Of a stretch of 64,000 nt of DNA, positions 1 to 64,000 are shown piece by piece. The stretch covers positions 186,001 through 250,000 of the forward strand of contig JADQCE010000001.1 of NCBI GenBank assembly GCA_016278265.1, read 5' to 3'. The stretch comes from Halothiobacillus sp. GTDB taxonomy: Bacteria; Pseudomonadota; Gammaproteobacteria; Halothiobacillales; Halothiobacillaceae. The notes below the pieces were generated by a model. That model saw only the letters and a program-made list of their open reading frames with translations, made no database searches and was not told the origin of the DNA. A program made the position numbers and the translations under genes. The first letter of the stretch is position 1. Each line of letters opens with the position of its first letter.

Positions 1-1
1 G

Positions 2-250
2 GCGGCGCTCGCCGGTGACGACGAGGCGACCGAATCGCTCGACACCCGTCTGGCACCACTGCATCGCGAACTCTTTTGTCAGACCAATCCGATTCCGGTC
101 AAATGGGCCTTGCACCGCATGGGCCTGATCGGACCGACATTGCGTTTGCCACTGACGCCGCTGGATGGCTACTGCCATGCGGGGCTTGAGCAGGCGCTCA
201 ACGAGGCCGGCTGCCTCGTGTCCGATTCACCCGAATCGCTCTCACTCTGA
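2..250 (+). CDS. dapA: 4-hydroxy-tetrahydrodipicolinate synthase, C-terminal part (5' end outside window)
   Basis: The last 82 codons of DapA, which condenses pyruvate with aspartate semialdehyde in lysine and diaminopimelate synthesis. The family C-terminus is recognisable: CQTNPIPVKWALHRMGL followed by LRLPLTPL, as in enterobacterial DapA. The catalytic lysine and tyrosine lie upstream of the window and cannot be checked. bamC follows 41 bp later on the same strand, the usual dapA-bamC pair. The last residues, after the helix ending NEAGCLV, form a short serine-rich tail. Confidence 0.9.
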   Translation, partial: AALAGDDEATESLDTRLAPLHRELFCQTNPIPVKWALHRMGLIGPTLRLPLTPLDGYCHAGLEQALNEAGCLVSDSPESLSL

Positions 251-291
251 AAACACCCGACACTCAAACAAGACACTGGAACCGAACAGGC

Positions 292-1407
292 ATGCGATAC
301 CCCACCCCCTCCCGGATGTTGACCTTTGCCGCACTAGCGGCCACGAGCCTGATCAGCGGTTGCTCCAGCATTCCGTTCATCGGCGGCGACGATGACCGCG
401 AGGCCGACCGCGCCGCGCAACTGGCAGTGCCGCCGGCGTTTTCCGCCCCGGCCGCCGGCGGTTCGGTCGCCCTGCCGGAGATCGCCTCGGCGCGGGCCGA
501 GCAGATGTCGCGCAACCAGGACGGTGGCGTGCTGGCCACGGGCACCGACATCCGGGTGGCCGGCGAGCCGGGCAGCCGCTACCTGGTCGTGGGGACCAAT
601 CCCGACTCCGTCTGGCCGAAGTTGCAGGGCTTTCTGCGCGACGAGGGCTATTCCATCCGTCGGCTGGAGCCGGGCGTCGGCCTGATCGAGACGGACTGGA
701 CCGGCGTGGCCAACAACGATGGGGGCGGTTTCAACATCATGAGCTTCCTCAAGATCGCCCGGGACACGCTGTTCAAGCCGGACTCCATCGAGAAGGTGCG
801 CCTGCGCATCGAGCGGGGCGAGGGCGAGAACGAGACCCTGGTGTTCGTCACCGGGCAGAAACGCGAGCTGACCGGCGACGAGCCGCTGGTGCCGGGTGAC
901 GAAAGCACCACCTTTGAGTACAGCAACCCGGTCGATTCCTCGGCCATGACCGCCGAGACCATGTCGCGCCTGGCGGCGTATCTCTCCGGCAACGATGCCG
1001 AGGAATCCCGTGCCCTGGTCGGACAGACGTTCTCTGCCCGCTCCAAGGTGATCACCGGCGACGAGCCCGAGGATCGCTACATCGAGGTCAGCCAATCCTT
1101 CCCGCGTGCCTGGAACCGCGTTGGCCTGGCGCTGGATCGCCTCGGTTTCGACCCGGTCTCGCGCGATCAGGACGAGGGCGAGATCGAGGTCAAGCACAGC
1201 TACCCGCAGGGCCTCTACGAGGGCATCGTGATGCGCGGCGTGACCATCGACAAGGACGCCGACATGACCCTGCACCTGACCCTCAAGGTCGAGCCGCGGC
1301 GTGACGGCGGTACCGACGTGCGCATCGAACGGATCAATATCGCCGGCGGCACCCTGCCTCAGGATCGGGCCGTGATTCTCTCCAAGATCAACGCGGAACT
1401 CGAGTAA
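292..1407 (+). CDS. bamC: outer membrane protein assembly factor BamC (lipoprotein)
   Basis: A 371-residue predicted lipoprotein of the BAM complex that inserts beta-barrel proteins into the outer membrane. A hydrophobic signal ends in the lipobox LISGC, giving lipidated Cys24. A low-complexity linker follows, then two helix-grip-like domains: about residues 95-215, beginning YLVVGTNPDSVWPKL, and about 260-371, beginning YIEVSQSFPRAWNRVG. This is the NlpB/BamC layout, slightly longer than the E. coli protein (344). It sits directly after dapA and before a strong terminator, so the two genes probably share a transcript. Confidence 0.9.
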   Translation: MRYPTPSRMLTFAALAATSLISGCSSIPFIGGDDDREADRAAQLAVPPAFSAPAAGGSVALPEIASARAEQMSRNQDGGVLATGTDIRVAGEPGSRYLVVGTNPDSVWPKLQGFLRDEGYSIRRLEPGVGLIETDWTGVANNDGGGFNIMSFLKIARDTLFKPDSIEKVRLRIERGEGENETLVFVTGQKRELTGDEPLVPGDESTTFEYSNPVDSSAMTAETMSRLAAYLSGNDAEESRALVGQTFSARSKVITGDEPEDRYIEVSQSFPRAWNRVGLALDRLGFDPVSRDQDEGEIEVKHSYPQGLYEGIVMRGVTIDKDADMTLHLTLKVEPRRDGGTDVRIERINIAGGTLPQDRAVILSKINAELE

Positions 1408-1446
1408 TTCCGGCGGCCCCGCCGAGGTCTGACCGCGACTTACCGT

Positions 1447-1482
1447 GAAAAAAGCCCCGTCTCGATGAGACGGGGCTTTTTG
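1447..1482 (+). terminator. Rho-independent terminator after bamC
   Basis: A near-perfect hairpin with arms AAAAAGCCCCGTCTC and its complement, a three-base loop and a T run, 40 bp after the bamC stop. The A-rich left arm makes it bidirectional, so it may also stop the folE2 transcript arriving on the minus strand. Confidence 0.9.
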
Positions 1483-1558
1483 ATTTGCGGAGACGGTTTG
1501 CTGGTTTAAGGGAACAACCCTCGAGTCAGCGCCTATTGCCGACGGCTCATCACCCGGG

Positions 1559-2347
1559 TCATCGTCCGGGTCGATGGATCACGGCCCAGGCCGAGTGATT
1601 GTGGATCGACTCGAAGTTCTCGACGCTGATCGAAAATCCGTTGAGACCCGGATAGCCTTCCACGGCGTTGGCGACGTCGCGCACCATGTCCTCGACGAAC
1701 TTCGGATTGTCGAAGGCGTACTCGGTGATGTACTTCTCGTCCGGACGCTTGAGCAGCCCCCACAAGGGGCAGGAGCCCTCGGCCTCGACCGCGGTGATGA
1801 GATCGCGCAACGAGAGCGCCGGATCGCTGATTTCCGTCTCGACCGTGATGTGAGAGCGCTGGTTGTGCGCGCCGTAGGCCGAGATCTCCTTCGAGCAGGG
1901 GCACAGGCTGGTAACGGGGATCACGAGCTTCAGGCCGATGTGTGCCCGGCCGTGCTCGACGCGCCCGATCAGGGTGACGTCGTAGTCCATCATCGCGCCC
2001 TGGCCACTGACGGGGGCATCCTTGGCGATGAAGTACGGGAACGAGAAGTGCGCCTCGCCGGAGAGTGCCTCCAGTCGATCGATCATCGCCTCGGTCCATT
2101 CGGCCAGGTTGTCCACGGAGAGCCGCAGCGGCCCCTCGTTGAGCAGCGCCACGAAGCGCGACATGTGGGTGCCCTTCTTGTCGGCCGGCAGCCCGACGGT
2201 CAGCTGGCACTCGGCGACGGTCGCGTGTTCCTGTCCGTGGTCGAGGAACGTCATGGGATGACGAATCGCCTTGATGCCCACCTGGTCGATCGCGATATCG
2301 CGTGCATCGTGGCTGGACTGGACATCGGGCATGTCGTGGCTGTTCAT
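1559..2347 (-). CDS. folE2: GTP cyclohydrolase FolE2 (type IB)
   Basis: A 262-residue enzyme converting GTP to 7,8-dihydroneopterin triphosphate, the entry step to folate and queuosine pterins. Diagnostic FolE2 segments are DKKGTHMSRFVALL near residues 56-69 and SLCPCSKEISAYGAHNQRSH in the middle. It is unrelated in sequence to the zinc enzyme FolE and can use other metals. It lies 87 bp downstream of queD and ends the xseB-ispA-dxs-queD-folE2 series. Pairing with QueD suggests it feeds the preQ0/queuosine branch, though folate supply cannot be excluded. Confidence 0.93.
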   Translation of the reverse strand: MNSHDMPDVQSSHDARDIAIDQVGIKAIRHPMTFLDHGQEHATVAECQLTVGLPADKKGTHMSRFVALLNEGPLRLSVDNLAEWTEAMIDRLEALSGEAHFSFPYFIAKDAPVSGQGAMMDYDVTLIGRVEHGRAHIGLKLVIPVTSLCPCSKEISAYGAHNQRSHITVETEISDPALSLRDLITAVEAEGSCPLWGLLKRPDEKYITEYAFDNPKFVEDMVRDVANAVEGYPGLNGFSISVENFESIHNHSAWAVIHRPGR

Positions 2348-2434
2348 GGGCAGTTCAAACGCTGTGTGAGTGGGTGGGCGGTGCCGTTTCGGGGCCTGAC
2401 TCTAGCACGCCGTTGCGCGCTTCGCCGGGGCGGC

Positions 2435-2836
2435 TCAGGGACGGAAGGTGACCGCCGAGCGCGCGTTTTCCCAGACCGTGACGGCCGAGACCCCGTAAGT
2501 GTCGGTGTCGAAGGTCGTGGCCAGGGCCTGGTGGAAATAGGCGGCCAGATGTTCGGCGGTGGGATTGACCGTGTCGAAGGGCGGCACCTCGTTGAGGTAG
2601 GCGTGATCGAGCTCCTTGGCGATCTCGCGTGCGCGAGTCCGGATGGCCTTGAAATCCACCACCATGCCGACGCGGTCGAGCCGCTGACCGGTGACCTCGA
2701 TCACCACCCGCCAGTTGTGACCGTGCAGCTGGGAGCAGTTGCCGTCATAGCCGTGCAACCGGTGGGCCGCGGCGAATTCCACCTCGGTGGTCAGGGTGTA
2801 ACTGCCCCCTGACGGCAGGGAAGACGGGTTGCTCAT
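2435..2836 (-). CDS. queD: 6-carboxytetrahydropterin synthase QueD
   Basis: A 133-residue member of the PTPS fold that makes 6-carboxy-5,6,7,8-tetrahydropterin in preQ0/queuosine biosynthesis. Visible are the zinc histidine in FAAAHRLHGYDG, the catalytic-cysteine and histidine motif CSQLHGHNW, the segment MVVDFKAIR, and the ELDHAYLNEV and PTAEHLA motifs. Cys-x3-HGH spacing favours QueD over eukaryote-type PTPS. The start overlaps the dxs stop as ATGA, implying translational coupling, and folE2, its substrate supplier, follows. Confidence 0.92.
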   Translation of the reverse strand: MSNPSSLPSGGSYTLTTEVEFAAAHRLHGYDGNCSQLHGHNWRVVIEVTGQRLDRVGMVVDFKAIRTRAREIAKELDHAYLNEVPPFDTVNPTAEHLAAYFHQALATTFDTDTYGVSAVTVWENARSAVTFRP

Positions 2837-4749
2837 GTGGCGCTCACCTTGTCCAGAAATGCGGCGATATTAGTGGCGATCGAACGAGAATCAAGCCCGG
2901 TGTCGGCGAGACACTCATCGCGGGTGCCATGTTCGATGAAACGGTCTTCTAGCCCCAAACGCAGACCGGGGCGATCCACGCCGTGCTCGGCCAGCGCCAG
3001 CAGCAACTCGCTGCCCACCCCACCGATGCGGCTGCCTTCCTCGACAGTGACTACGGCGTCATGCTCCGCGGCCAGCGCGGCAAGGCGTTCGGTCGCCAGC
3101 GGGCGAGCCCAGCGCAGGTTGACCAGCGTGGCATCCAGCGTCTCGCTGATCGGGACCAATCGTTCGACCATCGCGCCGATGCCGATCAACAACACCCGCC
3201 GAGGCGCGTCCGCTGTGCCGCGATGCAAGAGGTGCGGCGTCGTGGCGGCTTCGCCCAATGGCTGGCCGCCAAGGTCATCCGGGCACTGATCCCGCGGGTA
3301 GCGAACCAGGCAAGGACCATCGTGCGCCAAGGCCCAGTCGATGGCCGCAGCCAGATCGCGCGCATGGGCCGGGACGGCGACGGCAAGATTCGGCACGCTC
3401 ATCCCCAGGGACAGATCGAAGCTGCCCGCGTGGGTGGGGCCGTCCGGTCCCACCAGGCCGGCGCGATCGACCAGGAAGGTGACGGGCAGGTCCTGCAGGG
3501 CGATATCGTGGATCACCTGGTCCCAGGCGCGTTGCAGGAAGGTCGAGTAGATGGCGACCACCGGGCGCAAGCCCTCGGTGGCCAGCCCGCCGGCCAGCGT
3601 GACGGCGTGTTGTTCGGCGATGCCGACGTCGTACAGGCGTTCCGGGAAGCGGGCGGCAAACCCCTTGAGACCGGAGCCCTCGATCATGGCGGGGGTGATC
3701 GCGACTACGCGCTCGTCGTTTTCGGCGTGGTGCTCCAGCCGGGTGGCGGCGACCTCGGTCCAGGTTGGCGGGGCGACCGGCTTTTTTGCCTTGTCGGTCG
3801 AGGGTGACATCGCCCGGCTCACGCCATTGCGTCCCACGCCGTGAAAACCGACCGGGTCGCGCTCGGCGGGCGCCAGGCCGCGACCCTTTTGCGTGACCAC
3901 GTGCAGCAGGCGCGGCCCGCGCTGTTCGCGCAGATTGGTGAGGGTGTCGAGCAGGGTGTCGAGATCGTGACCGTCGATTGGGCCGAAATAACGAAAGCCC
4001 AGTTCCTCGAACAGGCTCGAGGTGCCCAGCAGGTGGCGCATCCCGTCACGCAGCCCGGCGCGAGTCGAGCCGAGCAATTCGCCCAGTGGCCCGGCCTGGG
4101 CGAGCATCTCCTCGCCGGAATGGCGGAATCGCTCGATGACCGGATTGCTGCGCAGCCGGGTCAGGTGCTGGTTCAGCGCGCCGACATTCGCCGAGATGCT
4201 CATCTCGTTGTCGTTGAGGATGACCAGCAGATTGGCCTGCCGGTCGCCGGCGTGATTGAGCGCCTCGAAGGCCTGCCCGGCCGTCATGGCGCCATCGCCG
4301 ATGATCGCGACAGCCTGGCGGTCCTCGCCCTTGCGTTCGGCGGCCAGCGCCATGCCGAGCGCCGCGCTGATCGAGGTGCTGGAATGGCCCGCCCCAAAGG
4401 GGTCGTATTCGCTTTCCGCCCGCCGGGTGAAGCCGGCAGGGCCGCCGTGCTGGCGCAATTGGCTCATCCAGGCGCGGCGACCGGTGAGCATCTTGTGCAG
4501 GTAGGTCTGGTGGCCGACATCCCAGACCAGTCGGTCGTAGGGTGTGTCGAAGACCCGGTGGAGGGCCAGCGTGAGTTCGACCACACCGAGGTTGGCGGCC
4601 AGGTGCCCACCGGTCGCCTCGACCTGCTCGAGCAGCGCATGGCGCATCTCCTCGGCGAGCGCGGCGAGCGAGCCGCGGGAGAGCGCCCGAAGGTCGGCTG
4701 GCCGTTCGATCAGGTCGAGCAGGTGTGTCTGGCGGGGGGAGAGCGGCAT
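2833..4749 (-). CDS. dxs: 1-deoxy-D-xylulose-5-phosphate synthase
   Basis: A 638-residue thiamine-diphosphate transketolase-like enzyme joining pyruvate and glyceraldehyde 3-phosphate in the first step of the MEP isoprenoid pathway. Seen are the TPP motif GDGAMTAGQAFEALNHAG with NDNEMSIS, FGPIDGHD, the pyrimidine-domain segment GIAEQHAVTLAGGLA, and the C-terminal EEGSRIGGVGSELL. The frame stays open farther upstream, but MPLSPRQTHLLDLIERP at 4749 matches the family N-terminus and its ATG overlaps the ispA stop as TGATG. ispA and xseB lie upstream and queD downstream, all closely spaced. Confidence 0.95.
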   Translation of the reverse strand: MPLSPRQTHLLDLIERPADLRALSRGSLAALAEEMRHALLEQVEATGGHLAANLGVVELTLALHRVFDTPYDRLVWDVGHQTYLHKMLTGRRAWMSQLRQHGGPAGFTRRAESEYDPFGAGHSSTSISAALGMALAAERKGEDRQAVAIIGDGAMTAGQAFEALNHAGDRQANLLVILNDNEMSISANVGALNQHLTRLRSNPVIERFRHSGEEMLAQAGPLGELLGSTRAGLRDGMRHLLGTSSLFEELGFRYFGPIDGHDLDTLLDTLTNLREQRGPRLLHVVTQKGRGLAPAERDPVGFHGVGRNGVSRAMSPSTDKAKKPVAPPTWTEVAATRLEHHAENDERVVAITPAMIEGSGLKGFAARFPERLYDVGIAEQHAVTLAGGLATEGLRPVVAIYSTFLQRAWDQVIHDIALQDLPVTFLVDRAGLVGPDGPTHAGSFDLSLGMSVPNLAVAVPAHARDLAAAIDWALAHDGPCLVRYPRDQCPDDLGGQPLGEAATTPHLLHRGTADAPRRVLLIGIGAMVERLVPISETLDATLVNLRWARPLATERLAALAAEHDAVVTVEEGSRIGGVGSELLLALAEHGVDRPGLRLGLEDRFIEHGTRDECLADTGLDSRSIATNIAAFLDKVSAT

Positions 4750-5714
4750 CAGTAGCGCCGCCGGGTGACGAAATCGAGGCAGGCGCTCAACGCCTGGCCG
4801 TCGGATCCGAGGGTGGCCAGTTCCCACAGCACGGCGTGGGCGTGGCGCACGGTGTCGTCGAGCTCGCGACGTGCGCCGTCGAGTCCCGCGACGGTGACGT
4901 AGGAACATTTGTCCGCCGCGGCATCCTTGCCCGGGGTCTTGCCAAGGTCCTCGGCCGACCCGGTGACATCGAGGATGTCGTCCTGGATCTGGAAGGCCAG
5001 GCCCAGCAGGCGCCCGAAGTCGTCGACCAGCCGGAGTTGGCGTTCCGGCAGGCCCGCCCAGCGGGCGCCCAAACCCAGCGAGGCGCGGATCAGTGCGCCG
5101 GTCTTGCGATCGTGCAGGTCGGCCAGTTGGGCCAGATCCGGGGCATCGTCGTCACCCGCCTGCCCGGCAAGGTCCAGGTCGATCGCCTGGCCGCCGACCA
5201 TGCCCGCCGGGCCGATCGCCGCGGCGAGGCGGCGGGTCCAGTCGAGTCGGGTCGCGGGGTCGGCTTGCGCCTCGGCCAGTGTCGTGAAGGCCAGGCTCTG
5301 CAGGGCGTCCCCGGCGAGGATCGCGGTGGCCTCGTCGAAGGCGCGGTGCAGGGTGGGGCGCCCGCGGCGCAGGTCGTCGTCATCCATGCTCGGCAGGTCA
5401 TCGTGGACCAGCGAGTAGACATGCACGAGTTCGACGGCGATGGCGGCCGGCCACAGGCCGTCGAATCGCGCCTCGTCCGTCTCGGGCCACGGGCGGCCAA
5501 TCAGGCTGCCGAGAAAGACCAGGGCCGGGCGAAAGCGCTTGCCGCCGTCGAGGCTGGCGTGCCGCAGGGCGCTGGCCAGTCGAGGCGGGGTGTCGGCGAG
5601 TTGGCGGTCAAGCGCGGATGTCAGGCGCACCTCCACCTGGTCGCGAAAGGCGGTCAGCCAGGTGTCGAAACCATCCGGGGCGGCCAGGGTGCTGCTGTGC
5701 GGGGCGTGGGTCAC
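4749..5714 (-). CDS. ispA: farnesyl diphosphate synthase IspA
   Basis: A 321-residue short-chain prenyltransferase extending DMAPP with IPP to farnesyl diphosphate. The first aspartate-rich motif is HDDLPSMDDDDLRRG and the second is FQIQDDILDVTG; GGKRFRP marks the IPP-binding region. It starts with GTG (MTHAPHSS), 5 bp after the xseB stop, and its stop overlaps the dxs ATG. The xseB-ispA-dxs order is the classic gammaproteobacterial isoprenoid operon. Confidence 0.94.
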   Translation of the reverse strand: MTHAPHSSTLAAPDGFDTWLTAFRDQVEVRLTSALDRQLADTPPRLASALRHASLDGGKRFRPALVFLGSLIGRPWPETDEARFDGLWPAAIAVELVHVYSLVHDDLPSMDDDDLRRGRPTLHRAFDEATAILAGDALQSLAFTTLAEAQADPATRLDWTRRLAAAIGPAGMVGGQAIDLDLAGQAGDDDAPDLAQLADLHDRKTGALIRASLGLGARWAGLPERQLRLVDDFGRLLGLAFQIQDDILDVTGSAEDLGKTPGKDAAADKCSYVTVAGLDGARRELDDTVRHAHAVLWELATLGSDGQALSACLDFVTRRRY

Positions 5715-5719
5715 GGGCG

Positions 5720-6001
5720 TCAGGACGAGCGCTCGTCGCGTCCGGGCTCATCCGCTTCCGGGTCGTTGATCGCCGCCACCCGCCGCTCGGCCTCGTCGAG
5801 GGCCCGCTGGCACTGGCGTTCGAGTTCGACGCCGCGTTCGTAGTCCTTGAGCGACTGCTCGAGGTTCTGCTCGCCGGTCTCCAGGCGAGCCACGATCTGC
5901 TCAAGCTCGGTCAGGGCCTGCTCGTAGCGCGTGATCGCCGACGGATCGCCGTTCTCGACGGTTTGCGAACGGATGGTCTTGGATGCGGGGGAAGAATCCA
6001 T
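5720..6001 (-). CDS. xseB: exodeoxyribonuclease VII small subunit
   Basis: A 93-residue largely helical protein, the small subunit that assembles on XseA to degrade single-stranded DNA. The core YEQALTELEQIVARLETGE followed by LEQSLKDYERGVEL is the family signature. GAGAGG precedes the ATG at suitable spacing. It is the first gene of the xseB-ispA-dxs-queD-folE2 series, with a TATAAT box just upstream. xseA is not in the window. Confidence 0.93.
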   Translation of the reverse strand: MDSSPASKTIRSQTVENGDPSAITRYEQALTELEQIVARLETGEQNLEQSLKDYERGVELERQCQRALDEAERRVAAINDPEADEPGRDERSS

Positions 6002-6028
6002 GGGAAGCCTCTCGGATAGCTGGCCTCG

Positions 6029-6034
6029 ATTATA
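6029..6034 (-). promoter_or_regulatory. candidate -10 box for the xseB operon
   Basis: A perfect TATAAT on the minus strand, 28 bp before the xseB ATG. No good -35 hexamer is seen at 16-18 bp. The stretch from 6002 to 6123 holds no gene. Confidence 0.45.
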
Positions 6035-6123
6035 TCGTCCTAGGGAACCTCTGCACGAATCGAGCGTGTCCCTGCGGGAGTGAGGGGAAGTAACTAAAGC
6101 CGCCGCTCAGATGAGGCAAGGAT

Positions 6124-7506
6124 TCAGAAGGTGTCGACCGCCTCGATGGCCTGGTCGAGATGCGCCACGGCGATGACTTCCAGGCCGTCGATTGGTTTGG
6201 ACGGCTTGTTGCCGCGCGGCACGATCGCGCGGGTAAAGCCGTGCTTGGCCGCCTCGGTCAGTCGCTCCGGGCCGCCCGGGACCGGGCGGATCTCACCGGC
6301 CAGCCCGACCTCGCCGAAGATCACCAGCCCCTGCGGCAGCGGGCGGTCGCGAAAGCTCGACAACATCGCGATCAGGCTGGCCAGATCGGCGGCGGTCTCG
6401 TTGACGCGCACGCCACCGACCACGTTGAGAAACACGTCCTGGTCAAACAGCGCGACCTGGCCGTGGCGATGCAGTACGGCGAGCAGCATCGCCAACCGGT
6501 TCTGGTCGAGACCGACGGTAAGCCGGCGCGAGCCGCCGCCGGGATGATCGGCCACTAGCGCCTGGACCTCGACCAGCATCGGGCGGGTGCCTTCGCGAGT
6601 GACCATCACCACGCTCCCCGGCACGGGCTTCTCGTGGCGGGACAGGAAGATCGCCGACGGGTTCGAGACCGGTTTGAGGCCATGGTCGGTCATGCCGAAC
6701 ACGCCCACCTCGTTGGCCGCGCCGAAGCGGTTCTTGACCGCGCGGATGACGCGAAAGCGCGCGCCCGGATCGCCCTCGAAGTAGAGCACCGTGTCGACCA
6801 TGTGCTCGAGCACGCGGGGGCCGGCGAGCGCCCCTTCCTTGGTGACGTGGCCCACGATCAGCACGATCACGTCATGTCGCTTGGCGAAGCGCACCAGCTG
6901 GGCGGTGGCCTCGCGCAGTTGCGAGACCGAGCCCGGGGCGGCGGAGAGCTCCTCGGTGTAGAGCGTCTGGATGGAGTCGACCACCATTAGCCCGGGCAGC
7001 GATTTCGAGCAGGCCGCGAGGATCGACTCGATGCGGGTCTCGCTCAACAGGGTTAGTTCGCCAGCGCGCCCGGCGAGATCCGTGCCCAGCCGGCGAGCGC
7101 GCAGGGCGACCTGCTGCAGGGATTCCTCGCCGGTGACGTACAGGCACTCGATGCGATCCTGCAGGCCCAGGACCGTCTGCAGGAGCAGGGTGGACTTGCC
7201 GATGCCCGGATCGCCACCGAGCAGCACCACCGAGCCGGGGACCAATCCGCCACCCAGAACCCGGTCGAGCTCGCCCAGGCCGCTGGACTCGCGCGGGGTC
7301 TCGGAGACCTCGACATCACCGATGGCAGTGATGCGCGCGGCCTCGCCGGCGTAGCCGGCCACCTCGCGTGTGGGCGACTTGCCGCCCGGCAGGCGCATTT
7401 CGGCGAGGCTGTTCCACGCGCCGCAATCGGTGCAGCGACCGGCCCACTTGGGGTGGTCGGCGCCACACTCGCGGCAGACGAAGGCGGTCTGGCTCTTCTT
7501 CGCCAT
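6124..7506 (-). CDS. radA: DNA repair protein RadA
   Basis: A 460-residue branch-migration ATPase acting with RecA in recombination. The N-terminal zinc finger is CRECGADHPKWAGRCTDC (Cys11, 14, 25, 28). The RecA-like core has Walker A GGDPGIGKSTLL and the RadA-specific KNRFG motif in VKNRFGAANEVGVF. The C-terminal third is the Lon-protease-like domain, including VGGVRVNETAADLA. Length matches the family. It starts 6 bp after the stop of the CorB-like gene, so the two are probably cotranscribed. Confidence 0.96.
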   Translation of the reverse strand: MAKKSQTAFVCRECGADHPKWAGRCTDCGAWNSLAEMRLPGGKSPTREVAGYAGEAARITAIGDVEVSETPRESSGLGELDRVLGGGLVPGSVVLLGGDPGIGKSTLLLQTVLGLQDRIECLYVTGEESLQQVALRARRLGTDLAGRAGELTLLSETRIESILAACSKSLPGLMVVDSIQTLYTEELSAAPGSVSQLREATAQLVRFAKRHDVIVLIVGHVTKEGALAGPRVLEHMVDTVLYFEGDPGARFRVIRAVKNRFGAANEVGVFGMTDHGLKPVSNPSAIFLSRHEKPVPGSVVMVTREGTRPMLVEVQALVADHPGGGSRRLTVGLDQNRLAMLLAVLHRHGQVALFDQDVFLNVVGGVRVNETAADLASLIAMLSSFRDRPLPQGLVIFGEVGLAGEIRPVPGGPERLTEAAKHGFTRAIVPRGNKPSKPIDGLEVIAVAHLDQAIEAVDTF

Positions 7507-7512
7507 GGGGTC

Positions 7513-8871
7513 TTAGATCCCGCTGTCGTCGCGTTTGAAGGTGGTGATCAGGGCGGTATCGACCGCGCGCTTTCTGACCGTGCGTACCTCGATATGGGCG
7601 TCGGGTAACTCGACGGCGGCACCCACGGTCGGCAGGGATTCGAGCTGCTCGATCACCAGGCCGTTGAGCGTGCTGGCCTCGTCGGTAGGCAGATCGACCT
7701 CGAGCTCGCGGTTGATCTCGCGGATCGGCAGGTTGCCGCGCACGATATAGCGGCCATCGTCCTGCAGGGTGATCCCTTCGTGATCCGAGTCGGGCGAGGT
7801 GGTGAACTCGCCCACGATCTCTTCGAGGATGTCCTCGAGCGTGACCAGGCCTTGGATGTCGCCGTACTCGTCGACCACCAGCGCCGAGCGACGCTCCTGA
7901 CGCTGGAAGTTCAGGAGCTGGGTCGTTAGTGGCGTGCCCTCGGGGACATAGTAGGGTTCGGCCAGCCGGCGCTTGAGACGCGAGAGCGTCAGGCTCTGAT
8001 CGATCAGCGGGCCGATCAGCCGACGGACGTTGATGATGCCGATGGTGTGTTCGACCGACCCCTCGAACACGGGCAGGCGCGAGTACTGCGCGTGAATCAA
8101 CTGGTCGAGGATGTGATCCCAGTCCTGGGTGATGTCGATGCCGACGATCTCGGCGCGCGGGATCATGATGTCCTCGACACTGGCCTGGCCGAGTTCGAGG
8201 ACCGAGAGCAGCATGGTCTGGTCCAAATCCGGCAGGCGCTGCCCGGATTCGCGCACGATCGTGTGCAGCTCGGCGCGTGTCAGGGCGTTTGATCCGGCGC
8301 CGCTCGGGTGCAGGCCGAAGATCGACAGCAGGCTGTTGGCCATCCAGTTGATCAGCCAGATCACCGGCCGCAGCGGGCGGATCAGGAACGTGTAGACGAA
8401 CGAGGCTGGGAAGGCGAATCGCTCCGGAAAGACCGCAGCGGCGGTCTTGGGTGCGACCTCGCCGAAGATCAGCAAGAGGAAGGTCATCGCCCCGGTGGCA
8501 ATGGCGATCCCGGAATCACCGAACAACCGCAGGCCGATCACCGTGGCGATGGACGAGGCCAGGATGTTGACGAAGTTGTTCCCCAGCAGGATCAGGCCGA
8601 TCAGCCGGTCGGGTTGCTCGAGCAGCTTTGATGCCCGTAGTGCACCCCGGTGGCCCTGCTTGGCCAGGTGGCGCAACCGGTAGCGGTTGAGCGCCATCAG
8701 GGCGGTCTCCGAGCTGGAGAAGAATGCGGACAGGACGATGAGCACGGCGAGGGCCGCGAACAGATAACCTAAGGGTATTTCGTTCAAGAGAGGTGACGCT
8801 TGTGATTGAACCAGCGGGAAGTGTACGTCGACGCCCCCGGCATTTCGAGCCGGCTCGACAAGGTGGGGCAT
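7513..8871 (-). CDS. CorB/CorC-family membrane protein (DUF21, CBS pair, CorC_HlyC domain)
   Basis: About 452 residues: an N-terminal DUF21 membrane domain (LSAFFSSSETALMALNRYRL, then three more hydrophobic segments), a CBS pair (MIPRAEIVGID; YGDIQGLVTLEDILEEIVGE) and a C-terminal CorC_HlyC domain. This is the E. coli YfjD/CorB layout, linked to magnesium transport or cobalt sensitivity. The chosen ATG gives a longer N-terminus than YfjD; a TTG at 8787, just before NEIPLGYLF, may be the true start. It lies next to a YpjD-like gene, as in E. coli. Confidence 0.85.
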   Translation of the reverse strand: MPHLVEPARNAGGVDVHFPLVQSQASPLLNEIPLGYLFAALAVLIVLSAFFSSSETALMALNRYRLRHLAKQGHRGALRASKLLEQPDRLIGLILLGNNFVNILASSIATVIGLRLFGDSGIAIATGAMTFLLLIFGEVAPKTAAAVFPERFAFPASFVYTFLIRPLRPVIWLINWMANSLLSIFGLHPSGAGSNALTRAELHTIVRESGQRLPDLDQTMLLSVLELGQASVEDIMIPRAEIVGIDITQDWDHILDQLIHAQYSRLPVFEGSVEHTIGIINVRRLIGPLIDQSLTLSRLKRRLAEPYYVPEGTPLTTQLLNFQRQERRSALVVDEYGDIQGLVTLEDILEEIVGEFTTSPDSDHEGITLQDDGRYIVRGNLPIREINRELEVDLPTDEASTLNGLVIEQLESLPTVGAAVELPDAHIEVRTVRKRAVDTALITTFKRDDSGI

Positions 8872-8955
8872 CAAGCGTAAGGGCGTTCGATCCGAGGCCC
8901 GCCTAATCGCGCGGCGATGGCTCGTTTCGAGCGGGTGATCGAGTCACTGATCGGC

Positions 8956-9777
8956 TCACTGGAGGTTGAGGATCCACTCGAGCACGATCTTGGTGCCGAA
9001 ATAGGCCAGGCCCATCAGGATGAAACCCGCCAGGGTCCATTGTACCGCGGTACGACCGCGCCAGCCGGCGATGTGTCGCCCGGCCAGCAGCACGGCGAAG
9101 ACCACCCAGGCGATCACCGAGAGCACGGTCTTGTGCACCAGGTGCTGGGCAAGGATGTTCTCCAGGAACAGAAAACCGGTGATCAACGCCATGGTGAGCA
9201 GCAGAAAGCCGATCACGATGAAGCGGAACATCAACTGCTCGACCGACTCCATCGGCGGCAGTCGCCGGACCCAGCCGGCCGGGTTGTGGCCATGCAGGGC
9301 CTGGTGCTGGATCAGCAGCATCACGCCCTGCAGGGCAGCGAGGGTCAGCAGGGCGTAGGCCGACAGCGAGATCAGGATGTGGGCATCCAGGGCGAACTCG
9401 CCGGTGCGGATGGGCACGTTCGATTCCGGCACGAACACGGTGAGAAAGACGGTCAGGGCCGTGACCGGCAGCAGCACCACCGCGATCCCATCGAGCCGTT
9501 CGCGGAAGGCGCTGATCACCGTGATCGCGCTGGCCAGGCCGAACACCGCGGCCAGCGAGTTGAGCACGCTCAGGTTGAGTGCGGCCGGTTCCGACTGGAA
9601 CCCCAATTGATAGAGCAGGGCGCCTTGACCGATCAGGGCCGCCACGGCGAGCAGCAGTCCGGGCAGGCGGAAGGATACCCGCTCAAGCCGTGGCCACTGG
9701 TCCACCAGCAGGAAAACGGTGGCAAGGACAAAGCCGGCGATGGTCGCGATGGCGAGAAAGGTCACGCTGTGGTCCAC
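8956..9777 (-). CDS. YpjD/CcsA-like inner membrane protein
   Basis: A 273-residue protein with about eight hydrophobic segments, of the cytochrome c assembly (CcsA/HemX-like) superfamily. Histidines at membrane edges, such as DAHILISLSAYALL and LAQHLVHKTVLSVIAW, fit heme- or quinone-proximal positions of this family. The GTG start at 9777 is chosen because AGGAGGAG lies 6 bp upstream. Next to the CorB-like gene it matches E. coli ypjD-yfjD, where YpjD (CorE) is linked to divalent cations. A true heme-export role is not established. Confidence 0.78.
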   Translation of the reverse strand: MDHSVTFLAIATIAGFVLATVFLLVDQWPRLERVSFRLPGLLLAVAALIGQGALLYQLGFQSEPAALNLSVLNSLAAVFGLASAITVISAFRERLDGIAVVLLPVTALTVFLTVFVPESNVPIRTGEFALDAHILISLSAYALLTLAALQGVMLLIQHQALHGHNPAGWVRRLPPMESVEQLMFRFIVIGFLLLTMALITGFLFLENILAQHLVHKTVLSVIAWVVFAVLLAGRHIAGWRGRTAVQWTLAGFILMGLAYFGTKIVLEWILNLQ

Positions 9778-9850
9778 GGGGGACGCTCCTCCTGGAATCG
9801 GGGGCCGCAGGGCGGGTTCGTGTCGATCGACGACACAGTCTGCCACAGAG

Positions 9851-11254
9851 TCAGTGTGGCAAATCCTCGTCGGGTCGGTCGGGCAGTTTCTTGTGCGGAT
9901 TGAGAATGCCCGCCGGGTCGAAGACGGCCTTGATGCCGCGCATCAGGTCGAGCGAATCCGGTGGGATCTCGCGGGCGACGAACTCGCGCTTGACCAGGCC
10001 GATGCCGTGCTCGCCCGAGAGCGTGCCGTCCAGGCACAGGACCGCGTCGAATACCTCGTCCAGGGCCTGCTCGGCACCGGCCATCTGCGTCGGGTCGTCC
10101 GGGTCGACCAGCAGGTTGACGTGGATGTTGCCGTTGCCGGCGTGGCCGAAACTGACAATGGTGATGGCGTGCCGGGTGGCGATGTCATCCAGGGTCTCGA
10201 TCAGTCGCGGAATGCGTGAGACCGGCACGACCACGTCCTCGTTGATCTTCTTCGGCGCAACCTGTCGTAGGGTAGGCGAGAGCGCCTTGCGGGCGGCCCA
10301 CAGGCGCGCCTGTTCCTCGGCCGTTTGCGCGACGGCGATATCGGCATCGGCCGCGCTTGCCGCCGCAACCACCCGCTCGACCGTCGCGTCGATACCGCTC
10401 TGGTCGCCGTCGACCTCGATCATCAGCATGGCCCCGGCGGTCGCCGGGATCTCGACCGCCGAGTTCTTCCGCAGCAGGTCGAGGGCATTGCCGTCGATAA
10501 ACTCGATCGCCGCCGGGGTGGCCGGCTGGGCCATCACGCGGGAGACCGCCGCCGAGGCGGCATGCATGTCCGGGTAGAAGGCGCGCAGCAGGCGTCGGGT
10601 TTCCGGCAGCGGCGTGAGCTTGAGTGTCGCCTCGGTGATCACGCCCAGTGTGCCCTCGCAACCGATCAGCAGGCGGGTCAGGTCATGCCCGACTACCCCC
10701 TTGGTGGTCTGCGAGCCGGCCTTGATGGTTCGCCCCCGACCGTCGACCGCCCGCAGGCCGAGCACATTCTCGCGGGTGGTGCCGTACTTGACCGCGTGCG
10801 GGCCGGCGGCATTGCAACCGAGGTTGCCGCCGATGGTGCACAGGGCGTTGCTGGTGGGGTCGGGGGGCCAGAAAAAGCCCTTCTCGCCGACGATGCGTTG
10901 CAGTTCGGCATTGATCAGCCCCGTCTGGACCACGATCAGTCGATCCTCGGGGCGAAAGTCCAGCACCCGGGTCATGCGGTCGGTAACCAGGACCACGCCC
11001 CCGAGGACGGGTACCGAGCCGCCGGCGGTGCCCGTGCCGCGTCCGCGCGTGGTCACCGGTATGCGATGGGCATAGGCCAAACGCATCACCTCGGCCACCT
11101 CGTCGTGGGTCTCGGGAAAGACCACGACCGCCGGGGCATGGTGCACGCGGCTGTTGTCCATGCCGTAGGCCCAGGTCGAGCCGGCATCCGAGAGGATGCG
11201 GTCGCCGGGCAGGGCGGCGGTGAGCTGGTCGAGAAAGATTTCGAGTCCGCTCAT
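9851..11254 (-). CDS. FAD-linked oxidase, glycolate oxidase GlcD / D-lactate dehydrogenase family
   Basis: A 467-residue flavoprotein. The N-terminal FAD-binding type 4 domain shows VTTRGRGTGTAGGSVPV, GGNLGCNAAGPHAVKYG and a PDPTSNALCTIGG segment. The C-terminal FAD-oxidase domain shows FGHAGNGNIHVNLL and SGEHGIGLVKREF. It should oxidise a 2-hydroxy acid such as glycolate or D-lactate, but glcE and glcF partners are absent nearby, so it is probably a stand-alone D-lactate or 2-hydroxyacid dehydrogenase. The ATG at 11254 matches the family start, 5 bp after the diaA stop. Confidence 0.85.
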   Translation of the reverse strand: MSGLEIFLDQLTAALPGDRILSDAGSTWAYGMDNSRVHHAPAVVVFPETHDEVAEVMRLAYAHRIPVTTRGRGTGTAGGSVPVLGGVVLVTDRMTRVLDFRPEDRLIVVQTGLINAELQRIVGEKGFFWPPDPTSNALCTIGGNLGCNAAGPHAVKYGTTRENVLGLRAVDGRGRTIKAGSQTTKGVVGHDLTRLLIGCEGTLGVITEATLKLTPLPETRRLLRAFYPDMHAASAAVSRVMAQPATPAAIEFIDGNALDLLRKNSAVEIPATAGAMLMIEVDGDQSGIDATVERVVAAASAADADIAVAQTAEEQARLWAARKALSPTLRQVAPKKINEDVVVPVSRIPRLIETLDDIATRHAITIVSFGHAGNGNIHVNLLVDPDDPTQMAGAEQALDEVFDAVLCLDGTLSGEHGIGLVKREFVAREIPPDSLDLMRGIKAVFDPAGILNPHKKLPDRPDEDLPH

Positions 11255-11259
11255 GGGGA

Positions 11260-11823
11260 TCAGTCGGTCAGGCCGAGTAGCTGGCGGTCGACCAGGTCGA
11301 CCAACGCGTGGATGCACTTGATCTGTGTCTCGTAGGCAATGCCCGGGCGCTCCGTGGGGATGCAGATCAGCCGATCCTGACTATGCAGGTGGGGGGCGAT
11401 CACCTCCTCGGAGCCGGCCGAGAGCAGTACCACTTGCATGTCGCGCTCGTGGGCCGCCCTCAGGGCCGGCAGGATGCCGTCGACCGCGTTGCAGCTGATC
11501 GCGAACAGGACGTCGTTCTGGGCTCCGAGTGCGCGGATGGAGCGGGCGAACGGCTCCTTGCCACCCGGGTATTCGGACAGTGCCAGCACGGGCAGGCCCG
11601 GTCGCGGGTGCTCCAGTTGCCCGGTCATCAGGCGGGCGAAATAGTGCGCCATGTCGTTACGTTCGCGCGAGCCACAAGCGAAGACACGCTGGCCATTGAG
11701 CACCGCGGTCAGAATGACGCCGGCAGATTCCAGCGTCTGGGGTGCCCCGGCCTCCAGTAGCTGGCCGATCTCGGCCAGATCATTGTCGATGCGTCGTTTC
11801 AGGCCGTCGAGGATGTCGCTCAT
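11260..11823 (-). CDS. diaA: DiaA-like SIS-domain protein (DnaA initiator-associating)
   Basis: A 187-residue SIS-domain protein. The segments RVFACGSRERNDMAHYFARL and NDVLFAISCNAVDGILPAL align with DiaA and GmhA. The neighbourhood rsmI-lpoA-yraN-SIS is that of E. coli yraL-yraM-yraN-diaA, which favours DiaA, a tetramer that binds DnaA and promotes initiation at oriC, over phosphoheptose isomerase GmhA. The glycine-rich phosphosugar loop is altered (CGSRERN rather than CGNG-S-like), in keeping with a non-enzymatic role. The ATG at 11823 is chosen because upstream codons do not fit the family. Confidence 0.8.
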   Translation of the reverse strand: MSDILDGLKRRIDNDLAEIGQLLEAGAPQTLESAGVILTAVLNGQRVFACGSRERNDMAHYFARLMTGQLEHPRPGLPVLALSEYPGGKEPFARSIRALGAQNDVLFAISCNAVDGILPALRAAHERDMQVVLLSAGSEEVIAPHLHSQDRLICIPTERPGIAYETQIKCIHALVDLVDRQLLGLTD

Positions 11824-11896
11824 GGGCGTCGAGTCCGTGGAGTAGTAGCTGAATGATTCATTGCATTGTGTAGGAGAAAGACGGTGCAGAGCTTGC

Positions 11897-12343
11897 CTAG
11901 AAGGCATCGGGCAGCCAGTCGATGTGATTGTGTGCGCCTCGCGCCGTGACTGCCACCACGTCGAAGCGACAGTAGAGCCCCTGCCACGCCGGTTGACTGG
12001 CGATCAGGCGTTCCGCCGTCTCGCGCACCTTGGCGCACTTGCGTGCCGAGAGGCTTTCGGCGGCGGATACCAGCGCCCCGTCTTCGCGAGCGCGGACCTC
12101 GACGAAGACCAGGGTGTCGCCATCGCGCAGGATCAGATCGATTTCGCCTCGCCCGGCACGCGCGTTGCGACGCAAACGTTTGAGACCGGCCCGCTCGAGG
12201 TGACGCAGGGCCAAGGTCTCGGCCTGCTGTCCGAGCCGTTGCCGGTGGGGCTGGCCGTCGGCCTTGTCATCGCGTCGTCGCGCCTCGAGATTATCGCCGT
12301 TGCGCCACCATCGTCGCAGGGCATCCATGCCGCGGCCTTTCAT
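11897..12343 (-). CDS. YraN family protein (UPF0102)
   Basis: A 148-residue protein of the UPF0102/YraN family with an endonuclease-like core. The signature is GEIDLILRDGDTLVFVEVRA, in which Glu, Asp and the E-V-R/K segment form the predicted restriction-endonuclease-fold active site. An N-terminal basic region of about 35 residues precedes it, then GQQAETLALRHLERAG. It starts 6 bp after the lpoA stop and precedes diaA, the standard order. Its role is poorly known. Confidence 0.88.
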   Translation of the reverse strand: MKGRGMDALRRWWRNGDNLEARRRDDKADGQPHRQRLGQQAETLALRHLERAGLKRLRRNARAGRGEIDLILRDGDTLVFVEVRAREDGALVSAAESLSARKCAKVRETAERLIASQPAWQGLYCRFDVVAVTARGAHNHIDWLPDAF

Positions 12344-12349
12344 CAGGGG

Positions 12350-14299
12350 TCAGGACGTCGACGCTGGTTGGTCGTAGCCGTCGGCATTCTGACCGACTGG
12401 CGGCGTGGTCCCCGGCAGCCGCGTCGGGCTGGTAAGCGAACCGGGTAGGGTCGGACTTTGTGTCGGGTCGACGGGCTGAATCAGCCCTTGGCGGAATTGG
12501 CCCCAACGCGGCTGGCGCTCGACCAATCCGGTGGGCGTGACCGACAGCTCGCCGGTCAGCCCGTCGAGCGTCCCGCCCTGCAATAGCATCTCCATTCGTC
12601 CGGCCAGGGCCGCCGCATCCGCACCGAAGGCGAACAGGCGGGGCAGTGGGCCGGCCAGTTGAGCGCGTTCGTAGATGATGCGCAATGGATTCTCGGGACC
12701 GGCCGTGCCGGCGAGCAACAGCGGGGCGATCGGGATGATCACGCCGTTCTTGTCGGCATCGCCACGCCGATCCGGGTTGCCGTTGTAGGCCAGGCCCAGG
12801 CCGTAGCGCGGCAGGTCGTCGGCACCGAAATAGTCGAGTTGGGGTACCACCAGGGCCAGTTCGTCGCCACTGGCGGCGAGGAAGATGGCGTCGAGGTCGT
12901 CGCGGATGATGGGTTGAAACGGCCCGTCATTGGATTTCGTGCGGACTCGCAGCAGGCTGCGCAGTTCGCTGGAGAAATCCGTCTGGCCGGAGGCGAAGCG
13001 GGCGCGATCGACCACTTCGCCGCCGAGTAGCTGGAACTCATTGGCGAATGCCTCGCGGGTGCGCTCGCCCAAGTGATGGCCGGCCGAGAAGATGGCCGCG
13101 CGCCGGTGGCCGTCGGTCCACATGCGCCGAGCGACGGCGGCGGCATCCAGTTCCGGCGACAAGGAGAAGCTGATCACGCCGCGGGGCAGGGATTCGCCGG
13201 CCGGTGGCGAATTGAGGGCGATCGCCAGCGGGCCACCGGGCGGAAGTCCAGCCAGGGCGCCCAGTTGTTCCTTGAGGAGCGGGCCGATGATCACGGCGAC
13301 CCCGGCCCGCTGAGCCTGTTCGATTGCGACCTTGGCGCCGATTCGGTCGCTGCCCGAGTCAAAGAAGAGCACGTCCCGGCCTCCGAGTGCGCCGTTCTCG
13401 CGGGCGTAGTCGATGCCGGCACGGATCTCGCGGGTGATGCCCGCATAGCGGTCGCCCTCCGGCAGAAGGACCGCGACCGGGCCCGTCTTGGCCGGCGCCG
13501 TCAGTTGAACCAAGGGCTCGGTGGCACCCAGCATTTCCACCAGGCCGCTCTCGATGGCCGGGTGCTCCCGGTGGCTGGCAATCCAGCTATCGATCTGTCC
13601 GGGTTGCTGGCGGTAGGTCAATGCCAGTTCCAGCCAGCCGGCAAACTGGCGACTGCCGGTGCCTTCGGCCTCGCGCTGCAGTTGGTCGGCTGGTACCTCG
13701 GTCAGCAGGTTCCAGATACGGGCGTGGTTCGTTTCACGTGCTTTTTCGTCGAGCCGGTCGTCAACCGCGTCGTAGTAGCGGGCGGCGGTCAGCGGGTTGC
13801 CGAGCTCCGCCTCGAGTGCGCCTAGCAGGATCAGTCGGCGTCGTTCACTGTCCGAATCCAGTGGCAGCGGAATGCGGTGAATGGTGCGCCGGGCCTGCTC
13901 GGGATCGCCGGCACTCCATTCGCCCAGTCCGCGCGCAATGGCCGCCCGGCGTGAATTGATGGCATCCCAGCGAGCCTGGGTGTCGGCCTGCTGATAGAGT
14001 TCGCGGGCCAGTTCCAGTTGGTGGGCGTCGATCGCCGTTTCCAGCGCGTTGAGTTGCTGCTCGGCGCGGGCGGCCCCGGAGAGGGTCTGCGACAGCGCCA
14101 TCCGTGCCCGGGCGAGTGCCGCGGGGTCCTGGGCGCTGATGGCCTGGTCGATCTCTGCCTGCGCGGCCTGACGCTGGTCGTCCTGCGGCGAGGGGGCCAT
14201 CTGGGCGCAGCCGCCCAAGGTCATCCCCAGGGTCAGCAGGATGGCCAACAGGGCCAGCCGCGTGGCGGGGTGTGCGAGCGGGCTTGGGCGTGTCGGCAT
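12350..14299 (-). CDS. lpoA: penicillin-binding protein activator LpoA
   Basis: A 649-residue outer-membrane lipoprotein that activates PBP1A from the periplasm. The signal peptide ends in LGGC. An N-terminal TPR-like helical region (rich in ARARMAL/ELARELY-type repeats) is followed by a periplasmic-binding-protein-like domain starting VAVLLPEGDRYAGITREI and containing AGVAVIIGPLLKEQLGAL. The C-terminal tail is proline/threonine rich. The ATG at 14299 begins the signal peptide; the frame is open farther upstream but that part overlaps the divergent rsmI region. Confidence 0.9.
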   Translation of the reverse strand: MPTRPSPLAHPATRLALLAILLTLGMTLGGCAQMAPSPQDDQRQAAQAEIDQAISAQDPAALARARMALSQTLSGAARAEQQLNALETAIDAHQLELARELYQQADTQARWDAINSRRAAIARGLGEWSAGDPEQARRTIHRIPLPLDSDSERRRLILLGALEAELGNPLTAARYYDAVDDRLDEKARETNHARIWNLLTEVPADQLQREAEGTGSRQFAGWLELALTYRQQPGQIDSWIASHREHPAIESGLVEMLGATEPLVQLTAPAKTGPVAVLLPEGDRYAGITREIRAGIDYARENGALGGRDVLFFDSGSDRIGAKVAIEQAQRAGVAVIIGPLLKEQLGALAGLPPGGPLAIALNSPPAGESLPRGVISFSLSPELDAAAVARRMWTDGHRRAAIFSAGHHLGERTREAFANEFQLLGGEVVDRARFASGQTDFSSELRSLLRVRTKSNDGPFQPIIRDDLDAIFLAASGDELALVVPQLDYFGADDLPRYGLGLAYNGNPDRRGDADKNGVIIPIAPLLLAGTAGPENPLRIIYERAQLAGPLPRLFAFGADAAALAGRMEMLLQGGTLDGLTGELSVTPTGLVERQPRWGQFRQGLIQPVDPTQSPTLPGSLTSPTRLPGTTPPVGQNADGYDQPASTS

Positions 14300-14437
14300 G
14301 GGGTCCGTCTCCGGTAACGTGACCCGGATGAAATCCGGGGAGTTCGATTCTGACTTCCGGTCGAGGTGGACCACCGGGGCGGTGGTTCGTTCGAGCCGGG
14401 TCGGGGAAAACGAAAATTCGTGAGTGAGTATAACCAA

Positions 14438-15337
14438 ATGTCCAGTTCGAATGCGGGGTCGCGGCCAGTGGCCGAAACGGGCAGTCGTTGGGTCGAGCCC
14501 GGTCATCTCTACGTGGTCGCCACGCCGATTGGCAATCTCGCCGATATCAGCGAGCGGGCCGTGTCGGTTCTCAAGGGAGTGGATTTCATTGCCTGCGAGG
14601 ACACACGGCATGCGCGGGTGTTGCTCGACCACCTCGGGGTGCGCAAGGAGCTAGTTGCGCTACACGAACACAACGAGCGTGGCGCGAGCGAGGCCATCAG
14701 TCGACGGCTGGGGGAGGGCCAATCCGCGGCCCTGATCAGTGATGCGGGCACGCCGGCGATCAGCGACCCCGGCGAGGTGCTGGTTCGTGTGCTGGTCGAT
14801 GCGGGGGTGCCGGTGGTGCCGGTACCCGGGGCGTCGGCGGTGATCGCGGCCCTGTCGGCCGCCGGCCTGCCGGCCCGTCCATTCTGGTTCGAGGGCTTTT
14901 TGCCGGCCCAGGGCAAGGCGCGGCGAGATCGCCTCGATTGGCTTGCCGATATCGAGGCGACCTTGGTGTTCTACGAGGCGCCCCACCGGATCATCAAGAG
15001 CGTGGCCGCAGCCGCCGAGCACTTGGGTGGGGCGCGGCCGGCCGTGCTGGCCCGCGAGGTAACCAAGCGCTTCGAACAATTTGCCCATGGTTCGCTCGAC
15101 GAACTCACCGATCGGCTGGCCAGCGGCGAGATCCCGGCACGGGGCGAATTCGTGTTCCTGGTGGCCCCGGCAGCCAAGCAGGCGGATCCGTCGTCGGCCG
15201 AGGCAGAGGCGCTGATCTCGGCGCTGATCGAGGAAGGTGTCGCACCCAAGACCATCGCCCGGGTGGTTTCACGGACGACCTCGCTGGCTCGGAACGCGGT
15301 CTACGCCGAGGTGCTGGCGCGGCGCAAGGAATCCTGA
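14438..15337 (+). CDS. rsmI: 16S rRNA (cytidine(1402)-2'-O)-methyltransferase RsmI
   Basis: About 299 residues of a SAM-dependent tetrapyrrole-methylase-fold enzyme that 2'-O-methylates C1402 of 16S rRNA. Clear motifs are LYVVATPIGNLADIS, IACEDTRHARVLLDHLG, LHEHNE, ALISDAGTPAISDPG and VVPVPGASAVIAALSAAGL. The start is uncertain: the ATG at 14438 has weak SD, and a GTG at 14420 would add six residues. It is divergent from lpoA, with 138 bp between the two starts. Confidence 0.94.
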   Translation: MSSSNAGSRPVAETGSRWVEPGHLYVVATPIGNLADISERAVSVLKGVDFIACEDTRHARVLLDHLGVRKELVALHEHNERGASEAISRRLGEGQSAALISDAGTPAISDPGEVLVRVLVDAGVPVVPVPGASAVIAALSAAGLPARPFWFEGFLPAQGKARRDRLDWLADIEATLVFYEAPHRIIKSVAAAAEHLGGARPAVLAREVTKRFEQFAHGSLDELTDRLASGEIPARGEFVFLVAPAAKQADPSSAEAEALISALIEEGVAPKTIARVVSRTTSLARNAVYAEVLARRKES

Positions 15338-15388
15338 GCGCCACGTGCCGGGCATCCGGTGGGTTTGGCCGAGGCGAGGAACCATGAT

Positions 15389-15404
15389 TGGCACACATGC
15401 TGCA
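15389..15404 (+). promoter_or_regulatory. sigma-54 (RpoN) promoter upstream of the GGDEF gene
   Basis: TGGCAC-N5-CTGCA with GG and GC exactly ten bases apart, a near-consensus -24/-12 element. It lies about 88 bp upstream of the GGDEF start at 15492 and at the head of the flagellar block, where RpoN/FleQ-type control would be expected. Confidence 0.7.
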
Positions 15405-15491
15405 TAACCCCGTGAGCATCGACGCGGCGAGCCGCCGCGACGGTCCAAACCGATGGCCCATATTGAGGTCCATACACAGGGGTTTAACCGC

Positions 15492-16436
15492 ATGGCCTAT
15501 TACCTCACCAGCGATGAAACACTTTGCGGCCAGCCGCCGTCCGCTCTTGCCGGCGCCGTCTCTCAGCGAACGCCGTTCGTGCGCCTGTCGACTGTCGAGG
15601 CTCCCAGCGAACGAGGGCAGGCGCTGCTTGGGTCGTTGTTGCGGTGCGTGAACGTCGCCGCGGCGCTCGACACGATCCGCACGCATGTCGAGGCGCTGCT
15701 GTCGGTGACGTCAATTTCCTGGCAGGTGGATGACGAGCGTTATTGTGGCTCAGTCTGCGAGCCGTCCGAGCACACCATCCCGGTTGCCTTGACGCTCGAT
15801 GATCGTCCCTTCGGTCGGCTGCGGCTGCACAGCCGCCGGCCGGTTGGAGAGGAGGAGTTGGCGCAGCTGCGCGAGATGCTGACCGTGGTCGCCTACCCGT
15901 TGCGTAATCTGCGCATGCTCGAGCACGCCCTGATCGCCGCCGAACACGACGCGCTGACCGGGCTCAAGAACCGGCGTGCCTTCGACCTGGAACTCAAGGC
16001 GGTTCATGCCCGAGTGGCGCGATATGGCGGCCAGGCAAGTCTCTTGATCCTGGACATGACGCGCTTCAAGGCGATCAACGATACCTACGGCCATGACGTG
16101 GGCGACCGGGCGCTGGCCCGCGTGGCCGAGGGACTCGATCGCTGCCTGCGCGAGACCGATAGCGCCTATCGCCTCGGCGGGGACGAATTTATGGTGATCC
16201 TGCCTGAAACCCCGAATCGGGGGGCGCAGCGTCTGGGTACGCGCTTGCTCGACTGGTTCCGTGATCATCCGCTGCGGGAACCCGGCGGTGAATGGGTGCC
16301 GCTCAAGGCCCGCATCGGGATGGCCCAGTTCCAAAAGGGGGAAGACGCGGATGACTGGTTCCGCCGCACCGACCAGGCGTTGTACGGCAATGCCGAGTCG
16401 ACCGGGGCGAGCCGTCCTTTGGATCGCCTGGCCTAA
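15492..16436 (+). CDS. diguanylate cyclase (GGDEF domain), with N-terminal sensory region
   Basis: About 314 residues. The C-terminal half is a GGDEF domain: DALTGLKNRRAFDLEL, DMTRFKAINDTYGHDVGD and the intact active site RLGGDEFMVILPE. An RETD inhibitory I-site lies exactly five residues before GGDEF, so product inhibition is expected. The N-terminal ~140 residues resemble a small GAF-like sensory module but no family is recognised. The ATG at 15492 has AGGGG upstream; an ATG at 15453 would add 13 residues. It stands between rsmI and fliL behind a sigma-54 promoter. Confidence 0.88.
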   Translation: MAYYLTSDETLCGQPPSALAGAVSQRTPFVRLSTVEAPSERGQALLGSLLRCVNVAAALDTIRTHVEALLSVTSISWQVDDERYCGSVCEPSEHTIPVALTLDDRPFGRLRLHSRRPVGEEELAQLREMLTVVAYPLRNLRMLEHALIAAEHDALTGLKNRRAFDLELKAVHARVARYGGQASLLILDMTRFKAINDTYGHDVGDRALARVAEGLDRCLRETDSAYRLGGDEFMVILPETPNRGAQRLGTRLLDWFRDHPLREPGGEWVPLKARIGMAQFQKGEDADDWFRRTDQALYGNAESTGASRPLDRLA

Positions 16437-16571
16437 GCAGACGCGCCTGGCATCCGCCAAGTTCGGTCGGGGGAGTGGCAAAACACCGCCAAACACGTGA
16501 GAATCGCGGACGTTTACGCAAGACGGGGCCCAGCAAAGGGCACACTCCGGAAAATTAACGAGGTATGGGTA

Positions 16572-17096
16572 ATGGCCGAAGGCGACGAGGAAGCCCCGGA
16601 AAAAAAGAAGGGCGGCAACAAGCTGGTTGTGATCTTGTTGGCGGTGTTGATCGTCGTGATCCTGGCGATCGGAGCGGTGGTGACGACCCTGTTGCTCACT
16701 GGCGGCGACGACAAGCCGGCCGGCGAGGGGGACGAAACGACCGAGCAGAGCGAGGAAGTCGAGGAGCCCAAGGGCCCGCCGATCACGGTTCCGCTGGGCG
16801 ATCCGATCACGGTCAACCTGAGCAAGCCCAATGACGCCAATGTGCTGCAGGTGCAGCTCGACCTGGTTACCCGCGATCCGAAGGTCGAGGAGCTGATCAA
16901 GACGCAGCGCTCGCGGGTCGTCAATGACGTGATGCTCGTGCTAAGTGACGTCGACTCGGCCGAACTGCGTACCCGTGCGGGCAAGGAGGCGCTGCAGGAG
17001 ACGTTGACCGACGAGATCAACCGGATCTTCGAAGATGCCAGCGATCTCGAGCAACCGATCGAGAACGTCTATTTCACCAAGCTCCTGATGCAGTGA
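16572..17096 (+). CDS. fliL: flagellar basal body-associated protein FliL
   Basis: A 174-residue single-pass membrane protein near the stator that supports motor torque. A charged N-terminus is followed by a transmembrane helix (about residues 17-41), an acidic linker rich in glutamate, and the periplasmic FliL domain (LGDPITVNLSKPNDANVLQV, then EALQETLTDEINRIF). The ATG at 16572 has GAGGT upstream. It begins the compact series fliL-M-N-O-P. Confidence 0.92.
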   Translation: MAEGDEEAPEKKKGGNKLVVILLAVLIVVILAIGAVVTTLLLTGGDDKPAGEGDETTEQSEEVEEPKGPPITVPLGDPITVNLSKPNDANVLQVQLDLVTRDPKVEELIKTQRSRVVNDVMLVLSDVDSAELRTRAGKEALQETLTDEINRIFEDASDLEQPIENVYFTKLLMQ

Positions 17097-17153
17097 TGCG
17101 CCGGGTGATCACCCCGGGGTCGGAGACACAGGGCCAACAGGCGCGAGGCGCTT

Positions 17154-18206
17154 ATGTCTGAAGCCGATATCCTCTCCCAGGACGAGATCGACGCGCTGTT
17201 GAACGGCGTCGACGAGGGCGACGTCGAGACCGAGCAGGGGGTCGGTGATCCCACTCAGGCCAAGTCGTACGACCTCACCACCCAGGAGCGCATCGTCCGA
17301 GGCCGGCTGCCGACCCTGGAGATGCTCAACGAGCGTTTCGCGCGCAGCCTGCGCATCCGGCTGGTCTCCATGTTGCGCCGTTCGGTGGAGATCTCGATCG
17401 AGGGCGTGGAGATGAGCAAGTTCTCGGAGTACATCCACACCCTGTTCGTCCCCACCTCGATGACGCTGATGCACGTGCGTCCGCTCAAGGGGTTGGGGAT
17501 GTTCATGATGGAGTCGCGGCTGGTCTTTTCGCTGGTCGACAATTTCTTCGGCGGTTTTGGCATGCACGCCAAGATCGAGGGGCGGGACTTCACGCCCACC
17601 GAGCTGCGGGTCATCAAGCGGGTGCTCGAGCAGGCAACCGAGGAAATGCAGAACGCCTGGGCGGGTATCTATCCGATCCTGTTCGAGACCGTCAGCCACG
17701 AGATGAATCCGCAGCTGGCGAACATCGTCTCGGCGACCGAGGTGGTGGTGGTGTCGAGCTTCCGCCTTGAGGTCGAGGGCGGCTCGGGCAAGTTCGACTT
17801 CGTGGTGCCCTACTCGATGATCGAGCCGATCCGCGATCTGCTCGACGGCGGCATGCAGGGTGACCGGCTGGAAGTCGACGAACGCTGGACCAAGGCGCTC
17901 AAGCGCGAGCTGGGTTTTGCCGAGGTCGAGATGACCGCGCATCTGGCCGATGTGCGCATGTCGCTCAAGGATGTCGCCAACATGGAAGTCGGCCAGGTCA
18001 TTCCCTTTGAGATGCCGGAGTATTCCACGCTCGCTTCCGACGGCTTGCCGCTTTACCGCGGCAGGATGGGGGTTTTCAAAGGCAACAAGGCGATCCGCGT
18101 CGAGGAGCCGGTTCCCGAGCGGCTCGAGCGGGCCGCGCATCCCAACGAGATCCTGCGGGCGCAGATTCCCGGGGTGAACCAAAAAGGAGATAAAGACGAT
18201 GGCTGA
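17154..18206 (+). CDS. fliM: flagellar motor switch protein FliM
   Basis: A 350-residue C-ring protein that binds CheY-P and sets rotation direction. The N-terminal CheY-binding peptide is LSQDEIDALLNGV. The middle domain includes LKGLGMFMMESRLVFSLVDN and the FGGFGMHAKIEGRDFTPTE segment, and the C-terminal SpoA-like domain contains GQVIPFEMPEYSTL. Its end overlaps fliN by 8 bp. Confidence 0.96.
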   Translation: MSEADILSQDEIDALLNGVDEGDVETEQGVGDPTQAKSYDLTTQERIVRGRLPTLEMLNERFARSLRIRLVSMLRRSVEISIEGVEMSKFSEYIHTLFVPTSMTLMHVRPLKGLGMFMMESRLVFSLVDNFFGGFGMHAKIEGRDFTPTELRVIKRVLEQATEEMQNAWAGIYPILFETVSHEMNPQLANIVSATEVVVVSSFRLEVEGGSGKFDFVVPYSMIEPIRDLLDGGMQGDRLEVDERWTKALKRELGFAEVEMTAHLADVRMSLKDVANMEVGQVIPFEMPEYSTLASDGLPLYRGRMGVFKGNKAIRVEEPVPERLERAAHPNEILRAQIPGVNQKGDKDDG

Positions 18207-18615
18207 AGAATCCAATAAGTCCCCCGATGACGATTGGGCGGCGGCCATGGCCGAACAGGGCGACACGGAGGACGATCAGGGCGCTGATAACCAGGCCGAG
18301 GCGGTCGACATGGAGCAGTTCAGCGAGGGTGGTCATGCCGACGATGACGAGAACCCGTTGAACTTCGACGTCATCATGGACGTGCCGGTCAATATCTCCA
18401 TGGAAATCGGCCGGACCGCGATCAACATCCGCAACCTGCTCCAGTTGAACCAGGGCTCGATCGTCGAGCTCGACCGGCTGGCTGGCGAGCCGCTGGACGT
18501 GCTGGTCAACGGCACGCTGATTGCGCGTGGCGAGGTGGTGGTGATCAACGAGAAGTTCGGTATTCGCCTGACCGACGTGATCAGTCCGGCCGAACGTCTG
18601 CGCAAGCTGCGTTGA
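18199..18615 (+). CDS. fliN: flagellar motor switch protein FliN
   Basis: A 138-residue C-ring subunit. An acidic N-terminal region of about 50 residues precedes the SpoA domain: NFDVIMDVPVNISMEIGRT, LLQLNQGSIVELDRLAGEPL and LIARGEVVVINEKFGIRLTD. GGAGA lies before its ATG inside the fliM end. The stop overlaps the fliO start as TGATG, so translation is probably coupled. Confidence 0.95.
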   Translation: MAEESNKSPDDDWAAAMAEQGDTEDDQGADNQAEAVDMEQFSEGGHADDDENPLNFDVIMDVPVNISMEIGRTAINIRNLLQLNQGSIVELDRLAGEPLDVLVNGTLIARGEVVVINEKFGIRLTDVISPAERLRKLR

Positions 18616-19061
18616 TGATGCGCTTACTCCTTTCCCTGATGCTGTTGGTCATGGCCGGCCCGCTCCGGGCGGCCGAGGCCATTGATCCGTTGGCGCCGAG
18701 CTACCTGCTCAAGCTGGTCATCAGTCTGATCCTGGTGCTGGTGCTGATGTTTGCGCTGGTGTGGGTGGTCAAGCGGGTCGGCCGGCTGGATGGCCGGGCG
18801 GGAAACTACCCCATGCACGTGCTCACCCAGATGTCGATCGGCCCGCGCGAGCGCATCCTGCTGGTGGCGGTGGGCGATCGGCAGATGCTGGTCGGTGTGA
18901 GCCAGGGCGCGATCGAGTCGCTGGGCTGGGTCGATCCACCACTCGAGCCCCGTCGGCGTGACGGCCAGAACCCGAGCTTCGGCGAGGCCTTCCAGGAACA
19001 GCTGGCCGCCCGCTTCGGCAAGCGCGGCCAGAGGGGCAAGGGGAGCTCGAACGATGGCTAG
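18615..19061 (+). CDS. fliO: flagellar biosynthetic protein FliO
   Basis: About 148 residues of the assembly scaffold for the FliP ring of the export gate. A signal-like N-terminus is followed by one strong transmembrane helix (LLKLVISLILVLVLMFALVW) and a cytoplasmic domain with LTQMSIGPRERILLVAVGDR, the typical FliO motif. The first ATG of two in tandem overlaps the fliN stop. Its end overlaps fliP by 8 bp. Confidence 0.9.
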   Translation: MMRLLLSLMLLVMAGPLRAAEAIDPLAPSYLLKLVISLILVLVLMFALVWVVKRVGRLDGRAGNYPMHVLTQMSIGPRERILLVAVGDRQMLVGVSQGAIESLGWVDPPLEPRRRDGQNPSFGEAFQEQLAARFGKRGQRGKGSSNDG

Positions 19062-19818
19062 ACTGCTAGGCGGGCTTCCCCTCCTGATGCTGGCCTTCGG
19101 CCTGTTCGGCGCGAGTGCCCCCGTGTTCGCCGAGCCGGGTCTGCCGGCGGTGACCTTGACCGAAAGTGAGGACGGCGGCACGCAGTACAGCCTGACGCTG
19201 CAGATCCTCGCCCTGATGACGGTGCTCACCCTGCTGCCGTCACTGTTGCTGATGATGACCTCATTCACGCGGATTATCATCGTGCTGGCGCTGTTGCGCC
19301 AGGCACTGGGTACCGTCCAGACGCCCTCCAACCAGATCCTGCTCGGTCTGGCGCTCTTCCTGACGCTGTTCATCATGGCGCCGGTGTTTCAGACCGCCTA
19401 CGACGAGGGCGTCGGCCCCTACATGGCCGAGGAGATCGGCGCGATGGAGGCGATCGACCGCGCCGCGCAGCCGTTGCGCACCTTCATGCTCAACCAGACC
19501 CGCGAGACCGATATCGCGCTCTACCAGGAGATCGGTGACTACCCGGACTTCGAGACGCCCGACGACGTGCCCCTGACGGTGCTGATGGCCGCCTTCGTCA
19601 CCTCCGAACTCAAGACCGCCTTCCAGATCGGCTTCCTGATCTTCATCCCGTTCCTGATCATCGATCTGGTGGTCGCCTCGGTGCTGATGTCGATGGGCAT
19701 GATGATGCTCTCGCCGATGATCGTCTCGCTGCCTTTCAAGATCATGCTGTTCGTGCTGGTTGACGGCTGGGCCCTGTTGATGGGCACGCTCGCGTCAAGC
19801 TTCTACATGGGAGGCTGA
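19054..19818 (+). CDS. fliP: flagellar export gate protein FliP
   Basis: A 254-residue membrane protein that forms the FliP5Q4R1 export gate. It has a cleavable signal (to PVFAEPG) and family signatures SLLLMMTSFTRIIIVLALLR, FIPFLIIDLVVASVLMSMGM and MMLSPMIVSLPFKIMLFVLV. The ATG at 19054 overlaps fliO. Unlike the other gene junctions around it, the gap to fliQ is 313 bp and filled by a palindromic repeat. Confidence 0.96.
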   Translation: MARLLGGLPLLMLAFGLFGASAPVFAEPGLPAVTLTESEDGGTQYSLTLQILALMTVLTLLPSLLLMMTSFTRIIIVLALLRQALGTVQTPSNQILLGLALFLTLFIMAPVFQTAYDEGVGPYMAEEIGAMEAIDRAAQPLRTFMLNQTRETDIALYQEIGDYPDFETPDDVPLTVLMAAFVTSELKTAFQIGFLIFIPFLIIDLVVASVLMSMGMMMLSPMIVSLPFKIMLFVLVDGWALLMGTLASSFYMGG

Positions 19819-19825
19819 CCATGCA

Positions 19826-20130
19826 GGCACCTCGAAAAACCTGTTGCGCCACCCGATGGCTGCGTCACGTGCGGACTCGGGACATCCATGTCCCTCGCGG
19901 GCGCAAGCGAGGCTTGCGTCCCGAATGGCATCCCGGCCATTCCGTCGCTCGCTCCTGTCGAGTCGCCGGGAGCGAATCGAGGCGCACGACGTGTGCTCGA
20001 AGAGCACAGGCCATGGATGGCCTATGTCTGCCTATCCAACTGATATGTCTCGTCGCTCGCTGGATGCGAAGCAGGCGTATGCCAGCGGCTCCTTGCACTC
20101 GGGCGGCTCACGACGATTTTTCGAGGTGCC
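19826..20130. repeat. palindrome-ended intergenic repeat, long copy (305 bp), inside the fliP-fliQ junction
   Basis: The ends are perfect inverted repeats GGCACCTCGAAAAA (19826-19839) and its complement (20117-20130); imperfect complementarity extends about 35 bp inward. A shorter copy lies at 49927-50066 with shared end and inner blocks (for example TATGTCTCGTCGCTCGCT and TCCTTGCACTCGGGCG). About 160 bp in the middle are unique here and contain six or seven small hairpins. It begins 7 bp after the fliP stop and ends 1 bp before the fliQ ATG; its end carries GAGGTG, the only SD for fliQ. It looks like a non-autonomous, MITE- or ERIC-like element. No transposase is present. Confidence 0.85.
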
Positions 20131-20131
20131 T

Positions 20132-20401
20132 ATGAGTCCCGATACCGTTATCGATCTCACCCGCCAGGCCCTGATGGTCATCCTCTACCTGGCCATGCCT
20201 ATCCTGCTCACCGCCCTCGCAGTCGGTCTGTTGATCGGCATGTTCCAGGCGGCGACCCAGATCAACGAGATGACTTTGAGCTTCATCCCGAAGATGATCG
20301 CGGTGGTGGTCGCTATCCTTCTGGCCGCACCGTGGATGTTGCAGGTGATCGTCGATTTCACCGAGCGGCTGTTTCACAACATCCCCTCGCTGATCGCCTG
20401 A
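20132..20401 (+). CDS. fliQ: flagellar export gate protein FliQ
   Basis: An 89-residue two-helix export-gate subunit beginning MSPDTVIDLTRQALMVIL, with AVGLLIGMFQAATQINEMTL and FIPKMIAVVVAILLAAPWML. The frame is open for another 96 codons upstream, but that part is the repeat element, not FliQ. The ATG at 20132 gives the exact family length, with GAGGTG from the element end 6 bp before it. fliR follows 10 bp later. Confidence 0.96.
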   Translation: MSPDTVIDLTRQALMVILYLAMPILLTALAVGLLIGMFQAATQINEMTLSFIPKMIAVVVAILLAAPWMLQVIVDFTERLFHNIPSLIA

Positions 20402-20411
20402 GGCACGCGGT

Positions 20412-21182
20412 TTGGAGCTGGCGATCGAGCAGATTCTCGGCTGGACCGCCACCTATCTGTGGGTGCTGGTGCGGGTCGGGGCAATGCTCATGGTCGCGCC
20501 AATCTTCGGCTCGCAGTCCTTGCCGATGCGTATCCGACTGTTGATCGCGCTGGCGGTGACCTTGGTGATCACGCCGATGGTGCCCGAGATCCCGCCGGTC
20601 GATCCGCTCTCGATCGCGGGGTTCACCATGATCGTCCAGCAGGTGCTGATCGGCGTGGCGATGGGCTTCATCCTTAACTTGGTGATCTCGGCCTTCGTGG
20701 TGGCCGGCGAATCGATCGCCATGAGCATGGGTCTGGGTTTCGCCCAGACGGTCGATCCGCAGAACGGCGTGAGCGTGCCGTTGATCTCGCAGTTTCTGAC
20801 CATCGTGGTCACCCTGCTGATGGTGGCGCTCAACGTGCCGGCGATGATCGTCAAGATGCTGGCGGACTCGTTCACCATCCTGCCGGTCTCGCCCGTCGGT
20901 CTGACGGCCGAGGACTTTCGCGCCATCGCCTGGTTCGGCCAGCAGATGTATGTCAACGCCGTGCTGGTCGCCTTGCCGGTGGTGACCACGCTGTTGATGG
21001 TCAACCTCGCCATGGGCGTGATCACCCGAGCCGCGCCGCAGATGAACATCTTCTCGGTGGGTTTCCCGGCCACCCTGATGATCGGCTTTTTCCTCCTGTT
21101 CCTTGCCGCCCCCCTCTGGTTCCCGAACGTGGAACAGTTCGTGCATCAGTCGTTCGTGCTGATCACGGAAATCCTGAGGTGA
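20412..21182 (+). CDS. fliR: flagellar export gate protein FliR
   Basis: A 256-residue protein with about six hydrophobic segments, the single FliR of the export gate. Seen are VLVRVGAMLMVAPIFGSQSL, EVLIG-like QQVLIGVAMGFILNLV, GESIAMSMGLGFAQTVDP and the C-terminal QMNIFSVGFP. It starts with TTG at 20412 with GAGG 9 bp upstream. flhB starts almost immediately after its stop. Confidence 0.94.
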   Translation: MELAIEQILGWTATYLWVLVRVGAMLMVAPIFGSQSLPMRIRLLIALAVTLVITPMVPEIPPVDPLSIAGFTMIVQQVLIGVAMGFILNLVISAFVVAGESIAMSMGLGFAQTVDPQNGVSVPLISQFLTIVVTLLMVALNVPAMIVKMLADSFTILPVSPVGLTAEDFRAIAWFGQQMYVNAVLVALPVVTTLLMVNLAMGVITRAAPQMNIFSVGFPATLMIGFFLLFLAAPLWFPNVEQFVHQSFVLITEILR

Positions 21183-21186
21183 GTTG

Positions 21187-22326
21187 GTGGCGGAGAACGA
21201 GAACGGCCAGGAAAAGACCGAAGAACCCAGCGAGAAACGCCTGCGGGACGCCCGTGAGAAGGGGCAGGTCGCCCGGTCGCGGGAACTCAACTCCTTCCTG
21301 CTGACCGTCGGGTCCGCCGCGGTATTCCTGGTGTTCGGTGGCCAGATGATGCTGGGGCTGGCCGAGGTCGTGCGTGACTCGTTCATCATTTCGCGCGCCG
21401 ATGTCTTCGATCAGGCGGCGATGTTCTCGCGGCTGGCAAACGCGTTTGCCAACGGCTTTCTTGCCTTCGTGCCGATCTTCTTCGCCACGGTCGTGCTGGC
21501 CGTGGTCGCCTCGATTGCCGTGGGGGGCTGGAATTTCTCCACCCAGGCGATGGCGCCGAAGCTGTCCAAGATGGATCCCATCGCGGGGCTCAAGCGGATC
21601 TTCGGCGTCAAGGCGCTGATGGAACTGGGCAAGACCTTCGCCAAGTTCGTCTTGATTTCCGCCATCGCCGTGGCGGTGTTCTTCGCCTTCGACGCGCAAT
21701 TCATGAGCCTCGGCCTGCAGCCGTTCGATGCCGCGTTGAGCCACGCCGGCTGGCTGATCGGCTGGGGCTTTCTCGCCGTCTCGTTCGGGCTGCTGTTGGT
21801 GGCACTTGTCGATGTGCCGTTCCAGATCTGGCAACACAACAAGCAACAGCGCATGACCTTTCAGGAGGTCAGGGACGAGCACAAGGACACCGAGGGCCGT
21901 CCCGAGATCAAGCAGCGCATTCGCCAGACCCAGATGCAGATGTCGCAGCGCCGGATGATGGAGGCGGTGCCCGAGGCCGACGTGGTGGTCACCAACCCGA
22001 CCCACTATGCGGTCGCGCTCAAGTACGACGCCGAGGGCGTGGGCGCGCCGATCGTGGTGGCCAAGGGGGTCGACGAGATGGCGCTCAACCTGCGCAAGAT
22101 TGCCGCATCCCACGGGGTCGAGATCTTCGAGGCCCCGCCATTGGCACGGGCCTTGTATACGCATGTCGAGATCGACGAGGTGATTCCCGCCGCGCTCTAT
22201 ACCGCGGTGGCCCAGGTGCTGGCCTACGTCTACCAGCTCAAAGAGGCCGCTCGCGGCGCGGGGCAGACGCCGGGGCGCCCGGATCCCGAGGTGCCTGACG
22301 ACTTCGACGTACCGGCAACCGACTGA
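21187..22326 (+). CDS. flhB: flagellar export switch protein FlhB
   Basis: About 379 residues. The N-terminus NGQEKTEEPSEKRLRDAREK is the family hallmark; four transmembrane segments follow. The cytoplasmic domain has the autocleavage motif NPTH in VVVTNPTHYAVALKYD, which switches export from hook to filament substrates. GTG at 21187 is preferred over TTG at 21184 because of spacing from GAGGTGAG. Confidence 0.95.
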   Translation: MAENENGQEKTEEPSEKRLRDAREKGQVARSRELNSFLLTVGSAAVFLVFGGQMMLGLAEVVRDSFIISRADVFDQAAMFSRLANAFANGFLAFVPIFFATVVLAVVASIAVGGWNFSTQAMAPKLSKMDPIAGLKRIFGVKALMELGKTFAKFVLISAIAVAVFFAFDAQFMSLGLQPFDAALSHAGWLIGWGFLAVSFGLLLVALVDVPFQIWQHNKQQRMTFQEVRDEHKDTEGRPEIKQRIRQTQMQMSQRRMMEAVPEADVVVTNPTHYAVALKYDAEGVGAPIVVAKGVDEMALNLRKIAASHGVEIFEAPPLARALYTHVEIDEVIPAALYTAVAQVLAYVYQLKEAARGAGQTPGRPDPEVPDDFDVPATD

Positions 22327-22382
22327 CGATCCGCTCGATCGATGAATCCCAACGCAACCGCAGCCAAGAAGAACGCGTCCAG

Positions 22383-24500
22383 ATGAAACCCAGCCCGAAC
22401 AACTTTAGCTTCGCCCGCCTGGGCAACACCCTGCGTCAGTATCGCGGGCAGGGGATCGGGCCGCCGGTCATGATCATCATGCTGCTGGCGATGGTGATCG
22501 TGCCGTTGCCGCCGCTGGGTCTGGATGCCCTGTTCACCTTCAACATCACCCTGTCGCTGATCATCCTGATGGTGGTGCTCTACGTGGGCAAGCCGCTGGA
22601 TTTCGCGATTTTCCCGACCGTCATCCTGATCGCGACCCTGTTGCGCCTGGCGCTCAATGTCGCCTCCACCCGCGTGGTGCTGCTCAACGGTCACGAGGGG
22701 CCGGGGGCGGCCGGCAGCGTGATCGAGGCCTTCGGCAACTTCGTCATCGGCGGCAACTACGCCGTCGGTCTGGTGGTGTTCATCATCCTGATGGTGATCA
22801 ACTTCGTGGTGATCACGAAAGGCGCCGGGCGGGTCTCCGAGGTGTCCGCGCGCTTTACGCTCGACTCGCTGCCCGGCAAGCAGATGGCGATCGACGCCGA
22901 CCTCAACGCGGGCATCCTCAACCAGGAGCAGGCCCGAGATCGGCGCGAGGAAATCGCCGCCGAGGCCGATTTCTACGGCTCGATGGACGGTGCCTCGAAG
23001 TTCGTGCGCGGCGATGCCATCGCCGGCATCCTGATCGTGTTCATCAACGTGATCGGCGGGTTGCTGATCGGTGTCGCGCAGCACGGCATGCCGTTCGGCA
23101 ACGCCGCCGAGACCTATGTCCTGCTGGCCATCGGTGACGGCCTGGTCGCCACCATCCCCTCGCTGCTGATCTCGACCGCGACGGCCATCATCGTCACGCG
23201 GGTCACCGCCTCGAAGGAGGACATGGGCAAGCAGGTCCAGAGGCAGATGTTCTCCGACCCGCGGGTCCTCGGTGTGGCCGCCGGCCTGATGGCGGGCCTC
23301 GGCCTGGTGCCGGGGATGCCCAACGTCGCCTTCCTTTTCCTCGCCGCGGTTGCCGGTGGCGGTGCCTGGCTGGTTTCGCGTCGCCACGCGACCGAGGCGG
23401 CCGAGAAGGCAGCGGCCGAGGCCGCCCCGGCGGAGTCCAAGCCCGAGGTCAAGGAATTGACCTGGGACGATGTTCCGCCGGTCGACCTGATCGGTCTGGA
23501 GGTGGGCTACGGGCTGATCCCGTTGGTCGACCGTAACCAGGGCGGCCAGCTGATGCCGCGCATCAAGGGCGTGCGCAAGAAGCTGTCGCAGGACCTGGGT
23601 TTCCTGATCTCCACGGTCCATATCCGCGACAATCTCGACCTCAAGCCCAACGAATATCGCATCAGCCTCAACGGCGTACCGATCGGTACCGCCGAGATCT
23701 TCCCCGACCGCGACATGGCGATCAATCCGGGCCAGGTCTCCGGCGACATCAAGGGCATCCAGACCACCGACCCGGCCTTCGGCCTGAAGGCCTACTGGAT
23801 CGACCGTGGTCAGAAGGAAGAGGCCCAGGCCTTGGGCTACACCGTGGTCGATCCGGCCACGGTGGTCGCCACCCACCTGTCGCAGATCCTCGGCGACAAC
23901 GCCGCCGACCTGTTCGGCTACGAGCAGGCGCAGCAATTGCTCGACACGCTGAAGCAGAACTCGCCCAAGCTGGTTGAGGATCTGGTGCCCAAGACCCTGC
24001 CGATGACGACCATCGTCGAGGTGCTCGGGCAACTGCTGTCCGAGCGGATTCCGATCCGCGATATCCGCACGATTGCCGAAACCTTGACGATCCAGGGGCA
24101 GCGTACCCAGGACGTCGGGGAATTGACGGAGAGCGTGCGCATGGCACTGGGTCGGATGATCGTCCAACACATCAATGGCTTGGCGCCGACCGTGCCCGTC
24201 ATCACATTGGATCCACAGTTGGAACAGCTCTTGCTTAACAGTACCCAGCGCGGGAATCAGGCACCCGGAATCGAACCCGGCCTGGCCGAGCGACTGCACA
24301 AGTCGCTCAAGGACGCGGCCGAGCGTCAGGAGCAGAGCGGCAAACCGGCCATTCTCCTGGTGGCTCCTCAGATTCGCAGCTGGCTCTCGCGCATGGTCCG
24401 GCACTCGATCCCGACGCTCAGCGTGCTGAGCTATCACGAGATACCGGACAACAAGGAAATACGCGTGGTGGCGAGTGTCGGCAACCAGAACGATGGTTGA
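22383..24500 (+). CDS. flhA: flagellar export protein FlhA
   Basis: A 705-residue export-gate ring protein. The N-terminal membrane domain carries FHIPEP-family signatures RLALNVASTRVVLLNGHEG, ITKGAGRVSEVSARFTLDS and PGKQMAIDADLNAGI. The cytoplasmic C-terminal half includes DVPPVDLIGLEVGYGLIP and ends with LSYHEIPDNKEIRVVASVG. Length is typical. flhF follows after 43 bp. Confidence 0.96.
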   Translation: MKPSPNNFSFARLGNTLRQYRGQGIGPPVMIIMLLAMVIVPLPPLGLDALFTFNITLSLIILMVVLYVGKPLDFAIFPTVILIATLLRLALNVASTRVVLLNGHEGPGAAGSVIEAFGNFVIGGNYAVGLVVFIILMVINFVVITKGAGRVSEVSARFTLDSLPGKQMAIDADLNAGILNQEQARDRREEIAAEADFYGSMDGASKFVRGDAIAGILIVFINVIGGLLIGVAQHGMPFGNAAETYVLLAIGDGLVATIPSLLISTATAIIVTRVTASKEDMGKQVQRQMFSDPRVLGVAAGLMAGLGLVPGMPNVAFLFLAAVAGGGAWLVSRRHATEAAEKAAAEAAPAESKPEVKELTWDDVPPVDLIGLEVGYGLIPLVDRNQGGQLMPRIKGVRKKLSQDLGFLISTVHIRDNLDLKPNEYRISLNGVPIGTAEIFPDRDMAINPGQVSGDIKGIQTTDPAFGLKAYWIDRGQKEEAQALGYTVVDPATVVATHLSQILGDNAADLFGYEQAQQLLDTLKQNSPKLVEDLVPKTLPMTTIVEVLGQLLSERIPIRDIRTIAETLTIQGQRTQDVGELTESVRMALGRMIVQHINGLAPTVPVITLDPQLEQLLLNSTQRGNQAPGIEPGLAERLHKSLKDAAERQEQSGKPAILLVAPQIRSWLSRMVRHSIPTLSVLSYHEIPDNKEIRVVASVGNQNDG

Positions 24501-24543
24501 CGACTCGACCGCACAACCCAACCGCTAAGGGTCTGGTGGACAC

Positions 24544-26073
24544 ATGAAAATCAAGCGAATCATCGCCAGTGACATGCGCGAGGCCATGCGCCAGGTGCGG
24601 CGCGTGTTCGGTGACGAGGCGGTCATCCTCTCCAACAAGCCGGTTTCCGGCGGGGTGGAGGTGATTGCCGCAATGGACTTCGACGAGAAGGCGATCCAGC
24701 TGGCAGCCGCCCAGCAGTCGGCCAGCCGGATTGCCGGGGCCTCGGAGCGGCCAGCGGTCAAGGCCGAGCGCGCCGCGCCGGAACAAGCGCCGCGTCCGGC
24801 GCAGCCGACTGCGGCCGAGTCCGAGCGGGACGAGGCCGGCGATACCGCGCCCAAGACCACCGCCGAGATGCTTGCCGAGCGTAGCCGGCGAGCGGAATCG
24901 GCTGGTTCGACCGCGTCGGCCGGCGCCGGCAATGCTGCCTCGTCCCCGGGTGAGACTGAAGACGACCGCGCCGCGTTCTCCGAGGCGCTGGCCGCCTGGA
25001 GCGAGCAGCACGCCAGTCCGTCTGCCGAGCCCGCTGCGACAGAGGTTGTCGATGAGCCGGTCGCCCGCTCGACCAACCGAACCCCGTCGCACTGGGATTG
25101 GCTGGTCGAGGATCAGGGTGCGGCGGAGGGCCAGCTCTCGACGCTGACCGAAGAAGTGGCGCAGTTGCGTGACCTGTTCGAACGGCAGCTGTCGGTCATG
25201 GAATGGCACCGCTTCAGCCAGGCGCACCCCGCCGAGGTCTCGACCGTCCAGCGACTGCAGGACATCGGGCTGCCGACGGGGCTGGCGCGAGATCTTGGTC
25301 GTGCCGCGGCCCAGGCTAAGCCTGACCGCGCCTTCGTCGAGGCACTCAAGATGCTGGGCGAGCAGCTCGAGCATCGTGCCGAGGATCCGGTCGAGGCTGG
25401 TGGTACTTACGCCTTCGTCGGCCCAACCGGCGTGGGCAAGACCACCACGCTTGCCAAGCTGGCCGCCCGCGCGGTGTTGCACCGTGGTCGAGACTCGGTG
25501 GCGCTGATCAGCACCGACCGCTTTCGCATCGGTGCCCAGGAGCAGTTGCGCAACTACGCGCGTATCCTTAATGTGCCGCTGCACATCGCCCGTGACGAAA
25601 CGCACCTGGCGCAATTGCTCGAGGCCGTGTCCGACCGGCATCTGGTACTGATCGACACCTCCGGGATGTCGCAGCGCGACTTTCGCATGATGCAGAAGCT
25701 CGAGGCCCTGATGGGGGCCGGCGAGGCGGTCAAGCTGCTGCTGGTATTGTCGGCCAACGCCCAGTACCCGGCGCTCGAGGACGTCAAGAAACGCTTCGCC
25801 GGCCTGCCGTTGCACGGCACCGTGCTGACCAAACTCGATGAAACCGTTCTGCTCGGCGGCGGCCTCGCCGCGCTGGTGCGACCGCTGGCCGGTGTCGATG
25901 GCGAGCCGCGTCGCCTGCCGCTGGTTTGCGCGGGCGTTGGACAGCGCGTCCCGGAGGACCTCTGGTTCCCGAAGGCGGCCGACCTGATCAAGCAGGCCCT
26001 GGAAATGGGCCAGTCACAACTCGAACACACCGACCGGGATGATCCGCTGTGGATGCTCAATCAAGCCGGATGA
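24544..26073 (+). CDS. flhF: flagellar biosynthesis GTPase FlhF
   Basis: A 509-residue SRP-type GTPase that places the polar flagellum. The N-terminus MKIKRIIASDMREAMRQVRR is typical; a long Ala/Glu-rich linker (about residues 60-180) follows. The NG domain starts near residue 230 with Walker A GPTGVGKTTTLAKLA, then DRFRIGAQEQLRNYARI, LIDTSGMSQRD and TKLDE. flhG follows with an ATGA overlap. The FlhF/FlhG pair implies one or few polar flagella. Confidence 0.95.
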   Translation: MKIKRIIASDMREAMRQVRRVFGDEAVILSNKPVSGGVEVIAAMDFDEKAIQLAAAQQSASRIAGASERPAVKAERAAPEQAPRPAQPTAAESERDEAGDTAPKTTAEMLAERSRRAESAGSTASAGAGNAASSPGETEDDRAAFSEALAAWSEQHASPSAEPAATEVVDEPVARSTNRTPSHWDWLVEDQGAAEGQLSTLTEEVAQLRDLFERQLSVMEWHRFSQAHPAEVSTVQRLQDIGLPTGLARDLGRAAAQAKPDRAFVEALKMLGEQLEHRAEDPVEAGGTYAFVGPTGVGKTTTLAKLAARAVLHRGRDSVALISTDRFRIGAQEQLRNYARILNVPLHIARDETHLAQLLEAVSDRHLVLIDTSGMSQRDFRMMQKLEALMGAGEAVKLLLVLSANAQYPALEDVKKRFAGLPLHGTVLTKLDETVLLGGGLAALVRPLAGVDGEPRRLPLVCAGVGQRVPEDLWFPKAADLIKQALEMGQSQLEHTDRDDPLWMLNQAG

Positions 26074-26963
26074 CAACCCACCCCACCATTAGCGGCCACG
26101 ACCAGGCCGACGGGGCGCGCCACGCCAATGCCAATCGCCCGGTGCGGGTGATTGCCGTGACCAGCGGCAAGGGGGGCGTGGGCAAGACCAACGTGTCGGT
26201 CAACCTATCCGTGGCCCTTGCGCGCGGCGGCGAGCGGGTGGTGCTGATGGATGCCGACCTGGGACTCGGCAACGTCGATGTCCTGCTTGGTCTACAGTCG
26301 CGGGGCAATTTGTCCCATGTGCTCGCCGGCAAGGCGACTCTCGACGAAATCATGCTCGAAGGCCCCGAGGGCATCGGCATCTTGCCGGCGGCCAGCGGGG
26401 TCGCCAGCATGGCCGGTCTGACGGCCGCCGAGAATGCCGGCCTGATCTCCGCGTTTTCCGGCATGCGCTGGCCGGTCGACACCCTGGTGGTCGACTCGGC
26501 CGCGGGCATCGCCGACTCGGTGGTGCGCTTTGCCGAGGCGGCCAACGAGGTTGTGGTGGTGGTCTGCGACGAGCCAGCCTCGATCACCGATGCCTACGCA
26601 GTCATCAAGGTGCTCTCGCGCGAACACGACGTCACCCGTTTCCACGTGGTGGCGAACATGGTGCGCGACGCGGCCGAAGGCCGGCGCCTGTTCGAGAAGC
26701 TCTCGGTGGCGGCCAAGCGCTTTCTCGACGTGACGCTCACCCACATGGGGTCGGTGCCGTTCGACGATTACCTGCGTCGGGCCGTGCAGCGTCAGAAGAC
26801 CGTGGTGCAGCTCTATGGAGGCGCCAAGTCGACCCGGGCGTTCACGGCGATGGCGGACAAGGTCAATCAGTGGCCGGTGCCGCGCGGACCGCAGGGGCAG
26901 TTGCAGTTTTTCGTCGAGCGACTGGTGAGCAACGCCGAGTTGGACCCCGAGAACCTGTTATGA
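26070..26963 (+). CDS. flhG: flagellar number regulator FlhG/FleN (MinD-like ATPase)
   Basis: A 297-residue MinD/ParA-family ATPase that limits flagellar number by restraining FlhF and the FleQ-type master regulator. The deviant Walker A is VTSGKGGVGKTNVSVNLSVA, Walker B LMDADLGLGNVDVLLG, and VDSAAGIADSVVRF follows. The ATG at 26070 overlaps the flhF stop; its own stop overlaps fliA as ATGA. Confidence 0.94.
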   Translation: MTTHPTISGHDQADGARHANANRPVRVIAVTSGKGGVGKTNVSVNLSVALARGGERVVLMDADLGLGNVDVLLGLQSRGNLSHVLAGKATLDEIMLEGPEGIGILPAASGVASMAGLTAAENAGLISAFSGMRWPVDTLVVDSAAGIADSVVRFAEAANEVVVVVCDEPASITDAYAVIKVLSREHDVTRFHVVANMVRDAAEGRRLFEKLSVAAKRFLDVTLTHMGSVPFDDYLRRAVQRQKTVVQLYGGAKSTRAFTAMADKVNQWPVPRGPQGQLQFFVERLVSNAELDPENLL

Positions 26964-27682
26964 ATGCACGCGCCATGTATCAGAACGTTCAGGCCGGGTC
27001 GACCGAAGCCCTGGTGGCCAAGCACGCCGATCTGGTCAAGCGGGTGGCCTTTCACCTGCTCGGGCGTCTGCCCTCCCACGTCCAGGCCGAGGATCTGATC
27101 CAGGCCGGCATGGTCGGGCTGCTCGATGCCGCCCGGCTGTTCGATGGCGACAAGGGCGCCTCGTTCGAGACCTATGCGGGCTTGCGCATTCGTGGCGCGA
27201 TGCTCGACGAGGTGCGCCGCAACGACTGGGCGCCGCGGTCGGTCTACCGTCGCCAGCGGGAAATCGCGCAGACGGTTGCCGCCATCGAGTCCGACACCGG
27301 CCGCGAGGCGCGAGATGCCGAGGTCTGCGAACGCATGGGCATCACCCTCGACGAGTATCACGCCGCCATCAGCGATTCCTCCTCGGTGCACGTGGGCTCG
27401 CTGGATCACGGTGGCGAGGGGGAAAACGAGACCTTCGACATCGCCGATCCCAACAGCCAGCAACCCGACGAGGCACTGGCCGAGGGGCATTTTCAGCGCG
27501 ACCTGGCGGGTTGCATCGACGAGCTGCCGGAGCGGGAAAGACTGGTGATGTCCCTGTACTATGTCGAGGAACTCAACCAGAAAGAGATCGGCGCCGTGCT
27601 CGGCGTCAGTGAGTCGCGCGTCTGCCAGATTCACAACAAGGCGATCATGCGGCTCAAGACCGCCATGAACGCCTGGAAATAG
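26960..27682 (+). CDS. fliA: flagellar sigma factor FliA (sigma-28)
   Basis: A 240-residue sigma factor for late flagellar and chemotaxis genes. Region 2 shows HVQAEDLIQAGMVGLLDAAR and ASFETYAGLRIRGAMLDEVR; region 4 shows LNQKEIGAVLGVSESRVCQI. Overlap with flhG as ATGA supports the start at 26960. A sigma-28-type promoter lies just downstream, in front of cheY, consistent with FliA driving the chemotaxis genes. Confidence 0.95.
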   Translation: MNARAMYQNVQAGSTEALVAKHADLVKRVAFHLLGRLPSHVQAEDLIQAGMVGLLDAARLFDGDKGASFETYAGLRIRGAMLDEVRRNDWAPRSVYRRQREIAQTVAAIESDTGREARDAEVCERMGITLDEYHAAISDSSSVHVGSLDHGGEGENETFDIADPNSQQPDEALAEGHFQRDLAGCIDELPERERLVMSLYYVEELNQKEIGAVLGVSESRVCQIHNKAIMRLKTAMNAWK

Positions 27683-27703
27683 GATGCCGGGTGCGGAAAG
27701 GGC

Positions 27704-27730
27704 TCAATCTTTTCCGGTCGGCGCCGATAG
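27704..27730 (+). promoter_or_regulatory. candidate sigma-28 promoter for the che operon
   Basis: TCAAT-N14-GCCGATAG, close to the proteobacterial FliA consensus (TCAAG/TAAA then GCCGATAA). It sits in the 113-bp gap between fliA and cheY, 66 bp before the cheY start, the only sizeable gap between fliP-fliQ and the end of the cluster. Confidence 0.65.
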
Positions 27731-27795
27731 AACCTCATACCCACGTTCGAACAAGGCAATCTGCCTGGTACTGACACACGATCCCAGGGGCGAAA

Positions 27796-28182
27796 ATGGA
27801 CCGAAACATGAAGATCCTCGTGGTGGACGATTTCTCCACGATGCGTCGGATCATCAAGAACCTCCTCAAGGAGCTTGGCTTCACGAATCTCGAGGAGGCC
27901 GATGATGGCCAGACGGCATTGCCACTGCTCAAGCAGGGCAATTTCGATTTCCTCGTCACCGACTGGAACATGCCGGGGATGACCGGCATCGACCTGTTGC
28001 GGGCGGTGCGTGCCGACCCGGACCTCGCCAGTCTGCCGGTGCTCATGGTGACCGCCGAGGCCAAGCGGGAGCAGATCGTGCTCGCCGCCCAGGAGGGCGT
28101 GAACGGCTACATCGTCAAGCCGTTCAATGGGGCCACGCTCAAAGCAAAGATCGACAAGATCTTCGAACGCGTCGAATCGTAG
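27796..28182 (+). CDS. cheY: chemotaxis response regulator CheY
   Basis: A 128-residue single-domain receiver. [18 protein letters not shown] holds the acidic pocket, [17 protein letters not shown] the phosphoacceptor Asp, with MVTAEAK (conserved Thr) and GYIVKPF (conserved Lys). It is very close to E. coli/Pseudomonas CheY. An ATG at 27808 could also serve as start, removing four residues. cheZ follows 9 bp later. Confidence 0.96.
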
Positions 28183-28191
28183 GGGCGCGGA

Positions 28192-28962
28192 ATGACTCAA
28201 GCACAAGAGCAAGATTTCCAGCCGGTGGTCGGTCGTGAGAAGCGACTGGCCGACGCCCGCGCGCTGGCCGAGGCGATCGAGAACGAGGATTCGTCAAGCG
28301 AAGCCCAGCTGATTGGCGAGCTCACCGCAGCCTACTCGGGCAACATCTTCGACGAGGTCGGTCGGATGACGCGCGAGGTCCACGACACCCTCAAGAGCTT
28401 TGCCGAGGACGAACGTCTCGGCGCGCTGGCCGAGGACGAGATGCCGGACGCGCGGGACCGCCTGCGTTACGTGATCGCCCTGACCGAGCAGGCCGCGACC
28501 CGCACCTTGACGATCACCGAAGAGGCCACGCCCACGGCCGAGCAGATCGTCGATCGCTCGCAGCGGCTCAAGGGGGAGCTGGCTAAAGTCGCCGCCAGCG
28601 AGGCCGATAATGCCCGTCTGGGGGGGGTGGTTGAATCGATGACCCGCTACCTGGACTCGGCCACGACCTGCGGCGAGCGAATCAAGGGTCAGCTCACCGA
28701 GATCATGATGGCCCAGGAATTCCAGGACCTGTCCGGTCAGCTCCTGATGCGGGTGATCGACTTGCTCGAACAGCTCGAGGAAAAGCTGGTCGGGCTCTTG
28801 CAGATCACCGCCCCGGTTCGCAGTGCCAAGGGAGAGGACCGAAAATCCGTCCCGGCCGAGCGTGCCGAGGATGGCGTCGGGCCGCAGTTGCCAAGCGCCG
28901 GCGACAACGTGGTCAAGAATCAGGACGACGTCGACGATCTACTCGCCAGCCTGGGTTTCTGA
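28192..28962 (+). CDS. cheZ: protein phosphatase CheZ
   Basis: A 256-residue helical protein that dephosphorylates CheY-P. The catalytic glutamine lies in MMAQEFQDLSGQLLMRVID. A disordered linker leads to the C-terminal CheY-binding peptide QDDVDDLLASLGF, nearly identical to enterobacterial CheZ. It lies between cheY and cheA in the same orientation. Confidence 0.95.
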   Translation: MTQAQEQDFQPVVGREKRLADARALAEAIENEDSSSEAQLIGELTAAYSGNIFDEVGRMTREVHDTLKSFAEDERLGALAEDEMPDARDRLRYVIALTEQAATRTLTITEEATPTAEQIVDRSQRLKGELAKVAASEADNARLGGVVESMTRYLDSATTCGERIKGQLTEIMMAQEFQDLSGQLLMRVIDLLEQLEEKLVGLLQITAPVRSAKGEDRKSVPAERAEDGVGPQLPSAGDNVVKNQDDVDDLLASLGF

Positions 28963-29054
28963 CTCGGTCGGTCGAGAGAAATGCCCCGCCCAGGTGGCCG
29001 GGCAGGAACGAGGCACTCCCCGCTGGGGCGTCACAGAGCGAATGAGAGGCAAGC

Positions 29055-31181
29055 ATGGCATTCGAAGCCGATAACGAGCTGTTGCAGGATTTCCTGATTG
29101 AGGCCGGCGAACTGCTCAACGGGCTGGATCAGCAATTGATCGAGCTGGAGCAGTCACCCGATGACGCGGACCGGCTCAATTCGGTGTTCCGCGCCTTCCA
29201 CACCATCAAGGGTGGGGCCGGCTTCCTCGAGGTCCATCCGCTAGTGGAAGTCTGTCACCGTGCCGAGGACATCTTCAACCTGCTGCGCAACCACGAAATT
29301 ACCATGAACAGCCGAATCATGGACGTGATGCTGCAAGTAATCGACCTGCTCAATCGCATGTTCGACTCCCTACGCGGCGGCCAGTATCCAGAGGACGTCT
29401 CGAAGGCGTTTCTCAAGGAAATCGAAGCGCTGGGGCATCAAGACGTAGCGGCACCGACGGGCACCACACCAGCCCAACCGGCCCCGAGTGATGACGCCCC
29501 GGCCGACGAGCCACCGGCAATGGCCGATGAGGACGATGCCTTTGACCGCATGTTGGCCGACCTCGACGCGGCCGAAACCGACGCGTCGGCGGACAGTAAT
29601 GGCGCGGGGGATGACCTGATCAGTGACGATGAGTTCGAGAGCCTGCTCGACGATCTGCACGGCAAGGGCAAGTTCCAAGTCCCGGCGGCAGAAGCGAATT
29701 CAGCTGCGGCCGAGAAGGCGGCTGGTGCTGCGGATTCCGAGGAAATCACTGACGAGGAGTTCGAGGCGGTGCTCGACGAGCTTTACGGCAAGGGCAAGGG
29801 GCCGACAGTGGCCGCGCCTGAAATGGAAGAAAAGCCGGAAGAGATCGCCGCTTCCGAATCCAAGCCGGAGCAGCCGCTCCAGTCGGCCACTAAGCCCGCC
29901 GCACCGGCCAAGGCCGACGTCAACAAGACCCAGGAAGGGAACTCCCAAGGCAACCCCAAGGCAGCAGAAGCACATAAGGCGCCGGTGGAAACCACCGTGC
30001 GTGTGGATACCGAACGACTCGACAGCATCATGAACCTGGTCGGTGAGCTGGTCTTGGTGCGCAATCGCATGAACACGCTCAAGACGACCTTCGAGAATGA
30101 GGAGATTTCCTCCGTAATCGCCACGCTCGACATGGTGACCTCCGATCTGCAAGGGGCGGTGATGAAAACCCGTATGCAGCCGGTAAAGAAGGTCTTCGGT
30201 CGCTTCCCGCGGGTGGTGCGGGATACGGCGCGCACCCTGGGTAAAGAGGTCAACCTCGAGCTCGAGGGTGAGGACACCGATCTCGACAAGAATCTAGTCG
30301 AAGCGTTGGCCGATCCACTGATTCACCTGGTGCGCAATGCCGTCGACCACGGTATCGAGATGCCGGACGTTCGCGAGGCGAACGGCAAGGATCGAGCCGG
30401 GACCGTGTTGCTCTCCGCGGCGCAGGAAGGTGATCACATTCGTCTGTCCATTCAGGACGACGGCGCGGGGATGGATGCCGAAGTGCTGCGTCGCAAGGGT
30501 GTCGAAAAAGGAATCATCGATGCCGACACCGCCGAACGCCTCACCGACCAGGAATGCTTCGAGTTGATCCTGCATCCGGGGTTTTCCACCAAGGAACAGA
30601 TCTCGGATATCTCCGGCCGCGGGGTGGGCATGGACGTGGTCAAGACCGCGATTACCAAGCTCTCGGGCACTATCAGCATCGACTCGGCGCAGAACGAGGG
30701 CACGCAGATCAACATCAAGGTGCCGCTGACGTTGGCCATCCTGCCGACGCTGATGGTGATCGTCTCCGGGCGCAAGTACGCCATCCCGCTGTCGGTGGTC
30801 AACGAGATCTTCGAGATGGCCGACAAGGAAGTGAACGTCGTCGACGGCCAGTCGACCATTACCGTTCGCGACCGGGCGGTGCCGCTGTTCCGCATGACCG
30901 ATTGGCTGGCCCTGCGTGGCGAGAAACCCGGCACGCGCTGCGAGACCGACCAGGTGGTCATGGTCCAGCACGGCGCGCAACTGATGGCCCTGGTGGTCGA
31001 TTCGGTTATCGGTCAGGAAGAAGTCGTAATCAAGCCGCTGGGCGAGCTCCTGCGCGTGGTCGATGGGTTTGCCGGTGCGACCATCACTGGCGATGGGCAC
31101 ATCGCCCTGATCCTTGACCTGCCAGGCATGGTGCGCCGGAACACGGGACGCAGTCGCCAACGCCTGCGCTCGGTGGCCTGA
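29055..31181 (+). CDS. cheA: chemotaxis histidine kinase CheA
   Basis: A 708-residue kinase. An Hpt domain with FHTIKGGAGFLEV (phosphorylated His49) opens the protein. A long acidic linker, about residues 125-320, holds repeated peptides (ISDDEFESLLDDLHGKGK and ITDEEFEAVLDELYGKGK) in place of a recognisable P2 fold. P3 begins near RLDSIMNLVGELVLVRNRM; the ATPase has N-box HLVRNAVDHGIE, G1 DDGAGMD and G2 GRGVGMDVV; a CheW-like P5 domain ends it. AGAGG precedes the ATG. cheB follows after 3 bp. Confidence 0.96.
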   Translation: MAFEADNELLQDFLIEAGELLNGLDQQLIELEQSPDDADRLNSVFRAFHTIKGGAGFLEVHPLVEVCHRAEDIFNLLRNHEITMNSRIMDVMLQVIDLLNRMFDSLRGGQYPEDVSKAFLKEIEALGHQDVAAPTGTTPAQPAPSDDAPADEPPAMADEDDAFDRMLADLDAAETDASADSNGAGDDLISDDEFESLLDDLHGKGKFQVPAAEANSAAAEKAAGAADSEEITDEEFEAVLDELYGKGKGPTVAAPEMEEKPEEIAASESKPEQPLQSATKPAAPAKADVNKTQEGNSQGNPKAAEAHKAPVETTVRVDTERLDSIMNLVGELVLVRNRMNTLKTTFENEEISSVIATLDMVTSDLQGAVMKTRMQPVKKVFGRFPRVVRDTARTLGKEVNLELEGEDTDLDKNLVEALADPLIHLVRNAVDHGIEMPDVREANGKDRAGTVLLSAAQEGDHIRLSIQDDGAGMDAEVLRRKGVEKGIIDADTAERLTDQECFELILHPGFSTKEQISDISGRGVGMDVVKTAITKLSGTISIDSAQNEGTQINIKVPLTLAILPTLMVIVSGRKYAIPLSVVNEIFEMADKEVNVVDGQSTITVRDRAVPLFRMTDWLALRGEKPGTRCETDQVVMVQHGAQLMALVVDSVIGQEEVVIKPLGELLRVVDGFAGATITGDGHIALILDLPGMVRRNTGRSRQRLRSVA

Positions 31182-31184
31182 CCG

Positions 31185-32261
31185 ATGCCGATACGCCTTC
31201 TGATCGTCGACGACTCGCTGTTCTTCCGCCGCGCCTTGCGGGAGGTCTTCTCCAGCGACCCGCGGCTCGAGGTCGTGGGAGAGGCATCCAACGGGCGCCA
31301 GGCCGTACTCAAGGCCTGCGAACTCAAACCTGACATCATCACCATGGACGTCGAGATGCCGATCATGGATGGCATCTCGGCGGTGCGGCAAATTGCCGAA
31401 CGTTGCCCGACCCCGATCCTGATGCTTTCGGCACTGACCAAGGCCGGTGCCGAGGCCACGCTCGATGCGATCGATGCCGGCGCGGTCGACTTCTTCCCCA
31501 AAAACGGCGACGACCCAGAGGACACGCTGGCCCGCTCCGGGCGGCGTCTGTGTTCACGGGTGCGGATGCTGGCCCTGCGCTCGCAGCGGGAGTCGGCATC
31601 CTCTCCCGGCGGCATGCGCCAGGAAGCGTCTCCGGCTGCTGCCGATGTGCGCCACCGCGGCGGCCGGGGTACGCCGAGCGGGTTTCTCAGTCGCCAGGGC
31701 CTGGTGGTGATCGGTGCCTCGACCGGTGGGCCGGCGGCGGTGCCGGCGGTACTCGGCAAGCTGCCGACAGACTTCTCCGTACCGATCGTGATTGCCCAGC
31801 ACATGCCCGGCGCCTTCACTGGGCCGTTCGCCCAGCGGCTGAACGACTCTATGCCGATTCGCGTGGTCGAGGCATCCGACGGCGAGATGCTGCGCCCGGG
31901 CACGGCCTACGTCATCCCGGGGGGCAGGCACGGTGAACTGGCGGGTCGGCCTGGTGCCTACAAGCTCAATCTGCGTGATCCGGTAGCCGATGAACATTAT
32001 CGACCGAGCGTGAGCCTCGCGTTCTCCTCGGCCGCCCGTGTTGCCGGTGACGATTTGCTGGCGGTCGTGTTGACCGGTATGGGAGACGACGGCGCCGAAG
32101 GGGCCCGTCAGATCACCGCGGCGCGCGGTCATGTCTGGGCACAGGATCAGGCCACCAGTGTCATCTACGGGATGCCGGCGGCCGTGGCCAAGGCAAACCT
32201 GGCCGAATCGATCCTGCCGTTGGGGCAGATCGGCACGGCCATCGGAGGGGCGTTGCGATGA
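31185..32261 (+). CDS. cheB: chemoreceptor glutamate methylesterase CheB
   Basis: A 358-residue two-domain protein. The receiver has LLIVDDSLFFRRALREVF and phosphoacceptor Asp in IITMDVEMPIMDG; the methylesterase domain has the triad Ser in VIGASTGGP, His in IAQHMPG and Asp in TGMGDDGAEG. It demethylates or deamidates chemoreceptors for adaptation. No cheR is in the window. Its stop overlaps parC as ATGA. Confidence 0.95.
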   Translation: MPIRLLIVDDSLFFRRALREVFSSDPRLEVVGEASNGRQAVLKACELKPDIITMDVEMPIMDGISAVRQIAERCPTPILMLSALTKAGAEATLDAIDAGAVDFFPKNGDDPEDTLARSGRRLCSRVRMLALRSQRESASSPGGMRQEASPAAADVRHRGGRGTPSGFLSRQGLVVIGASTGGPAAVPAVLGKLPTDFSVPIVIAQHMPGAFTGPFAQRLNDSMPIRVVEASDGEMLRPGTAYVIPGGRHGELAGRPGAYKLNLRDPVADEHYRPSVSLAFSSAARVAGDDLLAVVLTGMGDDGAEGARQITAARGHVWAQDQATSVIYGMPAAVAKANLAESILPLGQIGTAIGGALR

Positions 32262-33094
32262 AAATCTGGGCAGTTGCCAATCAGAAGGGCGGGGTGGGCA
32301 AGACCACCACCAGCGTGAGCCTGGCCGGCCACTTGGCCCGCGAGGGCAAGCGGGTGTTGCTGGTCGATCTCGACCCGCACGGCTCGATGACGGTCTACTT
32401 CGGCATGGAGCCTGAGGCACCGGGGGCGAGCGTCTACTCACTGTTCAAGTCGGCCGCCGAAGGCCAGCGGCTCGATCCGGCGCGCGTGGTGCATCCCACG
32501 GCGTTCGACGGCATCAGCCTGATGCCCGCCTCGACGGCCCTGGCAACCCTGGATCGACAGCTGGGCATGCGTGACGGCATGGGACTCGTGCTCAAGCGCT
32601 CGATCGACCGGATCCGTGACGATTACGACTACGTCCTGATCGACTGCCCGCCGATCCTGGGTGTGACCATGGTCAACGCCCTGGCGCTGGCGGAATTCCT
32701 GATCGTGCCGGTACAGACCGAGTTTCTGGCCCTCAAGGGGCTCGAACGAATGTTGCGTACCCTGGCGATGGTGCAGCGTTCGCGGCGTGACCGGCTGGAA
32801 TACGTGATCCTGCCGACCATGTTCGACCGCCGTACGCGTGCCTCGCACGACACGCTGCGCCTTCTGCATGATCGTTACCACGACGATGTCTGGACCGACG
32901 TTATCCCGGTCGACACCCAGTTCCGCGAGGCTAGTCGTCAGGGCAAGCCCTTGCCGATGATTCACCCCGACGCCCGCGGGAGCGAGGCGTATCGACAGTT
33001 TCTTCACTGGCTGGAAGCCCATGTCGGTGGTCAGGCGATGGCTCCGGCTGCCGAACTGGGTGCCAGCGGTGCCCGTCTGCAGGAGTCCCGCTGA
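32258..33094 (+). CDS. ParA-family ATPase ParC-like (polar chemotaxis array positioning)
   Basis: A 278-residue ParA/MinD ATPase: deviant Walker A NQKGGVGKTTTSVSLAG, Walker B VLLVDLDPHGSMT and IDCPPILGVTM. In Vibrio and Pseudomonas clusters a ParA homologue (ParC) in this position, between cheB and cheW-like genes, places chemosensory arrays at the pole. The assignment rests on context; motC and motD, which precede it in Pseudomonas, are missing here. Coupled with parP by one-base overlap. Confidence 0.85.
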   Translation: MKIWAVANQKGGVGKTTTSVSLAGHLAREGKRVLLVDLDPHGSMTVYFGMEPEAPGASVYSLFKSAAEGQRLDPARVVHPTAFDGISLMPASTALATLDRQLGMRDGMGLVLKRSIDRIRDDYDYVLIDCPPILGVTMVNALALAEFLIVPVQTEFLALKGLERMLRTLAMVQRSRRDRLEYVILPTMFDRRTRASHDTLRLLHDRYHDDVWTDVIPVDTQFREASRQGKPLPMIHPDARGSEAYRQFLHWLEAHVGGQAMAPAAELGASGARLQESR

Positions 33095-33984
33095 TGGCCG
33101 CCGAAAAACAGACTGACAGCCGGCGAGCGATCGTCGACCAGGACGCTGCAATCACGGCCTATCTTGATGGTCTGCTGCGTGACCCCGACGCCGATGACGC
33201 GGCGGAAAGCAGCGCGCCGCGCAAGTCCCCCGGTCTCAAGGTGATCAATGTGCCGGAGTCGCCAGCTGCCAGCGAGCCGCCGGCCGATGAAAGCTCGGCG
33301 GCGATAGGTGACGATGTTCCATCAGAGTCGGCCGCGACCGTTGCAGCCCCTGGCGCTGCCGACGCCGAGCCTTCGATCTCGTCGACCGAGTCCGGGGAGA
33401 TGGATCACGTGGCAGACGAAGCGGACGTTTTGGAGCCGGCGGCACCCGAGATCGCTTCCGGGGCGACGGGGATCGCTGCGCCCGAAACGTTAATCCCGGT
33501 CGAGCCGTCGCCCGCGTCAGACTCCTCGGAAGTCGAGGCCATGATCTCGAATCCGGTAGGGGAAGATGCCTCCTGGGGCTGGATGCGTATCGGCGGGATG
33601 ACGATGGCGATTCCCATTGAGGCCGTCGCCTCGCGACACCGTCACCCGACCCTCGACCCGGTGCCGGGTGCGCCGCCACAGGTGGCCGGTTCCCTGTCCG
33701 TGGAAGGTCGTCCCCGACTGATCCTGTCGTTGGCCGCGCTCACGGGCCTGCGGCGGCGTGCCGATGCCGAGACCGAAGTGCTCCTGCTGGGCAAGGGCGG
33801 CTTGTGGGGTGTGGTTGGTGAGCGTGTCGATCAACCGCCCGAATTGAATGATGAGTCCGTGGAGTGGCGCAGTGAGGCGCAGCGGTCCACCCGTCGTCCG
33901 TGGCTTGCAGGCACGGCCTCGGCGGCGGGCGTGGCAGTACTCGATGTGGCCGGGCTGCGGGCGGCCTTGAAGGCGTCCCGGTAG
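33094..33984 (+). CDS. ParP-like protein with C-terminal CheW domain
   Basis: A 296-residue protein: a short conserved N-terminal patch (DQDAAITAYLDGLLRD), an acidic, Ala/Pro/Ser-rich linker of about 120 residues, and a divergent CheW-like domain from about residue 150 (WGWMRIGGMTMAIPIEAVAS). This matches ParP of Vibrio and the CheW2-like protein of Pseudomonas, which tethers CheA arrays to the polar ATPase ParC. It lies between parC and cheW. Confidence 0.82.
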   Translation: MAAEKQTDSRRAIVDQDAAITAYLDGLLRDPDADDAAESSAPRKSPGLKVINVPESPAASEPPADESSAAIGDDVPSESAATVAAPGAADAEPSISSTESGEMDHVADEADVLEPAAPEIASGATGIAAPETLIPVEPSPASDSSEVEAMISNPVGEDASWGWMRIGGMTMAIPIEAVASRHRHPTLDPVPGAPPQVAGSLSVEGRPRLILSLAALTGLRRRADAETEVLLLGKGGLWGVVGERVDQPPELNDESVEWRSEAQRSTRRPWLAGTASAAGVAVLDVAGLRAALKASR

Positions 33985-34004
33985 GTGATCCCAGAGGTGA
34001 ACAG

Positions 34005-34511
34005 ATGACGAATCAATTGATGGAAAAGACCCGGAATCCGGAAGAGTACGACGAGGAGTTCGAGGCGCAGGACCAGGGCCCGCTGTCGCGCTGGGTCAAC
34101 TTCACGGTCGACGACGAAACCTATGCCCTGAACGTGCTTGACGTTCAAGAGGTTCTGCGGGATGCCGAGATCACGCCGATCCCGGGGGCGCCGGATGCGA
34201 TTATCGGCATTATCAATTTGCGCGGCAACGTGGTCACCGTGGTCGACGCGCGCATCTTCTTTGGTCTCGAGGAAAAGGCCTGGGACGAGAACAGCCGCAT
34301 CATGGTCATCGAGGTGTCTTCGGGCGAGATCGTCGGTCTGGTGGTCGATAGCGTGGCCGAGGTGATCGCCCTGCCGCAGACGGTGGTCGATCAGGCCATG
34401 ATGGCCGTTGCCGACGACCGTGCCCGGCACATTCTCGGCATCGTGCCGCAGGATGAAAAATTGATTATCCTTGTCGACATGAAGAGCCTCTCCGACATCG
34501 CTGCGACATGA
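34005..34511 (+). CDS. cheW: chemotaxis coupling protein CheW
   Basis: A 168-residue CheW linking receptors to CheA. Seen are WVNFTVDDETYALNVLDVQE, ITPIPGAPDAIIGIINLRGN and the C-terminal VPQDEKLIILVDMKSL. AGAGGTGA precedes the ATG at 34005. Its stop overlaps the DUF2802 gene as ATGA. Confidence 0.96.
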   Translation: MTNQLMEKTRNPEEYDEEFEAQDQGPLSRWVNFTVDDETYALNVLDVQEVLRDAEITPIPGAPDAIIGIINLRGNVVTVVDARIFFGLEEKAWDENSRIMVIEVSSGEIVGLVVDSVAEVIALPQTVVDQAMMAVADDRARHILGIVPQDEKLIILVDMKSLSDIAAT

Positions 34512-34942
34512 TCGTCCCGCCTCTCTGGCTTGCTGCGGCCGCGTTGATCCTCGGGCTGGTCGTGCTGCTGGTCACGTTGGCCCTGCATCGTGGGCTCAAG
34601 CGTGCCCAACTCACGCGCGAACGGTGGTTTCAGACCCAGATGGAGCGTCTCGAGCGCGAGCACCGTGGTCTCGAATCGGCGTTGGCCGGTTTCGGGCGTC
34701 ACATCGATCAGATCGATGAGCGTGTCGAGACGCTGGGCGAGCGCATCACCCAGCTCAACGCCCGGATCGACGCGGTTGCCTCGGACGACGACGAGCCCGG
34801 CTTCGGGCACGCCTTGCGGTTGGCCTCGCAGGGGCGGGTGAGTGTCGATGAACTGATCGAGGACTTCGGTCTGTCAGAAAGCGAGGCACGCCTGTTGATG
34901 CGGGTCAACCGTCCCGAGGAAGACAGGCGCTTCTCGCCCTGA
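34508..34942 (+). CDS. DUF2802 membrane-anchored coiled-coil protein
   Basis: A 144-residue protein: one N-terminal transmembrane helix (WLAAAALILGLVVLLVTLAL), a coiled coil of about 60 residues, and a C-terminal helix-turn-helix-like segment SVDELIEDFGLSESEARLLM. DUF2802 proteins regularly end chemotaxis clusters after cheW in Pseudomonas-type loci; their function is not known. It is the last gene before a strong terminator. Confidence 0.85.
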   Translation: MIVPPLWLAAAALILGLVVLLVTLALHRGLKRAQLTRERWFQTQMERLEREHRGLESALAGFGRHIDQIDERVETLGERITQLNARIDAVASDDDEPGFGHALRLASQGRVSVDELIEDFGLSESEARLLMRVNRPEEDRRFSP

Positions 34943-34985
34943 TTGGGGCTCCCTGCCCGAGTCGCCAGCTAATGTCAGAAATGCA

Positions 34986-35013
34986 AAAGGCCCGCCAAAC
35001 TGGCGGGCCTTTA
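34986..35013 (+). terminator. terminator closing the chemotaxis operon
   Basis: A perfect 12-bp stem, AAAGGCCCGCCA with loop AAC and the complementary arm ending in T's, 43 bp after the DUF2802 stop. The A run on the other side makes it work for the converging aroE transcript as well. Confidence 0.93.
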
Positions 35014-35033
35014 TCGTTGCGGTCGAATGCCGA

Positions 35034-35921
35034 TCAGTCCTCGCCGTCGCGCTCGGCGGCAGCTTCACGGATTTCCTTGCGTAGCTCATCACGCACCGGT
35101 GCGGTATCCGGGCGCTGATCGTGCCAGAGGCCGAAGCTCTCGGCCGCTTGCTCGACGAGCATGCCGAGGCCATCCAGCGCCCGTGCACCTCGCTCCTCGG
35201 CCCATTCCATGAAAACGGTCGGTCCGGCCCCGTAGGCCATGTCGTAGGCGGCGGTGCCCGAGCCGATCAGTGCATCGGGCAGGGGCGGCAGCTGGGCGCT
35301 CAGGCTCGCCGGCGTGGCGTTGATGATCAGGTCGAAGCGGCTTTCCTCGATTTCTGCCAGCGGACAACCGGAGAGCAGACAGTCGCCGGCGGCATCGCTG
35401 AATTCCTCCACCAGCCCGTAGGCTCGCTTGGGATTGCGGTTGGCGATCACCAGCTCCCGCGGGGCCTCCTGCAGCAAGGGGGCGAGCACGCCACGCGTCG
35501 CGCCACCGGCACCCAAGATCAGCACTCGACCGCCGGAGATGTTGACGCCATGGAAGGCCAGGTCGTTTACCAAGCCGACCCCGTCGGTATTGTCGGCATA
35601 GATCGGCTCGGCAGGATTCGCCGGGAACACCAGGGTGTTGGCGGCCAGCGCACGCTGGGCGCGATCGCTGTGACGTCCGGCAAGATCGAAGGCCTGCAGC
35701 TTGAACGGCACGGTGACATTCATGCCGCGACCGCCGCGCTTGATGAAGGCGGTGACCGTTTCCTCGAAGCCGTCGATCGGTGCCCAGATCTTTTCGTAGC
35801 TCAGGTCGATGCCCAATTGCCGGGCGAAGGCGCGGTGAATCAGGGGCGAGCGCGAGTGCTCGATTGGGTTGCCGATCACGGCGTACAACAGGGGTGTGTT
35901 GGGTGCCATTGAGGTCTGCAT
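35034..35921 (-). CDS. aroE: shikimate dehydrogenase (NADP+)
   Basis: A 295-residue enzyme reducing 3-dehydroshikimate to shikimate. Substrate motif NPIEHSRSPLIHRAFA, catalytic Lys in GMNVTVPFK, NADP-binding GAGGATRGVL and ANRNPKRA (Arg for the 2'-phosphate), and YADNTDGVGL. The ATG at 35921 overlaps the stop of the upstream ATP-grasp gene as TGATG; an ATG at 35909 is also possible. Its link to that gene set is probably transcriptional only. Confidence 0.94.
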   Translation of the reverse strand: MQTSMAPNTPLLYAVIGNPIEHSRSPLIHRAFARQLGIDLSYEKIWAPIDGFEETVTAFIKRGGRGMNVTVPFKLQAFDLAGRHSDRAQRALAANTLVFPANPAEPIYADNTDGVGLVNDLAFHGVNISGGRVLILGAGGATRGVLAPLLQEAPRELVIANRNPKRAYGLVEEFSDAAGDCLLSGCPLAEIEESRFDLIINATPASLSAQLPPLPDALIGSGTAAYDMAYGAGPTVFMEWAEERGARALDGLGMLVEQAAESFGLWHDQRPDTAPVRDELRKEIREAAAERDGED

Positions 35922-36901
35922 CACAGGTTCATTGGGGCGAGATGCTCGCGCGACCACGCGGCGCGTTCGGCTGGCGTTTCGTCGCGCAGAAGATGATCGA
36001 CATGCCGGTCGGTTCGGTCGATACGGTGACGCAAACCCTCACCGTTTGCAACCTGGATGGAGAGCCCCGGGCGGGCATTGAGCTCAAGGATCAAGGGGCC
36101 GAGATCCCGGTCGAGCACCACGTCCACACCGAGGTAGCCCAGCCCGGTCATGTCGCTGCATTTGGCCGCCATTTCCAGTAGCGATTGCCAGCCGGGAATG
36201 TCCACCCCGCTGATGGGTTCGCGCGTGTCCGGGTGGTGGGTGACGTGTCGATTGTGGGCAACCCCGTCGAGTGTCTGACCGCCGGCCATGTCGACACCCG
36301 CGCCGATGGCTCCCTGGTGGAGGTTCGCCTTACCATCTGACTGAGTGGTTGGCAACCGGACCATCGCCATGACCGGATAGCCCCGGTAGACGATGGTTCG
36401 GATATCCGGAACCCCCTGAAAGCTGATCTTCTCGAATAGGGGCGAAAACTTGACCCGATATTCGATCATCGCGACATCGGGGCGCCCGCCCAGACTGTAG
36501 GCACCGGCCAAAATGTTGGAGATGTGCAGAGCCATCGCATCCATCCCGATGGCCATCCCTGAGCTCTTCCGGTAGATCAGCGGTTCGTGCGACTGCTTGC
36601 CGTCGATCACAAGGATGCCGTCGCCCCCAGCCCCGTTGGCTGGTTTAATCACGAAATCCTCGTGTATGCCCACCAGTTTGGCCAATTGCCTGATTTCGTG
36701 GGTCGTGCTGATCACCCCGTAAAGCTTCGGTACATGGAGCCCGGCCTCCTCGGCCAGCTCCTTGGTCAGGAGCTTGTCGTCGACCAGCGGGTAATAGCGC
36801 CGCGCGTTCATCTCGGCGATGAATTCGCCGTTGCGCTGGTTCATGCCCAGCACCCCCAACTCTTTGAGCCGGCGGGGCGAAATCGGCCAGTTGATGGCCA
36901 T
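35921..36901 (-). CDS. alpha-L-glutamate ligase-like protein (RimK-related ATP-grasp)
   Basis: A 326-residue ATP-grasp enzyme. ATP-grasp signatures are DFVIKPANGAGGDGILVI near residue 88 and GYLGVDVVLDRDLGPLILEL followed by NARPG near the C-terminus. It belongs to the RimK-related family that forms amide bonds between amino acids or peptides; the substrate is unknown. It is translationally coupled (TGATG) with the 7TM gene upstream and followed the same way by aroE. The trio with the 7TM and retropepsin genes recurs in proteobacteria. Confidence 0.88.
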   Translation of the reverse strand: MAINWPISPRRLKELGVLGMNQRNGEFIAEMNARRYYPLVDDKLLTKELAEEAGLHVPKLYGVISTTHEIRQLAKLVGIHEDFVIKPANGAGGDGILVIDGKQSHEPLIYRKSSGMAIGMDAMALHISNILAGAYSLGGRPDVAMIEYRVKFSPLFEKISFQGVPDIRTIVYRGYPVMAMVRLPTTQSDGKANLHQGAIGAGVDMAGGQTLDGVAHNRHVTHHPDTREPISGVDIPGWQSLLEMAAKCSDMTGLGYLGVDVVLDRDLGPLILELNARPGLSIQVANGEGLRHRIDRTDRHVDHLLRDETPAERAAWSREHLAPMNL

Positions 36902-38475
36902 CAGCGATTGTCCCCGGAGCGATCGTTCGTGGGTGGATCGGGGCGATGGGCCTGTGCCAGCGTCTTGAAGGCGCGGAAACGGAACAGCTCCGTGAGCCGG
37001 TAACCGGTATAGCGACCCACCAGGAGCGTGAACGCCAGCACCACCAGCAGCAGTTCCGGGAAGACAAAGAAAATGTGGGTCACGTAGGTATTGACCATCA
37101 CAAGGTAGGCCAGTGCCGCTACCACCAGTGACCCGGCCGCCTGCGCCATGGCGTCGCCAGGGCCGTGCTCCTCCCAGACGATCGACACGCGCTCGATGGT
37201 CATCGCCAGGATCACCATCGGGAACAGCCCGACCGACAGGCCGATATCCAGGCCGAGGCGGTGCGAGACGATGCTGATCAGCACCATCAACAGGATCACG
37301 ACGATCACCACCGCAGCCAGTCGCGGTACCAGAAGTAGCTTGAGGCGTTCGAGGTAGAAGCGGATCGCCAAACCAAGCGCGACGATCAGGGTGAATAGCA
37401 CCACGCCACCGACTAATTGTGTTTCGCGGAACGACAGCGCGATCAGTACGGGCATGAACGTGCCGAAGGTGCGAATGCCGATCAGGTTGCGCAACAACAC
37501 GATGATCAGCGCGCCCAGCGGCACCAGCAAGAGTACGCGGTAGGTGTTCTGGGCATCGATCGGCAGGTCGAGCAGGGAGAAGTCCATCAGCCGTGATTCG
37601 GCGATCGACGATTGCAGTTGGGCCGTCTCGACGGCGTCGCGGAGGTTGCGCGTGGTTGCGAATGTCAGCTCCACGTCCTGCAGCCCCGAGGTGGCCAGCG
37701 CCGGCTGGTCCCCATGCCACCACACCAGGAACTGGCGTGGATAGCCCACTGCGCCCGATCGCGGATCGATGGGGACCCAGCGCCTCGAGTTGTGGACCTC
37801 GAGCCAGGTGGTTGGCCCGAGGTTGCGTCCCTCGTCGGTCAGCATGACGCCATGGGACATGCGCGCCGGGATGCGGGCGATCGCGAGCAAACTGATTGCC
37901 AAGCGGGTGCGTTCGGTCTCGGTGGCATCCGGCTTGAGGAACGCGGCGATATTCTCGTCCGGACGGCTGGCATTGACCTCCTTGACCAGCAGGGTCGCGA
38001 AGGTCTGGATGTCCGCCGATCCGGCGCGGATTTCCTCGACGAACGATTCGGCGGCCGACTTGAGCGGCTCCTCGAGTTCCGGCGGCGCCGCCGGACCGGG
38101 GTAGGGCGAGGCTTCGATCTCCTCCTGGTCGCGGTAGACGGTCGCCTGGTAGTACAGGGTCTGGTTGCCTTCGGGGTTCCGCTTGGTCCAGACCGCCTCG
38201 CGTTGCCGGTCGCTCGACTGGGTGGTCAGGCCCCAGCCACGCGAGACAAAACCTTCATCCAGGAGGGTGTAGTGCGGCGGGTTGCTGGGCAGGGCGAACC
38301 GGACCGAGGCCGGGGCCGTGCCGGGGTTTACCGCGATCTGCGCCTCGACCGTCCAGGTTTCCGTCTCTCGGTCCGGTGTCAGCGGAAAGCCCAGGGCGCT
38401 GTACTTGTAATACGCCACCGACAGGCCCACCAGGGTCAGTAACAGCACGACGAACAGCAGGTGGATGCGTCTCAT
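36901..38475 (-). CDS. inactive-transglutaminase protein fused to seven transmembrane helices
   Basis: A 524-residue membrane protein. One N-terminal anchor helix is followed by a periplasmic region (about residues 30-300) with an inactive transglutaminase-like domain, seen in LAIARIPARMSHGVML and TTWLEVHNSRRWVPIDPRSG; the catalytic cysteine position has no Cys. About seven hydrophobic helices follow from residue 320 (VLLLVPLGALIIVLL onward). Such proteins are coded with retropepsin-like and ATP-grasp partners and have been linked to osmotic tolerance in Pseudomonas; that link is recalled, not seen. Confidence 0.85.
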   Translation of the reverse strand: MRRIHLLFVVLLLTLVGLSVAYYKYSALGFPLTPDRETETWTVEAQIAVNPGTAPASVRFALPSNPPHYTLLDEGFVSRGWGLTTQSSDRQREAVWTKRNPEGNQTLYYQATVYRDQEEIEASPYPGPAAPPELEEPLKSAAESFVEEIRAGSADIQTFATLLVKEVNASRPDENIAAFLKPDATETERTRLAISLLAIARIPARMSHGVMLTDEGRNLGPTTWLEVHNSRRWVPIDPRSGAVGYPRQFLVWWHGDQPALATSGLQDVELTFATTRNLRDAVETAQLQSSIAESRLMDFSLLDLPIDAQNTYRVLLLVPLGALIIVLLRNLIGIRTFGTFMPVLIALSFRETQLVGGVVLFTLIVALGLAIRFYLERLKLLLVPRLAAVVIVVILLMVLISIVSHRLGLDIGLSVGLFPMVILAMTIERVSIVWEEHGPGDAMAQAAGSLVVAALAYLVMVNTYVTHIFFVFPELLLVVLAFTLLVGRYTGYRLTELFRFRAFKTLAQAHRPDPPTNDRSGDNR

Positions 38476-38539
38476 GATGGTGGGCTGGACTCCGATGGGC
38501 AGCGGCGGCTGGGGGGAAGGTCAGCCAACCGGAATGAAA

Positions 38540-38560
38540 CGGCCGGCATGCCGCCGGCCG
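38540..38560 (-). terminator. hairpin after the retropepsin-like gene
   Basis: An 8-bp perfect stem CGGCCGGC with a five-base loop, followed on the minus strand by a weak T tract (TTTC). It lies 12 bp after the stop of the retropepsin-like gene and 64 bp before the 7TM gene. It may attenuate rather than end transcription, since the 7TM gene has no clear promoter. Confidence 0.45.
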
Positions 38561-38572
38561 AGAGGTTGCGAG

Positions 38573-39085
38573 TTACTTGCAGTCCGGGTCGTCGGTGAAC
38601 CGTTCGGCCGGGTCGACGATGATCCGGCCGGCCATGTGATTGCGCCCGACCAGCACCGGGTAGCTGAAGCCGTCGCGGTTGTTGAGAGTGACTTCTTCCT
38701 CGATTTCCATCTTGTCGACGCAGAAGGTCAGGTCCACCACGTAGCGGGTATCCGGCTTTCCTTCGTGGCGCTTGATCTTTACCTTGCGCTCGACCGGTCG
38801 CTCGAGCCATTTCTCGGTACCGGTGTCGCGGTCGACCACCTTGAAGCGGACCCATTCCTCGTCGTCCCTCTCGAAGGGTTCAACCGCTCGGGCGTCGATC
38901 GAGGAGGTGGTCGCGCCGGTGTCCAGCTTGGCCTCCATCACCCAGCCGAGTTCCATCACCTTGATGTCCTCGACGTAGCCGAAGATGTCCTTGTCCGCGG
39001 CCTGGGCCGGGGCGACGATGGCGAGGGTCAGCAGCGCGGCCGAAAGCACATGGCCGGTGCGGGTCAGGAGATTGCGTGTGTGCAT
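38573..39085 (-). CDS. periplasmic retropepsin-like protein (ATP-dependent zinc protease family name)
   Basis: A 170-residue protein with a signal peptide (cleavage after AQA near residue 29). The core AKLDTGATTSSIDARAVEPF is a retropepsin-type catalytic Asp-Thr-Gly-Ala motif, and YPVLVGRNHMAGRIIVDP is the second conserved block. The family (PF05618) is named ATP-dependent zinc protease but its fold is that of dimeric aspartic proteases. It precedes the 7TM and ATP-grasp genes, so it may process a peptide made or sensed by them. Confidence 0.85.
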   Translation of the reverse strand: MHTRNLLTRTGHVLSAALLTLAIVAPAQAADKDIFGYVEDIKVMELGWVMEAKLDTGATTSSIDARAVEPFERDDEEWVRFKVVDRDTGTEKWLERPVERKVKIKRHEGKPDTRYVVDLTFCVDKMEIEEEVTLNNRDGFSYPVLVGRNHMAGRIIVDPAERFTDDPDCK

Positions 39086-39094
39086 CAGGAACAG

Positions 39095-39760
39095 TTACCC
39101 GTGGATCTTGCGAATGTCCCCGTCCGCCGTGCCGAGGATCAGTACGTCGGCCGGACGCAGGGCGAAAATGCCGACGGTTACGACGCCGGGCAGGTTGTTG
39201 AGTTCCGCTTCGAGCTTGGCCGGCTCCATGATGCGGAGATTGTGTACATCGAGGATCTGGTTGCCGTTGTCGGTCACAAAGCCGTCGCGGTAGACCGGCT
39301 GGCCGCCGCGCTTGACCAGTTCCCGGGCGATCATGCTGCGCGCCATCGGGATCACTTCGACCGGCAGCGGGAAGTCGCCCAGCACGTCCACCAGCTTGGT
39401 CTCGTCGGCGATGCAGACGAACTTCTTCGCCAGCTGCGCGATGATCTTCTCGCGGGTCAGTGCGCCACCGCCGCCCTTGATCAGCTGCAGGTTCTCGTTG
39501 GACTCGTCGGCGCCGTCGATGTAGACGGGCACGTCGTTGACGCTGTTGAGATCGAACACCTCGATGCCGTGGTCCTTGAGGCGCTGCGTGCTGGCCTCGG
39601 AGCTCGAGACCGCGCCTTCGATGCGATTCTTGATCTTGGCCAGCTCATCGATGAAGTAGTTGACCGTCGAGCCGGTGCCCACGCCAACGACGCTGCCGGC
39701 CGGGACGTATTCGATGGCCGCGGCGGCGGCGAGTTTCTTGCCTTGTTCGGTGTTGCTCAT
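39095..39760 (-). CDS. rpiA: ribose-5-phosphate isomerase A
   Basis: A 221-residue enzyme interconverting ribose 5-phosphate and ribulose 5-phosphate. Family motifs are [38 protein letters not shown] with catalytic Asp/Glu, and [20 protein letters not shown]. The stop is 10 bp before the retropepsin-like gene. It is divergent from ilvA, as in E. coli and many gammaproteobacteria. Confidence 0.96.
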
Positions 39761-39824
39761 TGCAGTCTCACTCTAGTCGGGATCGGGACCCACCAGAGCG
39801 GCTTGATGCCGTGGGGTCCGAGGG

Positions 39825-39854
39825 TTGTCGGGGTTTCTGATAACCTCCTATCCT
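39825..39854 (+). promoter_or_regulatory. possible promoter for ilvA
   Basis: TTGTCG and TATCCT 18 bp apart in the rpiA-ilvA divergent gap, about 75 bp before the ilvA start. A modest match to sigma-70; no leader peptide or attenuator was seen. Confidence 0.35.
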
Positions 39855-39927
39855 ATATCACTAGCACCGTTTGGCGGGCAATGCCCGCCGAATAGCGGCG
39901 CCCAATCAATTAACACGAGGTACGGAC

Positions 39928-41451
39928 TTGACGCCCCTGTTGCGCGACTATCTCGAGGCGATCCTCAAGGCCCGGGTCTACGACGTGGCCATCGAGTCGC
40001 CGCTCGAGCCGGCCATCCAGCTTTCCGAACGTATCGGCAACCGCGTGCTCCTCAAGCGCGAGGACATGCAGCCGGTGTTCTCCTTCAAGCTCCGTGGTGC
40101 CTATCACAAGATCCACAAGCTCTGGCGCGAAGACCGAATCGGCGGCGGCGTGATCGCCGCTTCGGCGGGCAATCATGCCCAGGGCGTGGCGTTGGCCGCC
40201 CAGACGCTCGGTCTGCGCGCGGTGATCGTGATGCCCGAGACCACCCCGGCAATCAAGGTCGACGCCGTGCGTCGGCGTGGGGCCGAGGCGGTGCTGGTCG
40301 GCGATGCCTTCGACGATGCCTATGCACACGCCAGGACGCTGATCGAATCCGAGGGGCTGACCTACATCCCGCCCTATGACGACCCGGACATCATCGCCGG
40401 CCAGGGCACCGTGGGGGCCGAGATCCTGCGTCATCATCCCGATCCCATCCACGCGATTTTCGTGCCGGTCGGGGGCGGTGGTCTGATCGCCGGGGTGGCC
40501 GCCTATGTGAAGGCCCTGCGCCCGGAGATCCGCGTGATCGGGGTCGAACCGACGGATGCCGCCTGCCTGGCCGCGGCAATGGCGGCGGACGAGCGCGTCA
40601 TTCTTGATCAGGTGGGCCTGTTCGCGGATGGGGTTGCCGTGCGCCAGATCGGCAAATATCCCTTCGAAGTCGCCCGCGAAGCGGTCGACGAGGTGATCAC
40701 CGTCGATACCGATGAGATGGCCGCGGCGATCAAGGACATCTTCGACGACACCCGCAGCATCAACGAGGCGGCCGGCGCGCTGGCCACCGCGGGACTCAAG
40801 CGCTATGCCCGCGAACGCAATCTCTCCGGCGAGACGCTGGTGGCGATCGCCTCCGGGGCCAACATGAACTTCGACCGGCTGCGTTTCGTGGCCGAGCGCG
40901 CCGAGATCGGCGAGCACCGCGAGGCCCTGTTCGCGGTGACCATCCCGGAGCGCCCGGGGGCCTTCCTCGCCTTCTGCGAACTGCTGGGCCGGCGTCAAAT
41001 CACCGAGTTCAACTACCGCTACGCCGATGCCGAACGGGCGCATATCTTCGTCGGCATCAAGCTCGCCGAGCAGGCCGACCGGCAGCGGGTGTTCGAACAG
41101 CTCAAGTCCGCCGAGCTTCCCGCGATCGATTTGACCGACAACGAGATGGCCAAGCTCCACGGGCGGCACATGGTCGGCGGGCATGCTGGCGACATCCGTG
41201 ACGAGCGGCTGTTCCGTTTCGAGTTTCCCGAGCGTCCCGGCGCCTTGTTGAAATTCCTCTCCCACCTCGGCGCGCGTTGGAACATCAGCCTGTTCCATTA
41301 CCGCAACCACGGCGCCGACTATGGCCGGGTGCTGGTGGGCATCCAGGTGCCCGAAGCCGAGGTCTCCGAGTTGACCACCTACCTCGAGCAGCTGCGCTAT
41401 CCCTACTGGCCCGAGAGTGACAACCCCGTCTATCCACTGTTCCTCGCATAA
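39928..41451 (+). CDS. ilvA: threonine ammonia-lyase, biosynthetic
   Basis: About 507 residues. A PLP enzyme deaminating threonine to 2-oxobutanoate for isoleucine synthesis. The PLP lysine lies in FSFKLRGAYHK; SAGNHAQGVALAA and the glycine loop VGGGGLIAGVAAYV follow. Two C-terminal regulatory ACT-like domains (starting EALFAVTIPERPGAFLAF and DERLFRFEFPERPGALLKF) identify the isoleucine-inhibited biosynthetic form. The TTG at 39928 is chosen for its GAGGT and family length; an upstream in-frame start at 39871 is poorer. Confidence 0.93.
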   Translation: MTPLLRDYLEAILKARVYDVAIESPLEPAIQLSERIGNRVLLKREDMQPVFSFKLRGAYHKIHKLWREDRIGGGVIAASAGNHAQGVALAAQTLGLRAVIVMPETTPAIKVDAVRRRGAEAVLVGDAFDDAYAHARTLIESEGLTYIPPYDDPDIIAGQGTVGAEILRHHPDPIHAIFVPVGGGGLIAGVAAYVKALRPEIRVIGVEPTDAACLAAAMAADERVILDQVGLFADGVAVRQIGKYPFEVAREAVDEVITVDTDEMAAAIKDIFDDTRSINEAAGALATAGLKRYARERNLSGETLVAIASGANMNFDRLRFVAERAEIGEHREALFAVTIPERPGAFLAFCELLGRRQITEFNYRYADAERAHIFVGIKLAEQADRQRVFEQLKSAELPAIDLTDNEMAKLHGRHMVGGHAGDIRDERLFRFEFPERPGALLKFLSHLGARWNISLFHYRNHGADYGRVLVGIQVPEAEVSELTTYLEQLRYPYWPESDNPVYPLFLA

Positions 41452-41483
41452 GGCCTAAGGCCCGAGACGTCGAATGCCAAAAG

Positions 41484-41509
41484 AAAACCGCGCCTCGGCG
41501 CGGTTTTTC
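41484..41509 (+). terminator. bidirectional terminator between ilvA and the EVE-domain gene
   Basis: Stem AAAACCGCGC with loop CTCG and the complement ending in five T's, 32 bp after the ilvA stop. The A run on the far side lets it end the converging minus-strand transcript too. Confidence 0.9.
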
Positions 41510-41531
41510 TCTTTGCTGAGGGCAGGCGAGA

Positions 41532-41993
41532 TCAGCCCTGATCCTCCAGCGAGAGGATGTGATCCCATTGCTGCTCGGTCACCGGCATGATCGACAATCG
41601 GTTGCCACGGCGCACCAGCGGCATGTCCTCGAGTACCGGGTCGGCCTTGAGTTCGGTCAGTGGGATCACGCGCTTGGTGTGGCGGACGTACTTGACGTCG
41701 ACCAGCAGCCAGCGCGGCTTGTCCGGGTCGGACTTGGGGTCGTAGTACTTCTCGTCGGGATCGAAGGCGGTGTGATCCGGGCGGGCCTGGCTGATGATCT
41801 CCATGATGCCGACGATGCCCGGTACCTTGGTGTTCGAGTGGTAGAAGAACGCGCGATCGCCCGGCTGCATCTGGTCGCGGATCATGTTGCGCACCTGGTA
41901 ATTGCGGATGCCGTCCCAGGGTTCGGTGCCGACGCGCTTGAGATCGTCGATTGAGAAGGCGTCGGGCTCGGATTTCATCAGCCAATAGGCCAT
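41532..41993 (-). CDS. EVE domain-containing protein
   Basis: A 153-residue single EVE domain (PUA-like), family of thymocyte nuclear protein 1, thought to bind modified bases in DNA or RNA. Signatures are YWLMKSEPDAFSIDDL, WDGIRNYQVRNMIRD, GDRAFFYHSN and GIVGIMEI. It lies just downstream of fau, a location often seen in gammaproteobacteria. No restriction or defence genes are nearby, so a housekeeping role seems likelier. Confidence 0.9.
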   Translation of the reverse strand: MAYWLMKSEPDAFSIDDLKRVGTEPWDGIRNYQVRNMIRDQMQPGDRAFFYHSNTKVPGIVGIMEIISQARPDHTAFDPDEKYYDPKSDPDKPRWLLVDVKYVRHTKRVIPLTELKADPVLEDMPLVRRGNRLSIMPVTEQQWDHILSLEDQG

Positions 41994-42025
41994 GAGTGTC
42001 TCCTGTGCAGCTTTTATTCGGGGGA

Positions 42026-42634
42026 TCAGGACGACTCAGCGCGTCCCGCCGAAACGCGGGCGTCGATCACCCCGGTGTCGGTCACGATGTAGTCTAGCGG
42101 CTGGTCCCAGGGATCGACCGGCAGTGCCTCGACCTCTTGGCAGCCGAAGGCCACGCCGACCGCCAGTGGCCGACGCCCGCGGCGTTGGGTCAGTGCCCGG
42201 TCGTAGAAACCGGCGCCCATGCCGAGGCGGTTGCCGCGCGCATCGAAGCCCACCAGCGGGATCAGCAGGGCGTCGAGGCTGTTGATGCCGCGGCGGCGAG
42301 GATCATCGGACTCGATGATGCCGAACTGGTTGGTGCGCCGTCCCGGCATGCGTCGGTGCGAACAGGCCGTGAGTGGATCGGCATGATGGAAGGCCAGTCG
42401 GCGGTCGGGCAGCACGCGCGGCAGCCAGACCTGGCCGCGGTGGCGCTTGAGCCAGCCGTCGAGCTCGGGCTCGCCGTCGAAGGCGCAGTAGGCGGCTACC
42501 GCTTGGAGGGAAAGCCCGCGCGTCAGACGTTCGAGGTGGGCCTCGAGTCGGCGGATGGCCTGAAGTCGATCAAAGCCGCCCAGCGCCTTTCGGCGTGCGC
42601 GCAGGGCTTTTCTCAGGGCGGCTTTATCGAGCAT
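42026..42634 (-). CDS. fau: 5-formyltetrahydrofolate cyclo-ligase
   Basis: A 202-residue enzyme (YgfA family) converting 5-formyl-THF to 5,10-methenyl-THF with ATP. Seen are the basic N-terminal ALRKALRARRKAL, LDALLIPLVGFDARGNRLGM and GAGFYDRAL, the conserved nucleotide/substrate loop. The ATG at 42634 matches the family start. It lies 76 bp downstream of the 6S RNA, as in E. coli ssrS-ygfA, and is probably on the same primary transcript. Confidence 0.92.
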   Translation of the reverse strand: MLDKAALRKALRARRKALGGFDRLQAIRRLEAHLERLTRGLSLQAVAAYCAFDGEPELDGWLKRHRGQVWLPRVLPDRRLAFHHADPLTACSHRRMPGRRTNQFGIIESDDPRRRGINSLDALLIPLVGFDARGNRLGMGAGFYDRALTQRRGRRPLAVGVAFGCQEVEALPVDPWDQPLDYIVTDTGVIDARVSAGRAESS

Positions 42635-42709
42635 CGTTACGATTCGATCAAAGAAGAAGGCCTGCACGCGCGGCGGTGTCGCATTCGTGCAGACCTTCTG
42701 GGGTGAGGT

Positions 42710-42891
42710 GTCTTCCAGGGCGCCGCTGGCGGCGCTACGACCTTGAACCGATAGGGTTCAAGTCGGGGACAACGCCCGGCTCATCAGGCTTTCCGCCAAA
42801 GCGGACATGCGCACAGAACCGCTTGTCGCCCCCTGTGTCGCAAATTAAGGCTCAAGGGATAGAGCGCAACCTGGCGAACGTCCCAGAAGAC
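42710..42891 (-). ncRNA. ssrS: 6S RNA
   Basis: About 182 nt between zapA and fau. The RNA ends pair: GTCTTCTGGGA at the 5' end with CCCTGGAAGAC at the 3' end. The 3' half holds the 6S hairpin CTTGAACCCTATCGGTTCAAG, and the middle is largely self-complementary around a likely open bubble. Position, length and hairpin match gammaproteobacterial 6S RNA, which mimics an open promoter and traps sigma-70 RNA polymerase in stationary phase. Exact ends are inferred from the closing stem. Confidence 0.88.
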
Positions 42892-42898
42892 TGTCTTC

Positions 42899-42927
42899 AT
42901 GCTAGGGCCGGTGGCCTCGGCTTTCAA
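42899..42927 (-). promoter_or_regulatory. ssrS: sigma-70 promoter of 6S RNA
   Basis: On the minus strand TTGAAA and TAGCAT are separated by 17 bp, and the -10 ends 7 bp before the inferred 5' end of 6S RNA. Confidence 0.75.
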
Positions 42928-42989
42928 GGGAATAATTCACCGGTGACATGGTGACGGGGATGTCGACCCGGTCGATTGCTGCCCTAACG

Positions 42990-43292
42990 TCAGGCTGGGT
43001 CGTGCTCCATGGCCTCGAGCAGGCGATCGATCCGGGTGGCCAACTCGCCGTTGTCGAGATCTTCCGGCAACTCGAGCGCACGCCCCTCGAGCAGCTGGCG
43101 GGTGATGTTCAGCGCGGCGAGTACGGCGATCCGCTCTGTGCTTAGCACCTTGCTGGTCTTGCGAATCGTGGCCATCTCGTCGTTGAGGTACTCGGCCGTT
43201 CGCAACAGCATGCCCTGCTCGTCGGGCGGGCAGACGATTCGGTAGTCCTTTTCCATCACCCGGACGGTGACGGGGTGATTCGGCTGGCTCAT
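42990..43292 (-). CDS. zapA: cell division protein ZapA
   Basis: A 100-residue FtsZ-ring stabiliser. VTVRVMEKDYRIVCPPDEQ is the conserved N-terminal strand region, and AALNITRQLLEG starts the C-terminal coiled coil. It lies between the ZapB-like gene (3 bp upstream) and 6S RNA, the usual zapA-ssrS-fau arrangement. Confidence 0.93.
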   Translation of the reverse strand: MSQPNHPVTVRVMEKDYRIVCPPDEQGMLLRTAEYLNDEMATIRKTSKVLSTERIAVLAALNITRQLLEGRALELPEDLDNGELATRIDRLLEAMEHDPA

Positions 43293-43295
43293 GGG

Positions 43296-43514
43296 TCAAT
43301 CCTCGCGTTGGGTCTCGGCGGCCTGGTCTTCAAGACGTCGCAACTGGCCTGCCAGTTCCTCAATCCGATCGTGGCTGTGCTCGATCAGTCGGCGCAGTTC
43401 CCGGTTTTCCTCGGCCAGGGACGCCGCCTGCACGCGCATTTCGCTGCGCTCGGCATGGGCCCGCTCCGCCGCGGCGAGCAGTCGTTCGATCTTGTCGGCA
43501 AGCCCTTCGGCCAT
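43296..43514 (-). CDS. small ZapB-like coiled-coil protein (TIGR02449 type)
   Basis: A 72-residue highly charged coiled coil starting MAEGLADKIERLLAAAER and continuing ENRELRRLIEHSHDRIEEL. Proteins of this size always precede zapA in many gammaproteobacteria and are classed as ZapB-like cell division proteins. The upstream in-frame start at 43550 lacks coiled-coil character. Function is by context only. Confidence 0.8.
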   Translation of the reverse strand: MAEGLADKIERLLAAAERAHAERSEMRVQAASLAEENRELRRLIEHSHDRIEELAGQLRRLEDQAAETQRED

Positions 43515-43737
43515 GGTTCTCGAATCTCCGCGTGAATCGCCCCATCGCATCCATTGGGATGCCGGGCGGGATGACGGGTGGGCCGCAGGCCCAAAGACAG
43601 GCGCATGAGCGCCCGGATCTCCGGCGGCAGTCTATCATTTGACCAGCATAGCGGTGACAATGTGGCCATCCGCGAGGCCGAGGTCCTTGCAACGACGACA
43701 GGCTGCAAGAACGGGCGAACACGCAACGAGACGGGCA

Positions 43738-44286
43738 ATGACCGAATATCAACGATTTCAGCAGGCTCTCGATTCCATTGGTGCTCTGGCCAATCCTGCC
43801 GAGGCGCACGGGGTGCTGATCGGCATGTGGATTGGTGGGGGTCCGGCCGAAGAGTCGCGCTGGCTGGCAGAACTGGTCGAGGAAGACCAGCCGCCGCAGG
43901 CGGCACCAGCCGCACTTTCAGAGCTCTACCAGCGCCTGGTCGAGCAGGTCACCACGGCCGACAATCTCGGCCTCGACCTGGTGCTGCCTGACGAGGAGAC
44001 GAGCCTCAAGACCCAGGTGGAAGGACTGATCGATTTCGCCCAGGGCGTGCTCTATGGCTACGCGATCGAGAATGGCCCCGCCCGACGAGCGCTCGGGGAT
44101 GATGCCCGCGAGGTGTTCGACGATCTTGGCGATATCGCCCAGCTTGACCCCGAGTCGGTCAAGACCGAGGACGATGCCTTCGATATCCACCAGATCGAGG
44201 AGTATCTCAGCTCCGCGCTGCTGGTGATGTACCTGCAATTGCACCCGCCGATCCCCGAGACGGCCGGCTCGCAGCGCCTGCAGTAG
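43738..44286 (+). CDS. YgfB family protein (UPF0149)
   Basis: A 182-residue mainly helical protein of the UPF0149/YgfB family: AEAHGVLIGMWIGGG near the start and GLIDFAQGVLYGYAIE with DDLGDIAQLDPES later. It is found before pepP across gammaproteobacteria. In Pseudomonas a YgfB homologue affects ampDh3 expression and beta-lactam resistance; whether this applies here is unknown. The ATG at 43738 follows ACGGG. Confidence 0.88.
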   Translation: MTEYQRFQQALDSIGALANPAEAHGVLIGMWIGGGPAEESRWLAELVEEDQPPQAAPAALSELYQRLVEQVTTADNLGLDLVLPDEETSLKTQVEGLIDFAQGVLYGYAIENGPARRALGDDAREVFDDLGDIAQLDPESVKTEDDAFDIHQIEEYLSSALLVMYLQLHPPIPETAGSQRLQ

Positions 44287-44326
44287 CCCCGACCCCACAA
44301 CCGACCCCCAAACCACGAGCGACCAG

Positions 44327-45679
44327 ATGCAATTGATCGGCCCTTCCCCGACCGAGCGCCGTGAATACCAGCGCCGCCGCAAGCGCCTGATCAAGGCCAT
44401 CGGCAAGCGCAGTGCCGCCATCGTGCCGGCGGCCGTGGAACAGCAGCGCAACCACGACAACCCCTGGCCCTTCCGCCAGTCGAGCGACTTCTACTACCTC
44501 ACCGGCCTGGCCGAACCCGACGCCCTGTTGCTGATCTGTCCCAAGCGCCCCGAGGGTGAGGTGATCGCCTTCGTCCACCCGCGCGATCCGGAACGCGAGC
44601 GCTGGGAAGGTCCGCAACTGGGCACGGAGCGAGCCCCGGCCGCGCTGGGGATTGATCAGGCCTTCGCTATCGACGAGATCGACGAGCGGCTGCCCGAACT
44701 GCTCAAGGGCTACAACAAGTTCTATCTGCCGTTCGACCAGCACGACTGGGTGGTGAACGCCCTGGGCTGGTTCGACGAACTGCGCCGTGGTGCCCGAGCG
44801 GGCGTCCAGCCGCCGGAAACGATCAAGGACGTCGCCGGCCCGATCCACGAGCAGCGCCTGATCAAGTCGGCGCAGGAGATCGATCGGCTGCGTCGTGCCG
44901 CGGCGGTATCCGTCGAGGCGCACCTGGCTGCCGCGCGCGGCGTGCACGCCGGTCTGTTCGAGTTCGAGATCGCCGCGATCCTGCAGAAGGTCTTTGCCAG
45001 CGCGCACGGCGAGCCGTCGTTCGCCCCGATCGTCGCCGGCGGGGCCAATGCCTGCGTGCTGCACTATCGGGCCAACGTCGCCGAGCTCAAGGACGGCGAC
45101 CTGGTGCTGATCGACGCCGGCGCGGAGGTCGACTACTACGCCGGCGACATCACCCGCACCTGGCCGGTCAGTGGCACGTTCAGCAAGCCTCAACGCGCGC
45201 TCTATCAGCTGGTGCTCGACGCGCAACTGGCCGCGATCGAGGCGATCGCCCCCGGCGTGTCCTTCGATGCCCCGCATCAGACGGCCGTGCGCGTGATCAC
45301 GGAAGGGCTGATCGAGCTGGGGCTGATCGAGGGGCCGGTCGACGAGGCGATCGAGGCCGGACGTTATCGCGCCTACTTCATGCATCGCACCGGCCACTGG
45401 CTGGGCTCGGACGTCCATGACGTCGGCGGCTATCGTATCGATGGCGACTGGCGCGAGCTCGAGCCGGGCATGGTGATGACCGTCGAGCCGGGCCTCTACA
45501 TCGATCCCCAGTCGGACGCGCCCGAGGAATACCGCGGCATCGGCATTCGCATCGAGGATGACGTGCTGGTCACCGAGGATGGGCACGATGTGCTGACCCG
45601 TGGCGTTCCCAAGCAGATCGACGAAATCGAGGCGCTGTTCGCCGGGCGGCGCGATCCGGTCAGCCAGCCGCTCGAATAG
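44327..45679 (+). CDS. pepP: Xaa-Pro aminopeptidase
   Basis: A 450-residue dinuclear metallopeptidase removing N-terminal residues before proline. N-terminal AMP_N domain (NPWPFRQSSDFYYLTGL) and C-terminal pita-bread fold. Metal ligands are seen as Asp in LIDAGAEVDYYAGDITRTW (two Asp), His in HRTGHWLGSDVHDVG, Glu in MVMTVEPGLY and Glu in GIRIEDDVLV. It lies between ygfB and ubiH, as in E. coli. Confidence 0.95.
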   Translation: MQLIGPSPTERREYQRRRKRLIKAIGKRSAAIVPAAVEQQRNHDNPWPFRQSSDFYYLTGLAEPDALLLICPKRPEGEVIAFVHPRDPERERWEGPQLGTERAPAALGIDQAFAIDEIDERLPELLKGYNKFYLPFDQHDWVVNALGWFDELRRGARAGVQPPETIKDVAGPIHEQRLIKSAQEIDRLRRAAAVSVEAHLAAARGVHAGLFEFEIAAILQKVFASAHGEPSFAPIVAGGANACVLHYRANVAELKDGDLVLIDAGAEVDYYAGDITRTWPVSGTFSKPQRALYQLVLDAQLAAIEAIAPGVSFDAPHQTAVRVITEGLIELGLIEGPVDEAIEAGRYRAYFMHRTGHWLGSDVHDVGGYRIDGDWRELEPGMVMTVEPGLYIDPQSDAPEEYRGIGIRIEDDVLVTEDGHDVLTRGVPKQIDEIEALFAGRRDPVSQPLE

Positions 45680-45711
45680 ATCCTGGAATACGCCCTGGAG
45701 TGAACCGGACC

Positions 45712-46935
45712 ATGACACGCAATGCGCCCCTGCACGACGAGGCATTCGACACCGACGTGATGATCGTCGGGGGCGGGATGGTGGGCGGCGTGCTGGCGCG
45801 TGCCCTGGCCGTCGATGGCTGGTCGGTCGAGGTGATCGAGCCGCGTCGTCCGGTGGAATCGGCCAGTTTCGACCGTCGCCTGACGGCGGTGGCCGATGCC
45901 GGCTGGCAGTATCTCGACACGCTCGGCTTGATCGATGCGCCGCTGGCCGCAGCCGTTGAGCGGATCCGCGAGGTGCGGGTCTTCGATCGCGGGCATTTTG
46001 GCCTGAGCCGTATTACCGCCCGGTCGGCCGGGGTCGAGGCGTTGGGGTACGTCATGCCCAACCGCGCACTGGGAGAGCGCCTGGAAGCCCTGCTCGCCGA
46101 GCCGCCGACGCGGGGGGAACCGATCCGTTACCACCGCCCTTCACGCTATGAGCGCCATGACAGCGATGCCGACGGGGCGACCGTCGTGCTCCGCGATGAT
46201 GACGGGCGTGTCGTGACGCGCCGTGCGCGGCTGGTGGTGGCGGCGGACGGCGCGGATTCCGCGGTTCGCGAGCGGGCCGAAATGGGCATCAGCCGCCACG
46301 AATATGGTCAGGTCGCCACGGTGACCACGGCCTTGCCGGCACGCCCGCACGGCGGGGTGGCGTTCGAGTGTTTCACTACCGGTGGCCCGCTGGCGGTGCT
46401 GCCGGCCGCCGAGGGGCGGGTATCGCTGGTCTGGGTGGCACGCCACGCCGAGGCCGAGCGACTGGCTGCGCTGGATGACGAGGCCTTCGCCCGGGCGGTG
46501 GACGAGACCTTCGGCCACCGTCTGGGTGGCTTTTCGGCGCTCACACCGCGCGGCCAGTATCCGCTTAGCCTGGTGACCGCGAATGAGCCGGTCGCCGATC
46601 GACTGGTGGTGCTGGGCAATGCCGCTCATGCCATGCATCCGGTCGCCGGTCAGGGTTTCAATCTCTGCCTGCGTGATATCCGCGATCTTGCCCGGGTGCT
46701 GCGGGCGGACCGGGGAGGCGCCGTCGATCCCGGTGATCCGGCTCGACTGGCGCGCTACCGTTCGCTGCGCCAGGCCGATTACCGGCGCACCATCGGATTG
46801 ACCGACAGCCTGGTGCGCGGTTTCTCGCTGGATCTGCCGGGATTGGGGCACCTGCGCGGCGCGGCACTGTCCGTATTCGACGGCCTGTTGCCATTCAAGA
46901 ATCGCCTGGTGCGTGCCACGCGGGGTATCGCCTGA
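45712..46935 (+). CDS. ubiH: 2-octaprenyl-6-methoxyphenol hydroxylase-type UbiH
   Basis: A 407-residue FAD monooxygenase of ubiquinone ring hydroxylation. The FAD fingerprint is VMIVGGGMVGGVLARALA, then the DG motif VVAADGADSAVRER and VVLGNAAHAMHPVAGQGFNL (GN in place of the usual GD). The ATG at 45712 is preferred; a GTG at 45700 is possible. Its stop overlaps the next hydroxylase gene as TGATG, the ubiH-ubiI pair. Confidence 0.9.
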   Translation: MTRNAPLHDEAFDTDVMIVGGGMVGGVLARALAVDGWSVEVIEPRRPVESASFDRRLTAVADAGWQYLDTLGLIDAPLAAAVERIREVRVFDRGHFGLSRITARSAGVEALGYVMPNRALGERLEALLAEPPTRGEPIRYHRPSRYERHDSDADGATVVLRDDDGRVVTRRARLVVAADGADSAVRERAEMGISRHEYGQVATVTTALPARPHGGVAFECFTTGGPLAVLPAAEGRVSLVWVARHAEAERLAALDDEAFARAVDETFGHRLGGFSALTPRGQYPLSLVTANEPVADRLVVLGNAAHAMHPVAGQGFNLCLRDIRDLARVLRADRGGAVDPGDPARLARYRSLRQADYRRTIGLTDSLVRGFSLDLPGLGHLRGAALSVFDGLLPFKNRLVRATRGIA

Positions 46936-48125
46936 TGGCAGGCGTGCGGCAGGTGGACGTGATCGTCGTCGGTGGCGGCATGGTCGGCGCCGCCGCGGCG
47001 CTGGCACTGGCGCAGCAGGACCTTGAGGTCGCGCTGATCGAGCGCGAACCGCCGGCGCCGCTTGGCGGAGACGATCCCTTCGACCTGCGGGTCTCGGCGC
47101 TGGCCCCGGCGAGCATCGCGCTGCTGGATGGGCTGGGCGCCTGGCCAACCATTCGCGCCGAGCGTGCCGCGCTCTATCGACGCATGCGCGTCTTCGATGC
47201 CGCCGGCCCGGGTGACCTGACCTTTGACGCCGCGGAGGTGGGCCGGCCTTACCTTGGCTACATCGTCGAGAACCGCCGCGTGCAGCTGGCGCTGTGGTCG
47301 CGATTGCGCGAGTTCGACAACGTCGAATGCCTGACCGGCAGCGAGCCCCAGCGGCTCGACGTGCATGATCGTGACGTGTCCCTGAGCCTGGCGGACGGGC
47401 GGGAACTGCGCGCCGAGCTGGTGATCGGGGCCGACGGGCAACGCTCCTGGGTGCGCGAGACGTCGGGCATCGGCGCGAGCAGTCGGGACTATTCGGTGGC
47501 CGCGCAGATCCTCTCGGTCGAGACGGCCTACCCACAGCAAGACATCACCTGGCAGCGATTCACCCCGGCCGGTCCGCAGGCCTTCCTGCCGTTGGCGGGC
47601 AATCGCGGCTCGCTGGTCTGGTACGACGCCCCCGAGCGAGTGCGTGCCCGGCACGCGCTCTCGCCCGAGGCATTGGGCGAGGCGGCGATGGCCGCGTTTC
47701 CCGAGGAGCTTGGCGAGATCACGCGGGTGGCGGGCCAGGCATGGTTTCCGATCCGCCGCCTGCACGCCCACCGCTACTGGGCCGATCGGGTGCTGCTGGT
47801 CGGTGATGCGGCGCACGCCATTCATCCGCTGGCGGGGCAGGGGGCGAATCTCGGCTTTGCCGACGTCGAGGCGTTGGCGGCGGTCGTCGCCTCCCTGGGC
47901 GATCGAGGCATGGGGGACACGCGACTGGCGCGAGCCTACGAGCGACGTCGGCGCGCGGACAACCAGCTGGTCCAGTCGCTGATGGATGGTTTTGACTGGG
48001 GCTATCGCCGCCGCGACCCGCTGACGGTCGTCGCGCGCACGGCCGCGACCCAGCTGGTGGCCGGCGTGCCGCCGTTGCGCCGCTGGATGACACGGATGGC
48101 GGGAGGTCAGCGCCTTGGCGGATAG
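46935..48125 (+). CDS. ubiI: UbiI/VisC-type FAD-dependent ubiquinone hydroxylase
   Basis: A 396-residue paralogue of UbiH: VIVVGGGMVGAAAALALAQQ, DLRVSALAPASIALLDGLGA, VIGADGQRSWVRE and VLLVGDAAHAIHPLAGQGAN with an intact GD motif. By position it corresponds to ubiI (C5 hydroxylase), though UbiF or a broad-range UbiM-type role cannot be excluded from sequence alone. The ion-channel gene starts inside its last codons. Confidence 0.85.
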   Translation: MAGVRQVDVIVVGGGMVGAAAALALAQQDLEVALIEREPPAPLGGDDPFDLRVSALAPASIALLDGLGAWPTIRAERAALYRRMRVFDAAGPGDLTFDAAEVGRPYLGYIVENRRVQLALWSRLREFDNVECLTGSEPQRLDVHDRDVSLSLADGRELRAELVIGADGQRSWVRETSGIGASSRDYSVAAQILSVETAYPQQDITWQRFTPAGPQAFLPLAGNRGSLVWYDAPERVRARHALSPEALGEAAMAAFPEELGEITRVAGQAWFPIRRLHAHRYWADRVLLVGDAAHAIHPLAGQGANLGFADVEALAAVVASLGDRGMGDTRLARAYERRRRADNQLVQSLMDGFDWGYRRRDPLTVVARTAATQLVAGVPPLRRWMTRMAGGQRLGG

Positions 48126-49014
48126 ACCGTTCTTCGAGTCGCCCGAGAAGCACACGGCGAGGCTGCTGATCAGCTGGGGCGTGCGGTTTACTCGGCTGCT
48201 TGGCATCGCTGGTGTGTCCGATCACGAAAATCCCATGGCCCGGCGATGGGCCGTTCGTCTCGAGCTGCCCCTGTTGCTGATTTCCCTGTGGATCCCGGTG
48301 CAGTGGTATCTCGAACACACCGGTGAGGTCGGGGTGGGACAGGGGTTCTGGGTCGACCAGCTCATCTGGGGGTTTTTCCTGGTCGAGCAGTTGATTCTGC
48401 TTTCCCTGGTCAAGGACAAGGTCTTCTATCTCAAGAGCAACTGGTTGCTGGTAGCCGTGGTGGCCATTGGTGTGCCGTTGATCCTGATCGAGACCGTGGC
48501 GTTCCTGCTGGGTCTGCGCTTGCTGCGTGTCTTGCTGGTCTTGATCACGGCGCTTCGTCTCGGCCGTCGCTATTTTCGCGAGCTGGGACGACACGTGTTC
48601 TTCGCCATCGGATTGATGACGGCATTCCTGCTGGTGCTGGCGGGGTCACTCATGCCGGTACTGGACCCCCAGACCTTCGACGATTTCAGTGACGGGGCGT
48701 GGTGGGCACTGGTCACGTTGTCGACGGTCGGCTACGGGGATCTGGTGCCGCAGACCGATGCCGGTCGCACGATGGGGTTCGTATTCGTCGGGATTGCCGT
48801 CGTCTGGCTGGCCCTGATCAGCGCCTCCACGGCCGCCTTTCTGGTCGGCTTGAGAATGGAGGCGAGCAGCGAGGACGAGGAGCGGATCGACATGCAGATC
48901 CTGCGTCGGGTCGACCGCATTGAGGCCTTGTTGGAACGCGATCTGGCCGCGCGACATGACCAGGAAGATGTTGGAACCGAGAGCGGGACGGATCACGAAC
49001 CACCGGGACGGTAG
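48115..49014 (+). CDS. potassium channel family membrane protein
   Basis: A 299-residue membrane protein. Hydrophobic segments at about residues 45-63, 80-100 and 117-140, an arginine-rich segment LRLLRVLLVLITALRLGRR like a voltage sensor S4, then a pore unit with selectivity filter TLSTVGYGDLVPQTDAGR flanked by two helices. The C-terminus is a short charged helix with no RCK domain. The TTG start at 48115 has GGAGGT 7 bp upstream and overlaps ubiI by 11 bp. Probably a voltage-gated-type K+ channel; gating is not known. Confidence 0.85.
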   Translation: MADRPFFESPEKHTARLLISWGVRFTRLLGIAGVSDHENPMARRWAVRLELPLLLISLWIPVQWYLEHTGEVGVGQGFWVDQLIWGFFLVEQLILLSLVKDKVFYLKSNWLLVAVVAIGVPLILIETVAFLLGLRLLRVLLVLITALRLGRRYFRELGRHVFFAIGLMTAFLLVLAGSLMPVLDPQTFDDFSDGAWWALVTLSTVGYGDLVPQTDAGRTMGFVFVGIAVVWLALISASTAAFLVGLRMEASSEDEERIDMQILRRVDRIEALLERDLAARHDQEDVGTESGTDHEPPGR

Positions 49015-49022
49015 TTCCCGAC

Positions 49023-49922
49023 TCAGATTGGCCGGTGACCCGCCACCAGTGCCCAGTCACCCAGTTCACGAAAGGTGGTGACCTGGTTGCCGGCGGCCGT
49101 CCAGGCGGCGGCCACCGCATCGGCTTGATGCACGAGGATACCGGAGAGGGCAAAGCGAGCGCCTGGCTTGAGGTGTCGACTCAGCATCGGGGCGAGTTCG
49201 ATCAGGGTGGGGGCGAGGATGTTTGCCAGCAGCCCGTCGACCTGCCGGTCGGCGGGATACTCCTCGGCCAGGTACAACGAGAGTCGTGACGGGTCGAGGT
49301 CATTGAGCTCGGCGTTACCGCGGCTCGCGGTCAGTGCCTGCGGGTCGATGTCGGTACCGTCGACCTGGGCCGCGCCCAGGCGCAGCGCGGCGATGGCAAG
49401 AATCCCCGAACCACAGCCGGCATCCAGCCAGTGTTGCCCGGTGATCTCCTGCGATTCCAGCCACTCCAGACATAGACGCGTGGTCTCGTGCTTGCCCGTG
49501 CCGAAGGCCAGACCTGGGTCGAGCCGGATGGGCAGGCGGCCGGCCGGTGCCGCGCTTTCCTCCCAGGCCGGCTCGATCACCAGCCGCTCACCGATCGGCA
49601 TGGCGGCGAAGTCTGCCTGGGTCCGACGCACCCAGTCTTCTTCGTCGAAAATCGAGTGACCCAATCGATCGAGCAGGGCCGGGCGGAGCAGCCCGTACAG
49701 GGTGCCGACGATCATTGAGGGCGAGACATCCCCCGTGAACAGCCCCACCACCCGGGTCTCGGCCCAAAGCGGCGATTCGCCCGGCTGCGGTTCGAGCACC
49801 GGCTCGTCACCGAGCTCCTCCAGGGTCACCGACAACGCGCCGGCGGCCAGCAGGGCGTCCTCGACCGCCTCGACGTCGTCGCGAGGTACCTCCAGCCAGA
49901 GGTGCTGCCACTCGTCGGCCAT
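49023..49922 (-). CDS. prmA: ribosomal protein L11 methyltransferase
   Basis: A 299-residue SAM enzyme trimethylating L11. N-terminal substrate-binding domain starts WQHLWLEVPRDDVEAVEDAL; LDPGLAFGTGKHETTRLCLE precedes motif I LDAGCGSGILAIAALRLGA; VDGLLANILAPTLIELAP is the NILA motif. The ATG at 49922 follows GAGGTG that belongs to the end of the palindromic repeat. It is the last gene of aroQ-accB-accC-prmA and converges on the ion-channel gene with an 8-bp gap. Confidence 0.95.
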   Translation of the reverse strand: MADEWQHLWLEVPRDDVEAVEDALLAAGALSVTLEELGDEPVLEPQPGESPLWAETRVVGLFTGDVSPSMIVGTLYGLLRPALLDRLGHSIFDEEDWVRRTQADFAAMPIGERLVIEPAWEESAAPAGRLPIRLDPGLAFGTGKHETTRLCLEWLESQEITGQHWLDAGCGSGILAIAALRLGAAQVDGTDIDPQALTASRGNAELNDLDPSRLSLYLAEEYPADRQVDGLLANILAPTLIELAPMLSRHLKPGARFALSGILVHQADAVAAAWTAAGNQVTTFRELGDWALVAGHRPI

Positions 49923-49926
49923 CAGG

Positions 49927-50066
49927 GACACCTCGAAAAAACTGTTGCGTCACCCGATTGCTGCGTCACGTGCTCGCTCACTCCTCACCTATCTGCTTGA
50001 TATGTCTCGTCGCTCGCTGTGCGGTTCCTTGCACTCGGGCGACTCACGACGTTTTTTCGAGATGCC
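49927..50066. repeat. palindrome-ended intergenic repeat, short copy (140 bp), inside the accC-prmA junction
   Basis: Homologous to 19826-20130: left end ACACCTCGAAAAA followed by CTGTTGCGTCACCCGAT, shared TATGTCTCGTCGCTCGCT and TCCTTGCACTCGGGCG blocks, right end TTTTTTCGAGATGCC. It lacks the central hairpin chain of the long copy. It starts 2 bp after the accC stop and ends 4 bp before the prmA ATG. Relative to transcription it is inverted compared with the fliP-fliQ copy, yet it again offers GAGGTG as SD. Confidence 0.85.
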
Positions 50067-50068
50067 CT

Positions 50069-51412
50069 TTAGGAAATCCCGAGGCGCTTGTGCAGGAAGT
50101 GGATGTCCATGCCACCGGCGATGAAGTTCGCGTCCAACATCAGCTCGCGGTGCAGCGGGATGTTGGTCTTGATGCCGTCGATCAGCATTTCCTCGAGCGC
50201 CCCGTGCATGCGACGGATGGCGGCCTCGCGATCACCGGCATGGGTGATCAGCTTGCCGATCATCGAGTCGTAGAACGGCGGCACCGAGTAGCCGTTGTAG
50301 ATGTGCGAGTCGACCCGCACGCCCAGACCGCCCGGGAAATGCAGGTTGGTGATCTTGCCGGGGCTGGGTGCGAAGGTGGCCGGATCCTCGGCATTGATGC
50401 GGCACTCGACCGCGTGCCCGCGGAATTCCACCTGATCCTGGGTCAGTTGCAGTGGCAAGCCCGCGGCGATTGCCAGTTGCTCCTTGACCAGATCGATGCC
50501 GGTGATCATCTCGGTCACCGGGTGTTCGACCTGGAGGCGGGTGTTCATCTCGATGAAGTAGAACTCGCCGTTCTCGTAGAGGAACTCGAAGGTGCCCGCG
50601 CCGCGGTAGTTCATGCGCTTGCAGGCCGCGACACAGACCGCGCCGATCTCGGCGCGTTGCTCGGCGGTAATGCCAGGCGCCGGGGCCTCCTCGATCACCT
50701 TCTGGTGGCGGCGCTGCATCGAGCAGTCGCGCTCGCCCAGGTGGATGGCGTTGCCCTGGCCGTCGGAGAGGATCTGCACCTCGATGTGGCGGGGATGCTC
50801 GAGGAACTTCTCCATGTAGACCTCGGGGTTGCCGAAGGCCGCGCCCGCTTCGCTCTTGGTCATCTCGATGGCGTGGTGCAGGTGCGCCTCGGTATGCACG
50901 ACGCGCATGCCGCGACCGCCCCCGCCGCCGGCCGCCTTGATGATCACCGGGTAGCCGACCTCGCGGCCCAGTCGATGATTCTCCTCCGGGTCGTCGGTCA
51001 GGGCGCCTTCCGAGCCGGGGACGCAGGGCACCCCGGCGGCGCGCATGGTTTCCTTGGCGGTGACCTTGTCACCCATCATGCGGATGGATTCGGCGGTCGG
51101 GCCGATGAAGATAAAGCCGGACTCCTCGACCCGCTCGGCAAAGTCGGCGTTCTCGGAGAGAAAGCCGTAGCCGGGATGGATGGCCGATGAGTCGGTCAGC
51201 TCGGCGGCGGCGATCAGTGCCGGCACGTTCAGGTAGGACTCGTTGGACCGGGGGCCGCCGATGCAGACCGATTCATCGGCCAGGCGGACGTGCTTGAGAT
51301 CACGGTCGGCCGTGGAATGGACGGCTACCGTACCGATGTCGAGCTCGCGACAGGCGCGCAGAATGCGCAGCGCGATCTCGCCGCGGTTGGCGATCAGGAC
51401 CTTGTTCAGCAT
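50069..51412 (-). CDS. accC: acetyl-CoA carboxylase, biotin carboxylase subunit
   Basis: A 447-residue ATP-grasp enzyme carboxylating biotin on Acc[21 protein letters not shown], the glycine loop [17 protein letters not shown], the [20 protein letters not shown] segment and [18 protein letters not shown] with the catalytic Arg/Glu are all present. It follows accB by 58 bp. The gap to prmA is filled by the palindromic repeat. Confidence 0.97.
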
Positions 51413-51470
51413 CTTGGGGAAACTCCTGGGAAGGCGAAAGCGGCTGGATGTGCGTCGGTCAGGCGGTGCC

Positions 51471-51920
51471 TTACTCGATCACGAACAGCGGCTGGTCGTA
51501 TTCCACCGGCTGGCCATTTTCCACCAGGATTTCCTTGATCGTGCCATCGACCTCGGCCTCGATCTGGTTGAACATCTTCATCGCCTCGATGATGCAGATG
51601 GTGTCGCCCTTGTTCACGGTGGTGCCCACCTCGACGAAGGCGCTCGAATCGGGAGAGGACGCGCGATAGAAGGTGCCCACCATCGGCGAATTGATGGTCT
51701 TGCCGCTTGCCTCCGGCGCTTGGCTGGGCGCCGGTTCGCCTGACGGAGCCGGGGCGGCCGGGTGCGGGGCGTGCGCAGGCGCGGCGGCGTGCATCATCTG
51801 CGGTTGTTGGGGAGATTGGCGCGAGATGCGTACCGACTCCTCGCCCTCCTTGATTTCGATTTCGGCGACGCCCGATTCCTCGAGCAGTTCGATCAGTTTC
51901 TTGACCTTGCGGATATCCAT
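51471..51920 (-). CDS. accB: acetyl-CoA carboxylase, biotin carboxyl carrier protein
   Basis: A 149-residue carrier with an N-terminal [20 protein letters not shown] segment, an Ala/Pro-rich linker, and a C-terminal biotinyl domain whose acceptor lysine is in [16 protein letters not shown]. The usual MKMMN is MKMFN here, a mild variation. It lies between aroQ and accC. Confidence 0.96.
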
Positions 51921-51950
51921 GACGGGGGTCTCTTTCGTTATGCGTTCGAA

Positions 51951-52412
51951 TCAGGCGGACGGACTGTCCAGGTGAGCGATCAGGGCGGTCAGGGCCAGTT
52001 CGTAGCCCAGCGCCCCCAGCCCGACGATGCTGCCGACGGCGACGTCCGAGAAATAGGAGTGCTGCCGGAAGGACTCGCGGGCGTGAATGTTGGAGAGGTG
52101 GATCTCGATGAACGGTCGGTCGATGGCGAGCAGGGCGTCCCGCAGGGCGACGCTGGTGTGGGTCCAGGCGCCGGGGTTGATCAGCACCCCGTCGATGCCC
52201 TCATCGGCCGCACGGTGCAGCCGGTCGATGGCCTCGCCCTCGTGGTTGCTCTGGAAGTGTTCCAGCGCAGCGCCTCGCCCCTCGTCAAGCCTCTGGGCGG
52301 CCTGGTCGAGACGGCTGCCGATATCGGCCAGCGTCAATCGCCCGTAGCGCTCGGGCTCCCGCGTGCCAAGCCGGTTGAGGTTGGGGCCGTTGAGTACCAG
52401 GATCCGTTTCAT
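51951..52412 (-). CDS. aroQ: 3-dehydroquinate dehydratase, type II
   Basis: A 153-residue type II enzyme of the shikimate pathway. [18 protein letters not shown] holds the N-terminal signature and catalytic Tyr; [17 protein letters not shown] and [20 protein letters not shown] follow. It leads aroQ-accB-accC-prmA. The 195 bp upstream to dsbD hold the dsbD terminator and a TTGACA on the minus strand (52523-52528) without a clear -10. Confidence 0.95.
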
Positions 52413-52572
52413 GGAGACTCGCTCTCGTCGACGGGCGGAATGTCCGTGTTCCCGCCGTGTCAGTGATTTCCCGCATTGTGCCGGTTGGAGGTGCCGAAGT
52501 CACGCGTTCGGCGTCGTTTTTTTGTCAATCGCCACCCAATGGCGGATTTTTCACGAAGTTATACCCCGGATA

Positions 52573-52599
52573 GCAAAGAGCCCCGCGACGGCGGGGCTC
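52573..52599 (-). terminator. terminator after dsbD
   Basis: A perfect 9-bp stem GAGCCCCGC with a four-base loop, followed on the minus strand by TTTGC, 9 bp after the dsbD stop. Confidence 0.82.
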
Positions 52600-52607
52600 A
52601 CGAGCGA

Positions 52608-54962
52608 TCAGCGGTTCGAGACGGCCGTGACATGGCCGAGGAACTCATCGGGCGGCTGATACCCGACCACCCAGTGCTGCCGCACCCGTTCACCCGAGGC
52701 ATCCCAAAAGACGATCCCCGGCGGGCCGTACAGGTCGAAGCGCTTGAGCAATGCCTTGTGGTCGGCGTTGTTGGCGGTCACGTCGGCCTGCAGCACCAGA
52801 AAACCGCTCAGCGCCTCGATTACGCGCGGATCGCTGAAGGTGTTGTGTTCCATCTCCTTGCAGGAGATGCACCAGTCGGCGTAGAAGTCGAGCATCACCG
52901 GCTGGCCGGCGGCCCTGGCCTGTTCGAGTGCCTGGTCGAGTTCCTGGTCATCATTGACCTGGCGGAACTCGAGCTCGGCCACCTGGCCGCCACCGCCGCC
53001 CAGCGACAGGCCGGCGAGCGGCGTGAACGGCGTGCCCTTGGCCCCGGCGGCGACGCCGATCAGCATCAGCGCGCCCCACAGCAGCAGTACCAGCCCGAGT
53101 GACTTCCACAGGCGCAACCAGCCCGAGGCAGCCTCACGCAGCGATTCGGTCGCGCCCATGTAGACCGCCGAGGCGATCAGCAGCACGGCCCACATCAGCT
53201 GGGTGACGGCCGGGGGCAGGAAGCGCTCGAGCATCCAGATCGCCACGCCCAGCAGTACCACGCCGAACACGGCCTTGACCGCATCCATCCAGCCGCCGGC
53301 CTTGGGCATGTACTTCCCGCCGAGCGTACCGACCAGGATCAGTGGCAGGCCCATGCCGATCGACAGGGCAAACAGCGCCAGGCCGCCGATCACGGCATCG
53401 CCGGTCTGACCGATGTAGATCAGCGCGCCGGCCAGTGGCGGGGCCATGCAGGGGCCGACGATCAGGGCCGAGAGGAAGCCCATCACGGCCACCCCGGTCA
53501 GCGTGCCGCCCTGTTGGCGGTTCTGCGCCCGCATGATGCGCGACTGGATCGAGGAGGGCAGTTGCAGCTCGAAAAAGCCGAACATCGACAGGGCCAGCGC
53601 GACGAAGATCGCGGCGAAGACGCTCAGGACCCAGGGATTCTGGAAGGCGGCCTGCAGGTTGGCGCCGAACAGGCCGGCCAGCACGCCGGCCACCGTGTAG
53701 GTGACGGCCATCGCCAGCACGTAGACCAGCGAAAGCACGAAGGCCTTGCGGGTGGTGATGTGCTCGCCCTGGCCGGCGATGATGCCCGAAAGGATCGGGA
53801 TCATCGGGAAGACGCACGGCGTGAACGCCAGCAGCAGGCCAAAGATGAGGAAGCCCAGAATGATCGCCCAGGGGCTGCCATCGATCAGGCGCTGGGTGAT
53901 CATGTCGGTCTCCGAGCCCGCCGGGGTGGCGGCTTCGGTGGCGGTGTCGGTCGACGCGCCGTTGCCGGCCGGTGCTTGGCTACGATCATCGCCGAGCGAG
54001 TCCATCTCTTCCAGCGGTGTCAGTTCACCGGTATCGCCCGGCACCTCGTCGAGGCGCTCGGCGCTGCCGGCGGCCGGATCGATCCGCCACGCCTTCTCCA
54101 TCGGCGGATAGCACAGGCCCATGTCCGCGCAACCCTGGTAGCCGATCACCAGGCTGTAGGGGGCATCGGCGTCGATCGACAGTTCGGTTTCCAGCTGGTC
54201 GTGGAAGACCCACACGGTGCCGAAATTCGGGTCGTCCTTGCGCTCGCCCTCGCCGATGAATGCGGCACGGATTTCAGCATTTTCACTGACGGCTGCCTTG
54301 GTGCGACCGCGGTACAGGTAATACTCGGGCGTGATGTCGAAGCGGACGAACACGCTCCCGTCATCGACGATCACCTCGGGGACGAACGCCTCTTCGGGGT
54401 CCATCGGTTCGTTGCTGCTGCCACCGAAGCCGCCCAGACTGATACCGCCATCGCGCGAGTTTGCCCCGAGGGTCTCGGCCCCGGCATCTGCCGACGCGCT
54501 GGCGTCAGTCTGTGGCAGGTCGACGCGCAGTTCGTGGGTCTCCGGCGGGTAGCACACCCCATGGATGTCAGAGCAGCCCTGGTACTCGACCGTGACGGTC
54601 GCCTCGCCGCCGGGGGCGGAGTCCACCGGTACGCGGGCGGTGAAGTCTTCCTTGTAGACCGCCGTCTCGCCAAAGACCGGATCGTCTTCGATCACCGCCT
54701 CGGGCAGTTGGGGATCGCCCAGGTCGAGGCCGTCGCCGCCGCGGATCTTCAGTTTGTCCTGGTAGAGGTAGTAGCCCTCCACCACGCGGAAATCGAGTCG
54801 CAGCTCGCCGTCGTCATGGCTGGCCTCGACACCGAAGGCCTCTTCCGGTCCCAGCAGTTCGGGCTGGGCATTCGCCGCCGTTTGCCAGGCGAGGGCGACG
54901 GTGACAAGCAGGAAGGCGGCGAGTCGCACCCAGGGTGCGGTCAGGGAGTGGTTTGAACGCAT
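52608..54962 (-). CDS. dsbD: thiol:disulfide interchange protein DsbD with duplicated N-terminal domain
   Basis: A 784-residue protein (E. coli DsbD about 565) carrying electrons from thioredoxin to periplasmic partners. Signal peptide 1-32; first nDsbD domain with Cys pair in YQGCSDIHGVCYPP (130/137); second nDsbD domain with YQGCADMGLCYPP (278/284); about eight membrane helices with Cys383 in FTPCVFPMIP and a partner Cys in IVGPCMAPP; C-terminal thioredoxin domain FYADWCISCKEME. The doubled N-terminal domain is unusual. The ATG at 54962 lies inside the cutA end; an ATG at 54974 is possible. Confidence 0.93.
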   Translation of the reverse strand: MRSNHSLTAPWVRLAAFLLVTVALAWQTAANAQPELLGPEEAFGVEASHDDGELRLDFRVVEGYYLYQDKLKIRGGDGLDLGDPQLPEAVIEDDPVFGETAVYKEDFTARVPVDSAPGGEATVTVEYQGCSDIHGVCYPPETHELRVDLPQTDASASADAGAETLGANSRDGGISLGGFGGSSNEPMDPEEAFVPEVIVDDGSVFVRFDITPEYYLYRGRTKAAVSENAEIRAAFIGEGERKDDPNFGTVWVFHDQLETELSIDADAPYSLVIGYQGCADMGLCYPPMEKAWRIDPAAGSAERLDEVPGDTGELTPLEEMDSLGDDRSQAPAGNGASTDTATEAATPAGSETDMITQRLIDGSPWAIILGFLIFGLLLAFTPCVFPMIPILSGIIAGQGEHITTRKAFVLSLVYVLAMAVTYTVAGVLAGLFGANLQAAFQNPWVLSVFAAIFVALALSMFGFFELQLPSSIQSRIMRAQNRQQGGTLTGVAVMGFLSALIVGPCMAPPLAGALIYIGQTGDAVIGGLALFALSIGMGLPLILVGTLGGKYMPKAGGWMDAVKAVFGVVLLGVAIWMLERFLPPAVTQLMWAVLLIASAVYMGATESLREAASGWLRLWKSLGLVLLLWGALMLIGVAAGAKGTPFTPLAGLSLGGGGGQVAELEFRQVNDDQELDQALEQARAAGQPVMLDFYADWCISCKEMEHNTFSDPRVIEALSGFLVLQADVTANNADHKALLKRFDLYGPPGIVFWDASGERVRQHWVVGYQPPDEFLGHVTAVSNR

Positions 54963-55276
54963 TGATGAACCCATTCTGAATAAGACTGGCTGCTTTCGGC
55001 CGGCAGGATGACTACCTCGGGGCAGTCGTAGGGGTGGTAGCGCTCGATCGCGTCCTTGAGGTCGTCGATCCGGTCGAGGCTGGTCTTCATGTGAAGCTGG
55101 TATTCCTGGTCGCGGCACAGCTCGCCCTGCCAGTGGTAGGCCGAGCGGACCGGGCCAACGATATTCACGCAGGCCACCAGCCCGGCGGCCAGGAGGCGCG
55201 CCCCGAACTCGTCGGCCACGCTGGGGTCGTCCAGTGTCGTGATGACCAGTGCTATTGTGCTTTGCTCGATCGTCAT
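54941..55276 (-). CDS. cutA: divalent cation tolerance protein CutA
   Basis: A 111-residue trimeric PII-like protein of the CutA1 family. LVACVNIVGPVRSAYHWQGE, LHMKTSLDRIDDL and HPYDCPEVVILPA are typical. Its end overlaps the dsbD start by 22 bp, a coupling also seen in E. coli (cutA-dsbD). It is divergent from fxsA; the 215-bp gap holds no recognised signal beyond the fxsA SD. Confidence 0.93.
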   Translation of the reverse strand: MTIEQSTIALVITTLDDPSVADEFGARLLAAGLVACVNIVGPVRSAYHWQGELCRDQEYQLHMKTSLDRIDDLKDAIERYHPYDCPEVVILPAESSQSYSEWVHQCVQTTP

Positions 55277-55491
55277 TATCGTGATTGCGTCGGCTTGTTG
55301 AGTCGCTGTTCGTCTTTGCCCGTTTCAGCCGGCCCGGCCTTGATCCAACTGGCGGGCGGCGAGTTCCGCTGGGCGGCTGTTGCTCGAGCCGCGATCGCCC
55401 CCTGGGCCACAAATCCCAACCGGCTGTCGACAGGAAGCCTAGCGCTGCAATCGTTAGACGGCAAACAAATCCATCTTAATCCCGAGAAGTC

Positions 55492-55998
55492 ATGCGAAAA
55501 CTGTCCGGATTCATCCTCTTTCTGCCCCTCGTGGAGCTGGTGCTCCTGATCGCGATGGGCGCGGCGATGGGGTTTCTCGTCACGCTGCTGTGGATCGTTG
55601 CCACCGGTATCTGGGGTGCGTGGCTGATGCGCACCGCCGGGCCCAATGCCATGGCGCGCGCCCAGCGTGACGTCGCGGCAACCGGTCGGGGGCAGATCGA
55701 CGGGCTGGGCGTGGCGGCCAATTTTCTTGGTGGGTTGATGTTGCTGTTGCCGGGGCCGCTGACCGACCTGTTGGGTCTGGTGCTGGTCACGCCGTTTTTG
55801 CGTCGCCTGGCCTTTGGTGCCTGGCTGGCCGGGAAGATGCAGCAGGTCGTGGTCGAGCGTGGCGGGTTCGGTGCCGGCCCGCAGGGGCCATTCGGTCCCG
55901 GTGAGGAGGGCAATGTCTACGACGCCGATCCGGACGATATTCGGCGGGACGAGCCGCGGGATCCGCGACGACTCGACCGCGACCGCGATCGCAGATAG
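55492..55998 (+). CDS. fxsA: FxsA family membrane protein
   Basis: A 168-residue inner membrane protein: an N-terminal hairpin of hydrophobic helices (LVELVLLIAMGAAMGFLVTL), GGLMLLLPGPLTDLLGLVL and a charged C-terminal tail rich in Asp/Arg. FxsA in E. coli suppresses F exclusion of T7; its normal function is not known. It commonly sits near groES/groEL and cutA-dsbD, as here at some distance. Confidence 0.9.
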   Translation: MRKLSGFILFLPLVELVLLIAMGAAMGFLVTLLWIVATGIWGAWLMRTAGPNAMARAQRDVAATGRGQIDGLGVAANFLGGLMLLLPGPLTDLLGLVLVTPFLRRLAFGAWLAGKMQQVVVERGGFGAGPQGPFGPGEEGNVYDADPDDIRRDEPRDPRRLDRDRDRR

Positions 55999-56034
55999 CG
56001 CGGAGCCGAGCATCCGCTTGCCGCGTTTCGCAGA

Positions 56035-57456
56035 TCACTTCTCGCCGTCGAGAATCCGCTTGGCCAGTGCCTGACCGTTCTCGAGGCAGTCGCCCACGGC
56101 GATCCCCTCGCGCCAGTTGCCGATCAGCGACAGCCCCGGGTGGGTCTCAAGCGCCTGATCGAGGCGCTCTATCCGGGCCAGGTGGCCCAGTTCGTATTGC
56201 GGGATCGCGCGTGGCCAGCGACTGACGCGTTGCCAGACCGGCTGACCCTCGATGCCGAGCAGGTCGCCCAGGTCCTTGCCGACCTGGCGGACCAGCTCGG
56301 CATCGCTCATCTCCAAGGCCTCGGGGTCCTGGCGCCCGCCGATAAAGGCGTTGATCAGCTTGTGGCCGTGCGGTGCGCGGTTGGGGAACAGCGTCGAGGA
56401 GAACAGCGCGCCCAGTGTTCGCCGGCGTTCGCGGCGTGGAATCAGCACGCCGAAGCCGTCGAGCGGGTGGGCCAGCACACCCGGCGGAAAGCCCAGGGCG
56501 ACGGCGGCAACCGGCGGGTAGACGATCTCGTCGAGCGGTTCGGCCAGCAGGGCATCCAGGGGGCGCAGCAGCGCGGCGCTCACGTGTGCCGGCGTGGCCA
56601 GCACCAGTCGTTTGGCCTGCCAGGTCGTGCCGTCCTGATCGGTCGCGCACCAGCCGGCATCCTGCGCCTGAATGGCTTCCACGCGGCGGCCACAGGCGAT
56701 CGAGCCGCCGGCCGATGCGGCGATATCCGCGGCGAGCCGGTCGGTGAGGGTCTGAATGCCGCCCGGGAAGCTGATCAGCTTGCCGCGCCATTCGGATGGC
56801 ATGCGCTCGTTGCCCTCGCGGCGTTCCTGTTTGGCCCGCTTCATGGCGGCGAACCCACCGCGGATCAGCGAGCCATGCTCACGTTCCATGGCGGCGAGTT
56901 TCGGCATGGCGGCCTGGACGGACAGCCGGGCCGGGTCCCCGGCGTAGACGCCGGAGACAAACGGATCGACCAGGTAGTCGAGGATGTTCCGGCCGAGGCG
57001 GCGCTCGACGAACTGCGCCAAGGTCTCCTCGCCGGTGCCGCGACGCACCCAGGGTTCGCGCAGGATGCGGCCGATGCTGCGCGGCCCGAGTAGCGGGTTG
57101 AATGGGGCATTGAGCGGATGGGTCGGCAGGGCGAGCATTTGCTTGCCCTTGGCGATGTAGCGTTTCTTGCCCGCCTCGCCGGCGAAGATCGCCTCGTCGG
57201 TCAGCTCCAGTTCCTTGAGCAGCTGATAAAGCGGTGGCTTTACCATCAGGGTGTTCGGCCCGATCTCGACCTGCCATTCCCCGTCGCGGCGGCTCTGGAT
57301 ATTGCCGCCAGGCGCGTCGCCCGCCTCGAGCACGGTGACTCGCTGGCCGGCCCGCGCCAGCGCCCAGCCGGCAGCCAGCCCGCTGGCGCCTGCGCCGATG
57401 ATCAGCGTGTCGGTCGATTGCGTCTTTCCGTGGGCATCGTGGTCGCTTGCTGTCAT
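56035..57456 (-). CDS. hemY: protoporphyrinogen oxidase, oxygen-dependent (HemY/HemG type)
   Basis: A 473-residue FAD enzyme oxidising protoporphyrinogen IX in heme synthesis. LIIGAGASGLAAGWALARAG is the dinucleotide fold; EAGDAPGGNIQS, GPNTLMVKPPLYQLLKEL and LVDPFVSGVYAGDPARLSV are PPO segments, and LIGNWREGIAVGDCLENG the C-terminal FAD motif. This is the oxygen-dependent class, unlike enterobacterial HemG. No other heme genes are nearby. It converges with fxsA. Confidence 0.9.
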   Translation of the reverse strand: MTASDHDAHGKTQSTDTLIIGAGASGLAAGWALARAGQRVTVLEAGDAPGGNIQSRRDGEWQVEIGPNTLMVKPPLYQLLKELELTDEAIFAGEAGKKRYIAKGKQMLALPTHPLNAPFNPLLGPRSIGRILREPWVRRGTGEETLAQFVERRLGRNILDYLVDPFVSGVYAGDPARLSVQAAMPKLAAMEREHGSLIRGGFAAMKRAKQERREGNERMPSEWRGKLISFPGGIQTLTDRLAADIAASAGGSIACGRRVEAIQAQDAGWCATDQDGTTWQAKRLVLATPAHVSAALLRPLDALLAEPLDEIVYPPVAAVALGFPPGVLAHPLDGFGVLIPRRERRRTLGALFSSTLFPNRAPHGHKLINAFIGGRQDPEALEMSDAELVRQVGKDLGDLLGIEGQPVWQRVSRWPRAIPQYELGHLARIERLDQALETHPGLSLIGNWREGIAVGDCLENGQALAKRILDGEK

Positions 57457-57581
57457 GGCATCTCGTGGCGTTGCCGGGCAAGCCCGTGTGCTTGCCGGGC
57501 CTTGGGTTGCTATGTCTGTTCGGGGCTCGAGTGTACTCTACCGGTTCGATCAATTTCGGCAGATGTACTGTCAGGGACGTT

Positions 57582-58592
57582 ATGGACGAATCGCACGCCG
57601 TTGGCGGTAGCAATAGACCCGAGGGTTTGCCTCGGGCCGTGGTTTTGGGCGGGACCGGTTTCGTGGGCCGGCACCTGGTGCGCGCACTCTCCCAGCGGGG
57701 CTGGGAAGTGGTGGTGCCGAGCCGTCACGCCGCGCGTCACCGGGACATGGGGCTGTGGCCGAGCGTGGTGCTGGTCGACATGAACTCCCCGGCCCGGTCG
57801 GACCTAGCGACCCATCGTGGTTCCCCGGAGCTGGCCGAACTGCTCGAGGGGGCGGATCTGCTGGTCAACCTGGTCGGCATCCTCAACGAGCGCCGCCACA
57901 ACGGCAAGGGCTTCGAGCGGGTACACATCAAGCTGACCAAGGCCGCGCTGCGTGCCGCTGCCGATGCGGGCGTGCCGCGTTACCTGCACATGAGTGCGCT
58001 GGGCGCCGACGAAGACGAAGGCGTCAGTCACTATCAGCGCAGCAAGGGCAAGGCCGAGAACTGGGTGCATCGCTTCGGTCGCAAGCACGACATCGCCGTG
58101 ACCAGCTTCCGTCCGTCGGTGATCTTCGGGCCGGGCGACTCCTTCCTCAACCGCTTCGCCAGCCTGGCAAAACTGATGCCCGGCATCTTCCCGCTGGCCT
58201 GCGCGGGCGCACGCTTCTCGCCCGTCTATGTCGGCGACGTGGTGCGTCGATACGTCGAGGCGCTCGACGACCCCCAGGCCAACGGGGCCCGCTATGACCT
58301 CTGCGGTCCGCACGACTACTCGCTGGGCGATTTGGTGCGCTACGCCGCGTCGACCAGTGGCCATCCACGCTGGGTGGTCGGCCTGCCGATGTGGCTGTCG
58401 CGCATCCAGGCGCGGGTGATGGAATGGTTGCCGGGCAAGCCCTTCAGCCGCGACAATCTCGATTCCTTGCAGCGGGACAATACCTGCTCGCCGGAATGCC
58501 CGCGTGAGCCCACCCGCCTCGAGGACGTCGCCCCGGGGTACCTTGCCCCGGGGAATGGCGGCCCCGGCAAGAGCGCGCCCCGTCGCGGCTGA
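57582..58592 (+). CDS. NAD(P)-dependent dehydrogenase, complex I NDUFA9-like
   Basis: A 336-residue extended/atypical SDR protein. VVLGGTGFVGRHLVRALSQ is the dinucleotide motif; ADLLVNLVGILNERRHNGKG, HMSALGADEDEGVSHYQRSK (atypical active site) and TSFRPSVIFGPGDSFLNRF follow. It matches the NDUFA9-like family common in proteobacteria; no other complex I genes are nearby, so a link to complex I is unproven. The ATG at 57582 follows AGGGA. Confidence 0.85.
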   Translation: MDESHAVGGSNRPEGLPRAVVLGGTGFVGRHLVRALSQRGWEVVVPSRHAARHRDMGLWPSVVLVDMNSPARSDLATHRGSPELAELLEGADLLVNLVGILNERRHNGKGFERVHIKLTKAALRAAADAGVPRYLHMSALGADEDEGVSHYQRSKGKAENWVHRFGRKHDIAVTSFRPSVIFGPGDSFLNRFASLAKLMPGIFPLACAGARFSPVYVGDVVRRYVEALDDPQANGARYDLCGPHDYSLGDLVRYAASTSGHPRWVVGLPMWLSRIQARVMEWLPGKPFSRDNLDSLQRDNTCSPECPREPTRLEDVAPGYLAPGNGGPGKSAPRRG

Positions 58593-58616
58593 GCCGGTGG
58601 TAGGATAGCCCCATTT

Positions 58617-58648
58617 CGCCCCGGATTACTTTACTCTCCGGGGCGTTT
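58617..58648 (+). terminator. terminator after the NDUFA9-like gene
   Basis: A perfect 9-bp stem CGCCCCGGA with an 11-base loop and trailing T's, 24 bp after the stop codon. Confidence 0.75.
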
Positions 58649-58680
58649 CATCGTTTTTGACCATTGATCGAGGCCCAGCC

Positions 58681-59223
58681 GTGGAATCGGAAAAACCCAC
58701 CCCCGCCCCGCGTCGCTCGAGTAACGCTGAGCACTACTTCGAACACTTCCTGTTCGGCAGCCGTTGGATCCTGGCCCCCGTTTACCTGGGGCTGGTCGGC
58801 GCGATGCTGATCCTGCTGGTAAAATTCGGCTCCGAGCTCTGGCACCTGCTCAGTCACGCCTTTTCCCTGAGCGAGTCCGAAATCATTATCGGCGTGCTGA
58901 CGCTGGTGGACGTGGCGCTCATCATGAACCTGCTGATCATCATCATCTTCTCGGGCTACGAGAATTTCGTCTCGAAGATGGAGGATCTCCACACCCACCG
59001 TGACCGGCCCGAGTGGATGGGGCACATCAGCTTCACCGACCTCAAGATCAAGGTGATTGGTTCGATCGTCGCCATCTCGGGGATCGAATTGCTCAAGTCC
59101 TTCATGAACGTCGAGAATCTGAGCGACCGAGAGATGGCCTGGATGGTGGGTATCCACCTGACCTTCGTCGTCTCCGGTGTGCTCTACGCCGTGATGGACC
59201 GCTTGCAGGGCAAGGGTCACTGA
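58681..59223 (+). CDS. YqhA family membrane protein (UPF0114)
   Basis: A 180-residue membrane protein with four hydrophobic segments: ILAPVYLGLVGAMLILLVKF, LTLVDVALIMNLLIIIIFSG, and two in the C-terminal half (IKVIGSIVAISGIELLKSFM). This is the UPF0114/YqhA family, whose function is not known. The GTG at 58681 with GAGG 7 bp upstream is chosen over a TTG at 58657. A strong terminator follows. Confidence 0.87.
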   Translation: MESEKPTPAPRRSSNAEHYFEHFLFGSRWILAPVYLGLVGAMLILLVKFGSELWHLLSHAFSLSESEIIIGVLTLVDVALIMNLLIIIIFSGYENFVSKMEDLHTHRDRPEWMGHISFTDLKIKVIGSIVAISGIELLKSFMNVENLSDREMAWMVGIHLTFVVSGVLYAVMDRLQGKGH

Positions 59224-59250
59224 CCGTCCCGTCGGCGATTCCGAATAGCG

Positions 59251-59278
59251 AAAACCCCGCCATCCGGCGGGGTTTTTT
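59251..59278 (+). terminator. bidirectional terminator after the yqhA-like gene
   Basis: Stem AAAACCCCGCC with loop ATCC and the complement followed by six T's; it lies between two converging genes and can serve both. Confidence 0.92.
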
Positions 59279-59306
59279 CGTCAGGGCGACGAATCCGTTG
59301 GCCGTG

Positions 59307-59951
59307 TTACCAGTGCAGCAGGCGCGGCCCGAGCCAGGCGCCCAGGGTCGTCGGGATCGCGACCCCGAGCAGGTACCACAGGGCGATGAACGGGGCGGTC
59401 ATTTCCGGGCAGTGCAGCGAGTAGACCAGCGCGGCAAGCGACCCCGAGAACAGCCCGGCGGCCGCGCCGGCCAGTCGCAGCCGGGTCGGCGCCATGCCGC
59501 GCATCGCCCACAGCGTGCTTGCCAGCAGCGGGGCGGCCAGCAGGGCGATCAGGAAGGCGCAGCTGCTCCAGGTCTCGCCCAGCAGCAGGCTGACGCGCTG
59601 TGACGGCGTCGCCTGGGTGAGCGAGGCGAGGGCAAGCAGCCATAGCAGCAGCACGGGTATGGCGGTGGTCGACGGCGGCAGCCTGCCCAGCTTGACCCCC
59701 GGCCGTCCCAGTCGCCAGGTGGCGACCAGTCCGGCGACGATCAGCAGGCCGGCAAAGCCGATCTTGACCCAGAACATCGGGTCCATGGCCGCCTGGGGCA
59801 GGTCGGATCGGATCCCGAGCAGTCCCAGCATCAGGGCGATGCTTGCAAGCAGGCCGGCCGCGGTCGCCAGTGCCAGTCGGCTCGGGAGCGTGCGTCGGGG
59901 CACGGCCACCTCGCCGGCGGCGAGTAGGGAGACCAGTTCGTCTGTCTTCAT
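59307..59951 (-). CDS. NrsF family anti-sigma factor (DUF1109)
   Basis: A 214-residue protein with six hydrophobic segments after a short cytoplasmic N-terminus (MKTDELVSLLAAGEVAVPRR). This is the NrsF/DUF1109 layout of membrane anti-sigma factors that hold SigF-type ECF sigma factors. Its start overlaps the sigma gene by ATGA. A cysteine in SLHCPEM and others in membrane loops could be redox-active sensor residues, which is inference. It should release the sigma factor under periplasmic oxidant or metal stress. Confidence 0.87.
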   Translation of the reverse strand: MKTDELVSLLAAGEVAVPRRTLPSRLALATAAGLLASIALMLGLLGIRSDLPQAAMDPMFWVKIGFAGLLIVAGLVATWRLGRPGVKLGRLPPSTTAIPVLLLWLLALASLTQATPSQRVSLLLGETWSSCAFLIALLAAPLLASTLWAMRGMAPTRLRLAGAAAGLFSGSLAALVYSLHCPEMTAPFIALWYLLGVAIPTTLGAWLGPRLLHW

Positions 59952-60490
59952 GCGTTTTGCCCCTGGATCAGTTTGGACAGTGCCTTGAGGCCGCGATGGA
60001 CGCCGACCTTGACGGCCGATTTGGACATGCCGGTGCGCTGCGCGGTCTCGGCGACCGACAGTCCCTCCAGCTTCATGTGCCGGATCGCCATGCGCTGGCG
60101 CTCCGGCAATCGGGCGAGCAGCCGGTCCAGATCTCGGCCCGCCATCTCGTCGTGTTCGGGGGCGCTCGGTTCCAGCGCCGTTTCCTTGTCCAGTGAGTCG
60201 GTCCGCTGTTCCCGTCGTTGTCGTCGTCGCAGCAGGTCGGCGAGCTTGTAGCGGGCGATCGCGTAGAGCCAGGCGGTGACCGGCAGGGTCGGGTCATAGG
60301 TCTGGCGCTTGTCGTGGATTGCCAGCAGCGAATCCTGCACCAGGTCTTCCACCTCGTCGGGCAGGCTGCCCAGTCGGCGATGGAAGTAGCGCCGCAGCAG
60401 GTCGCCGGTGGCCTGCAGGAAGGCGTGATAGGCGCGATTGTCCCCGGACAGCCCACTCAGCAACCGTCTCCGCAGCTCCTCCTCGCTCAT
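59948..60490 (-). CDS. SigF-like ECF RNA polymerase sigma factor
   Basis: A 180-residue ECF sigma factor. Region 2 has DEVEDLVQDSLLAIHDKRQT and TAWLYAIARYKLADLLRRR; region 4 has LPERQRMAIRHMKLEGLSVA and AQRTGMSKSAVKVGVHRGLK. Genetic linkage to an NrsF protein places it in the SigF group. An upstream ATG at 60514 overlaps the -10 element of the SigF-type promoter, so the ATG at 60490 is chosen. It should control itself and the divergent cytochrome-molybdoenzyme-MxKDx operon. Confidence 0.9.
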   Translation of the reverse strand: MSEEELRRRLLSGLSGDNRAYHAFLQATGDLLRRYFHRRLGSLPDEVEDLVQDSLLAIHDKRQTYDPTLPVTAWLYAIARYKLADLLRRRQRREQRTDSLDKETALEPSAPEHDEMAGRDLDRLLARLPERQRMAIRHMKLEGLSVAETAQRTGMSKSAVKVGVHRGLKALSKLIQGQNA

Positions 60491-60513
60491 CTTCTCCCCA
60501 CCATGCCCCTTCA

Positions 60514-60539
60514 TTCGCTCGCACCATGGGTTTGGTTAC
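60514..60539 (-). promoter_or_regulatory. SigF-type ECF promoter for the sigma-nrsF operon
   Basis: GTAACC-N16-CGAA on the minus strand, identical to the motif known for Caulobacter SigF. The -10 overlaps an ATG at 60514, which rules that ATG out as start codon. Confidence 0.85.
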
Positions 60540-60598
60540 ATCCGCGATTGTAGGCGCCCCGGTTTTTGCCGCGCCATGCCATTGATCGAGCCCTGATT

Positions 60599-60624
60599 GT
60601 AACCAACGGCCGGCCAGCGGCGAA
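60599..60624 (+). promoter_or_regulatory. SigF-type ECF promoter for the cytochrome-molybdoenzyme operon
   Basis: A second GTAACC-N16-CGAA, on the plus strand, 71 bp before the cytochrome b start. Two exact copies with the same spacing facing opposite ways make chance unlikely. Confidence 0.87.
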
Positions 60625-60695
60625 TGAAAGGGTGCGTCCATCGTCGCGACGGTCGGGCCGCTGGCTCGACAACCGCGCGTTTCAGGAGACCGCCC

Positions 60696-61322
60696 ATGAA
60701 CGCACAACCCGTTATGGCCAACAAGGCCGCCGGAGATGTGCCGCCGGTTCACCCGCTGTGGCTGCGGCTGACCCACTGGCTCAATGCGCTGGCGGTGGTG
60801 CTGATGGTGATGAGCGGCTGGCGGATCTACAACGCCTCGCCGCTGTTCGATTTTCGCTTTCCCGACGAGATCACCTTGGGCGGCTGGCTGGCCGGCGCGA
60901 TCCTGTGGCATTTCGCGGCCATGTGGCTGCTGGTGGTTAACGGGTTGCTCTACCTGAGCATCAACACCGCCACCGGCCGGCTGGGGCGGCGCTTCTTCCC
61001 CCTTTCGCCACGCGGGTTCGCGGCCGATCTGAAGGCCGCTTTTCATGGCCGGCTCTCGCATGCCGATCCGCGTCGGTACAACACGGTGCAGCGGGCCGCC
61101 TACCTGTTCGTGATCCTCGACCTGGTGCTGCTCGTGCTCTCGGGTCTGGTGCTGTGGAAGTCGGTGCAGTTCCCGCTGCTGCGCGAGCTGATGGGCGGGT
61201 ACGAGACGGCGCGCTACGTGCACTTTTTCACCATGGCCGCGCTAGTCGGTTTCGTGGTGATCCACGTGGCGATGGCGCTGCTGGTGCCGCGTTCGCTGCT
61301 GCACATGATTCGTGGTCGATGA
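60696..61322 (+). CDS. cytochrome b561-type membrane subunit (YedZ1-like)
   Basis: A 208-residue membrane protein with four to five helices and heme-ligand histidines in HPLWLRLTHWLNALAVVLM, LWHFAAMWLLVV, TARYVHFFTMAALVGF and VVIHVAMALLV, as in the Ni-hydrogenase-type cytochrome b561 family. AGGAGA precedes the ATG at 60696. It lies 13 bp before the molybdoenzyme gene and is likely its quinol-side electron donor, a role analogous to MsrQ but with a different fold. Confidence 0.88.
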   Translation: MNAQPVMANKAAGDVPPVHPLWLRLTHWLNALAVVLMVMSGWRIYNASPLFDFRFPDEITLGGWLAGAILWHFAAMWLLVVNGLLYLSINTATGRLGRRFFPLSPRGFAADLKAAFHGRLSHADPRRYNTVQRAAYLFVILDLVLLVLSGLVLWKSVQFPLLRELMGGYETARYVHFFTMAALVGFVVIHVAMALLVPRSLLHMIRGR

Positions 61323-61335
61323 CCGAGGAGCTGGC

Positions 61336-62085
61336 ATGAACGATCGACACAAGCGAATGTGGCAGATGGACATCGGGCCGGAACAACCGGATCGGCGACG
61401 CTTTCTGCGTGGTTCGCTGGCGCTGGGCGCATTGCCGCTGCTGGGCGGCTGTTCGATCAGCGACGAGCCGATCGTCGAGAAGGCGTTGCTGCAGGTTTCT
61501 CGATTCAACGATCGCGTCCAGGCCTGGCTGTTCGATCCCGAGCAGCTGGCGCCGACGTACCCCGAGTCGATGATTACCCGGCCATTCCCGTTCAACGCCT
61601 ACTATTCTCTGGACAAGGTGCCGCAGGTCGACGGCGAGCGTTTTCGCCTGCAGGTCGGTGGCCGGGTCGCCGACCAGCGCCCATGGTCACTCGCCGAACT
61701 GCGCACCCTGCCGCAAACGGATCAGGTAACCCGCCTGATCTGCGTCGAGGGCTGGAGTGCGATCGGCAAGTGGGGCGGGGTGCGCTTCTCGGACTTTCTG
61801 GAGCGCATTGGTGCCGATCTGGAGGCCCAATACGTCGGCTTTCGCTGTGCCGATGGCTACTACACCAGCATCGACATGCCGACCGCGCTGCACCCGCAGA
61901 CGCTGCTGACACTGACATTCGACGGGCAGGTCTTGCCCGCCCGCTACGGTTTTCCGCTGAAGCTGCGCATGCCGACTAAGCTTGGCTACAAGAATCCCAA
62001 GCACGTCGAGGCGCTGTTCGTCACCAACACGTACCCCGGCGGCTACTGGGAAGACCGTGGGTACAACTGGTTCGGCGGCAGCTGA
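61336..62085 (+). CDS. Tat-exported molybdopterin oxidoreductase, sulfite-oxidase/MsrP (YedY1-like)
   Basis: A 249-residue molybdoenzyme. The Tat signal DRRRFLRGSLALGALPLLGG ends in a Cys (LLGGC, Cys39), suggesting a lipoprotein. The molybdenum-ligand cysteine is in RLICVEGWSAIGKW (Cys136), and ADGYYTSIDMPTALHP, RMPTKLGYKNPKHVEALFV and PGGYWEDRGYNWFG are SUOX-fold blocks. Likely reduces periplasmic methionine sulfoxide; sulfite oxidase activity is the alternative. GAGGAG precedes the ATG at 61336. Confidence 0.88.
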   Translation: MNDRHKRMWQMDIGPEQPDRRRFLRGSLALGALPLLGGCSISDEPIVEKALLQVSRFNDRVQAWLFDPEQLAPTYPESMITRPFPFNAYYSLDKVPQVDGERFRLQVGGRVADQRPWSLAELRTLPQTDQVTRLICVEGWSAIGKWGGVRFSDFLERIGADLEAQYVGFRCADGYYTSIDMPTALHPQTLLTLTFDGQVLPARYGFPLKLRMPTKLGYKNPKHVEALFVTNTYPGGYWEDRGYNWFGGS

Positions 62086-62159
62086 GCATTGGGCTCGGCT
62101 GCGCTGAGGCATGGCACTGCCGCCATGCACCATTAGCACGACGACAAGAGGGTATTCCC

Positions 62160-62483
62160 ATGAAGACGATGACGGTATCGATGATCTGTGCCGGCCTGAT
62201 GACCATGGGCACCGCCGCCATTGCGGCCGAGCCCATGCAGCAGGATGTTTACGCCACCCTGGCCATGTCTCACGAGGACGGCGAAAATGAGGCCATGGGC
62301 CAGGACCAGATGGGCGGCGGCGAGATGTCCGGCGACGAAATGGGCCAGGACGCGATGGAAAAGGACGCGATGGAAAAGGACGAGATGGAAAAGGACGAGA
62401 TGGGCCACGGCAGCATGGACCAGGACGGCATGGACAAGGATGGCGAGATGGATGACGAAATGGGCGGCGGCATGGGCGAGTAA
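62160..62483 (+). CDS. periplasmic methionine-rich MxKDx-repeat protein (MrpX-like)
   Basis: A 107-residue protein: a signal peptide ending near Ala23, then about 84 acidic residues with roughly 15 methionines and no cysteine. The centre repeats AMEKD-AMEKD-EMEKD, the pentapeptide MxKDx family; MGGG and MDQDGMDKDGEM follow. In Azospira a similar protein (MrpX) soaks up hypochlorite through methionine oxidation and is repaired by a YedY-type enzyme. AGAGGG lies 7 bp before the ATG. It probably shares the operon transcript (74-bp gap). Confidence 0.88.
   Translation: MKTMTVSMICAGLMTMGTAAIAAEPMQQDVYATLAMSHEDGENEAMGQDQMGGGEMSGDEMGQDAMEKDAMEKDEMEKDEMGHGSMDQDGMDKDGEMDDEMGGGMGE
62355..62399 (+). 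repeat. three tandem 15-bp units inside the methionine-rich gene
   Basis: Three copies of ATGGAAAAGGACGMG encode MEKDA/MEKDE. Near-identity at DNA level suggests recent unit duplication and probable length variation among strains. Confidence 0.85.
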
Positions 62484-62504
62484 GCTCGCCGCTGCGACCC
62501 ATCA

Positions 62505-62540
62505 AGCCCGCCGTGGTCCTGGCGACCCGGCGGGCTCTTT
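62505..62540 (+). terminator. possible terminator after the methionine-rich gene
   Basis: Stem AGCCCGCC with a 16-base loop, then CTTT, 21 bp after the stop codon. The T tract is short. Confidence 0.55.
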
Positions 62541-62563
62541 CGTGCCGTGTCGGTGGCGCGGGC

Positions 62564-62591
62564 ACAAAAAACCCCGCCGAAGCGGGGTTTC
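62564..62591 (-). terminator. terminator after groEL
   Basis: Stem AAACCCCGC with a four-base loop; on the minus strand it ends in six T's, 42 bp after the groEL stop. Confidence 0.9.
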
Positions 62592-62632
62592 GTCGAAGCG
62601 GTGTCCGGCCTTTGCGACCGGATCGTCCGTTC

Positions 62633-64000
62633 TTACATCATGCCGGGCATGCCGCCCATGCCGCCCATGTCGGCCGGCGGGGCACCGCCGCCGTCCTTGC
62701 TCGGGATCTCGGCGATCATGCACTCGGTGGTGATCATCAGGCCGGCAACCGAGGCGGCGTTCTGCAGCGCGGTACGGGTGACCTTGGTCGGGTCGAGGAT
62801 GCCCATCTCGACCATGTCGCCGTACTCGCCGTTGGAGGCGTTGTAGCCGTAGTTGCCCTTGCCTTCACGGACGGCCTGGACCACGACCGACGGCTCGCCA
62901 CCGGAGTTGGCCACGATGAAGCGCAGCGGGTCTTCCATGGCGCGCAGGGCGATGGAGATACCGGTCTGCTGGTCGACATTGTCGCCCTTGAGCTCGCCGA
63001 GGCTGCCCAGCGCGCGGATCAGTGCAACACCACCGCCCGGGACGATGCCTTCTTCGACCGCGGCACGGGTCGCGTGCAGTGCGTCGTCGACGCGGTCCTT
63101 CTTCTCCTTCATCTCGACTTCAGTCGCGGCACCGACCTTGATCACGGCAACGCCGCCGGCCAGTTTGGCGATCCGCTCCTGGAGCTTCTCCTTGTCGTAC
63201 TCGGAGGAAGTGTTCTCGATCTGGGTACGGATCTGCTCGACACGGGTGTCGATGTCGTCCTTGGAGCCAGCGCCGTTGATGATCGTGGTGTTCTCTTTGG
63301 TGATCACCACGCGCTTGGCCGAGCCCATGTCTTCCATGGTGGCCTTCTCGAGGGTCAGACCCACTTCATCGGAGATCACCTGGCCGCCGGTGACGATGGC
63401 CAGATCCTGCAGCATGGCCTTGCGACGGTCGCCGAAGCCGGGTGCCTTGACGGCAGCGACTTTCACGATGCCGCGCATCGAGTTGATGACCAGCGTGGCC
63501 AGTGCCTCGCCTTCGATGTCTTCGGCGACGATCAGCAGCGGCTTGTTGGCTTGGGATGCGCTTTCCAGTGCCGGCAGGAGCTCTCGGATGTTCGAGATCT
63601 TCTTGTCGTGCATCAGGATGACCGGATCCTCGAGCTCGACGTTCATCTGCTTCTGGTTGTTGACGAAGTAGGGCGAGAGGTAGCCGCGGTCGAACTGCAT
63701 GCCTTCGACCACTTCCAGCTCGTTCTCGAAGCCCGAGCCTTCCTCGACGGTGATGACGCCGTCCTTGCCGACACGGTCCATGGCTTCCGCGATGATCTCG
63801 CCGACGTTCTTGTCGGAGTTCGCGGAGATGGTGGCAACCTGGGCGATCGCCTTGTTGTCGGTGCAGGGCTTGGACAGGTTGCGCAGCTCGGCAACGGAGG
63901 CCTCAACGGCCTTGTCGATGCCGCGCTTGAGGTCCATCGGGTTCATGCCGGCAGCCACGGCCTTGACGCCTTCACGCACGATGGCGGCGGCGAGCACGGT
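62633..64000 (-). CDS. groEL: chaperonin GroEL (5' end outside window)
   Basis: The last 455 codons of the 60-kDa chaperonin. [20 protein letters not shown], the apical-domain [55 protein letters not shown] and the equatorial [13 protein letters not shown] are present. The C-terminal tail [10 protein letters not shown] is standard. The ATP-binding N-terminal residues and groES lie beyond the window edge. Confidence 0.97.

Follow-up and report, generated by a model that had tools for sequence, protein, structure and literature searches.

The locus at positions 59307 to 62483 of the window, by which we mean the entire analyzed stretch of 64,000 nucleotides from a Halothiobacillus sp., most plausibly encodes an envelope oxidant-scavenging circuit, a reading to which we assign a probability of roughly three in four. 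All five genes that the preliminary description had claimed for this module are present there and the family matches agree: nrsF and sigF on the minus strand and, divergently, the genes of a cytochrome b561, a SUOX-fold molybdoenzyme, and a methionine-rich secreted peptide on the plus strand. That SigF/NrsF govern a methionine sink together with its reductase, likewise put forward there, finds support in the promoters of the two operons, in co-occurrence and conserved gene order, and in a relative on a chlorite dismutase contig; the proposed mechanism is probably right.

The sigF gene (59948..60490, minus strand) encodes an ECF sigma factor with Sigma70_r2/r4 domains, which scores 192.9 bits against PRK12539 (cut-off 171) and 239.1 bits against PRK12536 (cut-off 250). 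Its open reading frame reaches 60514, where its ATG overlaps the −10 element of a promoter, and the sigma profiles begin to match at about residue 8–10 of this longer frame: The start therefore likely lies at 60490 (MSEEEL...), which yields a protein of 180 residues. The neighboring nrsF (59307..59951, minus strand; 214 residues) encodes an NrsF-type membrane anti-sigma factor that matches PF06532 at 233.7 bits (cut-off 26.8) and whose Cys131 and Cys181 are both kept in 43/43 aligned sequences. Against the stricter NCBIfam NrsF equivalog NF042994 it reaches 169.3 bits over the full length, under the cut-off of 300, which by profile score makes it no close NrsF orthologue and leaves its membership in the Pfam family unaffected. 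Near nrsF, the sequence at about 59255–59277 reads as a hairpin (CCCCGCC-ATCC-GGCGGGG) accompanied by a T run; it lies outside the output of the terminator scan, which listed nothing at the module ends, and we place no weight on it.

Divergent SigF-type promoters, absent from the preliminary description, face both operons: Exact matches to GTAACC-N16-CGAA, the Caulobacter SigF consensus given in PMC3511200, are found at 60514..60539 (minus strand) facing sigF-nrsF and at 60599..60624 (plus strand) facing the cytochrome-enzyme-peptide operon. These two exact sites in 64 kb compare with 0.01 expected, and two sites occurred in 0/100 shuffled windows. Of the 14 family genomes having the locus, 11 keep both promoters and all 14 keep one or more, with differing spacers. 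Across the order, NrsF and the enzyme co-occur in an identical set of 14 out of 27 genomes. We do not retain a broader SigF regulon for the host: Its genome has five exact sites, two of them at the module, and the reversed control pattern gives three; a few further SigF targets may exist there. The other three sites sit within long open frames, a test that says little because the module's two sites also fall in a mechanical open reading frame (60294–61223), and two SigF sites recurring among related genomes are also present in genomes without NrsF.

The peptide gene (62160..62483, plus strand; 107 residues) is MrpX/MxKDx-like in composition and methionine spacing and matches the MxKDx repeat model TIGR02953 at 59.3 bits (cut-off 41); over the whole genome, the window's peptide gene was the sole match to this model (38.6 bits). 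The earlier count of about 15 methionines in 84 residues turned out to be exact for the mature part, if cleavage after residue 23 is assumed, and this part has a net charge of −24. Among the matches listed, a Met–Met gap of five residues was seen 890 times and every other gap length at most 37 times. The acidity of the peptide would also suit a buffer for copper or heavy metals, in which case the circuit would be a metal-stress response resembling that of Caulobacter SigF, whose dependent genes share the identical promoter consensus and respond to chromium and cadmium and not to generators of reactive oxygen species, according to PMC3511200; Met-rich loops are moreover able to scavenge copper, as described for CopA1 in PMC13192273. 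We nevertheless regard such a buffer as improbable: Across the loci of the family, the methionine spacing is conserved while the charge varies between 0 and −29, the partner genes encode an oxidoreductase pair and no metal pump, and one relative lies on a chlorite dismutase contig.

The position of the peptide gene bears on a further alternative, according to which the enzyme performs general repair of methionine sulfoxide (MetO) or other S-oxides in the envelope and the peptide is a separate sink and not its main substrate. Among the matches listed, a Met-rich open reading frame lies directly 3′ of the enzyme gene in 87 of 99 testable loci, which argues against general repair, whereas in 12/99 no such frame is detectable there, which argues for it and against the circuit. 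Canonical MsrP mends periplasmic proteins, among them SurA and Pal, as told in PMC8315932 and PMC8550376; however, the host has a separate canonical MsrPQ elsewhere in its genome that could already serve this role, and we consider this alternative unlikely, if less so than metal buffering.

The cytochrome b561 (60696..61322, plus strand; 208 residues), the likely electron carrier from quinol to the enzyme, matches PF01292 at 90.1 bits, and its His27, His72, His122, His176, and His190 are present in 100, 100, 101, 102, and 102 of 102 sequences, respectively. The molybdoenzyme (61336..62085, plus strand; 249 residues) matches Oxidored_molyb (PF00174) at 102.2 bits, reaches 21.6 bits on the TAT_signal model, narrowly missing the cut-off of 22.7, and carries CVEGW at the presumed Mo-ligand cysteine, as in MsrP. 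The preliminary description had reasoned from Azospira YedY1, but the enzyme is not of the canonical MsrP/YedY type: On the MsrP equivalog profile NF003767 it scores 67 bits against a cut-off of 207, a shortfall that also counts against the circuit, while the host's separate MsrP scores 417.4 bits, and its partner is a PF01292 cytochrome and no PF01794 MsrQ. On sequence grounds, the enzyme is a short lipobox type paired with cytochrome b561, other than the MsrPQ type.

Its predicted SUOX fold is shared by sulfite dehydrogenases and MsrP and hence does not discriminate between them. Structure comparison of this predicted fold puts SorA (Z = 17.9) and sulfite oxidase (17.5) level with or above MsrP (16.4), with SoxC at 17.4, while the TM-scores favor MsrP (0.57 vs 0.50–0.52); if anything, the Z ranking thus leans away from MsrP and the TM-scores lean toward it. 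Together with the SoxC encoded in the host genome, the Z ranking would be compatible with a small membrane-bound sulfite dehydrogenase that passes electrons into quinone via the cytochrome. This is very improbable, as the scores on the sulfite dehydrogenase equivalog profiles remain far under their cut-offs (SorA 52.7/600, SoxC 37.1/420, SorT 11.4/570 bits), E. coli MsrP (1xdq) is the top hit by sequence in the PDB at 65.6 bits, vs 48.6 for SorA, the CVEGW motif resembles MsrP, and the relatives adjoin a Met-rich peptide under SigF/NrsF or two-component regulators.

The lipobox cysteine noted earlier, Cys39 (codon 61450..61452, plus strand), is indeed found within LGGC downstream of the Tat motif RRRFLRG. 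It is no local twist, as had been suggested: Among the matches listed, the lipobox occurs in 94/94 sequences of the enzyme branch, the window copy included. Under the Lol rule of E. coli, a serine at +2 routes a lipoprotein to the outer membrane; by this rule, the Ser at +2 of the window enzyme would send it there, away from the cytochrome, which speaks against the circuit. Our literature searches on the lipobox or b561 enzyme type found no description and no activity measurement in the text available to them; this branch is under-described and less studied, and the kind of circuit itself is already known.

Cassette relatives are, among the matches listed, widespread in beta- and gammaproteobacteria. 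Of at least 589 loci found with the enzyme as query, the named ones are the best 80, a sample uninformative on the frequency of NrsF without the enzyme (L161 is the window, L178 is L017, L206 is L052, and L205 is probably L032). Some relatives are under a two-component pair in place of SigF/NrsF: Five of ten checked proteins near relatives' loci have kinase or response-regulator domains, L010:2672-3457 matched nothing and is probably a wrong frame, and those at L045, L059, L062, and L077 are other proteins. At L178 (G027), the entire cassette shares one contig with chlorite dismutase; as a comparison set, we used chlorite dismutase genomes from the family of the Azonexus relative. Genome G160 presents SigF/NrsF, the Met-rich peptide, and chlorite dismutase, but has canonical MsrPQ as reductase, and therefore the b561-enzyme pair occupies a place open to a known MetO reductase. 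Across 19 NrsF places of the Azonexus family (of 20 above the cut-off; G201 was left out), 11 have the b561-lipobox enzyme, one has MsrPQ, and seven have no reductase there, so that in this family SigF/NrsF may be paired more often with the b561 type; the regulator comparison took eight of the 11 enzyme loci (L201, L205, and L210, each a split match or duplicate, were left out). A quick tree assigns 29 rows to neither group and draws L209 on a long branch. Against the circuit stand the seven places lacking a reductase and a class-wide sample in which 12/12 NrsF loci outside this genus had no cassette in the examined stretch. The enzyme family also occurs in E. coli, with a match in 350 of 5426 complete genomes, and its relatives occur in 637 plasmid records, 220 of which cover at least 80% of the query. 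Tentatively, the b561-lipoprotein pair might form a separate class of membrane-tethered MetO reductase, distinct from MsrPQ and specialized for recharging the peptide: an exchangeable effector unit recruited more than once, by SigF/NrsF or an OmpR-type two-component system, with the Enterobacterales form kept at the inner membrane by Asp at +2.

The circuit that we favor would operate as follows. In the unstressed cell, the membrane anti-sigma factor NrsF would hold SigF. An oxidant, most likely reactive chlorine species, would alter NrsF, probably via Cys131/Cys181, thereby freeing SigF to transcribe its own and the divergent operon; by analogy with relatives, from which the signal to NrsF is taken, the inducer could be hypochlorite, a metal, or peroxide, and the response to chromium and cadmium in Caulobacter and to H2O2 in uropathogenic E. 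coli weighs against settling on chlorine. The secreted peptide, with one methionine per about five residues, would then serve as sacrificial sink. Quinol electrons would flow through the cytochrome b561 to the Tat-exported molybdoenzyme, which, presumably lipid-tethered at Cys39, would reduce peptide MetO to Met, an activity again assumed from relatives, and perhaps also repair other envelope proteins.

New here are the paired SigF promoters on divergent operons. The circuit reading would extend a known bleach defense to a gammaproteobacterial lineage also carrying SoxC; if MetO is indeed reduced by this enzyme, it would make accessible to direct study a reductase that is tethered to the membrane, has a dedicated substrate, and comes from a family also found in E. 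coli.

Among known systems, E. coli MsrPQ, in which MsrP is Tat-exported and fed from quinol by its membrane partner, shares the SUOX fold, Tat export, and the CVE[AG]W motif with the window enzyme, but has the PF01794 MsrQ as partner, and the window enzyme is shorter and below the MsrP profile cut-off. The Azospira SigF/NrsF-MrpX-YedY1/YedZ1 system was reportedly described as a hypochlorite scavenging system by Melnyk 2015. It is also told as such in PMC4623255 and PMC5748585 and, by description, is alike in its ECF sigma factor with NrsF, Met-rich peptide, and SUOX-type reductase with membrane electron donor. Chlorite dismutase is reported to accompany MetO reductase systems routinely (PMC9751292), which speaks for the circuit, and in G160 the reductase in this setting is a canonical MsrPQ. 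None was found among the genes flanking the window's module. The uropathogenic E. coli genes c3566-c3567-c3568 are OrhKR-controlled and H2O2-responsive according to PMC8550376, and thus under two-component control where the window has sigF-nrsF as neighbors. They would, from order and description, correspond to an operon of E. coli ABU 83972 that encodes a cytochrome b561 (56% identity to that of the window), a lipobox molybdoenzyme (59%), and a Met-rich peptide (TIGR02953 at 35.2 bits, below the cut-off of 41) in the same order. Brucella BcrS/AbcS-BcrXQP, induced by HOCl, likewise combines an ECF16 sigma factor, an NrsF-type anti-sigma factor with two conserved cysteines, an MxKDx peptide, and a MetO-reductase-like pair, but this pair is described as homologous to MsrQ/MsrP, and in the operon the peptide gene comes first, followed by Q and P (PMC8315932). 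By analogy, the window locus probably functions in the manner of these methionine-cycling systems of Azospira and Brucella.

Open reading frames and family profile matches place five genes at 59307–62483, as the preliminary description had laid them out: on the minus strand nrsF (59307–59951; PF06532, 233.7 bits) and the ECF sigma gene sigF (59948–60490, by profile search), and on the plus strand the genes for a cytochrome b561 (60696–61322; PF01292), a SUOX-fold molybdoenzyme (61336–62085; PF00174) and a Met-rich secreted protein (62160–62483; TIGR02953, 59.3 bits, cut-off 41). A UPF0114 gene (profile match) borders this module on one side; the other neighbor, recognized by eye, we take to be groEL. 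The module is genuine and complete; it occurs widely and belongs to a known kind of circuit.

The Caulobacter SigF consensus is given in PMC3511200 as GTAACC-N16-CGAA. The window contains two exact sites only, one per operon: 60514–60539 on the minus strand faces sigF–nrsF, and 60599–60624 on the plus strand faces the cytochrome–enzyme–peptide operon. Shuffled windows held a mean of 0.01 exact sites, and two sites in 0 of 100; among the family genomes with the locus, both sites recur in 11 of 14 and at least one in all 14, with differing spacers; one G022 site is one base off the strict pattern. This rarity in shuffles, together with the recurrence in the family, makes it very likely that both operons are under SigF control. 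Across the whole host genome there are five exact sites versus three for a reversed control pattern, so that sites outside the module are indistinguishable from background. Within a sample of 27 genomes of the order, some of them incomplete, NrsF and the enzyme each occur in 14, and these are the identical 14 genomes, a count uncorrected for kinship.

Against the stricter NCBIfam NrsF equivalog model, the NrsF of the window scores 169.3 bits (cut-off 300). It has exactly two cysteines, Cys131 and Cys181, both conserved in 43 of 43 aligned sequences; in Caulobacter NrsF, PMC3511200 shows C131 and C181 to matter. A same-family relative (G012, locus L153) carries an insertion of ~8.5 kb in sigF between residues 117 and 120, with the pieces at 5098–5439 and 14003–14179 of L153 (G012:C1); nrsF, cytochrome, enzyme and Met-rich gene are all retained despite the split.

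In the molybdoenzyme, the presumed Mo-ligand cysteine lies within CVEGW, as in the canonical methionine sulfoxide (MetO) reductase MsrP. The enzyme reaches 67 bits with the MsrP profile, under its cut-off of 207, and sulfite dehydrogenase profiles score it lower still; among PDB sequences it matches E. coli MsrP best (1xdq, 65.6 bits), with SorA at 48.6. The predicted model has the SUOX fold (mean pLDDT 74.1, N-terminus poor), and its structure comparison does not single out MsrP by Z-score (SorA 17.9, sulfite oxidase 17.5, SoxC 17.4, MsrP 16.4), while TM-scores lean to MsrP. Separate from this enzyme, the host genome encodes MsrP with its membrane partner MsrQ (MsrPQ) as well as SoxC; these are two further SUOX-family enzymes (L002, 1213–2771, and L001, 1036–2406), SoxC pointing to a thiosulfate-oxidizing host. 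The signal of the host's canonical MsrP ends in LPGC, a possible lipobox.

A lipobox cysteine had been predicted in the Tat signal of the molybdoenzyme, and it is present throughout the branch: all 94 sequences, that of the window among them, carry a twin-Arg motif followed by this cysteine. Asp comes next in the E. coli copy and in all eight loci from Enterobacterales, and Ser in the window enzyme, as in 48 of the 94. By the E. coli Lol rule, Asp after the lipobox cysteine retains a lipoprotein in the inner membrane. The enterobacterial enzymes would thus be held at the site of the cytochrome, and Ser would not retain the window enzyme there; the rule may not apply in these lineages. In the cytochrome, five histidines are kept in 100, 100, 101, 102 and 102 of 102 sequences, which would suffice for two b haems.

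Counting bore out the reported Met content of the peptide, with 15 Met in 84 mature residues at a net charge of −24. We took 105 loci, six of which were too short; a Met-rich ORF lies 3′ of the enzyme in 87 of the 99 testable loci, and none was detected there in 12. A Met-to-Met gap of five residues occurs 890 times, every other length at most 37 times. The charge is −20 to −29 in seven loci of the window's genus (L147–L152 and the window, L161) and 0 to −2 in six sister-genera loci with the near-neutral MxKDx form (L153–L155, L157, L158, L160); the strong acidity might reflect adaptation in this genus, to salt for instance. Met spacing and content that stay constant while charge drifts are the pattern expected of a chemical sink.

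We examined the 80 best of the 589 related places listed for named genomes: the cytochrome adjoins the enzyme in 77 (in the remaining three the stored contig begins too close to judge), and NrsF is nearby in 23. With further loci added (102 rows, some near-duplicates), 45 have SigF/NrsF, 27 a two-component pair and one a partial pair, 20 neither, and nine are cut off. The 20 (e.g., L045, L059, L062, L077) show the effector unit with neither regulator nearby. Of ten upstream proteins scanned with Pfam, five have kinase or response-regulator domains, four are unrelated proteins and one gave no match. Mapped onto a rapidly built tree of the enzyme, regulator type requires at least three changes, two of them forced by well-supported branches alone, versus about 22.7 for shuffled labels; one effector unit thus serves under two kinds of regulator. 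In a class-wide sample of 370 genomes NrsF exceeds its cut-off in 15, three of them of the window's genus, and the fetched stretches of the other 12 all lack the cassette. Plasmid collections hold enzyme relatives in 637 records (220 covering at least 80% of the query), including Rahnella, Caballeronia and Paraburkholderia replicons.

In the sampled family of an Azonexus relative, chlorite dismutase is above cut-off in six of 199 genomes, and in five of these six SigF and NrsF lie in the fetched stretch around a copy; neither was found in the stretches around that of G141 or the second copy of G096. In G027 the whole cassette, with an enzyme 72% identical to the window's, shares the chlorite dismutase contig at a distance of ~13 kb. 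That contig also encodes a 938-residue molybdopterin oxidoreductase (PF00384), by its position probably a perchlorate reductase subunit, and a cupin gene immediately downstream of nrsF (L178, 3842–4195). In G160, the set of SigF, NrsF, Met-rich peptide and chlorite dismutase instead carries canonical MsrP (456.6 bits, cut-off 207) and a PF01794 MsrQ. Of 20 NrsF places above cut-off in this family we examined 19, finding the b561–enzyme type in 11, MsrPQ in one and neither within the fetched stretch in seven. Occurrence in the same kind of setting argues that the two reductases do the same job, the MsrPQ case being single.

The mechanism first proposed, in which the Met-rich peptide absorbs oxidant, molybdoenzyme and cytochrome recharge it and NrsF senses damage, is the most likely one, with inducer, MetO reduction and lipid anchoring putative in this enzyme branch. 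Azospira SigF/NrsF–MrpX–YedY1, as described in PMC4623255 and PMC5748585, and Brucella BcrS/AbcS–BcrXQP (PMC8315932) are circuits of the same kind. UPEC c3566–c3568, likened by gene order and by its description in PMC8550376, has an effector of the window's type under two-component control. The matching operon of E. coli ABU 83972 encodes a cytochrome 56% and an enzyme 59% identical to those of the window, the latter with a lipobox and Asp at +2, and a peptide that scores 35.2 bits, under the MxKDx cut-off of 41. The window thus combines a regulator of the Azospira/Brucella kind with an effector of the UPEC kind, the same combination as in betaproteobacterial loci with NrsF.
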